Source: Deltaproteobacteria bacterium (GTDB lineage Bacteria > Desulfobacterota > Desulfobacteria > Desulfobacterales > SpSt-501). From it: DNA of 50,278 nt. Positions 1 to 50,278 of the stretch are shown here, in pieces. The translations under genes and the position numbers were made by a program. The stretch's first letter is position 1, and every line of letters begins with the position of its first letter. The notes below the pieces were generated by a model, which did no database searches, had not been told where the DNA came from, and was given only the letters and a program-made list of their open reading frames with translations. The DNA lies in NCBI GenBank assembly GCA_016219005.1, contig JACRCN010000030.1, positions 1 to 50,278 on the forward strand, read 5' to 3'.

Positions 1-1
1 C

Positions 2-127
2 CGGGATCCGGCATGCATCATGCACTACTGCCGCAGCGAAGCCGACGTGGACCGCAAGTCCACCGAGCTGTGCCGTTACTGCCGCGTCATGCTCAATGAC
101 GAACTCAAGCGCATCACCGAATGGTGA
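2..127 (+). CDS. C-terminal fragment of a small cysteine-rich protein
   Basis: Frame 2 is open from the window edge to TGA at 125-127 and encodes the last 41 residues of a protein whose start lies outside. The fragment is rich in Cys and His (PACIMHYC early, then ELCRYC about 17 residues later) and ends in a charged helix-like tail. The spacing suggests a metal-binding knuckle. I do not recognise the family and assign no function. It converges on the minus-strand gene that ends at 227. Confidence 0.5.
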   Translation, partial: RDPACIMHYCRSEADVDRKSTELCRYCRVMLNDELKRITEW

Positions 128-226
128 GAAACGCCGGGGGGCGTATGGCCAAAGCGTAAGGCCGCTTCAGACGAAAATACCCTCGCTGCGAGCGGAATTT
201 CATATGAATGGAACGGCTGCGATTTT

Positions 227-1153
227 TCACGTGTGCAGGAAGGCCGCCGTCAGGGTCCGCCACCCCAGCCGCGGAAGGTGGCCGAAGATATCGCTTCCCA
301 GGTGCCCGCCGTCCGTTGCCAGCGGTCCCGCCTTTTCTTCAATCACCTGGTAGAGACGTTCGATCTCCTGATCCAGGAAGCCGGAGGCCTGCTCCCCGAT
401 CATGAGCCGCCTCAGATCCTGGCGGAGATTTCCGGCATGAACCCGCAGCACCCATCCCTCGGTGTAGGGATCCGCGTTGGCGAGGCTCCCACGTTCACGG
501 AGTCTGGGGTTGACGTCCGTCACCACCCCGCCGACCGGTGCGAGCGCCCGCGCCGAATAAACACCGCGGCTGAGGGCAATGGCGGCTGCACCCTGCGTGA
601 ACTCCTTTCCGATGAGAGGTGCTTCGATGCGATCGAGCGGCCCCAGAACCCGTAAAGCGAAGTCATCGAGGCCGATCCTCACCGTGGCGTCTTCTTCGAT
701 TTTCACCCAGCAGTGTCCTGCGTGCAGGTAGTAGCCCTGGGGGATCTTGACGCCCTTGACGTCGAGGACATCGACCGGCCGGACAACGGCAAACACGGTG
801 AACTGATCGTTGAAATACTGATCGAAGTCGCAGTTGCCGCACTGATAGTCGTGGGAGCAGGCCCGAAAGGCGATGCGTCCTTTCATATGGTGCAGACAGG
901 GACGCTGCCACGGTGCCAGCGCTTTCAGCTTGTCTTTCCAGGATACGATCGCTCCGCGCTTTCCGCCGAAAACTTTCCCCGCGTCCCGCAGCAGCCGGTT
1001 CTCACGAGCCGTCCGGCGCAGCGCGCGGTCGTAATGGCAGGCCGTGCATTCATAGGCGTTGGTGCAGATTCTCCTGGGCACAACACCGGCCTGCATCCAG
1101 ATGCAAGGCGGTCTTTTGCCGCCGGTCCCGTTCATCGGATGAATTGTCATCAT
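227..1153 (-). CDS. GcvH-like protein with two four-Cys modules, copy 1
   Basis: A 308-residue protein. The start is the first of two adjacent ATGs, behind a G-rich Shine-Dalgarno in the context GGGGGGTATTCACC; a longer frame upstream has no such signal. Residues 17-39 form a C-X12-C-X5-C-X2-C module (C17, C30, C36, C39), and a second module of identical spacing starts at PCLHHMKG. The C-terminal half resembles the lipoyl-type fold of glycine cleavage H protein, including APVGGVVTDVNP and the downstream DPYTEGW. The ESVKA segment that carries the lipoyl lysine is absent: aligning on APVGG puts Val where Lys is expected. It is paralogous to the next gene and probably co-transcribed with it. 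An electron-transfer or regulatory scaffold role is possible but unproven; ordinary glycine cleavage is unlikely. Confidence 0.8.
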   Translation of the reverse strand: MMTIHPMNGTGGKRPPCIWMQAGVVPRRICTNAYECTACHYDRALRRTARENRLLRDAGKVFGGKRGAIVSWKDKLKALAPWQRPCLHHMKGRIAFRACSHDYQCGNCDFDQYFNDQFTVFAVVRPVDVLDVKGVKIPQGYYLHAGHCWVKIEEDATVRIGLDDFALRVLGPLDRIEAPLIGKEFTQGAAAIALSRGVYSARALAPVGGVVTDVNPRLRERGSLANADPYTEGWVLRVHAGNLRQDLRRLMIGEQASGFLDQEIERLYQVIEEKAGPLATDGGHLGSDIFGHLPRLGWRTLTAAFLHT

Positions 1154-1246
1154 GGTGAATACCCCCCCATGGCTGTTGACGGCGCGGTACAGGCTATGCG
1201 CTCGGCACCGGCGATGGGGCCGCGCGCGGGATTCCTCCAACCTCCC

Positions 1247-1277
1247 GGCGGCTTCCGTCGACCGCCGTTAAGCCGCC
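1247..1277 (-). repeat. Perfect 8-bp inverted repeat between the GcvH-like genes
   Basis: GGCGGCTT at 1247-1254 and AAGCCGCC at 1270-1277 can form a GC-rich hairpin with a 15-nt loop. It begins 4 nt after the stop of the upstream GcvH-like gene. No T-run follows on either strand, so an mRNA-stabilising or processing hairpin fits better than an intrinsic terminator. Confidence 0.45.
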
Positions 1278-1280
1278 GCC

Positions 1281-2276
1281 TCACGTGCGCAGGAACGCCC
1301 GCGTGAGCCGGTTCCATCCGAGGTCGGGGAGGTTGCCATAGATGTCATCGGTCAGATAGCCGCCGTCGGCCGCAAGCGGTCCGGCAACCTCCTCAATCAT
1401 CTGCTCGAGGCGGCCGACTTCATGGGTCATCCAGCTCAGGCTCTGCTGGTCCGTCATGAGCTTGTTCATGGTGCCCTTTATGTCCGGTGACCGGACCATG
1501 AAGAGCCATCCGTCGCCATAGGGCTCGCGGTTGGCCGTGCCGGGGTTCTCCCGCACCTTGGAATTGACCTCCACGATGACCCCGCCCACCGGTGAAAGCA
1601 TATCCGCCAGGTTCCCCTTTCGGTTGAGACCCCAGCCGACCTTGCCCTGGTCCAGCTCTTTGCCCATAAGCGGAAGGTCGAATGCATCGGCTGTTCCGAG
1701 AAGTTTCAGAGAGAAATCGTCCAACCCGATACGGATACAGCCTCCATTTTCGACCCGCGCCCAGGCATGCCCGTCATGAAAATAATAGTCCATGGGCACG
1801 TCGAAGCCTTTAATCTTTTGTACCTCGGTGGGCCGACTCTTGCACTTGGCGGTCCAGACATCTTCGAAGAACTGATCGAAATCGCAGGTCGCGCATACGT
1901 AGTCGTAGGCGCAGGTGCGTTGGGGGATCCTGCCCGTGAGGGAGTGCCGGCAGACCCGGTCCAATCCCGGCCGCAACCGCATGGCCGCCTGCCAGCTGAT
2001 CTGCTTGCCGCTTCCGGATTTCTCCGCCATGGCGTGATCGTACGTGCAGGTGGCGCAGTCGTAGAAGTTGGTGCAGTTCTTGAATTTCACGGCGCCGGCC
2101 TGCATCCAGAGGCAGGGGTGGGATGCCTTGGCCTTCTGATCGGGCTTCACCAGCCACGCCTGGCCGCCGAGCACAGTGGTGATTTCCTTGCGGGAGGTTT
2201 CTCCGGCTTGTCCCTTGCGGTAGGTGGAACCGTAACCCAGGCCGGCTCTCCGGGTTTCCTTCAATTGATCGGTCAT
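1281..2276 (-). CDS. GcvH-like protein with two four-Cys modules, copy 2
   Basis: A 331-residue paralogue of the gene at 227-1153, transcribed just upstream of it. The ATG at 2276 is chosen because AAGGAGGGG lies directly before it. Two C-X12-C-X5-C-X2-C modules are present (PCLWMQAG and VCRHSLTG), followed by a GcvH-like lipoyl-fold domain with LSPVGGVIVEVN and EPYGDGW. The lipoyl-lysine position is again not Lys: aligned on SPVGG it is Gly, with a Lys one residue earlier, so lipoylation is doubtful. Both paralogues end in a conserved GPLA-DGG-L--DI-G-LP-LGW pattern. A sigma-54-like promoter lies 60 nt upstream. Domain architecture is clear; function is unknown. Confidence 0.82.
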   Translation of the reverse strand: MTDQLKETRRAGLGYGSTYRKGQAGETSRKEITTVLGGQAWLVKPDQKAKASHPCLWMQAGAVKFKNCTNFYDCATCTYDHAMAEKSGSGKQISWQAAMRLRPGLDRVCRHSLTGRIPQRTCAYDYVCATCDFDQFFEDVWTAKCKSRPTEVQKIKGFDVPMDYYFHDGHAWARVENGGCIRIGLDDFSLKLLGTADAFDLPLMGKELDQGKVGWGLNRKGNLADMLSPVGGVIVEVNSKVRENPGTANREPYGDGWLFMVRSPDIKGTMNKLMTDQQSLSWMTHEVGRLEQMIEEVAGPLAADGGYLTDDIYGNLPDLGWNRLTRAFLRT

Positions 2277-2830
2277 GGCACCCCTCCTTGGTTGGCGTTG
2301 ACTCAAACCATGGTAGATAGTTACCCATGGTAATGAGCAAGGCCTGTACCAAGGCACAAACCATGCGGGGATAAAAAGCTAACGTATTGAACCTGCACCC
2401 TATTTTGCCGGATACATCTATCGCTTCTCGGAAAACCCTGGCGAGCACTGTCGGCGTTTGCAGCATCCCCTGCGCCAGGGCACACACCCGGGAAGCCTAA
2501 GCCAGGCTGAAAAGGTGTAATTTCAAGGTCATCCGCCAATGTAGATTTTTCCGACTGCCACGTCGCGATTTCCGGCATGATCGCTGAAGAGCGCCAGGAG
2601 AGAGGCGACAGCGGGAATCTCGGTGGCAGAATTTCGTATATGTGCCCGGCCGGGCCGTCTCAAAACCGGGAGGGATTGATCTTACGCTGAATTCTTGATA
2701 TGGCCTTTGCAACTGTCTGCCGTTTGCATCCGATGGATGACTTTTTACACGGGCATAAGGTTTCAGAGCACCTGACACGTCGCTCCGTCATTGATCTGCG
2801 AAGTCCCACTCTTCGGGAAAGGAGAAACGT
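2277..2830. other. Intergenic region upstream of two divergent genes
   Basis: About 550 bp with no convincing gene. The end near 2276 carries the Shine-Dalgarno and a sigma-54-like promoter for the GcvH-like pair. Two CCATGG palindromes about 18 bp apart lie near 2307-2332, close to the inferred start of transcription. The right end carries the AAAGGAG ribosome site of the rubrerythrin-like gene. The middle contains only low-quality frames. Confidence 0.5.
2336..2352 (-). promoter_or_regulatory. Candidate sigma-54 (-24/-12) promoter of the GcvH-like pair
   Basis: On the minus strand TTGGTACAGGCCTTGCT matches the TGGCACG-N4-TTGCW consensus, with GG and GC exactly 12 bp apart and a perfect TTGCT block. 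Transcription would begin near 2325, giving a leader of about 50 nt to the ATG at 2276. No enhancer site or activator gene was identified. Confidence 0.55.
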
Positions 2831-3298
2831 ATGAAGTTCGACAGCCTGGAAGCCATTGTGAATTTCGCGATTGAAAAGGAAAAGGAAGCAATTGAGTTTT
2901 ACTCAAGCCTGAGCAAGGAGGAGGCGTTTTCCGGCACCAAGGAGATGTTTGCGGATTTTGCCAAGGAAGAAGACAAGCACGAGAAGATGCTTCAGGAGTT
3001 CAGGACCAAGGGCCTGACCCAGAGCATGAAGGATTATAAGCTGAAATGGATCAAGGACATCAAGCGCAGCGACTACGTGGTGGATCTCGAATACCGAAAG
3101 GGCATGGCCTATAACGAAATCCTGATGCTCGCCATGAAACGCGAGGAAAAGGCCCTGAAGCTCTACAACGATTTTTTAAAACAAACCGAGACACCCGAAG
3201 GCCAGAAGGTTTTCAAGATGCTCTGCCAGGAGGAAGCCAAGCACAAGCTCGCCCTGGAGACCATGTACGACGACTACATGGCAAAGATGGGCGATTGA
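2831..3298 (+). CDS. Rubrerythrin-like di-iron (ferritin superfamily) protein
   Basis: A 155-residue, all-helical, charge-rich protein preceded by AAAGGAGAAACGT. It has the four-helix di-iron pattern: an early KEAIEFY glutamate, a first EEDKHEK carboxylate/His motif, a central EEKALKLY helix and a second EEAKHKL motif. These supply the two E-X-X-H-type metal ligands. Length matches the erythrin domain without the C-terminal rubredoxin domain, since no CXXC pair is present. Such proteins reduce peroxide or handle iron in anaerobes. It is more AT-rich than its neighbours and stands alone. The superfamily is secure; the substrate is not. Confidence 0.85.
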   Translation: MKFDSLEAIVNFAIEKEKEAIEFYSSLSKEEAFSGTKEMFADFAKEEDKHEKMLQEFRTKGLTQSMKDYKLKWIKDIKRSDYVVDLEYRKGMAYNEILMLAMKREEKALKLYNDFLKQTETPEGQKVFKMLCQEEAKHKLALETMYDDYMAKMGD

Positions 3299-3316
3299 TT
3301 ATTTTTTTGCAGATTG

Positions 3317-3570
3317 CTATTCATCTGATGCAGCAGTTTGGTCAATATTTTCGAGCTGCTCGTCTATCCACGCGGTATACCGGGCCATGGCATGGCGGAG
3401 GGTCTCCTCTGACGGCTTGATGTAGTGCCGGTCCATTCCCCAGGCTGTGGCCCAGGATCAAATCCCGATTGATCCTGTCCGCCCCCGCCTCAAGCGTGTC
3501 AGTTTTCAGCGCACGCCGAACGTCCTGCATGGTGATCCCATCAGCCGTGACCGCCAGCAGGTGGGTCCTA
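3317..3570 (-). pseudogene. C-terminal remnant of a phage-type tyrosine recombinase
   Basis: Read on the minus strand, one frame gives a segment with MQDVRRALKTDTLEAGADR and LILGHSLG. The reading then shifts by one base near 3440 and continues as MDRHYIKPSEETLRHAMARY to a TAG at 3317-3319. The LGHSL-G-MD-HYI-PS pattern is the C-terminal catalytic segment of phage-type integrases, with the tyrosine in RHYI. The frame is closed by a stop just upstream, so the N-terminal and core domains are missing. It is a decayed mobile-element gene marking past integration. Identification rests on motif memory. Confidence 0.65.
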
Positions 3571-3875
3571 TATTAGAATCTGTATCCTCTTGCGGATCTG
3601 GTCATTGAAAAAAAGCAGGTCCGGAAGCCCAGCCGCAGGCAGACCGACTTACCGCGCAACAAAAGCAAGGGGTCGGTCGCCGGGCGGAATGAAAAGGTCA
3701 GGCTTCGACGCAGCAACCTTTCCCAGATCAGCCTCCGCTTCAAAATCTACGGCATCAGCCGGGACTGTGGCCATCGAGTGAGCTTATAAGAACAGTCATA
3801 CCAGCCCTCAATTAAGTTCATCTATCCTGTATATATGCAGCACTTTTTCAGCTTGAGGTTTTTGCTGGCAGGCTG
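3571..3875. other. Decayed accessory DNA
   Basis: About 300 bp without an intact gene. The minus strand has a 40-codon frame starting MATVPADAVDFEAEAD near 3775 and ending near 3650. Beyond its stop the same frame continues with protein-like sequence (GLPDLLFFNDQIRKR) towards the integrase remnant. This looks like a broken passenger gene from the same mobile element. I do not recognise the family. Confidence 0.35.
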
Positions 3876-4214
3876 TCAGAGTTTAAGTTCTCTTTCTAAT
3901 CGGTATTTGAAGCCCGCAAAGTTGAACCGATTGCACCGTTCCAGAAGGGTGTCCTTCGATTTGGACCTCTTAAGAGCGGTTCCCTTGAGAATTGCATCTT
4001 CGAGATGTGCACCGCAGAGGAAGGCGCTTCGGAGGTCGGCATCGGAAAGGTTGGTCCATCTGAGGTCGGCTTCCCTCAGGAAGGCGCCCGTGAGATTGGC
4101 TTGCCTCAAGTTGGCCTATGAAAGGGTCGCCCTCTTCAGATTGGCATTTTCGAGGTCGGCATAGCTCAAACCCGCGTTAGGCAGGCATGCTCTCGAAAGG
4201 TTGGCGGATCTCAA
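3876..4214 (-). pseudogene. Pentapeptide-repeat protein remnant with in-frame stop
   Basis: The minus strand encodes consecutive A(D/N)LXX units, for example SYADLENANL, RQANLTGAFL and READLRWTNL. These are the signature of the right-handed beta-helical pentapeptide-repeat family. A TAG at 4116-4118 interrupts the series and no ATG precedes the first half, so the gene is probably inactive. The remaining downstream frame of 77 codons would start at a TTG. The C-terminal part after RSKSKDTLLER departs from the repeat. It begins immediately beyond the stop of the transposase-GspC fusion. Confidence 0.7.
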
Positions 4215-4237
4215 TTTCGGCCTGCAAGCGGCCGCCT

Positions 4238-6121
4238 CTATTTGATGTTGACGTTCAGTGTTTTCATCTGGCCGCGGCGTTCGATCAGAATGGCAAAATC
4301 CCCGCCCAACGCCAGGGCCTGTAAAAGTTCCTCCGCTTTTTCGGGCCTCGTGATCTCCTCGTCGTTCAGGGACTTGACCACGTCTCCGGTCCTCAGGCCG
4401 ATGCGGGCAAGCGGGTTCCCGGGGGCTACGGCGCCCAATCGCAAGCCGTCGGGCTCGCCGTCCTGGAGGTGTTGGGACATGAGTGTTTCCTCTATGAACC
4501 GTCGGGATTCCATCAGCGGTGCGACCGCTTCACGGGAGACATCGAAAGTGAGCGTGCCCTCCTGGTTCTCAGGCAGGTTTGCAGGGAGTGATGGTGTTTC
4601 GTAAGGGTTCAGAAGTGAAGCTGCCTGTACCGGGGGCACTTTGGCCGGCCCGTCCTCCACCGCCAGGCGCCGCCGCTGCCCCCGGTCGGTTTCTATGATG
4701 ATGCTGTTGCGGAGGATCCTGCGGATGACTGCCTTCCCGACGTGTTCATTCTCTCGAAAAATTCCCTGCTCTCGGGTTGTGTTGACATCAATAACGGCGT
4801 AATTCTGCATGGGGTCGCTGGCTACCACCGTTCCAATGAGCTTCAGACCGACATTTTTTTCCGCAACGGGAATTGTAGCGACCGATACCTTTCCGCGCCC
4901 TGAGGCATCCACTGCTTTGGACACCCCGAATAAATTCCGCTCCCAGACCGCATGATAGCCATCGAGGCTCGAAGCTGCGGCCCGCGCATGGCCGATTTCG
5001 GCACCTGCCTCCGGCTGAACGGACGCGTTAGGGCCGTGGTCCGTCTCCGGCCTCTGAGTCTCGAGAAGCTTCGAGGCAATTGTCCACCCGTAGTAGATCA
5101 ACAGACAGACGAGCGCGGCGTTGACGGCGCGGAATATCCATTTTTCCCTGCCTGGAGTCCTTTCGCCCGGTTTTTCGACCCATGGATGCAAGGAGGATGA
5201 GAGAAGTGACACGGCCGGCGGGGGAGCCTCAACTGCCACCGCCGGTTTGGTGTCAATCTTCTCTGCGGTGACCTCTGGCGGCTTCCTGGTCTGGAACGCC
5301 GCGATTGGCGACCGGCTCATGTTAGGAAAACCGGGGAGCTTTGTCTCGGCGTTGTAGCGGGCAAGCCAGGCAGCGAAATCTTTCTGCAGGTCTTTTATTC
5401 TCTGTATATCATCAGAGCGGAAGACCCCGGCCAGGTATTCCGTTCGCACCGTGCGCTCAAAGTTCTCTATAAAGCCGTTTTTTTGCGGCAGCGTACCCTG
5501 GGTTGGCGGGCAAGGCGCGATGCCTTGAGTTTCGAGAAACTTTTGAAACTCGGCTTCGCCGTCGGCGGCGAAGACCATCCCTGGACCGTTTAGGATCGAC
5601 TGCACCACAATCCCGTGTTGCCGGTAGAAGGGGATGGCGTGATCGTCCAGCAGGATTTTCGCTCCGGCGGGGTCTGAGGCTTTTCGAATCAGGGCAAAAG
5701 TCAGGCAGCAGGATGGGTCGATTGCGGCGTGCAGAAATGTTGGCCCGGTCTTTGGAAAGTCCCCGAGGTTGACGATATCCAGGATGAGAAGCGCGCCAGG
5801 CCGGTGGGACTCCATCTGCCGCTCGCGCAGGCATGGATTGAATTTTTCGAGGGCACGCTTCTGCCGGTCGCTGAGATCAACGCCTTCTCTGAGATGGCGG
5901 TCTTCCAGAAAGCTAAGCCGGAGTTCGCGGGTGTGAAGATTATCCTTCAACAGCGTTGATCGAATCGAACTGTCTGAGGCCTCAATTCCTTGCCCCTTCA
6001 GCACGCGGGCCAGACGGAGTATGCCGAGATCCGCGTGCTCCAGCGCGGACGCAAGAACCCTATCCCTCGCCTCGTGGGTGAGGCTTACATTTTTTTTGCT
6101 TCTCCTGCGTGCACGCGCCAT
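4238..6121 (-). CDS. Domesticated IS481-type transposase fused to a GspC-like secretion protein
   Basis: One uninterrupted 627-residue frame from the ATG of MARARRRSKK; a GTG 26 codons upstream is possible, and no strong Shine-Dalgarno decides. Residues 15-75 match the helix-turn-helix part of IS481 transposases (ALEHADLGILRLARVL). Residues 108-280 match the rve/DDE core (LLILDIVNLG, IPFYRQHGI, NGFIENFERT). The first Asp (D115) and the Glu (E219) are present, but the second catalytic Asp aligns with Gly179, so transposition activity is unlikely. After a Pro-rich linker comes one TM helix (about 330-349), then the homology region of GspC (ERNLFGV, VGLKLIGTVVA, about 390-485), then a PDZ domain (about 555-627). 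Predicted topology is cytoplasmic transposase fold with periplasmic HR and PDZ. No other gsp gene is nearby. A membrane-tethered DNA-binding role is conjecture. Confidence 0.85.
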   Translation of the reverse strand: MARARRRSKKNVSLTHEARDRVLASALEHADLGILRLARVLKGQGIEASDSSIRSTLLKDNLHTRELRLSFLEDRHLREGVDLSDRQKRALEKFNPCLRERQMESHRPGALLILDIVNLGDFPKTGPTFLHAAIDPSCCLTFALIRKASDPAGAKILLDDHAIPFYRQHGIVVQSILNGPGMVFAADGEAEFQKFLETQGIAPCPPTQGTLPQKNGFIENFERTVRTEYLAGVFRSDDIQRIKDLQKDFAAWLARYNAETKLPGFPNMSRSPIAAFQTRKPPEVTAEKIDTKPAVAVEAPPPAVSLLSSSLHPWVEKPGERTPGREKWIFRAVNAALVCLLIYYGWTIASKLLETQRPETDHGPNASVQPEAGAEIGHARAAASSLDGYHAVWERNLFGVSKAVDASGRGKVSVATIPVAEKNVGLKLIGTVVASDPMQNYAVIDVNTTREQGIFRENEHVGKAVIRRILRNSIIIETDRGQRRRLAVEDGPAKVPPVQAASLLNPYETPSLPANLPENQEGTLTFDVSREAVAPLMESRRFIEETLMSQHLQDGEPDGLRLGAVAPGNPLARIGLRTGDVVKSLNDEEITRPEKAEELLQALALGGDFAILIERRGQMKTLNVNIK

Positions 6122-6545
6122 TGGTTCAACATGCTGCGGTAATGAGATATAGCATGAACGAAACTGTATCGTAGGTACTAAGATAACACAAAAAAACACA
6201 CAAGAAAGCCGGGAGGTAAAATTAGCTTGCCTCTCGTATTCAGGTTGCCGATATGTCGCCGGTTATGCCACTGTCACCAGTTCATTCGCGTGGGCTTCTC
6301 TTTTATAGATGCTCCGGAGCCTTAAAAAACGAAACCCTCTGGAAGGCGCGCACAAACAAACTGCACGAAAAAATGGCAGAGCCATTGCTGACTCTGCCAA
6401 TATTCCTTGACAACTTACTCCAAGCTATCCGGCCTGCACGCGCTATAATCTACCCACACCGGCATACGCGCTCATCAAACCAGGCCTTTTCGTCTCTTGA
6501 CTGAAGCACTCTTTTTCACCCTGTGAATACATATGCAAGACACCA
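6122..6545. other. Intergenic region upstream of the transposase-GspC gene
   Basis: About 420 bp between two minus-strand genes. It holds an intrinsic terminator for the peroxidase-like gene (6367-6398) and presumably the promoter of the fusion gene. A plus-strand frame of 83 codons at 6253-6504 lacks a ribosome site and overlaps the terminator, so I do not call it a gene. Confidence 0.5.
6367..6398 (-). terminator. Rho-independent terminator of the cytochrome peroxidase-like gene
   Basis: On the minus strand a perfect 7-bp stem GGCAGAG/CTCTGCC with a 10-nt loop is followed by ATTTTTT. It lies about 150 nt past the stop of the gene at 6546-8096 and faces the right way for it. Confidence 0.85.
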
Positions 6546-8096
6546 TCACTTATACGGTGCTGGCGCCTTGGGGGTGTATGTGTCCGTCAACGTTTTCAGG
6601 TAGGCAACGATCGCAGCCTCTTCTTCAATGGTAAGATTCAGGTTCCCAAAGGTTGCGCCTCCTAGACGAGCGCCAAAAGTGGGGCTTCCGGGTTGAAGGG
6701 GGTTGACAAACGCTGGAGCCGGCCAGCAGTTGTTTGCCAAGGCATCCTTTTCCGTCACGACACTATCCGGACATCGCGTCACACCGAATGAGTTCGCCGT
6801 CGCTCCCCCTATTAAACCCGTGTTGTAGAAGTGCACGATGCTCTCCATGCTCTTGAACCAACCGTTATGAGCGTAAGCTTTTATGAAGTCTATGTCTTTG
6901 CGCTTGTCCACGTTGCGCATGGTCGGAGTCTTCTGGAACCCGCGGTGGTCACAGTTTCTTCTAAACCCAATGGCCGTGCATCCACCGTTCGAGTTATCCC
7001 CGTTCACGCCCGTATGGCCCGCAAGCCCCAGGTCGGGATCTATAAATGTTCCATCTTCTTTGAATGTCGGGGGGATCTCCGGGTTTCGGGGCACGCCGAT
7101 GTTGTGGTAGCCGTCATCGGTGTAAAGCTGGCCCAATTCCTCCCCTGTATCAATACCGGGCCTGTCACTGTGACAACCTGCGCACCCTGCGGATTTGCCG
7201 GCGGGATTCAGCGAACTTGTCACTCCATAGAACAAATCATGCCCGAGATTTTCCTGAGCCGTCAGACCGGCTAGAGGGAACTTTTTGTCCGCCTCATTGC
7301 GCAGCGCGATATCGCGCTTGGAGCTGAACGAGTTGAGGTCGGTGGAGGCCTGCCAGGCGCAGACCGCCAGCATAATTCTTTTGAAACTGATGTCGAACGC
7401 CTTCTCCGGGGCGGCCACGTCCGGGGCGCTTATTGCCACCGGGGCCTCGCTGCAATCGATGGGGACTCCCCAGACGAGTTGGTAAAGGGGAGCATATTTT
7501 GCCGACTTGACCTGCTGACAAACGGCTTGCCTCTCAATGTTCTGCTCGACAAGGTTCGGCATAGGATTCAACGCCTGATCCGCCGTCGGCCCTATGAAGG
7601 GGCTGTAATTCGTTTTAAGATCAGCCGGGAGGGCGGTACCGTCGGTAGTAAAAAAGATCTCATCACCGATATGCTTTGTGGCCCCTGCAGGGAAAACTGC
7701 AGAAGCATTACCCTCGGCGCGACCGTTCCAGAAGTTTCCGCCACAGATACCGGGGACACCAAACGGGCAAGGTTTGAAGAGCGGGTCGATGAAGCTCGCA
7801 TAGGCGTTGGTGGGTGGCTTGAGGTTGCCGACCGTGTGCGGGTTGGCACCGGTGATCGCCACTTGATGCAGGTTGACGCCGGAAACGCTTCCCGTCCCGC
7901 CGGTGTCTGGATCGTGGCAGGTGACACACGCCATGCGCGAAGGCGCGGATATTTTGTCAAAGAAGACGAATTTACCCAACTTTTCTATGTTTGTGAGGTT
8001 GGGGCCTGTGTTGCCCGCGGCCTTTGATTGGACGACGGCATACCCAATCACCGCGCACGCCAAAAAAATTGCGATGATAATTTTATTTACTCTCAT
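6546..8096 (-). CDS. Di-haem cytochrome c peroxidase (CcpA/MauG)-family protein
   Basis: A 516-residue exported protein. The first 27 residues form a signal peptide ending near SKAAGN. A first haem site CVTCH lies at 57-61 and a second CAGCH at roughly 310, the two-haem arrangement of bacterial cytochrome c peroxidases and MauG-like enzymes. FVFFDKISA and WNGRAEG around the first site and MRNVDKR after the second fit the family. It is longer than classical CcpA (about 330-350 residues), like the larger MauG-type members. It acts in the periplasm, reducing peroxide or oxidising an unknown partner. It stands alone, with a terminator downstream and palindromes upstream. Family is secure; peroxidase activity is assumed. 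Confidence 0.88.
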   Translation of the reverse strand: MRVNKIIIAIFLACAVIGYAVVQSKAAGNTGPNLTNIEKLGKFVFFDKISAPSRMACVTCHDPDTGGTGSVSGVNLHQVAITGANPHTVGNLKPPTNAYASFIDPLFKPCPFGVPGICGGNFWNGRAEGNASAVFPAGATKHIGDEIFFTTDGTALPADLKTNYSPFIGPTADQALNPMPNLVEQNIERQAVCQQVKSAKYAPLYQLVWGVPIDCSEAPVAISAPDVAAPEKAFDISFKRIMLAVCAWQASTDLNSFSSKRDIALRNEADKKFPLAGLTAQENLGHDLFYGVTSSLNPAGKSAGCAGCHSDRPGIDTGEELGQLYTDDGYHNIGVPRNPEIPPTFKEDGTFIDPDLGLAGHTGVNGDNSNGGCTAIGFRRNCDHRGFQKTPTMRNVDKRKDIDFIKAYAHNGWFKSMESIVHFYNTGLIGGATANSFGVTRCPDSVVTEKDALANNCWPAPAFVNPLQPGSPTFGARLGGATFGNLNLTIEEEAAIVAYLKTLTDTYTPKAPAPYK

Positions 8097-8192
8097 TATT
8101 TCACCTCGCTTTCTCGGATTTTTGGACTATTATAGTTGCTGTTAGAAACGTATACGCCTCTTAAGCACCACCCCCTTTCTTCAGTCAAAGAA

Positions 8193-8227
8193 GGTGCGGT
8201 ATTAATCGCACCCTGCCGAGAGGGTGC
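8193..8227 (-). promoter_or_regulatory. Two overlapping inverted repeats upstream of the peroxidase-like gene
   Basis: GGTGCG (8193-8198) pairs with CGCACC (8207-8212). GCACCCT (8208-8214) pairs with AGGGTGC (8221-8227). The middle GCACC arm is shared, so as RNA the hairpins would exclude each other, and as DNA they form three regularly placed GGTGC boxes. Another GCACC lies at 8165-8169. If transcription starts from the TATAAT at 8129-8134, the repeats lie about 80 bp upstream of the start and are a protein-binding site rather than a leader. Confidence 0.5.
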
Positions 8228-8972
8228 ACTAATTCTCACCGCTGTGTTTGGTAAGAGTCTAAAAAAATTGCTTTATCTATGAGAAGCAAGAACGGTTGCA
8301 GATGAGTCGCTATCGTCGGGCTGAAAGAGAGAGAATTGGCGCTTGGTCCGGCAGTCCGATGATCGCTTCTCTATCATCGTCGAAGAGAGGCTTAAATACG
8401 GTGAATAATGTATTTTGGGAAAATAATCCCTGCGGTGGTGTCCTCGATGAAAGCCTTGAAAGAGTAAGGTCCAGAACTTTGACTTAACCCTGAACCGATA
8501 GGTTTGTTTTTATGTAGTTCATTATATAAAACGCATTATTTTACTGCCTGTTTTATATACTTTTATTACATAAAAATGCCTGTGGTTAATCTTCAACTGA
8601 GAATCTGCTAAGGCAGGATCAAAGAACTTCAATGTTTCAGGCTTCAATATCACTATCAGTTTTTCTCAAGAGCTCGGTGGGTGATAGGATTTTGTTTCAT
8701 TTTTGGGTGGGGTATTAAAATGGTAGCAAGTCAATATCACAGGCTGGCTGCTTGGAGAATACGTCGGATGGTATCCCAGACAATGTCAATGGTGCAATAG
8801 TCAATAGAAATCAAACGAATCTTGCGGTTGCTCCGAGGGTTGGACTGCGTGCCGTGGTCGAATCCTGCCAGATCACCGAAAGTCATTGCATCTTTCGTCA
8901 GGTAATCTTAGTATCATATAAGAAGCTATCTCAAAAATGCGGCATTGGCGATAATGCTGCTGCAGAGGATTC

Positions 8973-8978
8973 AGGAGG
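8973..8978 (+). promoter_or_regulatory. AGGAGG ribosome site ahead of a possible ATC start
   Basis: A perfect AGGAGG is followed after 4 nt by ATC at 8983-8985. This is in frame with the methyltransferase and gives the family's normal length. No ATG, GTG or TTG occurs in frame between this site and the conserved domain. Confidence 0.5.
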
Positions 8979-8982
8979 AGCG

Positions 8983-9759
8983 ATCAGCGCCGCCAAACCA
9001 GATTGGGACCCGCGGCAATATCTGCATTTTGCCGACGAGCGGCTCCGCCCTGCCATCGACCTTGCTGCCCGCATCGGACATCCAGGCCCGCGGCGTGTGA
9101 TTGATCTGGGTTGCGGGACCGGCAACGCGCTACCCGTCCTTTCTGCGCGATTCCCCAACGCAGAGCTGGTTGGGGTGGACAGCTCCCCGGCCATGCTCGA
9201 AAAGGCGAATTCAGCAGGCTTTACGACCCAACTCGCCGATATTGCGACCTGGTCGCCACCGCAACCCGTGGACGTAATCTTCAGTAACGCCGCATTACAG
9301 TGGCTGCCCGACCATGCTGCATTGTTCCCCAGATTGCTTGCCTGCCTTGCACCCGGAGGGATTCTGGCGGTCCAAATGCCTGCCATGCACAACGAGCCCG
9401 TACGCGCTCTTCAGTCGGCGATCGCCTTGTCGGGTCCCTGGTCCAAACAGCTATCTGGAGTAACAAGCGCGCCGCCCGTTCTCGAACCCGCCGCCTATTA
9501 CGATCTGCTGTCTGAGCGTGTCTGCGCAGTTGAAATATGGATAACGCAATATCTGCACGTATTGCGCGGCGAAGACCCGGTGGTCCAATGGGCAATGGGG
9601 ACCAGCCTGCGACCCTACCTCGACGCGCTGCGACCGGGCGACCGGCCGGAATTTATAGCTGCGTACTCGAAGGCGTTGCGCCCCCATTACCCCCCAAGAG
9701 CCGATGGAACAGTGCTGCTGGCGTTTCGACGCCTGTTCATCCTCGCCAGAAAGCAATGA
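8983..9759 (+). CDS. tam: Trans-aconitate 2-methyltransferase-like SAM enzyme
   Basis: From the ATC at 8983 the product is 258 residues, the usual Tam size. It opens with WDPRQYLHFADERLRPAIDL, a Tam hallmark, then the SAM-binding motif VIDLGCGTGN, the acidic GVDSSPAML and the FSNAALQWLPDH segment. Tam methylates trans-aconitate to dispose of this aconitase inhibitor in the cytoplasm. The frame stays open upstream to a TTG at 8752, with a GTG at 8854, but that stretch looks non-coding. The perfect ribosome site points to an unorthodox ATC start, a start codon lost by mutation, or a sequence error. It converges on the thioesterase gene. Confidence 0.78.
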   Translation: MSAAKPDWDPRQYLHFADERLRPAIDLAARIGHPGPRRVIDLGCGTGNALPVLSARFPNAELVGVDSSPAMLEKANSAGFTTQLADIATWSPPQPVDVIFSNAALQWLPDHAALFPRLLACLAPGGILAVQMPAMHNEPVRALQSAIALSGPWSKQLSGVTSAPPVLEPAAYYDLLSERVCAVEIWITQYLHVLRGEDPVVQWAMGTSLRPYLDALRPGDRPEFIAAYSKALRPHYPPRADGTVLLAFRRLFILARKQ

Positions 9760-9809
9760 GAACCTGCATAAAGGGCGCCTGCTCTTGACTTGCATGATCC
9801 AGTGGCGGC

Positions 9810-10268
9810 TTATTCGCCAAGAAACTTTTTTGATTTCAGTTTCAGGCCTTTGCCGGGCATTATCATCAATGTGGAGGTGCCGTGGGCAATGATGTCATGA
9901 TTCGCATTCAATACGCTGGACTCGGCATAGCAAATCGTATTCCCTGATCTAATCGCACGACCTTCAGCGGTTAGCAATCCATTTTCAACCGGTTTAAGGT
10001 AATTAAGCTTCAGATCGATATTCACCAACCCCGCATCTTCGGGAATTCTCATAAAAACAGACCAGAACGTTGCCGTATCGATCAAGGTGGCCAACACGCC
10101 GCCATGAACGATTCCATACGCCTGCAAATGGCAGTTGGCGGTTCTCAGCTCCATTACCGCCTTGTCCAATTCTATTGAATGCAATCGCATGGACATGTGC
10201 TCTGGAAAAGGACTGGTGTTGACGATCTCAACTAACTCACGAATGAATTCCGGGTTGAGTTGTGGCAC
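9810..10268 (-). CDS. PaaI-family hotdog-fold acyl-CoA thioesterase
   Basis: A 152-residue protein starting at GTG behind GAAAGGT. It has the PaaI/4HBT pattern: CHLQAYGIVHGGVLATLIDT is the long helix with its conserved HGG, followed by the beta-strands INLKLNYL-like (VNIDLKLNYLKPV) and AEGRAIRSGNT. Family members hydrolyse aryl- or acyl-CoA thioesters, often to release stalled CoA intermediates. It sits alone, convergent with the tam-like gene. Specificity cannot be read from the sequence. Confidence 0.83.
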   Translation of the reverse strand: MPQLNPEFIRELVEIVNTSPFPEHMSMRLHSIELDKAVMELRTANCHLQAYGIVHGGVLATLIDTATFWSVFMRIPEDAGLVNIDLKLNYLKPVENGLLTAEGRAIRSGNTICYAESSVLNANHDIIAHGTSTLMIMPGKGLKLKSKKFLGE

Positions 10269-10370
10269 GGGCTTACCTTTCTATCTCTTGGGTTTGGAAA
10301 TTTAAGCGCTTGTCAAACCTTTCTTCTTTTGATGGCTCCATGGACTCAAACATGACGTTTCCTCCAACGG

Positions 10371-12929
10371 CTATTTCCCTTTGGCGAGCAAGGGGAGGCG
10401 CCGGAAACGCTTGCCAGTGGCGGCAAAAAGCGCATTGACCACTGCCGGCGCTATGGGAGGGACTCCAGGTTCGCCGACCCCTGTCGGTTTCTCAGTACTT
10501 GGAATAATATGCACTTCGACCGCGGGCATACGATCAAAGCGCAACAGTTGATAGTCGGAGAAGCTCGACTGCTGGACCTCCCCAGCGTCCAGCGTAACGG
10601 CCTCTGCGAGAGCCGCCGATAGACCGAATCCGATACCACCCTCCATCTGGGCCCGAACGATCTCCGGATTGATGGCGACGCCACAGTCGACGGCGCAGAC
10701 CACGCGTTCCACTTCAAATGCCCCGTCACCGGCAACGGACACTTCGGCAACCTGTGCCACGAAGGTGTCAAAGGACTTGTGCACGGCTACACCGCGACTG
10801 CGCCCCGGCGGAAGCGGAAAACCCCAGCCGGCCTTTTCTGCGGCCAAATCCAGCACGCCCTGGTAACGCGGATGACCGGGGAGAAGGGATCGACGGAAAT
10901 CGACAGGATCGCGGCCGGCGGCTCTTGCCAGCTCGTCCAGAAAAACCTCGACGGCAAAGGCGGTATGGGTATGGCCGACCGAACGCCACCAAAGCACCGG
11001 CACCCCTACCTGCTGCGTATGCAGCTCAACTGTCAGGTTGGGTATGGCATAGGGCATGTCCCGTACGCCCTCGACAGATGTTGCGTCGATGCCGTCCTCC
11101 ACCAGCGCACCTTCGAATGGGGTATTCACCAAAACCGATTGCCCCACCAGACGATGATGCCAGGCAGTAAGATTCCCGCGCTCGTCGAGGCCGGCCCGCA
11201 CGCGATGAACGAACATCGGCCGGTAGTAGCCTCCCCTGATATCATCTTCCCGGGTCCAGACGAGGTGGATCGGAGAGCGCCCACCGATGGCTTTGGCCAC
11301 ATGCACGCCTTCCGTGATGTAATCGGACGTGGGGTTGGCCCGCCGGCCAAAGCTGCCTCCCGCAAAGAGCGTATGGATTTGGACCTGCCGGGGATCCAGA
11401 CCGGCGGCGGCCGCGGCGTTGGCCTGATCCACCGTCTGGAACTGGTCGCCCGCCCAAATCTCGCAACCGTTTTCGGAAAGCCGCACGACGCAATTGAGGG
11501 GCTCCAGCGGAGCATGTGCCAGGTACGGAAACTCGAAGGTCGCATCGAGGGTCTGGGCGGCTTTGGCCAAAGCCGCCTCCACGTCCCCGGTTTTCCGAGC
11601 TGCCCGCCCAGGGGTTTCAAGGAGCGCGCGGTATTCGTCCAGCAGTTCGACCGTGCCGCGCATTTCCGCCGCTCTGTCATCCCAGTCGATGCGCAGGGCA
11701 TCGCGGCCGCGCCGGGCCGCCCAGGAGTCGGCGGCGACCACCGCCACGCCCTGCGGAATTTCCACCACGTCGGTGACACCGGGAATCAACCGCGCCTGGG
11801 CCGCGTCAAACGACTTTAGCTTGCCGCCGAAGCGCGGCGGCCGGGCGACCATGGCGGTCAACATGTCCGGCAGTCGCACATCCAAAGCATACCGGGCGGC
11901 TGCCTGTACCTTGACCTCGATGTCGGTCCGTGCCGCCTGCCGGCCGATCAGCTCGAAGGCCTGCGGATCCTTCAGACGCACTTCATTCGGCGGAGTCATG
12001 TCGGAGGCCTTCTGCGCGAGTTCCCCGAAAGTCGCCCGGCGACCGCTCCGGCCATGCGTGACCACGCTTTTTTGCACACCGATCTCCGCAGCCGGAACAC
12101 CCCAGACAGCCGCTGCCGCCGCAATGAGCATTGCGCGAGCCGTCGCGCCGGCCTGCCGGTATTGTTCATAAGAGTTCGCAATGCTGGTGCTGCCGCCCGT
12201 TGCCTGGATGGGTCCAAAAAAAAGATTGCTGTACAATCTCTCGTCGGCCGGAGCGGATTCCACTCGCACCCAACTCCAGTCGGCATCGAGCTCTTCGGCC
12301 AGCAGGGTCGCCAGGCCGGTGTAAATCCCCTGACCCGTCTCAAAATGCTTGGCCAATACCGTCACCACGCCATCCGCGCCGATCCGGACGAAAGGATTGA
12401 GGGCGAAGGTTTCGTCCGGGCTGCTCTTCGAAGAGTTTGCGAAACTCTTTTTCGGGGAAGTTCCTGCTCCGCTCACGGACTGAAGGTGGTTTGCGGCGCG
12501 CTTGACCGCCGTCTCGATGCGGAAGTAGGTGCCGCATCGGCAGAGATTTTTTTGCATGGCCTTGGCGATGTCCGCGTCGCTGGGATCGGGCTTCTCGGAG
12601 AGGAGCGCTACCGCCTGTAGAATCTGACCGGGCTGGCAGTAGCCGCACTGGGGCACCTGCGCCTCGACCCAGGCCCGTTTGACCGGGTGATCCTCGGGAA
12701 CGCCTTCGATCGTGGTTATCTCCTTACCCTCTATTGTCTTGGCCTTGATAGTGCAAGAAGGGCGGGCCTTGCCGGCCACCAGCACGGTGCAGCCCCAACA
12801 CTGGCCCATGCCGCAGCCGAACTTTGTTCCGGTAAGCCCCAGGACATCCCGCAGGACCCAGAGAAGGGGCATTTCCGGATCCACGTCGATGGTGTAGGCT
12901 TGTCGGTTTACGGTCAAGGTCGTCATCAT
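10371..12929 (-). CDS. Single-chain isoquinoline 1-oxidoreductase-type molybdenum hydroxylase (IorA-IorB fusion)
   Basis: An 852-residue protein; the ATG at 12929 follows GGAGGAACGTC. Residues 1-150 are the small [2Fe-2S] subunit, with a plant-type cluster at C39, C44, C47, C59 and the second cluster at C95, C98, C130, C132. After a Ser/Lys-rich linker (about 155-180) the rest is the large molybdopterin subunit of the IorB type: [29 protein letters not shown] and, near the end, [12 protein letters not shown], which contains the active-site Glu. IorA and IorB are usually separate genes, and IorB often carries a Tat signal; here the chain is continuous and no Tat motif is visible at the start. 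The likely job is hydroxylation of a heteroaromatic or aldehyde substrate. No FAD subunit or XdhC-type maturation gene is adjacent. Confidence 0.88.
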
Positions 12930-13399
12930 GACGTTCCTCCGCGTGTAAGGCATGCTGCCCGTTTTTCGACCGCACTCTTACGGTTTGCAGTTTCCATCGG
13001 CATCAACAACCCGGGTCTTTGCAGCAGTTCCACTGGAGATGATATCCGTTGTGGTCGCACCTCGGCCTCATTTACCGAAGATGCATGCGGCAGCGCAGCG
13101 ATCATCGCGGTTTTGGTCAGGGCTGCATGAGCGCGGGGCGGGCCGTTGATCGCAGGTGCCGAATGCATCGACTTTCGGTTGAAGGCCGCTGTCGCATCCT
13201 TCACGTGGTTGCGTCCGGCGGCAGGATCTCGGATCGGCGGTGCGCTTCTTCGGTAGCTGCCGTTAACAGCCGACGCCGCGAGACTTTAGAATGAGGCTTA
13301 AGGATTAGGCAATGGGGTGAAACCTGTATTTTTCACAGACCGCAACATCCCGGCGCGGGTCTGAAGCGGCTGGGCAGCCGATACCACGTTTGCAGGGCC
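12930..13399. other. Intergenic region with no recognised gene
   Basis: About 470 bp between two minus-strand genes. Frames on both strands give Arg- and Ser-rich translations typical of non-coding GC-rich DNA. The promoter of the IorA-IorB gene should be at its left end. No terminator or repeat was seen. Confidence 0.4.
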
Positions 13400-14326
13400 T
13401 TAGTCTTGCTTCTGCCTGAGGTGTTGCTCGAAGAACGCAATGACCTCGCGAATGCTGTCCGCCCACGCCTTGGGATCCCCGCCTGTCGTGGCACCGCGCC
13501 CAGTGGGGGAGTTCACGTTGACGCGCTCCCCGATATACCTGATGGGCTTGTCGCTGTCGAATGAATGAAAAGCCCCCGGATAGATCTTGATCGTCACCGG
13601 ATACCCGGCTTGCCGGGCGGCTTCGGTCAGTTTCCGGCACGGTTCAGCGGGGGTCCAGTCGTCGTTTTCTCCGATGAGGATCAACAGAGGGGCGACGGAT
13701 TGATACGCGCCGATGTAATCCGTGATCGCCCCGCGTGACACGGCATCGCGCCTGCTGCGCCAGCCGCCGTATCGCGCGTTACAGGCCGGGTACAGGGCAA
13801 CCGCAGCAGCAAATCCCGCACGCTTCTCCCGCGCAAGAAAGGTGCTGTCGCTATCAGCCGCGACCATGGCGGCCAACGTCGTGGAGCCGCCATGCGAACC
13901 GCCCATGAGGCCTACCCGAAATTTATCGACGCAGGGCAAGGTGCGCAGATAGGCGAGCGCTGCATACGCGTCGCCGACGCGTCGATAAGGGCTGACCTCA
14001 CTCCGGCTGGGCGCCGGGTTGGTGCACACGCCGCCCGCGTGGCCGCGCGTCGTGAAACTATCGGGTATCAGGACGACGTATCCCTGTCCCGTTAGTTCCC
14101 TTGCCCATCGTTCGGGGGCTCCGCTTGAGCGAGGCCCGAGGCCGCTGCAGTCGTGCATGATCACGACGGCCGGAAAAGGCCCCGGCCCATCCGGCTTGAA
14201 AAAAGCAGCCGGGATCGGTTCCAAGGCGCCGTTGCGCGCGTTCGTAGGGATGGACACGGAGGATGTGGCGCTACAACCTCCGAGTAATAAGAAGGAAAGC
14301 ACCAGCAGCATGGGCCTTGCGAGCAT
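13400..14326 (-). CDS. Dienelactone hydrolase-family lipoprotein
   Basis: A 308-residue alpha/beta hydrolase with a lipoprotein signal: hydrophobic N-terminus and lipobox LLGGC, Cys18 being the lipidation site. The nucleophile elbow is G-G-S-H-G at Ser144. The likely acid lies in ENDDWTPAEPC and the His in GAFHSFD, matching the dienelactone hydrolase order. It is probably anchored in the cell envelope and hydrolyses an ester or lactone; the substrate is unknown. CAGGAAA precedes the ATG. It is followed by the ABC ATPase gene on the same strand at 14405-15181, but the 78-nt gap does not establish an operon. Confidence 0.85.
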   Translation of the reverse strand: MLARPMLLVLSFLLLGGCSATSSVSIPTNARNGALEPIPAAFFKPDGPGPFPAVVIMHDCSGLGPRSSGAPERWARELTGQGYVVLIPDSFTTRGHAGGVCTNPAPSRSEVSPYRRVGDAYAALAYLRTLPCVDKFRVGLMGGSHGGSTTLAAMVAADSDSTFLAREKRAGFAAAVALYPACNARYGGWRSRRDAVSRGAITDYIGAYQSVAPLLILIGENDDWTPAEPCRKLTEAARQAGYPVTIKIYPGAFHSFDSDKPIRYIGERVNVNSPTGRGATTGGDPKAWADSIREVIAFFEQHLRQKQD

Positions 14327-14404
14327 AGTTTTTCCTGCGAGAGGGTTAGGGGGTTAAAATCATGGGCCCAACAGGGTTTCTGTCTTCACCGCAGTTTGAG
14401 GTCC

Positions 14405-15181
14405 TCAGTGAAGGATCTGGCTCAGGAACAGGCGGGTGCGTTCGTGCCGCGGGTTCCTGAAAAACTCATCGGGAGTGTTTCCTTCCACGATCATCCCGAA
14501 GTCCATGAAGAGGACGCGATGCGCCACACTGCGCGCAAAGCCCATCTCGTGGGTGACGACGATCATGGTCATGCCCTCCCGAGCCAAAACGATCATCACG
14601 TCCAGCACCTCCTTGATCATCTCCGGATCGAGGGCTGAGGTGGGCTCGTCAAAAAGCATCACCTTCGGGGCCATGCACAGGCTTCGTGCGATGGCCACTC
14701 GCTGCTGCTGACCCCCGGAAAGCTGCCCGGGGTACTTCCGGGCCTGGTCGGCGATGTGGACCTTTTCCAGAAAACTCATGGCGGTTTCCAGCGCATCCTT
14801 TTTGGGAAATCTCCGCGCCCAGATCGGGCCCAACGTGAGGTTTTCGAGAATGGTCAGATGGGGAAAAAGATTGAAGTGCTGAAACACCATTCCCACCTCA
14901 GCCCTGACCTTTTCGATCTTCTTGATGTTGTCCGTCAGCTCCATCCCGTCCACCACGATCCTGCCGCGCTGGTGGCTCTCCAACCGGTTGAGGCAGCGGA
15001 TCAGGGTCGACTTGCCCGACCCTGAGGGGCCGCAGATGACAATTCGTTCCTGTTTCTTAACGGTCAGACTGATCCCCTTCAGGACGTGGTAGTCCCCATA
15101 CCACTTGTGCACATCGACCATTTCGATCATCGGTTTTCCGGCTTGGGGATCTTTCTCGATTGTCGATGGGGCCGTGGTCAT
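14405..15181 (-). CDS. Polar amino-acid ABC transporter ATPase (GlnQ/GltL type)
   Basis: A 258-residue ATPase with Walker [11 protein letters not shown]-loop [11 protein letters not shown], signature [15 protein letters not shown], Walker [14 protein letters not shown] and switch His in VVTHEMGF. The wording matches the His/Glu/Gln uptake ATPases closely. About 18 residues precede the domain. No permease or binding-protein gene lies on either side, so it is an orphan here and must work with subunits encoded elsewhere. GAGAGGCG precedes the ATG. Confidence 0.88.
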
Positions 15182-15586
15182 GTTCGCCTCTCATTGAGCC
15201 GTGCGGTTTTCGTCAGCCCTTTGTCGTTTTCCAACACATCTTAATCCTCAAAAAAATCGCCTGCAAGGTTCCCCGCAGCCATAGGAGCCGCCTGTAAAGT
15301 CACCATGGCGGTATTCTGAGCACAATGGTGCTTTATTAGAAAATTGGCTCACCGCAGGGCTGGTATCCGCTACATCAATCTGTGAAAAAAAGTATCCACT
15401 CACGCCAGGATTACGCTTGACAGAGTCAGCAGGTAATTTAGCCATATCAAGTATAACAGATTGATTTTAAAGTGTTTACTATCATGTAATCATAGTTGGC
15501 ACGCTTACTGCTTAAGTGACTGAACAGTGAGCGCATATCGCGCATTACCTGCATGGTATAACAAACTTTCGAAAAGGAGAGAGAAC
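15182..15586. other. Divergent regulatory region of the ABC ATPase and PEP-CTERM genes
   Basis: About 400 bp between divergent genes. It contains the sigma-54-type promoter at 15497-15513, a roughly 64-nt leader and the GAAAAGGAGAG ribosome site of the PEP-CTERM gene. The rest is moderately AT-rich with no gene. Confidence 0.5.
15497..15513 (+). promoter_or_regulatory. Sigma-54 (-24/-12) promoter of the PEP-CTERM gene
   Basis: TTGGCACGCTTACTGCT matches TGGCACG-N4-TTGCW with a single change (C for T in the -12 box) and exact GG-to-GC spacing of 12 bp. The predicted start is near 15523. PEP-CTERM genes are known to be driven by RpoN with the PrsK/PrsR system, so the site fits the gene it precedes. 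Confidence 0.75.
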
Positions 15587-16282
15587 ATGAAAAAGCTGTC
15601 ACTAAAATCATCTGCCGTTTTGTTACTGATCATGTTGTTGGGCGTTTCAGTTGCCTCTGCCACTCCCATTACGATTCTGAACGCATCGTTCGAACAGGTG
15701 TCGGGCACGTATGGGACGAATTTGGTCAACGGGCATTGGACGGTCGGGGAAGGGTCGACCGGGTTGGCCGGTTGGACCTACTCCGGCGACGGCATGTATG
15801 GAAATTGGGCCCCGGCCGGCGGCTTATACACTGCATCCGTTCCCGATGGCAGCTACATCGGCGCCCTGCACGCGGGGTCTCTTATCCAGATGCTGGATTG
15901 GGTTGTCAGCGCGAACAACCTGTTCACTTTGTCGATCGATATAGGCAACCGCACCGACATGGCGTTCCCGGAATATTCGGTGCAGCTCCTGGCAGGAAAC
16001 GCTGTGCTGGCCTCAAGCGGCGCTGTCGCCCCGGCCGAGGGTCTTTTCTCGACCCTCACCCTGTCCTATACGGCATTGGACGGAGATGCCAACCTCGGCC
16101 AGTATCTGGGCATTCAGATCGTTTCGCAAGGTCCGCACCTGAATTTCGACAACGTCCGGTTGACCAATGACTCCATCGAACGCCCGGTAAATGCTGTGCC
16201 TGAGCCATCCACCCTGATTCTATTAGGTGCAGGCATGCTTTGCCTGGCAGGCTACGGTCGAAAACATTTTAAAAAACCATAG
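15587..16282 (+). CDS. PEP-CTERM sorted surface protein
   Basis: A 231-residue exported protein starting at the ATG after AAAAGGAGAGAGAAC. Residues 1-24 form a signal peptide ending near ASATPI. The middle is Gly/Ser/Thr-rich with a beta-sandwich look (ILNASFEQ, SIDIGNRTDMAFPEYSVQ). The tail is a textbook PEP-CTERM signal: VPEPSTL, a hydrophobic LILLGAGMLCLAG stretch and a basic end. Exosortase (EpsH) recognises such tails and the proteins are exposed or released with extracellular polysaccharide. No exosortase is visible in this window. The gene is an independent unit between a sigma-54 promoter and a strong terminator. Confidence 0.9.
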   Translation: MKKLSLKSSAVLLLIMLLGVSVASATPITILNASFEQVSGTYGTNLVNGHWTVGEGSTGLAGWTYSGDGMYGNWAPAGGLYTASVPDGSYIGALHAGSLIQMLDWVVSANNLFTLSIDIGNRTDMAFPEYSVQLLAGNAVLASSGAVAPAEGLFSTLTLSYTALDGDANLGQYLGIQIVSQGPHLNFDNVRLTNDSIERPVNAVPEPSTLILLGAGMLCLAGYGRKHFKKP

Positions 16283-16306
16283 CAGATATCTTATTGCTAT
16301 CCGCTT

Positions 16307-16344
16307 AAGAGGCTGGGTGACGTTTGCCCAGCCTCTTTCCTTTT
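16307..16344 (+). terminator. Rho-independent terminator of the PEP-CTERM gene
   Basis: A perfect 11-bp stem (AAGAGGCTGGG with CCCAGCCTCTT) with a 9-nt loop is followed by TTCCTTTTCT. It starts 24 nt after the stop codon. Confidence 0.92.
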
Positions 16345-16652
16345 CTTGCGTATGTTGCCGGAATATAATCCCCTGAAAAGCGGTGGGATTGACTGAGAAA
16401 CACTATAGCTCGGTAGCCATCTTGTGGGTTCATGACACACAATACCTATTCTTATCGCGCCAAACCGTAATATCAGGCGAGGCCTTTGCGCCCGGGCGGG
16501 AATCCAAAAAGGATTTTGCAAGAGGCGCTCAAGACTTTGTTCGGTCGGAATTTAGGATGAAGGATATAGGCAGAGGGGCAAGAGATGCCAGACTGGGGTG
16601 GGCCTGCCCAGGAATTATTGGAATGCGGCCCGCCGTCAGAATCGCTGCCGGA
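16345..16652. other. Short intergenic region between convergent genes
   Basis: About 310 bp between the terminator and the end of the minus-strand operon. Translations of both strands are not protein-like and no repeat or terminator for the operon was found. Confidence 0.4.
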
Positions 16653-18767
16653 TCAACACCACCTTCTCATCACGACGGCGAGCGCCGCCGCCGATGCCAG
16701 CGCGATCCAGGAACCGGTTGCGAGCACCACCCGCCAGAAAGGCCGATACTGGAGGCGGACCGTGTGGACCCCAGCCGGCACGCTCACGCTCATAAACGTC
16801 TGCATCGCTGGCAATACCTCCAAGAAGCGGTTGACCCCGGATTCGTCCCTGTAACGGCACTGCCACTCGGGACGGAAATATTCGCTGACGAATAGCGTCC
16901 GGGGGCTTTCGGCCGGCTCGAATTTCAATTTGATCCCCTTCCAGTCCCGCTGGACGCGCACGGCGCCCTCCTGCCTCAGGGTCGCGAATTCCGAGAAATC
17001 CCAATGCAGGATCCCCTGATGAGCCATCCCCGCGCACGTCGTCCGGGCAGGGGAGTTCGCTGCCTCCACGAGGAATACGGCGTCGGGCCAGGCCTCTTGA
17101 TTCTCAAACAAAAAAACCTCAGCGCCTTTTGCGAGGCTGAACTTTTCGATGCGGCGCAGCCCGTCGGGCAGTATCTCGCTTGCGGTCGCGAATAGATAAC
17201 GAATGTTCAGCACGTCCAGCATCGGTTTGTTGTTCAGCAACTCAGGTGTGGCCAACACCTGCCCGGTCATAAGCCAGCGGTTCGGGAAGACCTTGTGGTA
17301 ATCGATGCCTTTGAAATATCCGTTGACGATGCGGATGCCTTCCAGGCTGAGGGTGGCGTAATGCGTATTCGTCAGGTTCCGCAACATGAGTTTTTCCGCC
17401 TCCGGCGACAGAAAACAGCGGCCCGCCTGCTGAGCCGAGCGCAGTTTGACGGACTCGATAAACGGCTTGGTAGTGATGGCATTCCGGAGAACATGGGCGG
17501 GTTCCCCGCGGTAGAACCGGATGGCTCCTGAGACATTTTTCCAGAGATAGGGAGCTGCTCCGGCGGCCATTAGCGATGCCTGCAGCATGCCGATGGCGAT
17601 CCAGAGCGGCCGCAACCGGGGCCGGTTCAGGTTCAATTCCGTCAACCCCATGCCGGCCAGCAGGATCCCGAACAGGATGAAACAATCGCGCGAGGAGTAG
17701 TTGGCCGAAATGAAGGGAAAGTACTCGATCGGCAGGAAATAAATTGCGAAGCAGCCGAGGAATCCTGCCGCAAGGAGCCGCTTGGCCGGATGGCGGACCT
17801 GCGGCCAGACCATTCCGAGGCCAGCGAGAAGCAGGAAGCATCCGCCGAAGGCCATCCCACGGTAGTAGGGCTGTTCGCCGGTGAATGGGTTGCTCAAAGG
17901 CCACATCAGCAGGGCCCACCAGTCCATGGGTAGGTATTGGGACACGCGGGGGTCCGTCGCCGGGAAACGCCACGACTCGACCGCCAGGTCGTACACCCGG
18001 GATGCGACGATCGGGACGATCACGCCCACGGCGGCGAGCAGCGGCTTGATTTTTTTCACCAGCAGCGCGGGGTTGCCGAGCAGGAAAAAAGCAATCCCGA
18101 TCAGCGCATACCCGGCCACCGAAGCATGGGCGTTGAGGAAAAGCCAGCCGTAAAGCAGACCGAATACGACTGCCCAACGGTAGGACTGCGCCTTCTCCCG
18201 CGACCGTGCGAATTTCTCCGCGATCAGCACCAGCAGCGGCAGCATGCTCCAGACCGTCATGCACGTGATCCAAAAATCGACAAACAGGTAGCTCAGCGCC
18301 GTCGGCGAGAGACAGTAGGTCACCAGGCACAACCATCGGACCTCGCGCGTTATACCCAACGCGCGGCACAGGAGCCAAAGGGACAGGACGGCAGTCAGAA
18401 TGTGCGCGAAATAAGTGATCCAAATGGCATGCGTGACCGGCAGCAGCATGGCAAGAATCAGAAACGGATGATAGATCAGGTTCTGGCAGAAGGGGTGGGG
18501 CATGCCGAACCCGCTGAAGAAGGTCCAGAAGGGGTAAGCGCCTTCCTGAAGCGCCCGTGCATGCAGGACCGTGGACAGCACGGCCACGAAATAATCTTCT
18601 TCGTCGGGCGACAGCGACAGCGCAAAGGGCAGGAACACGATGGCCGCCAGCAGGGAGACGGACAACACGTCGCGGATCGGCAGGCCGAGGAATGGGAAGG
18701 CGGTCCGCGTCGGCAACGCTGTTTCGGTGCCCGTATGGGCCATCGGTCCGTGCATCTCTTCCGGCAT
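16653..18767 (-). CDS. YfhO-like polytopic membrane protein
   Basis: About 704 residues if started at the ATG of MPEEMHG; GTG six codons earlier and an ATG after GGAAGAG are alternatives. There are some dozen TM segments over residues 35-420, then a soluble domain (about 420-685) and a last TM helix (ASAAALAVVM). The early loop YPFWTFFSGFGMPHPF and the late beta-rich part FVSEYFRPEWQCRY resemble YfhO-type membrane proteins, which act in glycosylation of envelope polymers. It is the last gene of the six-gene glycoconjugate operon, 42-60 nt after the FkbM gene. The role is likely transfer of a lipid-linked sugar outside the membrane, by family analogy only. Confidence 0.68.
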   Translation of the reverse strand: MPEEMHGPMAHTGTETALPTRTAFPFLGLPIRDVLSVSLLAAIVFLPFALSLSPDEEDYFVAVLSTVLHARALQEGAYPFWTFFSGFGMPHPFCQNLIYHPFLILAMLLPVTHAIWITYFAHILTAVLSLWLLCRALGITREVRWLCLVTYCLSPTALSYLFVDFWITCMTVWSMLPLLVLIAEKFARSREKAQSYRWAVVFGLLYGWLFLNAHASVAGYALIGIAFFLLGNPALLVKKIKPLLAAVGVIVPIVASRVYDLAVESWRFPATDPRVSQYLPMDWWALLMWPLSNPFTGEQPYYRGMAFGGCFLLLAGLGMVWPQVRHPAKRLLAAGFLGCFAIYFLPIEYFPFISANYSSRDCFILFGILLAGMGLTELNLNRPRLRPLWIAIGMLQASLMAAGAAPYLWKNVSGAIRFYRGEPAHVLRNAITTKPFIESVKLRSAQQAGRCFLSPEAEKLMLRNLTNTHYATLSLEGIRIVNGYFKGIDYHKVFPNRWLMTGQVLATPELLNNKPMLDVLNIRYLFATASEILPDGLRRIEKFSLAKGAEVFLFENQEAWPDAVFLVEAANSPARTTCAGMAHQGILHWDFSEFATLRQEGAVRVQRDWKGIKLKFEPAESPRTLFVSEYFRPEWQCRYRDESGVNRFLEVLPAMQTFMSVSVPAGVHTVRLQYRPFWRVVLATGSWIALASAAALAVVMRRWC

Positions 18768-18827
18768 CGTCAGACTGCGAACCACGGCAACCGGGTCTTC
18801 GGGGCAATGGCGGTCGCGCGGCGGGCC

Positions 18828-19688
18828 TCAGCGGGCAAATATGGTGACATACTGTTTCCTGCGAACGAAGCGGTCAAAAGCCGGCTCAAGCGCAACGGGC
18901 ATGAGGGTACTCCTCGATTCATCCAGCCAGTGCAGGCGATAGCCCCTGCGGCTCAACTGGAAAAGAACATCCGTGACTTTCGAGCCGGCGCCCTGCAGGC
19001 CGTGCGGCCAGCATTCCATTAGGATTATGGGCCGCGGGCTTTGAGACAGGATGCGCGGCATGCCCTTGAGAGCAAGACCTTCCGCACCTTGGATATCCAT
19101 CTTGATAAGATCGATGCGCCGATTTGAGCTGAAGTAGTCGTCCAGCGCTACGAAATCAACCGGCACGGCTGGACGCGGGCCCTCGCGGGGCTGATATACG
19201 CGATGATCGCCGCTGTGCGCGGACGAGAGATATAAAAACTGCTGCCCGGTTTTTGCTCCCACGGCCGCCCTCACCGGTGTGATATTCCCGCGGCGGTTGG
19301 CTTTGATGTTTTTTAACAACATCGCAAAATTGTCCGGAGCGGGTTCGAAAGCCCATACATGACCACGTCCTGCCGCGAAGCTCGAGAGCAACAGCGAAAA
19401 ATAACCGATGTTGGCGCCAATATCCAACGCGGCAGATCCAGGCTGGCAATACTGCCGTAAAAGTCGAATCTTGTAACTTTCCTTGAAATCGAACCGCCAA
19501 GACCACAGCGCCAAATAGCGGTCGAAGCTGTGGGCCGACATTCTGAATCCGGAAACCGTCATCGGAGGCGCGCTGCCGCGGAAAAAGGTCCTGTTTAAAA
19601 GGGACAGGACTTTTTCGGTATAGCGGTGATAGAAGCCCGGGTCGGTGATCCTGCTGTAAATGCTGCCGAGAAATTTGCCTTCGCTCAC
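18828..19688 (-). CDS. FkbM-family methyltransferase
   Basis: A 286-residue protein starting at GTG four nt after the preceding stop. The SAM site is ALDIGANIGYFSLLL, followed by AFEPAPDNF and the FkbM-characteristic LIKMDIQGAEGLALKG and ILMECWP. FkbM enzymes O-methylate sugars or polyketides; in a polysaccharide operon a sugar hydroxyl is the natural target. An N-terminal extension of about 80 residues has no recognised domain. Confidence 0.87.
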   Translation of the reverse strand: MSEGKFLGSIYSRITDPGFYHRYTEKVLSLLNRTFFRGSAPPMTVSGFRMSAHSFDRYLALWSWRFDFKESYKIRLLRQYCQPGSAALDIGANIGYFSLLLSSFAAGRGHVWAFEPAPDNFAMLLKNIKANRRGNITPVRAAVGAKTGQQFLYLSSAHSGDHRVYQPREGPRPAVPVDFVALDDYFSSNRRIDLIKMDIQGAEGLALKGMPRILSQSPRPIILMECWPHGLQGAGSKVTDVLFQLSRRGYRLHWLDESRSTLMPVALEPAFDRFVRRKQYVTIFAR

Positions 19689-19692
19689 GCGA

Positions 19693-20655
19693 TCACCCAG
19701 TTTTCCGAGCGATTATTTTCTGGTTGGAGGTGGTGGCCCCGCCCAGCAGGGCCAGCAGGTCGACGGCGCTGAACAGCCCCAGGCAGATGGGGTTCCGATC
19801 GGAGAAAAACCGGGCGCGGGCGGAAGGAGCGCGCGAGGGCGCAAAACGCGCATGCAGGCTGAAGGTCCATATAATGGGGGCCAGCAGGTTCTTTTTAAGA
19901 ACAATTTCAAACCCGCATCCCTGCAACAGCCGTCCCAGACTCTCGGCGCTGAACAAGTTCAGGTGGCGGGGGAAGTAATACCCGCCCCAGATGCCCTGCG
20001 CGAAAAAGCGCCGATCGTAGCCCGCCAAATTGGGAGTTTCGATGCTAAGGCAACCGTCGGATTTCATCGCCACACGAAGCTTTTTCAGAACCCAGACGGG
20101 CTCCCACAGATGCTCCAGCAGCTGGTTCATGATGATCAGGTCATAACGGCCTGCTTCGAGCTCCGCCGCCTCGATGGACCCCTGCCTGAGCCGAATCCCT
20201 TTGGATCGGCACGCCTTGCGGGCTGTGGCCGACAGGTTCAAGTCTATGCCAGCGAAGGTCGACCTCGGAAAGCGCGCCTGCAGGCCCAGCAGGAGAGAGC
20301 AGTCCCCGCAACCAACCTCGAAAACGTCACATCCCTGATCGAGCCGGTCAGTGAAAAAAGCAAGGCGATTGGCGGTGATCCGTTGCTTGATCTCGGCGAG
20401 CCACCACCGGGTGTGCCGGCCTTCCAGTGTGTAATAATTCTGCGGGTAGATCCGCACGGCCTCCGAGGGCCTGGGCCTCGGCTTCAAAAAAAAGTGCCCG
20501 CACCGTCGGCATTCGACGAAACAAAAATGCTGGTCGCTGACTCCGTACTCGTAATCGTAGCCGGATGCCGCCGGGCGGGTTTCACCGGGGCCGCAAAACA
20601 AGCAAGCTGTCTCCTCCAGCTCAATCGGCGATCTATCGGTCTCGGTCATGCTCAT
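19693..20655 (-). CDS. SAM methyltransferase with N-terminal zinc knuckle
   Basis: A 320-residue protein from the ATG at 20655 (a second ATG lies two codons later). Two CXXC pairs, ACLFCG and CRRCGHFF, form a zinc-ribbon-like start. The Rossmann methyltransferase core follows: VFEVGCGDCSLLL, AGIDLNLSAT, and YDLIIMNQLLEHLWEP. Its start overlaps the end of the radical SAM gene by 23 nt, indicating translational coupling. Enzymes of this layout modify sugar nucleotides or cell-surface sugars; the exact substrate is unknown. Confidence 0.85.
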   Translation of the reverse strand: MSMTETDRSPIELEETACLFCGPGETRPAASGYDYEYGVSDQHFCFVECRRCGHFFLKPRPRPSEAVRIYPQNYYTLEGRHTRWWLAEIKQRITANRLAFFTDRLDQGCDVFEVGCGDCSLLLGLQARFPRSTFAGIDLNLSATARKACRSKGIRLRQGSIEAAELEAGRYDLIIMNQLLEHLWEPVWVLKKLRVAMKSDGCLSIETPNLAGYDRRFFAQGIWGGYYFPRHLNLFSAESLGRLLQGCGFEIVLKKNLLAPIIWTFSLHARFAPSRAPSARARFFSDRNPICLGLFSAVDLLALLGGATTSNQKIIARKTG

Positions 20656-21733
20656 CACCCGCCGGGAAGAGGTGCCGATAGGATACCGGGAATGCGGTGA
20701 AGCGCCCGTCGTGCAGCGGTTTAAGGGCCTGGCGATGAAACTCGCGGCTTTCACCGGCAATGCACAGGTCCTGGTACGCGGAGAAAAAGGGGACGTTCTG
20801 CATGCACGCAACGATGTCGACGAGCGCCGTGTCACGCACGTTTCCAAAGGCGATGTGAATGAAGGGGCAGGGGATCACATCGCCATAGGCGGTGATATAG
20901 ATCTTTTCCATGCCGGCCGGACAGCCGATCCGGTTGCGTCCGGGTTCGTGGTCCGTGGAAGTCATGGGGTAGCGACTCATGAGCTGCCGGAGGTAGACCC
21001 GGTCGTCCCCGCGCAGCAGGTATTGTTCGCTGTCCTTCCAACGGCCGCTGGGAGTGGCGATGTTGAAAAGAAAAATCGCCCCCATGGCGTTCACCCGCTC
21101 GATCAGGGTCCGAAGGCTTTCCGTTCGAAGGTTCTGGTGGGTGACAACGCCGCCGACCAGGACCTGCATCCCAGCAGCCCTGGCATGCCGCAGGCCCTCG
21201 AGGGTTTTGGCGTAGGCACCCTTCATCCCGCGGAATCCGTCGTGCTCGCTTATGTCGCTGCTGTCGATGCTGGTGGTGATGCAGTTGACTCCCAGGCGGG
21301 CGAGGCGGCGAGCCCGCCTCGCCGTCAGCAGGACCGCGTTGGACTGCACGGAAATGAAATGGTCCCGCGGTCGCAGGACGGGGATCAACTCCTCGAGCAT
21401 ATCGCTGAGCAGCGGCTCTCCGCCGGTGATGTTCCACGAGAGAACGTCGAGGTGTTCATCGGCCTGTGCCACGATCGAGCGGTAATCGTCGAGGCCAAGG
21501 ACTGCGGCCTGCTTGGCCAGCGGCGCGGCGGAGCAATGCTGGCAAAATTGGTTGCAGCGATAGGTAATGGCCAGGTCGATGATCCGGAAGCCCTTCCCGA
21601 TGCCTAACAAGGACGCGAGCCGGCTCTTCATGTGCCGGGCAACCAGGCGCGGGCGGAAGGGGAAAAGTGTGTAACGCATGAAATGCGCTTTACGGATCAA
21701 ATCGGATATGAGCGTGTCGCGTTTGGAAGTCAT
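20633..21733 (-). CDS. Radical SAM protein of the glycoconjugate operon
   Basis: A 366-residue enzyme using the ATG of MTSKRDT. Cys60, Cys64 and Cys67 (CNQFCQHC) form the CX3CX2C motif that binds the [4Fe-4S] cluster and SAM. NITGGEPLL is the SAM-contacting GGE segment. The second half has CPAGMEKIYITAYGDVIPCPF and a later DLCIAGES Cys, resembling a reduced SPASM-type auxiliary cluster region. The overall look is of MoaA/SPASM proteins, several of which occur in lipid or sugar modification clusters. Its place between two methyltransferases suggests it modifies a sugar, lipid carrier or small peptide. The reaction is unknown. Confidence 0.85.
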   Translation of the reverse strand: MTSKRDTLISDLIRKAHFMRYTLFPFRPRLVARHMKSRLASLLGIGKGFRIIDLAITYRCNQFCQHCSAAPLAKQAAVLGLDDYRSIVAQADEHLDVLSWNITGGEPLLSDMLEELIPVLRPRDHFISVQSNAVLLTARRARRLARLGVNCITTSIDSSDISEHDGFRGMKGAYAKTLEGLRHARAAGMQVLVGGVVTHQNLRTESLRTLIERVNAMGAIFLFNIATPSGRWKDSEQYLLRGDDRVYLRQLMSRYPMTSTDHEPGRNRIGCPAGMEKIYITAYGDVIPCPFIHIAFGNVRDTALVDIVACMQNVPFFSAYQDLCIAGESREFHRQALKPLHDGRFTAFPVSYRHLFPAGDEHDRDR

Positions 21734-21766
21734 AACCGCATGTCTATCATTCGGAAACAAGGATGC

Positions 21767-22510
21767 CTATGCCGGACGCGTGGCGCGGATCAAAAGGGAC
21801 CCCGCGAACTCGCGCAGAACCGGAGTTTTTTCCAACAAGTTCCCCAAGGTCAAGGCACCCGTTATTCCGCGCGTGGGAACCGAGGGATGCAGCCAGTCAA
21901 ACGCCTGTGTGCGCACATCGGCAAACCCGATGGCCCCGAGCAGGCGCGCCAGCCGGTGGCGGTAAAAGGCACCTTCGTCGGGCGAGATATACCAGAACAT
22001 GGGAAGGAAGCGTAGCTTGAGCTGCATATAGACCTGAGGATTGAGGAGGTTCGGTTCGGCAAAAGCCATCCTGCCGCCTGGTTTGAGCAAACGATATATT
22101 TTGCGTACGGCCGGTTCCACGTCCAGATGGTGCAAAACGGAGGAGCCGATGATCGCATCAAATCCCTCACCGGTGCTGCAGTCTTCAAAACGGGCGTTGA
22201 CGAAGGTGACCTGCCCGGATGGCAACTCCCGTTCGCGGGCGATGGTCAGAAGATCCGGCGACAGATCGACCGCGGTGATCTCGGCCCCGCTGGCTGCAAA
22301 CATTTCGGTGAACATCCCCGTGCCACAGCCGATTTCCAAGACCCGAACTCCGGGACTCAGAGCTGCCGCTGCAGCGATCAGGCCAGCCCTGCGCCTGGCG
22401 CGGCTTTTGCCAGCCGCCGTCCCCCAGCCCCACACGCGTTCGACTTCCTGGCTGCTCAGTTTCCTCCCGTGGGCGATTTCTCTTTCGGCGCGCGATGATA
22501 GCCGGTTCAT
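21767..22510 (-). CDS. Class I SAM methyltransferase (UbiE/Methyltransf_11 type)
   Basis: A 247-residue protein from the ATG of MNRLSSRA; a TTG ten codons upstream would overlap the preceding gene by 8 nt and is also possible. Motif I is VLEIGCGTGMFTEMF, motif II AVDLSPDLL, then AIIGSSVLHHLD and LLKPGGRMAFAEPN. The region after motif IV (MFWYISPDEGAFYRHRL) is typical of sugar or lipid methyltransferases. It is the second gene of the operon. Confidence 0.84.
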   Translation of the reverse strand: MNRLSSRAEREIAHGRKLSSQEVERVWGWGTAAGKSRARRRAGLIAAAAALSPGVRVLEIGCGTGMFTEMFAASGAEITAVDLSPDLLTIARERELPSGQVTFVNARFEDCSTGEGFDAIIGSSVLHHLDVEPAVRKIYRLLKPGGRMAFAEPNLLNPQVYMQLKLRFLPMFWYISPDEGAFYRHRLARLLGAIGFADVRTQAFDWLHPSVPTRGITGALTLGNLLEKTPVLREFAGSLLIRATRPA

Positions 22511-22532
22511 TAGCGACAAGACCCTTATGCGT

Positions 22533-23981
22533 TTAGACAAATTTGATGCGTTTGGCGGCGAAGCACATCATCCTCAGCAGAAGCAACCCGTGCCGCCATC
22601 GGCTTATGCTGGTGGTGCCGTATTTGCGCTCACCGTAGCGGACGGGAATGTCGATTATTTTCAGACCGAGCCGGGCGGCGCCGAAGAGCAGGTCAAAATC
22701 ACCGAAGGGATCAAAGTCGCCGAAGAACGCTCGGTTGTCGACAATTTTTTCATAGTCTTCTTTCCAAATCACCTTGGTGCCGCATAGGGTGTCCTTGACC
22801 GGTTGTCCGAGGAGCCACGTAAAGGTCAGGCTGAAGAATTTGTTGCCGATCAGATTTGCGAAACGCATGGCTTCTTTTTCCATCGGGTAGACGAAGCGCA
22901 CCCCGTTCACTAATTCGGCTTTTCCCGATACCGCAGCTTCGTAAAACCGCACCAGCTGCTCCGGATCGACCGTCACGTCGGCGTCCAGGATCATCAGCAG
23001 ATCCCCCTCAGCATGGGCGAAGCCGAGGCGCACGGCATCCGCCTTTCCGATCCCGCCCTGCCGGAACAGTCGACTCTTCCGATCGGGATGCGAGGTCATC
23101 TCCACCTGGATGGCGGCGTACGTGTCATCCGTGGAATGCCCCTCGACGAAGACGAGCTCCGTTTCCCGACCCATGGTCGGGGTACGTTCGAAAATCTCCC
23201 GAATGTTGCCGGCCTCGTTACGGGCCGGAACGACCACGGATACCCGCGGGGGTGCATAAACTCCCACCGGGATGGGACGGGCAATGATGAAGTTGGTGAG
23301 GGCCAGCCGATAAAACGGCCAGAGCTTGACCAGCACGCGATTGACAATGGTGTCGATCCCCGGGGTGCGGATTGGCCACAGGATTTCATTCCACCGGCGC
23401 ATGACTTCGAATCCGGATAGGCACAACAAATCCGAAATATCTTCACCCGTCAGCCAGTTTTGCTCCAGCATGGGTTTGGAGAACTGCAGCCATGCGGCCG
23501 CTTGCAGCGGTAACTCCCAGAGCTTGCTGTACCAATTGATGTATAGGCGCGTTTTCGGATGAGAGACGCGTGCGGCTGCTTCAAAAGTGGTTTGGACATC
23601 CCAGAGGTCGTTCACGAGGTCCGACATGATGATTGCATCGAATGGGCCATCGAGATCCTTTAGATCGTGAGCATCCGCATCGACAAAACGTAAATGCGGG
23701 TGCCGCACCCGCGCCTGTCGCAGCATCTCGGCGCAGAAATCCACCCCTACGCCTTCTACCGGCGCCAGCGCGCTGAGCAAGTCTCCCGGCCCGCAGCCGA
23801 CCTCCAGAATCCGCTGGTTGGGCGCAATATGGAATCGCAAGACTTCACACGTCCGATGATGATAGTATCGGCCCAGGCTGCGCCGGGATTCCAGTTCCTT
23901 CGCAAGACGTGTCCAGTGCTGAATGCGCTTGTTCTGGTAGGTTCTGCGTTGGCTGTCGTCTTTGGTTATCGAGGCATTCAT
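22533..23981 (-). CDS. Methyltransferase-GT2 glycosyltransferase fusion
   Basis: One 482-residue chain with two enzymes. Residues 1-240 are a class I methyltransferase (ILEVGCGPGDLL, GVDFCAEML, FDAIIMSDLVNDLWD). From about residue 250 follows a family-2 glycosyltransferase of the dolichyl-phosphate mannose synthase kind: VSVVVPARNEAGNI, VEGHSTDDT, the metal-binding LMILDADVTVDPE and, near the end, YGERKYGTTSISRW. There is no C-terminal TM domain. It is the first gene of the glycoconjugate operon, and the fusion implies that sugar transfer and methylation act on the same lipid-linked intermediate. The start was chosen for the domain edge; an earlier in-frame ATG has no support. Confidence 0.86.
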   Translation of the reverse strand: MNASITKDDSQRRTYQNKRIQHWTRLAKELESRRSLGRYYHHRTCEVLRFHIAPNQRILEVGCGPGDLLSALAPVEGVGVDFCAEMLRQARVRHPHLRFVDADAHDLKDLDGPFDAIIMSDLVNDLWDVQTTFEAAARVSHPKTRLYINWYSKLWELPLQAAAWLQFSKPMLEQNWLTGEDISDLLCLSGFEVMRRWNEILWPIRTPGIDTIVNRVLVKLWPFYRLALTNFIIARPIPVGVYAPPRVSVVVPARNEAGNIREIFERTPTMGRETELVFVEGHSTDDTYAAIQVEMTSHPDRKSRLFRQGGIGKADAVRLGFAHAEGDLLMILDADVTVDPEQLVRFYEAAVSGKAELVNGVRFVYPMEKEAMRFANLIGNKFFSLTFTWLLGQPVKDTLCGTKVIWKEDYEKIVDNRAFFGDFDPFGDFDLLFGAARLGLKIIDIPVRYGERKYGTTSISRWRHGLLLLRMMCFAAKRIKFV

Positions 23982-24539
23982 CCTGGTGCGAAGTCCGTTT
24001 TCTTTGCCGGGGCGGGGTCTCGAGAATGGAATGGCGAAAAAAGAGATGACCGCATGAGGTTTTGGACAACCCAACGCTTCAACCTCTGTAAGTTGATAGG
24101 GAATTTTGGAATGAGTGTCAAGATATTTGCCATTTCCCGTTCTGAAACCTTTCCCAAGCCAGTGTTAGGGATGAGGGTCGGTGAGACCTGCCGCAGCTTG
24201 GGGGCGTAGGGCAACGTCATCATCGCAAGCGCGGTGAATAGCAAGAGCAAGATATGGAGTCAGGTCCGGTGGATCTATCATTCCGGCTTCATGGCCAAAA
24301 TTGGCGATTAGAAGCTGTTTGAACACCCCGTCTAACGCCGGATCGCCGGTTTCATCTGCAGCGTGGAATGCTCATTTATACCAAACCGAAGGTGCATGGA
24401 CGCACTGCGTTCGGGTATTTGGGCCTTTGGTGGTCTGGCCAAACGCGGCACACCCGAATACCCAAATACCCTTTCCGCTTTGAGCTTATTCGCTGCCCCC
24501 ACCCGATCACGCGCAACGCGGCCAAAATGCGCCCGCCCT
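23982..24539. other. Intergenic region upstream of the glycoconjugate operon
   Basis: About 560 bp. No gene is convincing. The operon promoter should lie near the left end. A long inverted repeat occupies 24413-24471, just beyond the tag gene. Confidence 0.45.
24413..24471 (-). repeat. 11-bp inverted repeat with nested inner repeat downstream of tag
   Basis: GGGTATTTGGG (24413-24423) pairs perfectly with CCCAAATACCC (24461-24471). Inside the 37-nt loop TTTGG and CCAAA can pair again. On the minus strand the second arm reads as tandem GGGTATT units followed by CGGGT. It lies about 70 nt past the stop of tag. There is no T-run, so it is either a structured 3' element or a small intergenic repeat. 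Confidence 0.5.
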
Positions 24540-25115
24540 TCAGCCGCTCCACTTCGTGACCTCAGCATGCCTGAAGCAGTCGACGGTGTGGTCGTTCACC
24601 ATGCCGACGGCCTGCATGAAGGCATAGCCAATGGTCGGACCGAAAAATGTGCATCCGCGCCGGATCAGGTCTTTGCTGAGGGCTTGGGATTCGGGCGTTT
24701 CTGCCGGCACCGCGCGGACGGTTTTCCAGCGGTTGATCCTGGGCCTCCCGGCCACGAAGCGCCAGAGATAGGCGTCGAGACTTTCGAACTCATCCTGGAT
24801 TTCCAGGATCACCCGGGCGTTGCGCACCGCAGCCTCTATCTTGCGCCGGTTGCGGACGATATTAGGATTTCCAAGCAACTGCTCGATCCGGGCCGCATCG
24901 TACACGGCGACCCGCTGCGGGTCGAAGCCGTCGAACGCCTGACGGTAATTCTCGCGTTTCCTCAGGATGGTGATCCAGCTCAAGCCGGCCTGGGCGCTTT
25001 CCAGGACGAGAAACTCGAACAGCCGGCGATCGTCGTGCAGCGGAACACCCCACTCGGTATCATGGTAGCGGACAACCAGCGGGTCGGTTCCGGCCCAGGT
25101 GCAGCGGATGTGCAT
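24540..25115 (-). CDS. tag: DNA-3-methyladenine glycosylase I
   Basis: A 191-residue protein collinear with E. coli Tag. It has RCTWAGTDPLVVRYHDTEWG at the N-terminus (the YHDTEWGVP signature with its conserved Glu), FEFLVLESAQAGLSWITIL and the zinc-binding tail region GCTFFGPTIGYAFMQAVGM with DHTVDCFRH. Tag removes 3-methyladenine from DNA in base excision repair. It lies 40 nt after the PilZ gene and may share its transcript. Confidence 0.95.
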   Translation of the reverse strand: MHIRCTWAGTDPLVVRYHDTEWGVPLHDDRRLFEFLVLESAQAGLSWITILRKRENYRQAFDGFDPQRVAVYDAARIEQLLGNPNIVRNRRKIEAAVRNARVILEIQDEFESLDAYLWRFVAGRPRINRWKTVRAVPAETPESQALSKDLIRRGCTFFGPTIGYAFMQAVGMVNDHTVDCFRHAEVTKWSG

Positions 25116-25155
25116 ATGTCAGATCCTTGTGCGGTCTCGGCGGGTTTTTCGGTTT

Positions 25156-25632
25156 TCAGGATCGCAGGTAAAAGCCCAGGGCCTTGTCGAGGGTTTCAGT
25201 GGCGGCGAACTCGGTGCCAACAAAATTGTCGCCGATGTTGCGAACGACGACTTTCTTCTGAATCAGGCTGCGCTGGGCGTCATCGAGGCGAAACTCGATT
25301 TTCAGCAGGTCGCCGGGGGCGATGGTGCTGCTGGCGGCGAGCACGAGCTTCATCCCGTTGGTTGACAGGTCCTTCACCGTCATCGTGCCCTTGCCCCGGG
25401 GCTGGCCGTTCACATAATGGACATAGGTTCCGGGCAGATGGGCTCCTTTGCGATAGCGTTTGCGCACTTCGAGAACGGCGGAGGCGACATGGCCGCAGGG
25501 GCAGGTCAGCTTGAAGCGCAGCGGCGGCTTGAACTCCCCGAAGGTCGAGACATCCAGGGTCTTGGAGCGCTGGCATTGGGGACAACGGAAAACGGCCGTG
25601 TTGTTGCTGGTGATATAGACGGTTTCAGCCAT
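25156..25632 (-). CDS. PilZ-domain protein with N-terminal zinc ribbon
   Basis: A 158-residue protein. Residues 17-48 carry CPQC and CPCG, a four-Cys zinc-ribbon pattern. Residues 58-155 form a PilZ domain: the basic RKRYRKGAHLPG stretch and the VKDLSTNGMKL motif (D/N-X-S-X-X-G) are the c-di-GMP contacts in this family. The first motif is imperfect (RYRKG rather than RXXXR), so ligand binding is likely but not certain. It is divergent from clpS. Confidence 0.83.
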   Translation of the reverse strand: MAETVYITSNNTAVFRCPQCQRSKTLDVSTFGEFKPPLRFKLTCPCGHVASAVLEVRKRYRKGAHLPGTYVHYVNGQPRGKGTMTVKDLSTNGMKLVLAASSTIAPGDLLKIEFRLDDAQRSLIQKKVVVRNIGDNFVGTEFAATETLDKALGFYLRS

Positions 25633-25956
25633 GGCGGCGCCTCAAAGCTGTCAGCCTTGCCGGTGATTGCGGCGGATCGGAGCGCGGCTGCTTTTTTCTT
25701 TTAAGTTTAGCATGGATTTCAGCGTTTTGAAAGACATCCCCTGCTCGATCCGCGGCTTCGCCGAACACCACCCGCGGGCGGAGGCGATGGCCTTCGGGCC
25801 GGCCGCCCGTGGCTTTTCTGCCGGACGGGTCGTTGACATCCCGAGCCGGGCGATTATCATTGCAGCTGAACCACGGGCGAGCGATCTGAGAGCACGCCAT
25901 TCTTTATTCGGCGAGAGTCGATTTGGGCCGAATCGGCGAGCGGGGAGGAATATGCG
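25633..25956. other. Divergent intergenic region, pilZ-like / clpS
   Basis: About 320 bp that should hold the promoters of both genes. No clear -35/-10 pair or repeat was seen, and translations of the open frames are Arg- and Pro-rich and not protein-like. Confidence 0.4.
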
Positions 25957-26271
25957 ATGAGCGCGCGGGTTCCCGAGCGGCATGAGGAAGACCTGGCGGA
26001 AGTTCGGGATGAGACCACCGAACCCCCCATGTACCGGGTGATGATCCACAACGACGACTACACGACCAAGGAGTTCGTCGTGGAGATGCTGGTGGCTGTC
26101 TTCAGCAAGTCGGCGGAGGAGGCGACCGGCATCATGTGGGCCGCCCACAAAAACGGAGCAGCCCTGTGCGGCGTTTACCCCTACGAGGTGGCCGAAACCA
26201 AGGTCAAAGTGGCGACGGAGGCCGCCCAGGAAAACGGTTTCCCGTTGCGGCTGACCATTGAAGCAGAATAG
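25957..26271 (+). CDS. clpS: ATP-dependent Clp protease adaptor ClpS
   Basis: A 104-residue protein with the full ClpS core. HNDDYTTKEFVVEML contains the N-degron pocket residues Asn32-Asp33-Asp34. MWAAHKNG carries the pocket His64, followed by CGVYPYEVAETKV. The first 25 residues are the flexible acidic tail used to engage ClpA. ClpS delivers N-end-rule substrates to ClpAP. The usual partner gene clpA does not follow; a small gene of unknown function does, after 20 nt. Confidence 0.95.
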   Translation: MSARVPERHEEDLAEVRDETTEPPMYRVMIHNDDYTTKEFVVEMLVAVFSKSAEEATGIMWAAHKNGAALCGVYPYEVAETKVKVATEAAQENGFPLRLTIEAE

Positions 26272-26291
26272 AACTGGAGCGGCGCAAGTTT

Positions 26292-26576
26292 ATGGAGCAT
26301 CTGCAGGATAGCGACATCCTCACCCGCGTTACCCGCTACAATCTGATTCGGAACCAGCGCATGGTCTTCATCGACGTCCACGAAGCCCTGCACGGCAGGC
26401 TGGCGGGGCCATACGTGGCGGTCCCCAACCTCGTCAACATCATCGCCAAGCAGGATTACCAGGGTGTCGGGCAGACCGAAGATGAAGCGCTCGCAAACTG
26501 CCTCGCCAAGATCAAAGGGGCGAGCATCGAGGAGCTGTTCCCCCGCCAAGCCGACGAAAAAAAAGCTCAATCGTAA
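26292..26576 (+). CDS. Small conserved-looking hypothetical protein in the clpS operon
   Basis: A 94-residue soluble protein starting with MEHLQDSDIL, with GGAGCGG upstream of the ATG and 20 nt after clpS. It has a two-part look: an N-terminal alpha/beta segment (RMVFIDVHEALHGRL, VAVPNLVNIIAKQ) and a C-terminal helix (TEDEALANCLAKIKG) with a basic end. I do not recognise a family. The tight spacing suggests co-expression and possibly a shared role in protein turnover, which is an inference from position alone. Confidence 0.65.
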   Translation: MEHLQDSDILTRVTRYNLIRNQRMVFIDVHEALHGRLAGPYVAVPNLVNIIAKQDYQGVGQTEDEALANCLAKIKGASIEELFPRQADEKKAQS

Positions 26577-26670
26577 ATTCGCCGATGTGTTGCCTGGGCT
26601 GAGGAAGGCTGCGCAGTCCGTGCGTGGACGAATGCGCGATCTCTCGAGACCGCGAACGGCCGAATCCCTT

Positions 26671-27108
26671 TCAGGCCTTGCCCAGAATCTTCACGATCCG
26701 GGGCCGGTATTCGTCTTTCTGAGCCAGACGGTTGGCGAGAACCCTCATGATGAGCAGTCCGGCCGCGAGACCGCCGAACCCGAGCAGGATGGGGGAGGCC
26801 GGAGAGCCGAGGCCGGCCGAGCGCGCGATCCATTCACCCGCCCCGGCGCCTAGGATCAGCATCAGAATGGGAAACATGTAGACCAGGAAAGTGGCTTTCA
26901 ACAGGCGGGAGGAATCCATTTTCAGGACGATGCGGTCGCCGATTCCCGCGCCGATCGGGTTCAGCACTTGAACTTCCACCTCTTTGCCGCCGCCCAGCGT
27001 ATGGCAGGCGCCCTTGGACGAACAGCTCTCGCATGTCTCGCTCTGCCCGGTTTTGACCCAGGTGCCGATGCTGTCGATACGGATGACGAGGCCCTGCTCG
27101 GTTGCCAA
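26671..27108 (-). CDS. rseC: RseC/MucC-family (SoxR-reducing system) membrane protein
   Basis: A 145-residue protein starting at TTG with AGAGGG upstream. Cys26, Cys29 and Cys35 (CESCSSKGAC) are the RseC cysteine cluster. After an OB-like segment (VEVQVLNPIGAGIGDRI) two TM helices follow (about 72-90 and 97-116). RseC proteins belong with the RnfABCDGE/RsxABCDGE electron-transfer systems that keep SoxR reduced. Here it follows hndC by 15 nt, which links it to NAD(P)H-dependent redox chemistry. Confidence 0.85.
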   Translation of the reverse strand: MATEQGLVIRIDSIGTWVKTGQSETCESCSSKGACHTLGGGKEVEVQVLNPIGAGIGDRIVLKMDSSRLLKATFLVYMFPILMLILGAGAGEWIARSAGLGSPASPILLGFGGLAAGLLIMRVLANRLAQKDEYRPRIVKILGKA

Positions 27109-27123
27109 AATCGGACCCTCTTA

Positions 27124-28911
27124 CTAGAAAATCGCCCCGAATTTGCACTTCTCGAAACAGGTCATGCACTTGATGCACTTTTCCCGGTCGATGCGGGCCA
27201 CTTCCTTCTTCTTCCAGGCGATCGCCTCGACCGGGCAGGCGCGGGAACACAAGCCGCACTTGGTGCAGATTTCAGGGTCGACTTCGAACTTGAGCAGAGC
27301 GACACAGCGCTTCGCCGGACAGCGCTTCGCGTAGATGTGCGCCTCGTATTCGTCGCGGAAATAGCGCAGGGTGGATAGCACCGGGTTGGGGCCGGTCTGC
27401 CCCAGCCCGCAGAGGGATGCCTCCTTGATGATGGCGGACAGATCCTCCAAGGTCTCGAGGTCGGCGGGCTCCCCCCGACCCTCGCAGATCTTCTCCAGGA
27501 TCTGCAGCAGCCGCCGCGTGCCCTCGCGGCAAGGGGTGCACTTGCCGCAGGACTCGTCCTGAACGAAGTCCATGAAAAAGCGGGCCATGTCCACCATGCA
27601 GGTGTCCTCGTCCATGACGATGGCGCCGCCGGAGCCCATGATGGCCCCGACCTTGGCAATGGCCTCGTAATCCACGGGGATGTCGAGATGCTGCTCCGGC
27701 ACGCAGCCGCCGGAGGGGCCGCCGAGTTGAACGGCCTTGAACTTCTTCTTGCCGGGAACCCCGCCGCCGATGTCGAAAATCAGCTTGCGCAGGGGCGTGC
27801 CCATGGGGATTTCAACCAGGCCGATGTTGCTCACATCCCCGGAGAGCGCAAACACTTTCGTGCCCTTGCTGCCCTCGGTGCCTACGCTGGCGTACCAACG
27901 GCCGCCCTTCAGCATGATCTGAGAGACGTTGGCGAGGGTTTCGACGTTGTTCAGGATGGTCGGTTTTTCCCACAGACCCTTGAGGGCCGGAAAGGGCGGG
28001 CGGGGACGCGGCATGCCGCGCTTGCCTTCGATCGAGCGCATCAGGGCCGTCTCCTCGCCGCACACGAAGGCGCCGGCGCCCTGGTAGATGTCGACATCGA
28101 AATCGAACCCGGTCCCGAGGATGTTCTTGCCGAGCAGGCCGTACTCCCTGGCCTGGCGGATGGCGATGCCCAGGCGCTTGACGGCCAGCGGGTACTCGGT
28201 CCTGGCATAGATGTAGCCCTGGCGGGCGTCGATGGCCCTGGCGGCTATGATCATGCCCTCGAGCACGGAGTGTGGATCGGATTCGAGCACGCTGCGATCC
28301 ATGAAGGCCCCGGGGTCTCCCTCGTCGGCATTGCAGAGCACGTATTTCACGTCGCCTGCGCTCTTGCGGGCAAACTCCCATTTCAGACCGGTGGGAAAAC
28401 CGGCTCCGCCGCGGCCCCGCAGACCCGAAATTTTGACTTCCTCGACGATTTGCTCCGGGGTCATATCCCGCAAGGCCTTGGCCGCTCCGAAATACCCGTC
28501 CCGGGCGATGTACTCGTCGATCACCTCGGGATCGATCACTCCCTTGTTGCGCATGACCCAGAACATCTGGTTGGCAAAAAAGGGAATCTGATTCATTTTC
28601 GGGATGGTTACCTTGGAGGCCGGCTCCACGTACAATAGCTTCTTCACCGGACGGCCTTTGAGGAAATGCTCTTCCACGAGGTGCGGCACGACCTCCGGGG
28701 TTAGCTTCTGGTAAAAGATCCCCTCGGGCTGAACCAGCATCACCGGGCCGACGGCGCAAAACCCGTTGCAGCCGGTTTCGATGATTTTTATTTCTTCCAG
28801 CAGGCCCTGCCGCTCCATCTCCTTCTGGAGGGCATCCCGGAACGATATGCTGCGGGACGCCTGGCATCCAGTGCCGCTGCACAACATCAATTGGGTCCTG
28901 ACGTTACTCAT
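27124..28911 (-). CDS. hndC: HndC/NuoF-type NAD(P)-binding diaphorase subunit
   Basis: A 595-residue protein of full HndC layout. The N-terminal thioredoxin-like [2Fe-2S] domain has C11, C16, C48, C52. The NuoF core has GLRGRGGAGFPTG (NADH and FMN site) and a GAGAFVCGEETALM loop, then the ESCGKCTPCREG [4Fe-4S] motif. The C-terminal 2x[4Fe-4S] ferredoxin domain has CTKCGLCSRACP and CIKCMTCFEKCK. In NADP-reducing or bifurcating hydrogenases this subunit passes electrons between NAD(P)H and ferredoxin or the H-cluster subunit. No hydA/hndD gene is present here, so its partner is encoded elsewhere or differs. Confidence 0.93.
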   Translation of the reverse strand: MSNVRTQLMLCSGTGCQASRSISFRDALQKEMERQGLLEEIKIIETGCNGFCAVGPVMLVQPEGIFYQKLTPEVVPHLVEEHFLKGRPVKKLLYVEPASKVTIPKMNQIPFFANQMFWVMRNKGVIDPEVIDEYIARDGYFGAAKALRDMTPEQIVEEVKISGLRGRGGAGFPTGLKWEFARKSAGDVKYVLCNADEGDPGAFMDRSVLESDPHSVLEGMIIAARAIDARQGYIYARTEYPLAVKRLGIAIRQAREYGLLGKNILGTGFDFDVDIYQGAGAFVCGEETALMRSIEGKRGMPRPRPPFPALKGLWEKPTILNNVETLANVSQIMLKGGRWYASVGTEGSKGTKVFALSGDVSNIGLVEIPMGTPLRKLIFDIGGGVPGKKKFKAVQLGGPSGGCVPEQHLDIPVDYEAIAKVGAIMGSGGAIVMDEDTCMVDMARFFMDFVQDESCGKCTPCREGTRRLLQILEKICEGRGEPADLETLEDLSAIIKEASLCGLGQTGPNPVLSTLRYFRDEYEAHIYAKRCPAKRCVALLKFEVDPEICTKCGLCSRACPVEAIAWKKKEVARIDREKCIKCMTCFEKCKFGAIF

Positions 28912-29051
28912 CTTTCTCTCCAGCAGGTCGTGACATCATCTATCCTCCACGCAAGAAACACGCCGCGGCCGGCAGCATCTCGATTCGGGACAGTCGCCGG
29001 CATCGCGCCGCGAGCAGCCGCGCCAGCCTCGGCGAGTATGCACAGGCGGCC

Positions 29052-29405
29052 CTACCACGACCCATCCAAACCACGCAATCCGTTCATATAGAGTCGACCG
29101 CTTGCCACAAACAGGGAATAGCGGGTCAGCAATACCGGCATCTTGTAGGAGCGAGCCAGTTCGATGACCGGTTCATCCGGCCGTTTGCCACGCACGAACA
29201 CCACCACTGTAACGCCGGCCACCTTGGCCGTCCGCAAAACCTGCTCCGTCGTCAGGCCCGTCAGCAGGACAGCGCCCTTGGCGACCGCCGAGAGCACATC
29301 GGCCATCAGGTCGGCGCCGCCACCCGCCACCACGGTGCTCTCCATCTGGTCGTGACCGACCAGCACTTCTGCTTTCAGAGTGTCGCGTATCTCGGATATC
29401 TTCAT
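29052..29405 (-). CDS. DRTGG-domain protein between hndA and hndC
   Basis: A 117-residue protein from the ATG of MKISEIRD; a 37-residue upstream extension lacks support. It shows the DRTGG-like alternation of strands and helices: AEVLVGHDQ, VVAGGGADLMADVLS, AVLLTGLTTEQVLRTA and VTVVVFVRGK. It has no cysteines, so it is not the [2Fe-2S] HndB subunit that occupies this position in Desulfovibrio hnd operons. DRTGG proteins are frequent neighbours of HndA/NuoE genes in anaerobes and are thought to be regulatory. Confidence 0.78.
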   Translation of the reverse strand: MKISEIRDTLKAEVLVGHDQMESTVVAGGGADLMADVLSAVAKGAVLLTGLTTEQVLRTAKVAGVTVVVFVRGKRPDEPVIELARSYKMPVLLTRYSLFVASGRLYMNGLRGLDGSW

Positions 29406-29546
29406 GGGACATACCGCCTGTCTATGGGGGTTGCTGACAAACCCCGATGCACGCCCGAAGGCAAGGCATCCTGCCAACGGCGGGTTGTTCCCACCACGGG
29501 GCACCGCAGCAATCACGTCTTATATGAAGTATCGAAACAACAGCCT

Positions 29547-30041
29547 CTATTCATATTTATCGAGGATCTGGACGATCTTGTCCGCTTTGACATCCCCGTA
29601 AGTGTCGGTGTTCACCACCGTCACGGGCGCTAGACCGCAGGCACCCAGGCACCGCACGGCTTCGAGCGAAAAGCGCCGATCCGGCGAGGCGCCGCCCTGC
29701 TTCATCTTATAATGATTCTCGATCCGGTTGATGACCTCTTTGATGCCCTTGACGTAGCAAGCAGTCCCCATGCACACTTTCACCAGGTTCCGGCCCTTGG
29801 GTTGCAGGGAAAACAGGGCGTAGAAGGACGCCACTCCAAAAACTTCACTGCGCGAAAGGTTGAGCCCGACGGCGATGTAATCGATAAGCTCGGCGGGAAG
29901 ATAACCCGCGACTTCCTGGCACTCGCGCAGAACGGCAATGACCGAACCGGGCACGCCGCTGCCGGCGGAGACGATGGCATCGATGCGCTTCCACATCTCC
30001 GGGTTGATATCGGGATGGCTCGGGTGCGATTCCTGTATCAT
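29547..30041 (-). CDS. hndA: HndA/NuoE-type [2Fe-2S] subunit
   Basis: A 164-residue thioredoxin-fold subunit. The ATG of MIQESHPSHP is chosen since upstream residues are not family-like; a GGAG lies 12 nt upstream. Cluster ligands are Cys90, Cys95 (CMGTAC) and Cys131, Cys135 (CLGAC). VPGSVIAVLRECQEVAGYLP and SEVFGVASFYALFSLQP are strongly conserved in NuoE/HndA. It forms the peripheral partner of HndC. It is the first gene of the hnd-like group and has a candidate promoter upstream. Confidence 0.92.
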   Translation of the reverse strand: MIQESHPSHPDINPEMWKRIDAIVSAGSGVPGSVIAVLRECQEVAGYLPAELIDYIAVGLNLSRSEVFGVASFYALFSLQPKGRNLVKVCMGTACYVKGIKEVINRIENHYKMKQGGASPDRRFSLEAVRCLGACGLAPVTVVNTDTYGDVKADKIVQILDKYE

Positions 30042-30222
30042 GGGTGAATTTTTCTCCGTGATAAATCGAAATAAACCCAAATGGGTCATGAAACACCGCG
30101 GCTTGCAGGTGCTGAAACCAGACTCCGCCACCGGCGAGCCGGCGCCGTCCGATGCCTCAAGACGCGCCGTCCTGCGCTGCCGGTGAGCCCGCAGGCAGAA
30201 ACGACTGAATCTTAAGTGCGCA

Positions 30223-30251
30223 TTTATTTCATACCCATAAATAAAAGTCAA
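30223..30251 (-). promoter_or_regulatory. Candidate sigma-70-type promoter of the hndA group
   Basis: On the minus strand TTGACT is followed after 17 nt by AATAAA. A TTTATTT/AAATAAA inverted repeat (30223-30229 and 30239-30245) lies across the spacer and may be an operator. The -10 match is poor, so this is a tentative call. Confidence 0.4.
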
Positions 30252-30339
30252 CGACGGCTCGGTGTTGTCCCTATATGCGCATTGACACGAACCGCGCCAA
30301 TTGGTTTTCCCGGGGGAACCCTGCGATTCTTAATGCCGG

Positions 30340-31017
30340 TCATGACCCGCGTCCGGCGAGCCAGATCGTGTGTCGGCCGCCCTTGTTGGAAGCTCGCGCC
30401 CGCACCCGGACCTCGTTCACGCTGAAGCCCGCCTGATGCAAGCGCCTGACGAAGGCCCAGTCCGGTCCGGCCGACCATACGGCCAACACACCGGCCGGCC
30501 GCAGCGCCGCAAAGGCGGCAGCCAGTCCGGCACGGGCATAGAGCCAGTCGTTGCCCTTCCGGGAGAATCCCTCGGGGCCGTTATCCACGTCCAGCAGGAT
30601 GGCGTCGAATGCTCGCTGCTCCGCCTGCAGGACCTGGGCGACGTCGGCCTCGCAAACGCTGACCCGGGCATCTTGAAGGGGGTGGCCGGCCAGCGCCCCA
30701 AGGCATCCGCGGTTCCATTTCACCACCGCCGGAACCAGTTCGGCCACCAGCACCTGAGCCTCGGCTCCAAGCCGGTGCAGTGCCGCCGCCGTGGTGTAGC
30801 CCATGCCCAGCCCCCCGATCAGAACCCGCGGACAGGGACGGTCGGCAATCCCGGCACACGCGAGTTCAGCCAGCGCATCCTCTGAACCATGGGCGCGGCT
30901 GTTCATGAGTTCGCCCGCAGCCAAACGGATCGAGAACTCCCCTGCCCGCCGGTACAGGCGCAACTCTCCACCGTGACCGGGCACCTGCGCGCGGTCGATG
31001 AGTTCCCATGGAATCAT
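30340..31017 (-). CDS. Spermidine synthase-like methyltransferase-fold protein
   Basis: A 225-residue protein from the ATG of MIPWELIDRAQ, which follows GAGGTG and is where the family begins. It has GELRLYRRAGEFSIRL and ELMNSRAHGSEDALAELAC, then the nucleotide-binding RVLIGGLGMGYTTAAAL and LVAELVPAVVKWN. The DNGPEGF segment follows in the active-site region. It resembles the large group of SpeE-fold proteins without proven polyamine activity. Divergent from the glycosyltransferase operon at 31273. Substrate unassigned. Confidence 0.8.
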   Translation of the reverse strand: MIPWELIDRAQVPGHGGELRLYRRAGEFSIRLAAGELMNSRAHGSEDALAELACAGIADRPCPRVLIGGLGMGYTTAAALHRLGAEAQVLVAELVPAVVKWNRGCLGALAGHPLQDARVSVCEADVAQVLQAEQRAFDAILLDVDNGPEGFSRKGNDWLYARAGLAAAFAALRPAGVLAVWSAGPDWAFVRRLHQAGFSVNEVRVRARASNKGGRHTIWLAGRGS

Positions 31018-31272
31018 GAACACCTCAAAGGATGGCTCGGCTTCTTCGATGATCATATCAGGTCCCGCCCGCCCGGGCAAAAATGTTCGTCGTTTGATGG
31101 AGACACAAGCACTGGCTGACACCGAAACCGTAAACAACACTTGATTCCCTAAGTCTCATCAGGTATCTATCGGGGCGACATGACGGTATTGCACGCTGGC
31201 AGATGCCGCCGATGGGCGCTCGGAACTCAGCGGTTGTCCGGATTGTCATGTGAGAGGACACTTCAAGCGCAG

Positions 31273-32442
31273 ATGGCTGCCTTTTTTGACATGGCGCCGG
31301 CGAAATGGGCAGCCGTTTCGTCGGTGCTCACCCCCCCCATCCGGCGCAGCCTGGCGATGGCTGCGGTGTGGCTCATCATCGTCAACCTCTTCGCCCTTCT
31401 GGCGTTCAACCGTTTAAATCTCGCCCCCGACAGCGCCTTCGATTGGATGTCGCCGGCGACCGTCGCGCCGGTTCAGCAGAGCTGGAACATTATCGACCTG
31501 CACAACCGCTGGGATTCCTACTGGTATCTCGACATCGCCCGAGACGGCTACTACCTGCGCGGTGAGAAAGATATCTCCAACGTCGTTTTTTTCCCGCTCT
31601 ACCCGTTGCTGGTGCGCCTGACGGGGCCGGTTGCGGGCGGAGATCTGGTGCTGGCCGGCTGGATGTTGAGCAGCCTGTTTTTCGTTCTGGCGGTCGTCAT
31701 GCTGACCCGCCTGAGCCAGGAGTTTCATCCGGACATCGACCCCACTCTTCCGGCCGCGTTTCTCCTCGCCTACCCCGCGGCTTTTTTTCTCAATGCGGTC
31801 TATTCCGAATCGCTGTTTCTGTTTCTGTCGCTTACGACGGTGTTCTGGGCGCTGCGGCGCAATTTTATGATCGCGAGCCTCTGGGCGGCCCTGGCTTCGG
31901 CCACGCGTGTGGCCGGCGTTTTTCTTTTTGTGGTGCTGTTCATCGAGTTCGTGCAAGCCAACGGCTGGCGGGCGTTGTTGACGCGCCGCGTCTGGCCCCT
32001 GGCCTTGGCGCCTCTCGGCGCCCTCGCCTTCTGTCTGTATCACTGGATTGCGTTCGGCGATTTTTTCCTCTATTTCAAAGTGCAGAGCCACTTCGGCAGA
32101 GACTTTGAGATGGAGGCCGGCGATTTTCTTGTTCGCAACAACCCCGATCTGGCCAACACCGTGCTCGACCTGACCTATACCGCGGTGGCGATCCTCCTGG
32201 GGGTCATCGCGCTGAGGCGGTTCAGGCTTTCCTACGGCGTGTACATGCTGGTCTCGCTGGGCATCGCCTTGAGCAGTGGATCGGTCCTGGGGATTGCCCG
32301 ATACAGCATGGTGCTGTTTCCGATTTATTTCATCGCCGCCGGCATCCGTTCGCCCGTCGGCCGGGGCGCCTGGTTTTTTGGCTCGACGTTGCTGCTGACG
32401 CTTGATATCATCCGTTTCGTGAACCACTATTGGACCAGCTGA
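31273..32442 (+). CDS. PIG-V-like integral membrane mannosyltransferase
   Basis: About 389 residues from the ATG of MAAFFDM; an ATG at 31180 would add 31 residues that look non-coding. Nine or more TM helices. The signature loops are LHNRWDSYWYLDIARDGYY and VVFFPLYPLLVRL, the RWD-YW / FFPLYP pattern of GPI mannosyltransferase II-like (PIG-V) proteins, which use a polyprenyl-phosphate sugar on the outer membrane face. It is followed by a GtrB-like GT2 with a 1-nt overlap, a natural supplier of the polyprenyl-phosphate sugar. Confidence 0.8.
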   Translation: MAAFFDMAPAKWAAVSSVLTPPIRRSLAMAAVWLIIVNLFALLAFNRLNLAPDSAFDWMSPATVAPVQQSWNIIDLHNRWDSYWYLDIARDGYYLRGEKDISNVVFFPLYPLLVRLTGPVAGGDLVLAGWMLSSLFFVLAVVMLTRLSQEFHPDIDPTLPAAFLLAYPAAFFLNAVYSESLFLFLSLTTVFWALRRNFMIASLWAALASATRVAGVFLFVVLFIEFVQANGWRALLTRRVWPLALAPLGALAFCLYHWIAFGDFFLYFKVQSHFGRDFEMEAGDFLVRNNPDLANTVLDLTYTAVAILLGVIALRRFRLSYGVYMLVSLGIALSSGSVLGIARYSMVLFPIYFIAAGIRSPVGRGAWFFGSTLLLTLDIIRFVNHYWTS

Positions 32443-33464
32443 TGATGAACCCATCTTCCGAAGCAGCGACTCTGCCGCGGGGGACGGTCGCCGACACCCG
32501 CGGCGTCTTCCCCGTCCTCAGCGTGGTCGTTCCCGCTTTCAACGAGGCCGGGACCATCCCCCTGCTTTACCGGCGCGTCGCCGAGGTGTTGCAGAAATTG
32601 GTTTCCCAGCGCTGGGAATTGATCCTCGTCGATGACGGCAGCCGCGATGCTACGTGGTCGGTGATAGGCGGGTTGGCCGCGGAGGATACCAAGGTCAGGG
32701 GCGTGCGCCTGTCCCGTAATTTCGGCCACCAGTATGCCCTGCTGGCCGGCCTGGAGATGTCCGAGGGGGATGCGGTGATCACCATGGACTGCGATCTGCA
32801 GCACCCGGTGGAAATGCTCCCCCTCCTTTTCGACAAATGGCAGGCGGGCTACAAGGTGGTGAAGACCCTGCGCCAGGATGCGTGCGACATCGGATGGTTC
32901 AAAGGGTGGACCTCGCGCGTTTTCTACCGGGTGTTTTCCTATCTCAGCGGCGTGAGATTGCAATCCGGTGTGGCGGACTTCCGGCTGCTGGACCGCCAGG
33001 CCCTGCATGAACTGCTGCGCTTCAACGAGGAGGGCTTGTTTTTGCGCGGGCTGACCGAATGGATCGGCTTTTCGTCCTGCGCGATCCCCTACAACGCCGG
33101 TGAGCGCGCCTGCGGTCAGTCCCAATACAGTCTAAAGAAAATGATCAGCCTCGCCTGGAAAGGCGTGAGCTCCTTTTCGATCATGCCGCTGCGGATCGGC
33201 ATCCTCATCGGCTTGATCGGCAGCATGCTGTCGGTGTTCGGCGTCCTCTATGCGTTTTTCGGCCACTTTTTCGGCAAGAGGACGGTTCCCGGCTGGGCAT
33301 CGACCCTGATGGTGATCTCGCTCCTGTTTTCGCTGCTGTTTGTTTATCTGGGCATCCTCGGAGAATACGTCGGCCGCATCATCATCGAGGTGCGGCGACG
33401 GCCGCGCTTCATTGTCTGCGAAACCGCAGGGTTCGACAAACGCCGTCCTTCGCCCCATGAGTGA
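32442..33464 (+). CDS. GtrB/DPM-type polyprenyl-phosphate glycosyltransferase (GT2)
   Basis: A 340-residue protein whose ATG overlaps the upstream TGA (TGATG). The GT2 domain has LSVVVPAFNEAGTIP, LILVDDGSRDAT, RNFGHQYALLAGL and the DXD-like ITMDCDLQHP, then GERACGQSQYSLKKM near the membrane. Two C-terminal TM helices (about 255-280 and 295-320) follow, as in GtrB/ArnC-type enzymes that charge undecaprenyl phosphate with a sugar. It is coupled to the PIG-V-like gene before and the HpnK-like gene after. Confidence 0.9.
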   Translation: MMNPSSEAATLPRGTVADTRGVFPVLSVVVPAFNEAGTIPLLYRRVAEVLQKLVSQRWELILVDDGSRDATWSVIGGLAAEDTKVRGVRLSRNFGHQYALLAGLEMSEGDAVITMDCDLQHPVEMLPLLFDKWQAGYKVVKTLRQDACDIGWFKGWTSRVFYRVFSYLSGVRLQSGVADFRLLDRQALHELLRFNEEGLFLRGLTEWIGFSSCAIPYNAGERACGQSQYSLKKMISLAWKGVSSFSIMPLRIGILIGLIGSMLSVFGVLYAFFGHFFGKRTVPGWASTLMVISLLFSLLFVYLGILGEYVGRIIIEVRRRPRFIVCETAGFDKRRPSPHE

Positions 33465-34347
33465 CGCCCCTGCCTGCATCACACTTCCCGGGCCGCACCC
33501 GTTCATCCGGCTGATCGTCAATGCCGACGATTTCGGGATATCCGCGCGCATCAATGAAGGCATCCTCCTGGCCCACCGGGCGGGGATCGTCACGGCGACC
33601 TCCCTGATGGCGGTGGGCCGGGCCTTTGAGCAGGCCGTGCAGTGCTGCCGCGCGGTCCCCGCGCTGGATGTGGGCGTGCATCTGACCCTGGTCGCTGAAC
33701 GCCCGTTGCTGCCGTGCAAATCTTCCTTGGTAGGCGACGACGGGCGATTTCCGGCCAGCGCCGGCGCATTCCTGCGACACTGGCTGACGGGAAGCATCCG
33801 GCGGGCGGATGTGCAGGCGGAATGGTCGGCGCAAATCGAGCGCGTCCTGGACCACGGGATCCGGCTGACGCACCTGGACAGCCACCAGCATGTGCACATC
33901 CTTCCGGGGTTGGCGGATCTGAGCCTGCATCTCGCCGAGCGCTACAGCATCCCGTTCGTGCGCGTGCCGGTTGAGGATCTGCGGAAGGACCGGTGGCCGA
34001 GCCTGCACGGAATCAACCGCATGATCGGCGCCACGGTTCTGCGGGCTTCTTGGACGCTGGCGCGCCTGACCGGGGCCAAGGCGGCGAAATACCGGCCGCT
34101 GCGCTTTTTGGGGTTTCAGGACGGCGGCCGGCTGGATGATCCCCGCCTGCGGCAACTGCTCCGTGCGCTTCGGCCGGGCCGGACGTATGAGCTCATGTGT
34201 CATCCCGGACTCACACCGGACGAGCCGGATGTGAAACGCTGGCAATACGGTCACGAAAAGGAACTGCAGGCCCTGACAAGCCCCTCGATCCGATCCGAGA
34301 TCGCCGGTCGGGGCATTCAACTTTGCAATTTTAAAGATTTAACATAG
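33457..34347 (+). CDS. ChbG/HpnK-family (YdjC) carbohydrate deacetylase
   Basis: A 296-residue protein. Its ATG overlaps the end of the GT2 gene by 8 nt. LIVNADDFGISARINEGI holds the metal-binding Asp pair, VGVHLTLVAERP the first His, THLDSHQHVHILPGL the catalytic and metal His cluster, and ELMCHPG a late motif. The family removes acetyl groups from N-acetylglucosamine-containing compounds, including hopanoid intermediates (HpnK) and chito-oligosaccharides (ChbG). In this operon it may deacetylate a GlcNAc placed by the two transferases. Confidence 0.87.
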   Translation: MSDAPACITLPGPHPFIRLIVNADDFGISARINEGILLAHRAGIVTATSLMAVGRAFEQAVQCCRAVPALDVGVHLTLVAERPLLPCKSSLVGDDGRFPASAGAFLRHWLTGSIRRADVQAEWSAQIERVLDHGIRLTHLDSHQHVHILPGLADLSLHLAERYSIPFVRVPVEDLRKDRWPSLHGINRMIGATVLRASWTLARLTGAKAAKYRPLRFLGFQDGGRLDDPRLRQLLRALRPGRTYELMCHPGLTPDEPDVKRWQYGHEKELQALTSPSIRSEIAGRGIQLCNFKDLT

Positions 34348-34473
34348 AAGCCGTCTTAAAAATAGCAGATCACAGCCGAGGGCAAGGTGCACGCCGCGGC
34401 AGGTGGTGAGCATTTTTCAGAGGCGGGCAACGCCGCCCGTGACGGTCAGATGCATTTTTGAGATAGCGTCTCG

Positions 34474-35121
34474 TCAAATCTTTCGACCAACGAACAGGTA
34501 GTGGCTGATCCAGTTTGCGGATGCAAGCGGGCGTTCTTCGACGACGGTGAACCCCACACCGGCTATTGCTGCGCGGTAGGAGGCGGGTGACTCGAAGTGC
34601 GGCGGCTCGCCCTTGGTGATCCCGAAAAGCGTCACCGAAAGCGTCTCCTGGGCCATGATCGCCCAGTATTTCCACCGCGGCCGGTCGACCACTTCCTTGA
34701 CGATCAACCTTCCTCCCGGCCGCAAGGCCCGGAAACAGCCGCCTAGAATTTCATCCCAGGCCTGCCGCTTGACGGTGTACAACACGTCGACGATGGAGAC
34801 CGCATCAAACACCGGGGCAGAGAAGGAATTCAATGCCCGGGTGGAGAAATCGACCCCGGAAGGCGCGGGTCGGCGCGCCCTCTCGATCTTGGCCGCATCG
34901 TGGTCGATGCCGGCCAACTTCAGGCCGCTACGGGACGGGTCTCTGGCCAGGAGGTTGATAAGCAGGCCATGGCCGCAGCCGACATCCAGCACCGCCCCCC
35001 TCGTCGGAAACCGGTCGATGAACTGCCCAAACGGACAGGTCAGGGCGCGTGCAACGACATGTGCGCGCGTCGTCAGCGGCTCCCCTTCGTAGGCTTTCCA
35101 GGCCGTCCGCAGGCTATTCAT
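34474..35121 (-). CDS. Class I SAM methyltransferase, second of an overlapping pair
   Basis: A 215-residue protein from an ATG overlapping the upstream stop by 8 nt; a TTG three codons earlier is also open. Motif I is VLDVGCGHGLLINLL, then AGIDHDAAKIE and AVSIVDVLYTV. LRPGGRLIVKEV and a MAQETLSVTLFG segment give a small C-terminal cap. It ends the dpp-amidohydrolase operon. Substrate unknown. Confidence 0.82.
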   Translation of the reverse strand: MNSLRTAWKAYEGEPLTTRAHVVARALTCPFGQFIDRFPTRGAVLDVGCGHGLLINLLARDPSRSGLKLAGIDHDAAKIERARRPAPSGVDFSTRALNSFSAPVFDAVSIVDVLYTVKRQAWDEILGGCFRALRPGGRLIVKEVVDRPRWKYWAIMAQETLSVTLFGITKGEPPHFESPASYRAAIAGVGFTVVEERPLASANWISHYLFVGRKI

Positions 35122-35842
35122 CGTTTTCAAACATCACCCAGTATTGCGCACCGATGGGGAGCCTCGATAGCCTGACCTCAGTGGCCGACACCGCGTTCAG
35201 CCGAAGCCAGCGGGGAGGGAAGATGTTCACGTAGGCATGTTCACGGCAGCGAAATGAGTTCTTCTCAAACAGGGTTTTCGTTGCATTCAACGTCAGCAGG
35301 CGCGCATCTGCGTCAAAAGGGCACATTTTCACGAGCATGCGGGTAAACGGATTAAACGGGTTGTGTTCCCAGATGATCAACCTGGACGAGGGTTTCATCC
35401 GATTTCGCAAGATATTCACCGCGGTCGCCCTCTCTGCAAGGGGAATGTGATGGAACACATGGCAGCTGATCACGAGGTCGAAGCGGACGCCCCATGGCAA
35501 AGCGTTCAAGTCGCTCACGAGACAGACACGATCATCGCCCATAAGGCTTTTGGCCTCGTTGATGGACTGCACCGACGTGTCAAAGCCGAACAGCCTCAGC
35601 CGGCCTTGCTCCACCAGCGGCTTTACCGGGTCAGACTCAAGCAGGCATTTCAACATGCGGCCGTTGCCGCATCCGAAATCCAGATAGCAACACTCTTTAC
35701 CGGAGGTTTCCTCGGAGACCCATCGGATGACGCAGGCAGCCCTCTGGCGGATAAAATCGGCGCTGTGAACGCCGGGCGGCAGGCTCTGGTTGTGAATTTT
35801 TTCGTAGTCGCGCGCGACCTGGTCAAACACGTTCTTAGCCAT
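35114..35842 (-). CDS. Class I SAM methyltransferase, first of an overlapping pair
   Basis: A 242-residue protein whose ATG overlaps the 3' end of the amidohydrolase gene by 8 nt. YLDFGCGNGRMLKCL is motif I, followed by FGFDTSVQSI, LVISCHVFHHIP and IIWEHNPFNPFTR. The NPFNP stretch occurs in methyltransferases of polysaccharide clusters. Why it should be coupled to a hydrolase gene is unclear. Confidence 0.83.
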   Translation of the reverse strand: MAKNVFDQVARDYEKIHNQSLPPGVHSADFIRQRAACVIRWVSEETSGKECCYLDFGCGNGRMLKCLLESDPVKPLVEQGRLRLFGFDTSVQSINEAKSLMGDDRVCLVSDLNALPWGVRFDLVISCHVFHHIPLAERATAVNILRNRMKPSSRLIIWEHNPFNPFTRMLVKMCPFDADARLLTLNATKTLFEKNSFRCREHAYVNIFPPRWLRLNAVSATEVRLSRLPIGAQYWVMFENDE

Positions 35843-37418
35843 GCCGGTACAATACCTCGCCGTTCACGATCGTCATCTCCACGGGCACGGACGGCCACTC
35901 GCTCGGAGGCACGACGAACAAATCCTGCGCGAAAACCGTGAGATCCGCCCATTTGCCCACACGAATGCTTCCCGATTGCTCCTCCCGGCCGGCGACCCAC
36001 GCGGGCGCTGCGGTGAAGCCCGAGATGCCTTCCTCCAAAGTGAGCCTCTGCCCGGGAAACCAGCCCCCCGGCGGCTTGCCCTCAGGGGTCTGGCGGGTCA
36101 CCGCCGCCTGGAGGCCCAAAATGGGCGCCAAAGGTTCCACCGGGGCGTCGGAACCGAACAGAAGCGGAATCCCCGCATTCATGAGAGACCGCCACGCATA
36201 TCCAGTCTGACACCGGGCGGCACCCCAGCGCTTCTCGGCCACACACCAATCCGTGGATACAAATCGGGGCTGCACCGAACCCACCACGCCCAGTTCCCGG
36301 AAAAGGGCCAGATCCTCCGGCCGGTAGAGCTGCACGTGCTCGATGCGGTCCCGCTTTACTCCTGGGTGCGATGTCCGCGCCCTGGAGATGGCCAGCAGGC
36401 AATGGGTCACGGCCTTGTCCCCGATCGCGTGGATGGCAACGTGGAAGCCTCTGCGGTAGGCGAGATCGATCTTCTCCTGCAGCAGAGGCAGATCCAGAAC
36501 CACCAGCCCCGAGTTGCCAAGCTCATCCGTGTACGGCTCGTGGAGAAGGGCTGTACCCGCCCCCAGCGATCCATCCGCATAAAGCTTCACATGCCCGGCC
36601 CACAGGCGTTCGCTGCCATGCGCCGGTCGAACCCCGCAGGCCGCCGCCTCGTCCAAATCGTCCGGCGGCAGGAGGTGATACACCCGCACCTTGAGAGCCC
36701 CGGCTCTGTCCAGCGCCTCGAAGGCTTCCCATTGCTGGAATCTTTCGCAGGTGTGCACCCCGGTGATGCCCAATCGCAGCGCATCCTTCTGCGCCAGCAG
36801 GACGGCCTGCTTCCGGGCCTCCAGGCTGGGAGCCGGCATTACCCTCTCGACGAGGTATCGAAGCTCCCGAAGCATCCCGGTGGGCTCCCCGCTGCGAGGA
36901 TCGCGATCGATCTGCCCGCCCGGAGGGTCCGGCATGTCCCGGGTGATTTTTACCGCGGAAAGCGCCTGAGAGTTGACCCATTGGCTGTGTCCACAGGCCC
37001 GGACCATCATCACAGGGTTCGCCGGCGCGATGTCGTCCAGATCTTGCCGACAGGGCTCCCGCTTCTCGTTCCAATTGTGATGGTTCCACCCCCTTCCCAA
37101 GATCCACTCGCCGGGATGGCTGCATCGCACCGCCTCCCGGATCCTTTCCCGGCATGCCGCCAGGGAGGGCAGATCCCGCAAGTCCACCCGTTGCAGATAA
37201 AGCCCATAACTCAGGAAATGGCAGTGGCCGTCCACCAGCCCAGGGATCACCAAGCGGCCCGGCCGCCTGAATTCCTCCACCTTGCCCCGGAGGGTCGACA
37301 TCACGTCTTCGTTGCTGCCCACCGCCACGATCTTTCCGTTCTCGATCCCCACCGCTTCCGCGCGCGGACGAGCCGGATCGCCCGTGAAAACCGTTGCTGA
37401 AAGAATTGCCAGCGCCAT
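35835..37418 (-). CDS. YtcJ-type metal-dependent amidohydrolase
   Basis: A 527-residue protein starting at an ATG preceded by GGAGGTTGTG. The amidohydrolase fold is clear: IPGLVDGHCHFL (H-X-H metal site), AGHVKLYADGSLGAGTAL with the metal-bridging Lys replaced by the YtcJ-style arrangement, HVAIHAIGDKAV, DRIEHVQLY and LLFGSDAPVEPL with the catalytic Asp. YtcJ/NfdA relatives hydrolyse N-substituted formamides and other amides. In this operon it probably acts on an imported amide-containing compound. Confidence 0.88.
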   Translation of the reverse strand: MALAILSATVFTGDPARPRAEAVGIENGKIVAVGSNEDVMSTLRGKVEEFRRPGRLVIPGLVDGHCHFLSYGLYLQRVDLRDLPSLAACRERIREAVRCSHPGEWILGRGWNHHNWNEKREPCRQDLDDIAPANPVMMVRACGHSQWVNSQALSAVKITRDMPDPPGGQIDRDPRSGEPTGMLRELRYLVERVMPAPSLEARKQAVLLAQKDALRLGITGVHTCERFQQWEAFEALDRAGALKVRVYHLLPPDDLDEAAACGVRPAHGSERLWAGHVKLYADGSLGAGTALLHEPYTDELGNSGLVVLDLPLLQEKIDLAYRRGFHVAIHAIGDKAVTHCLLAISRARTSHPGVKRDRIEHVQLYRPEDLALFRELGVVGSVQPRFVSTDWCVAEKRWGAARCQTGYAWRSLMNAGIPLLFGSDAPVEPLAPILGLQAAVTRQTPEGKPPGGWFPGQRLTLEEGISGFTAAPAWVAGREEQSGSIRVGKWADLTVFAQDLFVVPPSEWPSVPVEMTIVNGEVLYRHG

Positions 37419-37553
37419 CACAACCTCCAATGCATGCGTCCATTGACATCAAGCCGCTTCAACTCGCGCAATGAAAAATGCCATGACCGGGGCACAAGCG
37501 GACTGCGGACAACCGTCCTGAGGCAACCCAGATGCCGCATTCAATGCGACCCG

Positions 37554-38837
37554 TCAGCGCGGATCCGGACCGAGCAGACAGAGTGCTGCCGCCGCAAAAG
37601 TGGTCAACCCGGTGCGCAGCGTCGGCTCGGCATCCGGCGCGAAACGGGGAGTGTGGAGCAGCCCCAGGGCCTCTTCCCCCCGTTCAACCCGCGCCAGACG
37701 CTCGGATGCGGTACACCCGAGCTTGAACATGCACAAGGGCACCGCCGCTCCGTCCGGGCTGAAGTCCGCGAAATCCTCACTGCCGGTCGACGGGTCCAAC
37801 CCCACGACCCGCTCCGCTCCCAGAAGATCGTTGAAGAGATCCTTCAGAACCCCCGTCACGTGCGCGTCGTTGACCACGGGGCGGAAAGGCGGCTCCGCCT
37901 GGTGGAAGATCGGCATCTCCGATTCGCTCAAGCCCGCCGCCAGGGCGAGTCCCCTGGCGTGCCGCCGGAGTGCGGCTTCGGCGGCCGCAACGACATCCTC
38001 CTTGTAGCCCCGCACGGTCAGCTTCAACTCCACGGTTTCCGGGATCACGTTGCGCTTGCTGCCCCCGTGGATGGATCCAATGGTTACCAGAACCATTTCG
38101 GCGGGATTGGTCTGCCGGCTGACAACGGTCTGGGCGGCCAGCACGAACTGGGCGGCCAGCACAATGGGGTCGATGGCCTTGTGCGGCACCGCGCCGTGTC
38201 CGCCCCGGCCGCGGATGGTCACGTCCAGGGAGCGGCAGCCGGATGATTGCACGCCCTGCCCCAACCCCACGGAGCCCGTGGGAAGCTCGGGCCGGACATG
38301 CAGCGCCACCCCCCAATCGGGACGGCCGAAACGCTCGTACAGGCCGTCGGCAATCATGAACTTGGCCCCGCCTACGGTCTCCTCGGCCGGCTGGCAGACC
38401 ACGATCAGCTCGCCCGCCCATTCCGTCCGAAGCTCGGCCAGGATGGCGGCCGTGCCGAGCACGACCGACGTGTGAAGGTCGTGGCCGCAGGCGTGCATCA
38501 CCGGAACCAGCTCGCCGGCAGGGCCCAGGCCGCTGACGGTGGATGTGTATTCCAGACCGGTCTCCTCGCGGACCGGCAACGCATCCATGTCTCCGCGGAT
38601 GAGCAGCCTTCGGCCGCACCCGTTGCGAAGCAGCCCGGCGACACCGTGCCCTCCCAAGCCGGTTGCCACCTGCAATCCGGCCCGGCGAAGCTCCCGAGCC
38701 GCCCCGGAGGCGGTGTTCGCCTCCTGGCCGGAAAGCTCCGGATGGGAGTGGAGATGCCGATAGAGGTCCATCACGGCCGGCAGGTTTTTTTCCACCGCCC
38801 GGCTCAACCGCCCTTTCAAATGGTCATTGAGTGTCAT
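37554..38837 (-). CDS. M20-family amidohydrolase (N-acyl-L-amino-acid / hippurate type)
   Basis: A 427-residue member of the HipO/AmhX branch of M20 peptidases. LYRHLHSHPELSGQE opens the domain, LIRGDMDALPV and MHACGHDLHTSV give metal ligands, CQPAEETVGGA the catalytic Glu, and GRGGHGAVPHKAIDP the dimerisation-lid His. The late STGSEDFADFS segment is the last family signature. These enzymes cleave N-acyl, hippuryl or peptide-like amides. It lies between dppC and the YtcJ-type gene, arguing that the transporter brings in N-acylated amino acids or small peptides. Confidence 0.92.
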   Translation of the reverse strand: MTLNDHLKGRLSRAVEKNLPAVMDLYRHLHSHPELSGQEANTASGAARELRRAGLQVATGLGGHGVAGLLRNGCGRRLLIRGDMDALPVREETGLEYTSTVSGLGPAGELVPVMHACGHDLHTSVVLGTAAILAELRTEWAGELIVVCQPAEETVGGAKFMIADGLYERFGRPDWGVALHVRPELPTGSVGLGQGVQSSGCRSLDVTIRGRGGHGAVPHKAIDPIVLAAQFVLAAQTVVSRQTNPAEMVLVTIGSIHGGSKRNVIPETVELKLTVRGYKEDVVAAAEAALRRHARGLALAAGLSESEMPIFHQAEPPFRPVVNDAHVTGVLKDLFNDLLGAERVVGLDPSTGSEDFADFSPDGAAVPLCMFKLGCTASERLARVERGEEALGLLHTPRFAPDAEPTLRTGLTTFAAAALCLLGPDPR

Positions 38838-38942
38838 TGATTTCCCGCCGCATCGTTATAAAATAGCCGAACCCGAAATCCCGGAAACGCGCCGGAAGCA
38901 GGACGCTCTGGGGGTTGTGGTGGGCACCCGCCAGGGCCTGCG

Positions 38943-39785
38943 CTACCGCCGCTGCCGGCTGGTATGGGGGTCTAAAAGATCTCTCAGGCCGTCGCCAAAC
39001 AAGTTCAGGCTCAGCACGGTGATAAAGATCGCCAACCCGGGGAAAACGGAAATCCATGGCGCGGTGAATAGCTTCTCGCGGGCGGACGAGAGCATGCCGC
39101 CCCAACTCGGCGCCGGGGGCTGCACTCCCAGCCCGAGAAAGGACAACGCCGCCTCGACGAGGATGGCCCCGGCAACGCCCAGGGTGGCGACGACGAGAAT
39201 CGGCCCCACGATATTGGGCAGGATCTGGGTGAACATGATACGCCATCGGCCGTAGCCCAATGCCCGGGCAGCCGCGACGTAATCCAGCGACTTGGCCGAA
39301 AGGGCCTGGGAGCGCGTGATCCGGCAGGAGTAGGCCCAGTTGGTAAAGCCAAGGGCGACGAACACATTGATCAGCCCGGGACCGAGAAGGGCCATGACCG
39401 CCAAAGCGAAAACGATGGACGGGATGGCAAGCATGATGTTGGTGAGCCCCATGACCACGTCGTCCCACCATCGCCCGAAGAATCCGGCGGTGAGCCCCAA
39501 GGCGATGCCGATGAGGCTGTTGAGACCCTGGCTGATCAGACCGACCGACAGGGAGATTCGCGACCCGTATATAATCCGCGACAGGATGTCCCTTCCTTGA
39601 GAATCCGTCCCGCAATAGAACTTAGCACTGGGGGGTTCATCCGCATAGAGCAGGTTGGCTTCGTCTGTGGGATGGTACGGGGCGAGCCAGGGGGCCAAGA
39701 CCGCCGTAAGCAAAATCAACAGGGTGAAGGCCCCCCCCACGAGGAGATTGGTTCGTTGCAGGAGCTTGCGCAGTCCCGGCCTCAT
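38943..39785 (-). CDS. dppC: Dipeptide/oligopeptide ABC transporter permease DppC
   Basis: A 280-residue permease. Its ATG overlaps the dppB stop in ATGA. Six TM helices are visible, with the OppC N-terminal segment (APWLAPYHPTDEANLL, GTDSQGRDILSRII). The EAA-type cytoplasmic loop reads AAARALGYGRWRIMFTQILPN. It pairs with DppB and uses DppD/DppF ATPases encoded divergently at 44427-46384. Confidence 0.93.
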   Translation of the reverse strand: MRPGLRKLLQRTNLLVGGAFTLLILLTAVLAPWLAPYHPTDEANLLYADEPPSAKFYCGTDSQGRDILSRIIYGSRISLSVGLISQGLNSLIGIALGLTAGFFGRWWDDVVMGLTNIMLAIPSIVFALAVMALLGPGLINVFVALGFTNWAYSCRITRSQALSAKSLDYVAAARALGYGRWRIMFTQILPNIVGPILVVATLGVAGAILVEAALSFLGLGVQPPAPSWGGMLSSAREKLFTAPWISVFPGLAIFITVLSLNLFGDGLRDLLDPHTSRQRR

Positions 39786-40717
39786 CGGTAATCGATCCTC
39801 GGATCGATGACCGCGTAAAGCAGATCCACGGCCAGGTTGACCAGCAGAAAGACCAGGATTAAAAAAAAGATGCATCCCTGGGTCACCGGGATGTCGCGTT
39901 GGAAGATGGAGTCCACCAGAAGCGAGCCCACACCGGGCCAGCTGAAGAGCTTCTCCACGATGACCGTATGGCCCATGAGTCCGCCGAACTGGAGACCGGC
40001 CGCGGTCAGTACCAGGATCAAGGCATTTCGCAGAACGTGCTTGCGGTTCACGGTAATCGCCGGCAGTCCCTTGGCCCTGGCCGTGCGGACGTAGTCGGTG
40101 GTGAGGATCTCCACCACGGCGGCCCGGGTGGTGCGGGCCAGCAATGCCATGTACCCGACCCCCAAGGTGAAACCGGGCAGGATGATGTTGCTCAGGGCGC
40201 CGTCGCCGTACCCCTGCGGAGGCAGCACGGGCAGTTTCACCGAGAAAAAAAACATCAGCAGCAGACCCAGCCAGAACTGGGGCAGGCTCACCCCGGATAC
40301 CGCACCGACCATGGACACGGAGTCTTGCCACGACCCCTGGCGTAACGCCGAGTAAAACCCCAAGGGCACCCCCAGGCAGACGGCCACCCCCATGGCCACC
40401 ACGGCCAGCTTGAGAGTCGGCCAGATGCGCGAGGCGAGAAGCCCGGATACCGATTCGCGCCGCAGGAAAGACTTACCGAGATCGCCCACCAGCAGTTTGC
40501 CCATGTAGTCCAGGTAGCGGACGTATAACGGTTGGTCCAGCCCCCATTCCTTCTTCATCAGCTCGATGTAAGTGGAATCGACATGGGTTTCCTGCGGTCC
40601 GCCGGCCATGAGGGCGGCATTGCCCGGCAGAACGTTCAGGAGCAGGAACAAAATCAGCGTGACGCCGACGATGGTCGGGATGAACTGGAGCAGTCGGCGC
40701 AAAGCATAGGCGGCCAT
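39782..40717 (-). CDS. dppB: Dipeptide/oligopeptide ABC transporter permease DppB
   Basis: A 311-residue permease with the family's opening (RRLLQFIPTIVGVTLILF) and LGLDQP-like WGLDQPLYVRYLDY. GDLGKSF and the coupling loop RTARAKGLP follow. It forms the transmembrane channel with DppC. It lies about 96 nt after the frameshifted dppA. Confidence 0.94.
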   Translation of the reverse strand: MAAYALRRLLQFIPTIVGVTLILFLLLNVLPGNAALMAGGPQETHVDSTYIELMKKEWGLDQPLYVRYLDYMGKLLVGDLGKSFLRRESVSGLLASRIWPTLKLAVVAMGVAVCLGVPLGFYSALRQGSWQDSVSMVGAVSGVSLPQFWLGLLLMFFFSVKLPVLPPQGYGDGALSNIILPGFTLGVGYMALLARTTRAAVVEILTTDYVRTARAKGLPAITVNRKHVLRNALILVLTAAGLQFGGLMGHTVIVEKLFSWPGVGSLLVDSIFQRDIPVTQGCIFFLILVFLLVNLAVDLLYAVIDPRIDYR

Positions 40718-40813
40718 CGCGAATTACCCGAAAGAAAAGCGCCCCGCCCAGGGGTCCACCACAAGAACCTCTGGGCAGGGCTATGTCTATAGTCAGGCGG
40801 GCGGCCCTCGCAG

Positions 40814-42425
40814 CTATTTCTGTTTGGCCCGCGGCGAACTATCGTCGACCCACACTTCGGCCATATCCTGGAACATCAATTCGATGGCCACGGGCTTCAG
40901 GCCCTTGACCCATGGGTGGCGGGCCAGAACCGCCTTGTTGTAGTTGAAGAACCAGGCGGGCGGGTCCTCGAACAGCAGATTATTGGCCTGCTTCATGAAC
41001 TCGATCTGCTTGGCCGGCTCGCGCTCGGCGGCAGCCTGACCGAGCAGTTTGTCGAACTCCGGCTTCTTGTAGTTGCCGTAGTTGCCGCCGGCCCGGCTGG
41101 TCTCCGAGTGAAAGCGTTTCAGCACTCCCAGGATATCCGGCCCCGAGCCCATGGACCAGATGAAGGATTGGAATTCCCCTTGTTTGTTGCGCTCCACCAT
41201 GGCGGCCCCTTCCATCTGCTGGATCTTGAGGGTGACGCCGATCTCCTTGAGATAGGGCAGCATGGCCTCGTACACCCCCACACCCCAACTCTCGTTGCCG
41301 GTGCCGATGGCCTGATCGATGGCGAACCCGTTGGGGTAGCCGGCCTTGGCCATGAGCTCCTTGGCCTTCTTGGGGTCATAGGGGTAGGGCATGACGTTCT
41401 TGTCGAAGGCCGGGGAACTGGTCGGCAAATAACCCGAGGCCAGGAACGCCTTGTCCTTGAGGAGTTTCTTGATGATCAGTTGCCGGTCGACGGCGTAGTT
41501 GATGGCCTGCCGGACCTCCTTCTTCTTGAAGGGCTCGTAGTCCATGTTGAACATGACGACCCGGGTGAACATCTCAGCCACCTCGATCAGGTTCTTCGAG
41601 ATGACCGGGTCGTTCTTGTAGGCCTCGTACTGGGCCGATCCGACGATGGTGGCGTCCAGGTCCTTGGCCCGGAAGGCCATGTCCCTGGTCGAGGCCTCGT
41701 TTGAAATCATGTACACGACCTTGTCGAGCAGGGGACGTCCTTCCATGAAGAAGTCGGGGAACTTTTCCAGGATCACTTCGCTGCCCTTTGACCCAGCGCA
41801 CGAACTTGAAGGGACCGCAGCCCACCGGAGCCGTGGTGTGGAAGGCGTCTTCCTTGCCTTCCACGGCCTCCCTGGGCACGACGGCCATACCGGGGTCGCG
41901 CAGGCTGAAACTGGGGTCCGCCGGATCGGCCAAGGTCACCTGGAGCGTGAAATCGTCGATCTTCTTGAGCCCGCTGATTGTCTGGGCCTTCCCATCAATC
42001 ACATCACCGGCGCCCTTGATGATCCGGACGAAGCGCATCGAGGGGCTCTTCGTCTTGGGATCGGCGATACGGTTGTATGAGTAAATGATATCGTCGGCCT
42101 TCATCTGGCGGCCGTTGTGGAACTTGACGTTCTTCCGCAGGTGATAGGTGTAGGTCAGCCCGTCGGGGGACACCTCCACCCGGGTGGCCAGGTCCAGGAC
42201 CGGCATGCCCTTGTCCGGATCCCAGCGGTAGAGGGATCGGTAGATGTTCATGAGGACCAAGAACTCCTGGATGCGAGTGCATTTGTGGGGATCCAGACCG
42301 TACAGATCCCCGTCGTAGGGGGCAACGAAGTTCAGCGTCCCGCCCGGCCTTGGGGTCTGGGTCTGGCCCACAGCCGGGACCACGAGCAATGCGACGGCGA
42401 CAAATGCGATCAATAGCCTTTTCAT
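40814..42425 (-). pseudogene. dppA: Dipeptide-binding protein DppA (SBP_bac_5), interrupted by a frameshift
   Basis: Two overlapping frames together make one solute-binding protein of about 536 residues. The N-terminal part starts at 42425 with signal peptide MKRLLIAFVAVALLVVPAVG, then DPHKCTRIQEF and YTYHLRKNVKFHNGR, and is good up to FVRWVKG near 41795. The second part starts at SEVILEKFPDFF in another frame and runs to the stop at 40814, with VKAKDLDA-type and FNYNKAVLARH segments. The switch coincides with AAAGGGCAGC on the minus strand; dropping one C restores a continuous SBP_bac_5 protein. This is either a sequencing error or a recent mutation. The protein would deliver peptides to DppBC. 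The rest of the gene has no other damage. Confidence 0.85.
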
Positions 42426-42545
42426 GATCCTCATCTCCCTATGGTTACGAGTGGTGTTGGGGGTGCCGGGGAAACGAACGAGCACCGATTACTTCACACC
42501 ATCTCGAACGGAAGTCAATAGAAAAAGCGGCCGAAAAGATAGCTG

Positions 42546-42575
42546 TTGACAAAAAAACGCCCTTCTAGCTAAAAA
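42546..42575 (+). promoter_or_regulatory. Sigma-70-type promoter of the N-acyl-D-amino-acid deacylase gene
   Basis: TTGACA (42546-42551), 18-nt spacer, TAAAAA (42570-42575). Predicted start near 42582 and a leader of about 45 nt that contains the GCAGGAGAG ribosome site. The -35 is perfect, the -10 is 4 of 6. Confidence 0.55.
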
Positions 42576-42626
42576 GACCAGATTTGTTGAAAGTGAGCGT
42601 CAGGCGCGTCTCTGCAGGAGAGAAGT

Positions 42627-44231
42627 ATGTACGATCTGCTCATCCGCCAAGCGGTCATCATCGATGGCACCCCGGCCGCGGGATTCCCGGCAGACGTGGC
42701 CGTTGCCAAGGGCCGCTTCGTCGCCGTGGCCCGCCACCTGGACGGTGAGGCCGCCCGAGTCGTCGACGCCAGCGGCCTGGTTCTGGCCCCGGGTTTTATC
42801 GACATCCACTGTCATTCGGACCGCTATCACATCGAGCAGCCCGACGGCGAGATCAAACTCCGCCAGGGTGTGACCTTGGAAGTGGTGGGCAACTGCGGGG
42901 CGTCCTTGGCTCCCCTGGCCGCGGCGCGGGCCCGGGAAGCCGTGGACCACGCGGCGGGCGGGCCGGGACGATTCCAGGGACCCATCGACTGGCAGAGCTA
43001 TGGCCAGTATGCGGCCAAAGTCGAAGCGGGAAAGCCGGTCGTTAACGTCACGGGGCTGGTGGGGCACGGCACGCTTCGAATCGCCGCCATGGGTTTTGCT
43101 GCGCAGCCGGCCGGCACCGACGCGCTGGGCCGCATGATGGGACTGCTGGACGAGGCCATGGCCGAAGGTGCGGCCGGCATGTCGAGCGGGCTGTATTATG
43201 CCCCGGGCCTTTTCGCCACGACCGATGAGGTGGTGGCCTTGGCGCGCGTGGTGGCCCGCCGGGGAGGCTACTATGCCACCCACCTGCGCAACGAGGCCGA
43301 AGGGCTTCTGGACTCTCTGGATGAGGCCATCCACATCGGCCGAACCGCGGGCGTTCCCGTGCACATCTCGCACCTCAAGGCGGCCGGATGGCGCAACTGG
43401 CACCTGGCCGATGCGGCGGTGGCCCGCATCGAGACCGCACGCGCCGAGGGGCTGGACGTCACGGTCGATGTGTATCCGTATCACTTCTCCAGCACCTCGC
43501 TGCTGGCCATCATCCCGCCCTGGGCCCTGGACGGAGGGGTCCCGGACCTCTTGTCCCGCCTCGCCGACCCCGCCACACGGGAAAGGATCATGGGCCAGAT
43601 CAAGGACGGCCTGCCGGGCTGGGAGAATATCTACCACAATGCCGGCTGGGAAAAGATCATCATCTCCGCCGCGAGCACCGCCGATGGCCGCGCATGGGAA
43701 GGGCGATCGGTTGCCGACATTGCCCGCGCGCTTGGCCAGGATCCCTGCCTATGCGCCCTGGACATCATCGCCAGCGAACGGGGGGCGGTGAGCATTATCG
43801 CCGGGTCCATGAGCGAGGAGAACGTGGCGCGCTTCCTCGAACTGCCCTTTGCCATGATCGGCTCGGACGGTTCTCCCAACGCGGGCAAGCCTCACCCGCG
43901 GGTATACGGCACGTTTCCGCGGGTCGTCCGCCGCTTCGTGCGCGAACTCAAGACCCTGAGCCTGGCCGAGGCCGTGCACAAGATGACGGGGATGACGGCC
44001 CGCCGGCTGGGATTGAGCGCGTTCGGTCGGATTGCCGTGGGCAGCCGGGCGGATGCGGTGCTTTTCGACCCGGAGCGTTTCGCCGACACCGCAACCTTTG
44101 ACGATCCCTGCCGCTATCCCGTGGGGTTGAATGCGGTGCTGGTAAACGGCCGGCTGGTCCTGGACGCAGGCGGGGCAACGGGCGAGCGGCCCGGCGTTTT
44201 CGTCCGGACTCACGCGGATGGTCGGGTTTAG
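42627..44231 (+). CDS. N-acyl-D-amino-acid deacylase (D-aminoacylase family)
   Basis: A 534-residue amidohydrolase with AGGAGAGAAGT before the ATG. LAPGFIDIHCHSD is the H-X-H metal site and LEVVGNCGASLAPL the D-aminoacylase Cys/Asn region. GMSSGLYYAPGLFATTDEV, HISHLKAAGW and VYPYHFSSTSL follow. FAMIGSDGSPNAGKPHPRVYGTFPRVV is characteristic of the late active-site loop, here quoted as IGSDGSPN and HPRVYGTFPR. The enzyme frees D-amino acids from N-acyl derivatives. It heads the plus-strand arm with dppD and dppF, across from the dppABC/M20 arm. Confidence 0.93.
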   Translation: MYDLLIRQAVIIDGTPAAGFPADVAVAKGRFVAVARHLDGEAARVVDASGLVLAPGFIDIHCHSDRYHIEQPDGEIKLRQGVTLEVVGNCGASLAPLAAARAREAVDHAAGGPGRFQGPIDWQSYGQYAAKVEAGKPVVNVTGLVGHGTLRIAAMGFAAQPAGTDALGRMMGLLDEAMAEGAAGMSSGLYYAPGLFATTDEVVALARVVARRGGYYATHLRNEAEGLLDSLDEAIHIGRTAGVPVHISHLKAAGWRNWHLADAAVARIETARAEGLDVTVDVYPYHFSSTSLLAIIPPWALDGGVPDLLSRLADPATRERIMGQIKDGLPGWENIYHNAGWEKIIISAASTADGRAWEGRSVADIARALGQDPCLCALDIIASERGAVSIIAGSMSEENVARFLELPFAMIGSDGSPNAGKPHPRVYGTFPRVVRRFVRELKTLSLAEAVHKMTGMTARRLGLSAFGRIAVGSRADAVLFDPERFADTATFDDPCRYPVGLNAVLVNGRLVLDAGGATGERPGVFVRTHADGRV

Positions 44232-44234
44232 CCG

Positions 44235-44370
44235 GGTGTTGAAAAACAAGCATCAGGCCGTCCGCCAAGACGTGCCGCGTTCTGGAAAGCGCAGCCCATT
44301 CGGAATATGTGAGCATTTGCAAAAGCCGCACCACGCCGGATCACGGCCTCCGGCGAGGTTTTTCAACGCC
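44235..44370. mobile_element. MITE-like element with 13-bp terminal inverted repeats
   Basis: GGTGTTGAAAAAC at 44235-44247 and GTTTTTCAACGCC at 44358-44370 are inverted copies with one mismatch, enclosing about 110 bp of non-coding DNA. The sequence sits in an otherwise short gap inside the operon between the deacylase and dppD genes. Similar GTTGAAAAAC-ended repeats are, from memory, common between genes in this bacterial group. It could alternatively be a long-range hairpin. No target duplication was established. Confidence 0.45.
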
Positions 44371-44426
44371 CTGTTAGACAAAGCCATGCGATTCTCAGAG
44401 CAGGTGCACGCACCCACAAGGCGCCC

Positions 44427-45410
44427 ATGACCACCGCACCGTTACTGTCCGTTGAGAACCTTCAGACCCACTTCATCACCTTCGATGGGGTGGCCAAAGC
44501 AGTGGACGATGTTACCTTCCGGATGGACCGCGGCGAGACCCTCGGCATCGTGGGCGAAAGCGGGTGCGGCAAGAGCGTGACCGCCCTGACCATCATGCGT
44601 CTGATCAAGGAGCCGCCCGGCCGCATCGCCGGCGGCCACATACGCTTCAAGGAGCAGGATCTCCTCGCCCTGCCGCCCGCCGAGATGGAACATATCCGCG
44701 GCAACCGCATCTCCATGATTTTTCAGGAGCCCATGACCTCCCTCAATCCGGTATACACCGTGGGCGATCAGATCGCGGAGATGTTCGTGTTTCACCGGCA
44801 CATGCGCCCGAGGCAGAGCTGGGAGCAAGCGGTGGGAATGCTCCGGAAGGTCCAGATGCCCAACCCGGAGAAGCGCGCCCACGAGTATCCGCACCAGCTT
44901 TCGGGCGGCATGCGCCAACGGGCCATGATCGCCATGGCCTTGGCCTGCGCCCCGGAGATCCTCATTGCCGACGAGCCGACCACCGCCCTGGACGTAACCA
45001 TCCAGGCCCAGATCCTCGAGCTCATGATCCAGCTCAAGCAGGACACCGGGGCGGCGATCATCATGATCACTCACGACCTGGGGGTCATCGCCGAGACGGC
45101 CCAGCGGGTGGTGGTTATGTACGCCGGCAGGGTGGTGGAAGAGGCGTCCACACAGGCTCTCTTTGAAGAACCGCTGCACCCTTATACCCAGGGGCTGTTG
45201 CGCTCCGTGCCGCGGATGGGTCAACGGGCCCGGCACGGGCGGGAACGGTTGGCGGAGATCAGTGGCGTGGTGCCGAGCCTGTACGAGTTGCCCGAGGGGT
45301 GCACGTTTCACCCCAGATGCCGCGAGGCTGAGAAAATCTGCCGCCGCCAGGTGCCCGAGATCAAGGAGTTGGGCGGCGGACGGCGTATCCGGTGCTGGCG
45401 CAGAGAGTGA
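44427..45410 (+). CDS. dppD: Dipeptide ABC transporter ATPase DppD
   Basis: A 327-residue ATPase. Walker A is [10 protein letters not shown], signature [15 protein letters not shown], Walker [15 protein letters not shown], switch [11 protein letters not shown]. The C-terminal oligopeptide-transporter extension has [14 protein letters not shown] and the [14 protein letters not shown] cysteine cluster typical of DppD/OppD. It works with DppF and the DppBC channel encoded on the other strand. Confidence 0.94.
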
Positions 45411-45418
45411 TCGGTTCC

Positions 45419-46384
45419 ATGGGACACCTCCTCGAAGTGGAGAACCTCAAAGTGCATTTTCCCGTCAGGCGGGGGGTGTTATCCCGCACGGTGGGATACG
45501 TGCACGCGGTGGACGGGGTCAGCCTTCACGTCGGAAAGGGGGAGACCTTGGGCATTGTCGGCGAAAGCGGCTGCGGCAAGACGACCATGGGAATGGCGGT
45601 ACTGCGCCTCATCGAGCCCACCGCCGGGTGGGTGGCCTTCGAGGGCGTCGACCTCACCACCCTGGGCGGCCGCCAGCTGACCGAGCTGCGCAAGCGCATG
45701 CAGGTCATATTCCAGGATCCTTACGCCTCGCTCAACCCGCGCATGACCGTCAGACACATCCTGGGCGACCCCATGCGGATTCACGGCCTGTATCCCGGCC
45801 GGCAGTGCGAAGAACGGGTCGCCTACCTGATGGAGAAAGTCGGGCTGACCCCCGAGCAGGGCAACCGCTACCCCCATCAGTTTTCAGGCGGACAGCGCCA
45901 GCGCATCGGCATCGCCCGAGCCCTGGCGCTCGCGCCGCAGCTCATCATCGGGGACGAACCCGTCTCGGCCCTGGACGTGAGTATCCGGGCCCAGATCATC
46001 AACCTGCTCATCGACCTGCAAGCGGAATTCTCCCTCTCCTACATCATCATCTCCCACGACCTGGCGGTCGTGGAGCATATCTGCGACCGCATCGCCGTGA
46101 TGTATCTGGGAAAGATCGTGGAGCTGGCTTCCTTCAAGGACCTCTACGCGACCCCGCGCCACCCTTACACCCAAGCCCTGATGTCTGCCGTGCCCACGAC
46201 GGATCCCCGGGCACGCCAACAACGCGTCATCCTCTCCGGCGACGTACCCAACCCCATCCAGCCGCCCCAGGGCTGCCGCTTTCATCCCCGCTGCCCCCGC
46301 AAGTTCGGGCCCTGCGCCGAAAGCGAGCCGCCACTGATACCCATCGCGCCCGGACACTCGGTAGCCTGCTTCCTGCCGCAATAG
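45419..46384 (+). CDS. dppF: Dipeptide ABC transporter ATPase DppF
   Basis: A 321-residue ATPase from the ATG of MGHLLEVEN, eight nt after dppD; a GTG nine codons upstream would overlap dpp[13 protein letters not shown] is the DppF start. Walker [11 protein letters not shown]-loop [16 protein letters not shown], signature [15 protein letters not shown], Walker [14 protein letters not shown] and switch [11 protein letters not shown] are all intact. [12 protein letters not shown] and [15 protein letters not shown] close the family-specific tail. Confidence 0.94.
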
Positions 46385-46518
46385 CCTTGCGTACGTCGGC
46401 ATCCAACGGCGGCTTGCAGCGGGTAATGGCTTCATGACATACCTCCTGTTGTGTTGCGGGTTGCCCTGGTGGTAAGAAATGTCCTGCCACGCGCCAAGCT
46501 GATTATCGGAGACCGGCA

Positions 46519-47265
46519 TTGCTGAACTCACAGGAAGCGACACCCCTTTACCAGAAACTGCGGGATATCCTGCGCAAGCAGGTCGAGGACGGGCGTTACC
46601 TGCCCGATCACGCCATTCCCTCGGAGCGCGACCTCTGCCAGCAATACCAGATCAGCCGCATCACGGTGCGCCAGGCCATTGCCGAGATGATCAACGAAGG
46701 CATCCTCTATCGCAAACAGGGCAAAGGGACTTTCGTTGCGCGGCGTAAAGTCAACCAGGGGCTATCCCGGATCGTCACCTTCAGCCGCACGGTGATGGAT
46801 ATCGGCATGAAGCCCTCGACTCGCATCCTCTTCCACGGCCTCCTGCCGGCCGGTCTGGAGGTGGCGAGCATCCTGAAGCTGCCGGATGCCGGCCAGGTGT
46901 TGAAAATGGTCCTTCTGGGCCAGGGCGACGACCATCCCCTGGTCGTCTACGAGTCCTATTTCCCGCCACGCGTCGGAAAGAAAATGCTCAAGGAGGCAAC
47001 GACCAGGGAGAAGCAGGGCCTGCCCTTCTCATCCTACGATCTCTACGGCCGGAACACGGGTCTCTACCCGGCCAGGGTCAGCCAGACCCTGGAGGCGGTG
47101 GCGGCCGACAACCTGCAGGCGCGAATGCTCGAGGTCCCCAAGGCAACCGCCCTGCTTCGGGTCACCTCCATCTTCACGACCCGCGACCACTCACCGCTCG
47201 AACTCCGGCGCGCTCTCTACCGCGGGGACTATTACAAGTTCAACGTCGTCCGGGATCTGGCCTAA
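46519..47265 (+). CDS. GntR/HutC-family (UTRA) transcriptional regulator
   Basis: A 248-residue regulator with a TTG start. Residues 8-75 are the GntR winged helix (LYQKLRDILRKQVEDG, IPSERDLCQQYQISRITVRQ). Residues 95-240 are the UTRA ligand domain (RILFHGLLPAGLEVA, ALLRVTSIFTTRD). Its ligand is unknown; the nearby genes suggest a peptide, N-acyl amino acid or TRAP substrate. A perfect palindrome over the downstream promoter is a strong candidate operator, implying that it represses the TAXI-TRAP genes. Confidence 0.9.
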   Translation: MLNSQEATPLYQKLRDILRKQVEDGRYLPDHAIPSERDLCQQYQISRITVRQAIAEMINEGILYRKQGKGTFVARRKVNQGLSRIVTFSRTVMDIGMKPSTRILFHGLLPAGLEVASILKLPDAGQVLKMVLLGQGDDHPLVVYESYFPPRVGKKMLKEATTREKQGLPFSSYDLYGRNTGLYPARVSQTLEAVAADNLQARMLEVPKATALLRVTSIFTTRDHSPLELRRALYRGDYYKFNVVRDLA

Positions 47266-47314
47266 CCTCAAGTCGGCCACGACGCATCGCACGTCTGCCC
47301 TCGTTTTTTTATGG

Positions 47315-47344
47315 TTGACAGCGGGCCAAGCGAACTGGTAATGA
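47315..47344 (+). promoter_or_regulatory. Sigma-70-type promoter of the TAXI-TRAP operon
   Basis: TTGACA at 47315-47320 is followed after 18 nt by TAATGA (47339-47344). The -10 is weak. It is overlapped by the palindrome at 47333-47350. Confidence 0.45.
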
Positions 47345-47360
47345 CCAGTTATCACCAGTT
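47333..47360 (+). promoter_or_regulatory. Candidate GntR-family operator with an extra half-site
   Basis: AACTGGT-AATG-ACCAGTT is a perfect 18-bp palindrome at 47333-47350, and the half-site ACCAGTT recurs at 47354-47360. The core TGGT-N-ACCA form is like operators of GntR proteins (for example FadR). It overlaps the -10 region of the promoter before the TAXI gene and lies 68 nt after gntR. Confidence 0.7.
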
Positions 47361-47433
47361 TCCTTGCTCCCGTGTGACCGCCGTGAAGGGCGGGTTGAAA
47401 ACACCTCACCAGAAAGACCGAAAGGAGGACCTC

Positions 47434-48474
47434 ATGCTTTCCCTGACTTTCCGGATCTTCGGAGCGGCGGTTTTCGCCGCCATGGCAATTTCCCTGGCGG
47501 CCGCCCCGCCGGCCGATGCGCAGGCCAAACCCAAGATAACCAACCTCAACATGGGCAGCACCTCCTCGACATCGGCGGTGTACGCCTGGTGCGTGGCCAC
47601 GGCCAATGTCATCAACAAGGCCGATGGCGGGCTGAACGTGACCGTTGTCGAAAGCGGCGCCGCCCTGGATAACCTGAGGAAACTCAAAACCGGCGCGTTC
47701 GACTTCGCGCTTTCGATCGACATCCCCTCGGCCATGCAGATGCACCAAGGTATCGACGCCTTCAAAGGCCAGCCCTGGCCGGATGTCCGTGTGTTGTTCA
47801 TCCGGAATGTCACCACCGATCGCATCTATGTTCGCAGGGATTCGGGGGTCAAAACCTTCACCGAACTGTCAGGCAAGCGGTTTTCTCCCGGAATCCCCGG
47901 AGCCTCCTCGACGTTGTACATGATGAAGTTCGATGAAGTGCTCAAGGCCAAGATCAACTTCATGCCCGGCGCTCTCGGTGATTCCATCAACGCCTTTCAG
48001 TCCAACAAGATCGTGGGCCTGCAGAAAACCAGCCCCGTCAACGCGATCGACGCCTCGCTGATCGAGGTGAACATGACGACCCCCATCACCGTCATCGGGT
48101 TCACCAGGGAGGACACTGAAAAGATCCGAAAAGTGTACCCCTACATCCCCTTCATCGAAACACCCAAAAGCGCGATCGCCCAACTGCCTGAAGCCGGCCC
48201 GATGTATGAATTGGCCCCCATCGTCGGCGCCATGGCCTCGAAAAGCCTTCCCGAAGATGTCGTTTATAAGATCGTCAAGGCCTATTATGAAGGATTGGAT
48301 GAAGTGGCCGCCTCCTACCCGTCCGTGAAGGGCTGGAATCCCATTTCCGACCTTTTCAAGTATGTGCCCGATGGGGCCGAGGTCCCCGTCCATGCCGGCA
48401 TGGTGCGCTATGCCAAAGAGAAAGGGATCAGCGTGCCGAAGCGCTTCCTCCCCCCGGAGTACAAGGACAACTGA
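47434..48474 (+). CDS. TAXI-family TRAP transporter solute-binding protein
   Basis: A 346-residue periplasmic protein from the ATG after AAAGGAGGACCTC. Residues 1-30 are a signal peptide (AVFAAMAISLAAAPPADAQA). The TAXI fold is evident in NMGSTSSTSAVYAWCVATANVIN and VVESGAALDNLRKLKTGAFD, then SGKRFSPGIPGASSTLYMM and VYKIVKAYYEGLDEV. It captures an organic anion or related solute for the fused permease that follows after 74 nt. Ligand unknown. Confidence 0.93.
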   Translation: MLSLTFRIFGAAVFAAMAISLAAAPPADAQAKPKITNLNMGSTSSTSAVYAWCVATANVINKADGGLNVTVVESGAALDNLRKLKTGAFDFALSIDIPSAMQMHQGIDAFKGQPWPDVRVLFIRNVTTDRIYVRRDSGVKTFTELSGKRFSPGIPGASSTLYMMKFDEVLKAKINFMPGALGDSINAFQSNKIVGLQKTSPVNAIDASLIEVNMTTPITVIGFTREDTEKIRKVYPYIPFIETPKSAIAQLPEAGPMYELAPIVGAMASKSLPEDVVYKIVKAYYEGLDEVAASYPSVKGWNPISDLFKYVPDGAEVPVHAGMVRYAKEKGISVPKRFLPPEYKDN

Positions 48475-48548
48475 GCAAGGGAAGCGCACGAAAAGGAGCG
48501 CGCACGAAGAACGTACCACCGGACGGCCATTGCCAGGGAGCGAATGCC

Positions 48549-50278
48549 ATGACCACCTACTCGGTGTTTCAGGAAGAACAGGAAGATGGTTCGGTGTCAG
48601 CAGGAGGCATGCAGGGCACGGTAAAAGAAAGGCTTCTGTTCTGGGGCGGTCTTATCTTCGCATTGGTGCAATTCATATTGCCCGTTTATGTTTATCTCAT
48701 CGACCTGCAGCTGAGGGCGATCCATGTCGGCTTGGGTATCTCCCTTGCCTTTCTGGTCTATCCTTTTCGGAAAGCACTTAAAGGCGAGAAGCTCTCCTGG
48801 CGGGATCTCGTCATTCTTCTGGGCGTTCTGATCAGCAACATCAATATTTTTTTGAAAACAATGGACATTTACAACGAACCGGGAAGTGCATCGAATCTGG
48901 ACCTTGCGCTGGGAATCTTCCTGTTTGTCATGGTTCTGGAAGCGGCGCGAAGGACGATGGGGTGGATCATCCCCGGCCTGCTCGTGTGTCTGTTCGGTTA
49001 CATTTTTCTTTCCCCCTATTTGTCCGGGATATGGCAGATGAAGGGCCTCAAGTGGCAGCTGGTGATCAACTCCCTGTACTATTCCCCCCTGGGCATCTAC
49101 GGCGCTGTAACCGGGATGTCCGCCACCTTCATCTCCATGTTCATCATTTTCGGCTCATTGCTTTCAGTGACCGGGGCCGGCAAAACGTTTATCGATCTGG
49201 CGCTGGCACTGGCGGGAAAATACACGGGCGGCCCGGCAAAGACAAGCGTCGTGGCAAGTGCCCTGTTCGGGAGCATATCGGGCAGCGCCGTGGCCAATGT
49301 GATGGTGACCGGCACCTACACGATCCCGCTGATGATCAAGTCCGGCTGCAAACCCAATTTTGCGGGAGCGGTTGAAGCGATTTCCTCAACGGGCGGCGGG
49401 ATCACCCCTCCGATCATGAGCATCACGGCCTTCATGATGGCTGAATTTCTCAACATGTCCTATCTGAAAATCATCGTCTATGCGATTATTCCCTGCGTTC
49501 TGTATTACACGGGCGTCATCGCCGGAATCCATTTCCTCACAAAACGCCAAGGGCTTAAAGGGTTGCCCCAAGATCAGATTCCCCGCTGGCGCGACATCCT
49601 GACGTTCCACAAAATGGCCGGGTTTCTGGTTCCCCTTAGCATCCTGCTGATCATGATCTACCTTGGCCGGCCATTGATAGAAGCCGGTTTTCACGCCTCT
49701 GTGGCGGCCGTCGTAATTTATTTCGTGATGAACTACCGCACCCACGGCTTGAAGAAACTCTTTGCCGACCTGGTCAAGGCTCTGAGCGGAGGGGGCCTTG
49801 ATATCGTGCGGTTGGTCCCCATCCTGGTTTCGATGAGCGTTCTCGTGAATCTGATCGGTCTGGCCGGTCTCGCCCCCAAAATCAGCGGCGTCATCTTCGA
49901 TGTGGGTGTTCACAACATTTACGTATCCCTGCTGATCGCTTCAATCTTGCCATTGGTGCTGGGGTTGGCGCTGCCCGTGGTACCCACCTATCTGCTCTCC
50001 GTTTCCATCCTGTCACCGGTAATGTTGAAACTTGGGGTCGATGTAGTCGCGGCACACCTGTTCTTCATCTACTGGGGCGTTCTAGGCGCCGTGACTCCGC
50101 CTACCTGTGAGGCGGCTGTGATCGCCGCCGGCATTGCCAAGGGGGATTGGATGAAGACAGGCTGGTATGCCATGGGGCTGGGGGCCGTGGCATTTTGTCT
50201 GCCTTACTTCATGGTGCTCGATCCCGCGCTGGTGGGAAGAGGCCCTGCAGGCCATGTCGCTCTTGCCGCGGCCACAGG
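48549..50278 (+). CDS. TRAP transporter fused permease (4TM/12TM), 3' end outside window
   Basis: The frame opens at ATG (MTTYSVFQEE, with AGGGAG upstream) and is still open at the window end, after 576 codons. It is a polytopic membrane protein. The first four TM helices correspond to the small DctQ-like part (FWGGLIFALVQFILPVYVYL onward). The rest is the DctM-like part, with SALFGSISGSAVANVMVTGT and AISSTGGGITPPIMSI, and LGLALPVVPTYLL and WGVLGAVTPPTCEAA later. This fused form is the usual partner of TAXI binding proteins and drives solute uptake by ion symport. A C-terminal piece is missing only because of the window edge. Confidence 0.93.
   Translation, partial: MTTYSVFQEEQEDGSVSAGGMQGTVKERLLFWGGLIFALVQFILPVYVYLIDLQLRAIHVGLGISLAFLVYPFRKALKGEKLSWRDLVILLGVLISNINIFLKTMDIYNEPGSASNLDLALGIFLFVMVLEAARRTMGWIIPGLLVCLFGYIFLSPYLSGIWQMKGLKWQLVINSLYYSPLGIYGAVTGMSATFISMFIIFGSLLSVTGAGKTFIDLALALAGKYTGGPAKTSVVASALFGSISGSAVANVMVTGTYTIPLMIKSGCKPNFAGAVEAISSTGGGITPPIMSITAFMMAEFLNMSYLKIIVYAIIPCVLYYTGVIAGIHFLTKRQGLKGLPQDQIPRWRDILTFHKMAGFLVPLSILLIMIYLGRPLIEAGFHASVAAVVIYFVMNYRTHGLKKLFADLVKALSGGGLDIVRLVPILVSMSVLVNLIGLAGLAPKISGVIFDVGVHNIYVSLLIASILPLVLGLALPVVPTYLLSVSILSPVMLKLGVDVVAAHLFFIYWGVLGAVTPPTCEAAVIAAGIAKGDWMKTGWYAMGLGAVAFCLPYFMVLDPALVGRGPAGHVALAAAT

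Follow-up and report, generated by a model that had tools for sequence, protein, structure and literature searches.

GspC (OutC/EpsC/PulC) is an inner-membrane subunit of the type II secretion system (T2SS). In the available text of PMC3169554, the cytoplasmic N-terminus of ordinary GspC is short, and the homology region (HR) of GspC binds GspD N0. The PDZ domain of GspC is, according to the accessible portions of PMC12369372, needed for a subset of substrates and contacts Ig/Fn3 folds. A multicopper protein with Fn3, the OmpB of Geobacter, is reported in the available part of PMC5566968 to be secreted by an atypical T2SS. The regulators of the ToxR/CadC type are laid out as a cytoplasmic helix-turn-helix (HTH), one transmembrane (TM) helix and a periplasmic part, as given in the accessible text of PMC9214523.

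Here, a gene is described in which a transposase-derived part is joined to a GspC. It lies in the window, by which is meant the whole stretch of 50,278 nucleotides analysed (contig JACRCN010000030.1, positions 1 to 50,278, of the Deltaproteobacteria bacterium assembly GCA_016219005.1). The fusion is real, domesticated and common to a family. An earlier note, made from the letters alone, knew of no described protein with this architecture, and no description of an HTH-rve-TM-GspC-PDZ protein was found in the searchable portion of the open-access full-text literature. As far as the searches show, a T2SS subunit whose cytoplasmic domain stems from a transposase and is maintained by selection is new, and the fusion adds an example of a transposase being domesticated as part of a membrane machine.

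Domain layout and selection on the inactive core

The gene is one uninterrupted frame of 627 codons and a stop on the minus strand, with its ATG at 6121. Its parts and two neighbouring genes are the following:

4238..6121, minus strand: HTH-rve-TM-GspC(HR)-PDZ fusion gene, 627 aa and stop
5906..6085, minus strand: transposase-type HTH unit, residues 13-72, with helices 16-28, 34-43 and 50-59 in the AF2 model
5330..5809, minus strand: rve/DDE-like core, residues 105-264, D115 and E219 kept, Gly179 (NCBIfam, IS481 alignment, AF2 model)
5147..5266, minus strand: proline-rich linker, residues 286-325
5063..5119, minus strand: single TM segment, residues 335-353, N-terminus predicted inside by charge
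4664..5074, minus strand: T2SSC match including the HR, residues 350-486 (Pfam)
4244..4435, minus strand: PDZ domain (PDZ_2), residues 563-626 (Pfam)
3882..4220, minus strand: HU-pentapeptide remnant directly downstream of the fusion, pentapeptide part only, one in-frame TAG
6546..8096, minus strand: di-haem cytochrome c peroxidase (CCP_MauG), the proposed cargo, 424 bases upstream of the fusion on the same strand

Two Pfam matches in the fusion protein were above the cut-off, T2SSC (E = 7.8e-7) and PDZ_2 (1.8e-6); rve_3 over residues 208-259 (25.2 bits, cut-off 26.5) and HTH_32 over 3-57 (18.9 bits, cut-off 33.7) were below it. Of the NCBIfam models, GspC_delta covered residues 328-627 (3.1e-33) and transpos_IS481 residues 5-264 (1.3e-26), both under their curated cut-offs. 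With 627 open codons and these matches, the single frame of HTH, rve/DDE core, one TM helix, GspC HR and PDZ that the earlier note had read is upheld. So is its claim that D115 and E219 are kept and the second catalytic Asp is Gly179: the triad positions 115/179/219 are D/G/E in the fusion and D/D/E in 10 of 10 aligned IS481 proteins. Gly also replaces the second catalytic Asp in both paralogues of the same genome that have an rve core.

With a 19-residue hydrophobicity window and a mark of 1.6, one hydrophobic segment was found, the best window being at residue 335 (score 1.62), with a flanking net charge of +2 before and -2 after it. About 330 residues precede this segment, and the cytoplasmic part of the window protein has a pI of 9.3. 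By the flanking charge, an N-terminus inside and HR and PDZ outside are supported, and the topology in the cell would follow that order. In an AF2 model of residues 1-288 (mean pLDDT 78.5, pTM 0.60) the HTH has three helices and the core is integrase-like; the rve fold in this model leans on IS481 proteins, since these, with their complete triad, make up ten of the 11 sequences in its alignment. The best Foldseek match of the model was IstA 8b4h (E = 8e-9), and the best VIA-align matches were retroviral integrase cores, led by the STLV intasome 7ouf_B (Z 18.5, rmsd 2.5, 165 aligned). For a relative with two HTH units (L088), the model built on 7 sequences (mean pLDDT 68, pTM 0.27, usable for individual domains only) gave two HTH, a TM helix, an HR-like and a PDZ-like part as separate domains, the PDZ matching that of V. 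cholerae EpsC best (2i4s, E = 2.3e-6).

Purifying selection acts on the inactive rve core. Three copies with an rve core are present in the genome of the window (here the home genome), those of the window and of contigs C49 and C82, and dN/dS was calculated between them with our own Nei-Gojobori script, several dS values being near or past saturation. Between C49 and C82, dN/dS was 0.19 in the rve (dS 0.82), 0.18 in the HR (dS 1.07) and 0.25 in the PDZ (dS 2.15, near saturation). The window copy gave 0.29 and 0.26 in the rve and 0.13 and 0.18 in the HR against C49 and C82, respectively. With a dN/dS of 0.19-0.29 in the rve, the inactive core is therefore maintained by selection. The values for C49 and C82 may be affected by gene conversion between these tandem copies, but at their synonymous distance a recent conversion is less likely. 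The paralogues, the selection on the core, the charge-based topology and the models together support what the earlier note had proposed, a domesticated transposase fold inside and the HR/PDZ outside.

Copies, relatives and phylogeny

A search of the home genome with the fusion gave 8 matches, the window gene itself being one of them. C49:1286-3178 is a full-length copy of 630 residues without inner stops, 46% identical to that of the window. The copy from C82:31465 to near the contig end is cut at residue 546 (residues 5-546), likewise without inner stops and 46% identical. Its remainder is found at the start of C49 through an identical overlap of 141 bases, giving a joined length of 632 residues and therefore the order fusion, HU-pentapeptide gene, fusion, the middle gene being separated from its neighbours by 18 and about 50 bases. 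Identity of the window copy to C49/C82 is 47-49% in the rve, 59-60% in the HR and 39-41% in the PDZ, and C49 and C82 share 73%, 70% and 37% in these parts. Two of the 8 matches make up C60:7040-8455, a copy with HTH and GspC-PDZ but without rve. A remnant on C38 has kept the PDZ, and a second frame of it encodes a stretch resembling the C60 linker; at about 11036-11400 (L020, G000:C38) it appears as an HTH-only fusion pseudogene with linker and PDZ left, flanked by a YtkA-like gene on one side and a multicopper oxidase on the other. The ordinary GspC of the home genome is on C74, within a gsp cluster.

The surveys of other genomes are samples and not a census. A first scan of genome contigs with the window protein as query gave no match, and fusion-type genes of other genomes were first met with the window protein as query in 291 genomes of the order. 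In the class, 389 genomes were searched with a profile of nine fusion-type proteins, three candidates being scored per genome, and six genomes stood at E = 1.3e-138 or better (the home genome, G129, G174, G120, G107 and G059). All six had been in the profile, so the search shows a clear gap and no new member; after the gap came G124 at 9.1e-71 and ordinary GspCs from 1.6e-61. Among 395 genomes of the phylum two passed 1e-60, the home genome and the new G525. A named collection gave seven loci (L088-L094) out of 36 pattern matches. L088 (Desulfobacterales bin36) is G174, L089 (MB3D_Bin_18) is G120, L090 (CSMAG_995) is G107, L091 (bin589) is G059 and L094 (Ww513) is G129; L092 (MASpbin.1) is a new member, and in L093 (bin40), which by eye precedes gspD, no HTH was seen. 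Six congeners of the home genome gave GspC or PDZ matches only and no fusion, and a single query (L088) met no fusion-type protein on plasmids.

The number of HTH units before the GspC varies in the family. One unit each is found in the window, C49, C82, C60 and MASpbin.1, two in G174, three in G129 and four in G120, the last spaced at steps of 76-78 residues. HTH_32 and HTH_21 exceed the Pfam cut-offs in G120, G174 and G129; the unit of MASpbin.1 is weak (E about 0.01), that of G059 is degenerate, and the contigs of G107 and G525 stop short of the HTH unit or within it. HTH_32, HTH_21, HTH_33 and HTH_Tnp_Tc3_2 are the Pfam types met in the window protein and its relatives, none being of the OmpR type. 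With an HTH profile (E ≤ 0.001) only the fusions were matched in the home genome, G174, G120 and G129 (4, 2, 4 and 3 units), other frames were matched in G234 and G273, some of them IS481 transposases, and no match was found in the remaining 8 of the 14 genomes, among them G059, G107, G124 and G525. The rve core was seen only in the three copies of the home genome, and the family is mostly without it. In helix 3 the net charge is 0 in the window, +1 in C82 and +2 in C49, and +1 to +6 in 11 HTH units of HTH-only members, six of them at +4. In most of these members helix 3 has remained basic and (V/I)YxxLKR-like, and as many as four such units stand in a row. The cytoplasmic part of C82 is acidic (pI 6.1).

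A tree of the HR-PDZ part was made from 12 fusion-type rows, including the HTH-less G124 and the cut G107 and G525, and 40 ordinary GspCs, kept from 54 profile matches after removal of transposases, matches missing the region and identical sequences. The 12 fusion-type rows fall on one side of a branch and the 40 ordinary rows on the other, with a support of 100/98; G124 and MASpbin.1 are flagged as long branches and their joining may be false. The four fusions of the home genome form a subclade (100/100) apart from its ordinary GspC, which clusters with GspCs of congeners, and the nearest ordinary row to the fusion clade is L093. This old lineage is therefore distinct from the genome's main gspC, and the comparison with that gene, proposed in the earlier note, places the C74 GspC outside the fusion clade. 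In the assembled sequences, the grounds for rejection that the note had named did not appear: three copies run on without a frame break, and relatives carry HTH and GspC in one gene rather than always in two.

Within the subclade the rve-less C60 is basal to the three rve-bearing copies. The C60 linker retains a residual similarity to the window protein (34% over 35 columns), which hints that the rve might be ancestral and was then lost. Alternatively, the rve may have been gained in the three copies. In a tree of 60 columns from 14 fused and 10 other HTH units, two G273 rows from other frames fall among the fused units; a single clade of fused units has a p-AU of 0.40 and so is not rejected.

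Secretion genes, HU-pentapeptide genes and redox enzymes at the loci

In the window, tblastn with 12 gsp proteins (E ≤ 0.01) matched solely the GspC part of the fusion, in agreement with the statement in the earlier note that no other gsp gene is present. The context in a relative points to the T2SS. In G174 the order is gspF, the GspC with two HTH units, an HU-pentapeptide gene on the opposite strand, and gspG,H,I,J,K,L,M,N,C,D,E, the names being given by eye and confirmed by tblastn to the C74 cluster of the home genome. The two clusters (L050/L021) have 12 gsp homologues in common, arranged alike; in G174 alone, and not in C74, the fusion and the HU-pentapeptide gene are placed between gspF and gspG. 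By eye, the G120 and G107 fusions adjoin an ExeA-like ATPase. The frames at 227-1240 and 1281-2357 of the window, minus strand, resemble tandem paralogues by eye: their N-terminal motifs are Cys-rich and alike, and a stretch resembles GcvH.

The HU-pentapeptide gene has Bac_DNA_binding and pentapeptide repeats in one gene. The window remnant matches residues 157-279 of the complete home-genome copy at 58% identity. At 1e-25, a profile of the gene had some match in at least 141 of 389 genomes (6 candidates scored in each); among the matches listed, most cover the HU part alone or the pentapeptide part alone. Also among the matches listed, the HU part runs well into the next part in one open frame in G174, C49 of the home genome and G154, and all three of these genes are at a fusion or at gspG. 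The G154 gene (L181 9120-9794, G154:C1 about 1280100-1280800, partly masked) is beside gspG in a congener of G174, and tblastn of the stretch around it found no fusion. The HU-pentapeptide gene may belong to the T2SS in its own right. Searches of the open-access literature gave no paper evidently on HU-pentapeptide proteins.

Redox enzymes accompany the fusions of the home genome. Besides the peroxidase of the window, a CCP_MauG gene lies about 390 bases upstream of the C60 fusion on the same strand, the C49 fusion is about 770 bases upstream of an oxidase of 1454 residues with fn3 and Cu-oxidase_2, and the C38 remnant is about 640 bases from an oxidase of 714 residues. The whole home genome contains two CCP_MauG and three Cu-oxidase_2 genes (E ≤ 0.001). 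Four of these five genes adjoin a fusion or remnant; the fifth (C8, Cu-oxidase_2) is not near a fusion and lies in an apparent metal-efflux cluster (by eye). With 4000-4800 genes assumed, and both enzyme families chosen after the neighbours were known, the chance that 4 of 4 fusion loci, the remnant counted, would be beside one of five redox genes is estimated at 3e-10 to 2e-8, and at 7e-8 to 2e-6 for 3 of 3 loci without the remnant. A recent block duplication of fusion and peroxidase is not supported: by BLASTP the two peroxidases are alike over short stretches alone, at E values of 0.12 and above. A common origin is conceivable for the C49 and C38 loci, where the neighbouring oxidases have 29% identity. 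BLASTN of the regions upstream of the fusion genes found nothing convincing as a shared operator.

In the eight other loci the redox linkage is weaker: a multicopper oxidase in G124, a cytochrome b561 adjoining the fusion in G525, and hydrogenase genes nearby in G120 and G129 (by eye). No redox neighbour was seen in G174, G107, G059 and MASpbin.1, the contigs of G107 and MASpbin.1 being 4.4 and 3.5 kb long, and nothing telling was seen by eye around the fusions of G059 and MASpbin.1. In L164 (G124), a fusion-clade GspC without HTH is located at 10326-11321, away from gsp genes and after a multicopper oxidase of 704 residues and one frame of 113 residues.

Proposed working and comparison with known systems

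The evolution and working of the fusion may be depicted as follows. An IS481-like transposase, or its HTH, would have been joined to the N-terminal side of a GspC TM helix. Domestication would have followed, with catalysis lost and the HTH kept, and multiplied in some lineages. The HR would dock on the secretin GspD, and the PDZ would recognise one specific exported cargo, in this case most probably the adjoining large haem or copper oxidoreductase. The cytoplasmic HTH array, or HTH and pseudo-integrase, would bind either DNA itself or a partner seated on DNA, for instance the HU-pentapeptide protein. The state of the secretion machine might then be felt at the cargo locus, as with a membrane-bound regulator of the ToxR/CadC type. 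Either idea of the earlier note, a membrane-tethered regulator or a GspC that recruits something by its new domain, may hold. That the fusion is an alternative, cargo-linked GspC we consider probable. The helix 3 of the rve-bearing copies is low in net positive charge, and therefore DNA binding or regulation by the cytoplasmic part is put at slightly under an even chance, and a scaffold explanation is kept as an unlikely one. The reading as a whole, a cargo-linked GspC whose transposase-derived cytoplasmic part links T2SS engagement to expression of the neighbouring cargo, is evenly balanced between right and wrong. The basic pI of the window's cytoplasmic part counts in its favour; the lack of a convincing common sequence upstream of the fusions, the weaker redox linkage in other genomes, the C8 gene away from any fusion and the fusion-less HU-pentapeptide locus of G154 count against it. 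Its extension to the family, in which HTH arrays with GspC-HR-PDZ and an HU-pentapeptide partner would be secretion-coupled regulators, each for one exported redox enzyme, is put forward tentatively, as less likely than not.

The core folds of rve type often multimerise. In the scaffold explanation, the HTH/rve domain of an alternative GspC would multimerise or dock on GspL/GspE and no longer touch DNA, in keeping with this habit of rve cores, the helix 3 of the window with its low basic charge, the acidic cytoplasmic part of C82 and the nearly equal constraint on HR and rve between C49 and C82. The mostly basic helix 3 of the HTH-only members, with their arrays, and the HU DNA-binding domain in the linked gene speak against it. 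An HTH array on a membrane anchor, an HU-domain partner and cargo-like neighbours might also belong to a nucleoid tether, transertion-like, by which the array would keep the cargo locus near the secretion machine with transcription unchanged; they fit a regulator as well, and we find the tether improbable.

The degenerate partner gene downstream, the C38 pseudogene copy and the sporadic distribution would suit a recent neutral or broken fusion, or a chimera of the assembly. Against this, three open copies lie on two separate stretches of the genome, the rve is constrained and clade members are found in other genomes; by these an assembly chimera is rejected, and the explanation as a whole is very improbable. 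Slighter still is the probability of a relic of an IS481-like element that captured gspC and still mobilises it. Several copies in one genome might suggest such an element, but the second catalytic Asp is lost in 3 of 3 rve-bearing copies, the window copy is only 46% identical to the others, and none of the 4 pairs of inverted repeats in 3300-6900 (at least 14 nt, a minimum that shorter or diverged repeats would escape) has arms on either side of the gene.

If the extension to the family is true, a secretion system would sense how much of its own cargo it carries and act directly on the cargo gene. With a GspC paralogue, a candidate cargo and a DNA-binding-type domain side by side, T2SS cargo choice and feedback from secretion to expression are testable in one locus.

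Among known systems, the OmpB of Geobacter, a T2SS cargo, resembles the neighbour of the C49 fusion as a multicopper oxidase with fn3; a transposase-fused GspC is not reported for the atypical T2SS in the available part of PMC5566968. The fusion is like the IS481 transposases in that its HTH corresponds to their second HTH and its linker and rve core are co-linear with the standalone proteins. It is unlike them in having no first HTH, no second catalytic Asp and no late R-x-H motif, and in being joined to a membrane protein. Like GspC, it has a TM helix, HR and PDZ, but its cytoplasmic part is long and contains the transposase relic, and the window fusion has no gsp operon around it, whereas its relative in G174 does sit among gsp genes. 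The predicted layout of cytoplasmic HTH, one TM helix and periplasmic part fits that of the ToxR/CadC type. The HTH of the fusion is, however, of the transposase type and not an OmpR-type winged HTH, it occurs as arrays in some members, and in place of a CadC/ToxR sensor domain the periplasmic part is a T2SS subunit.
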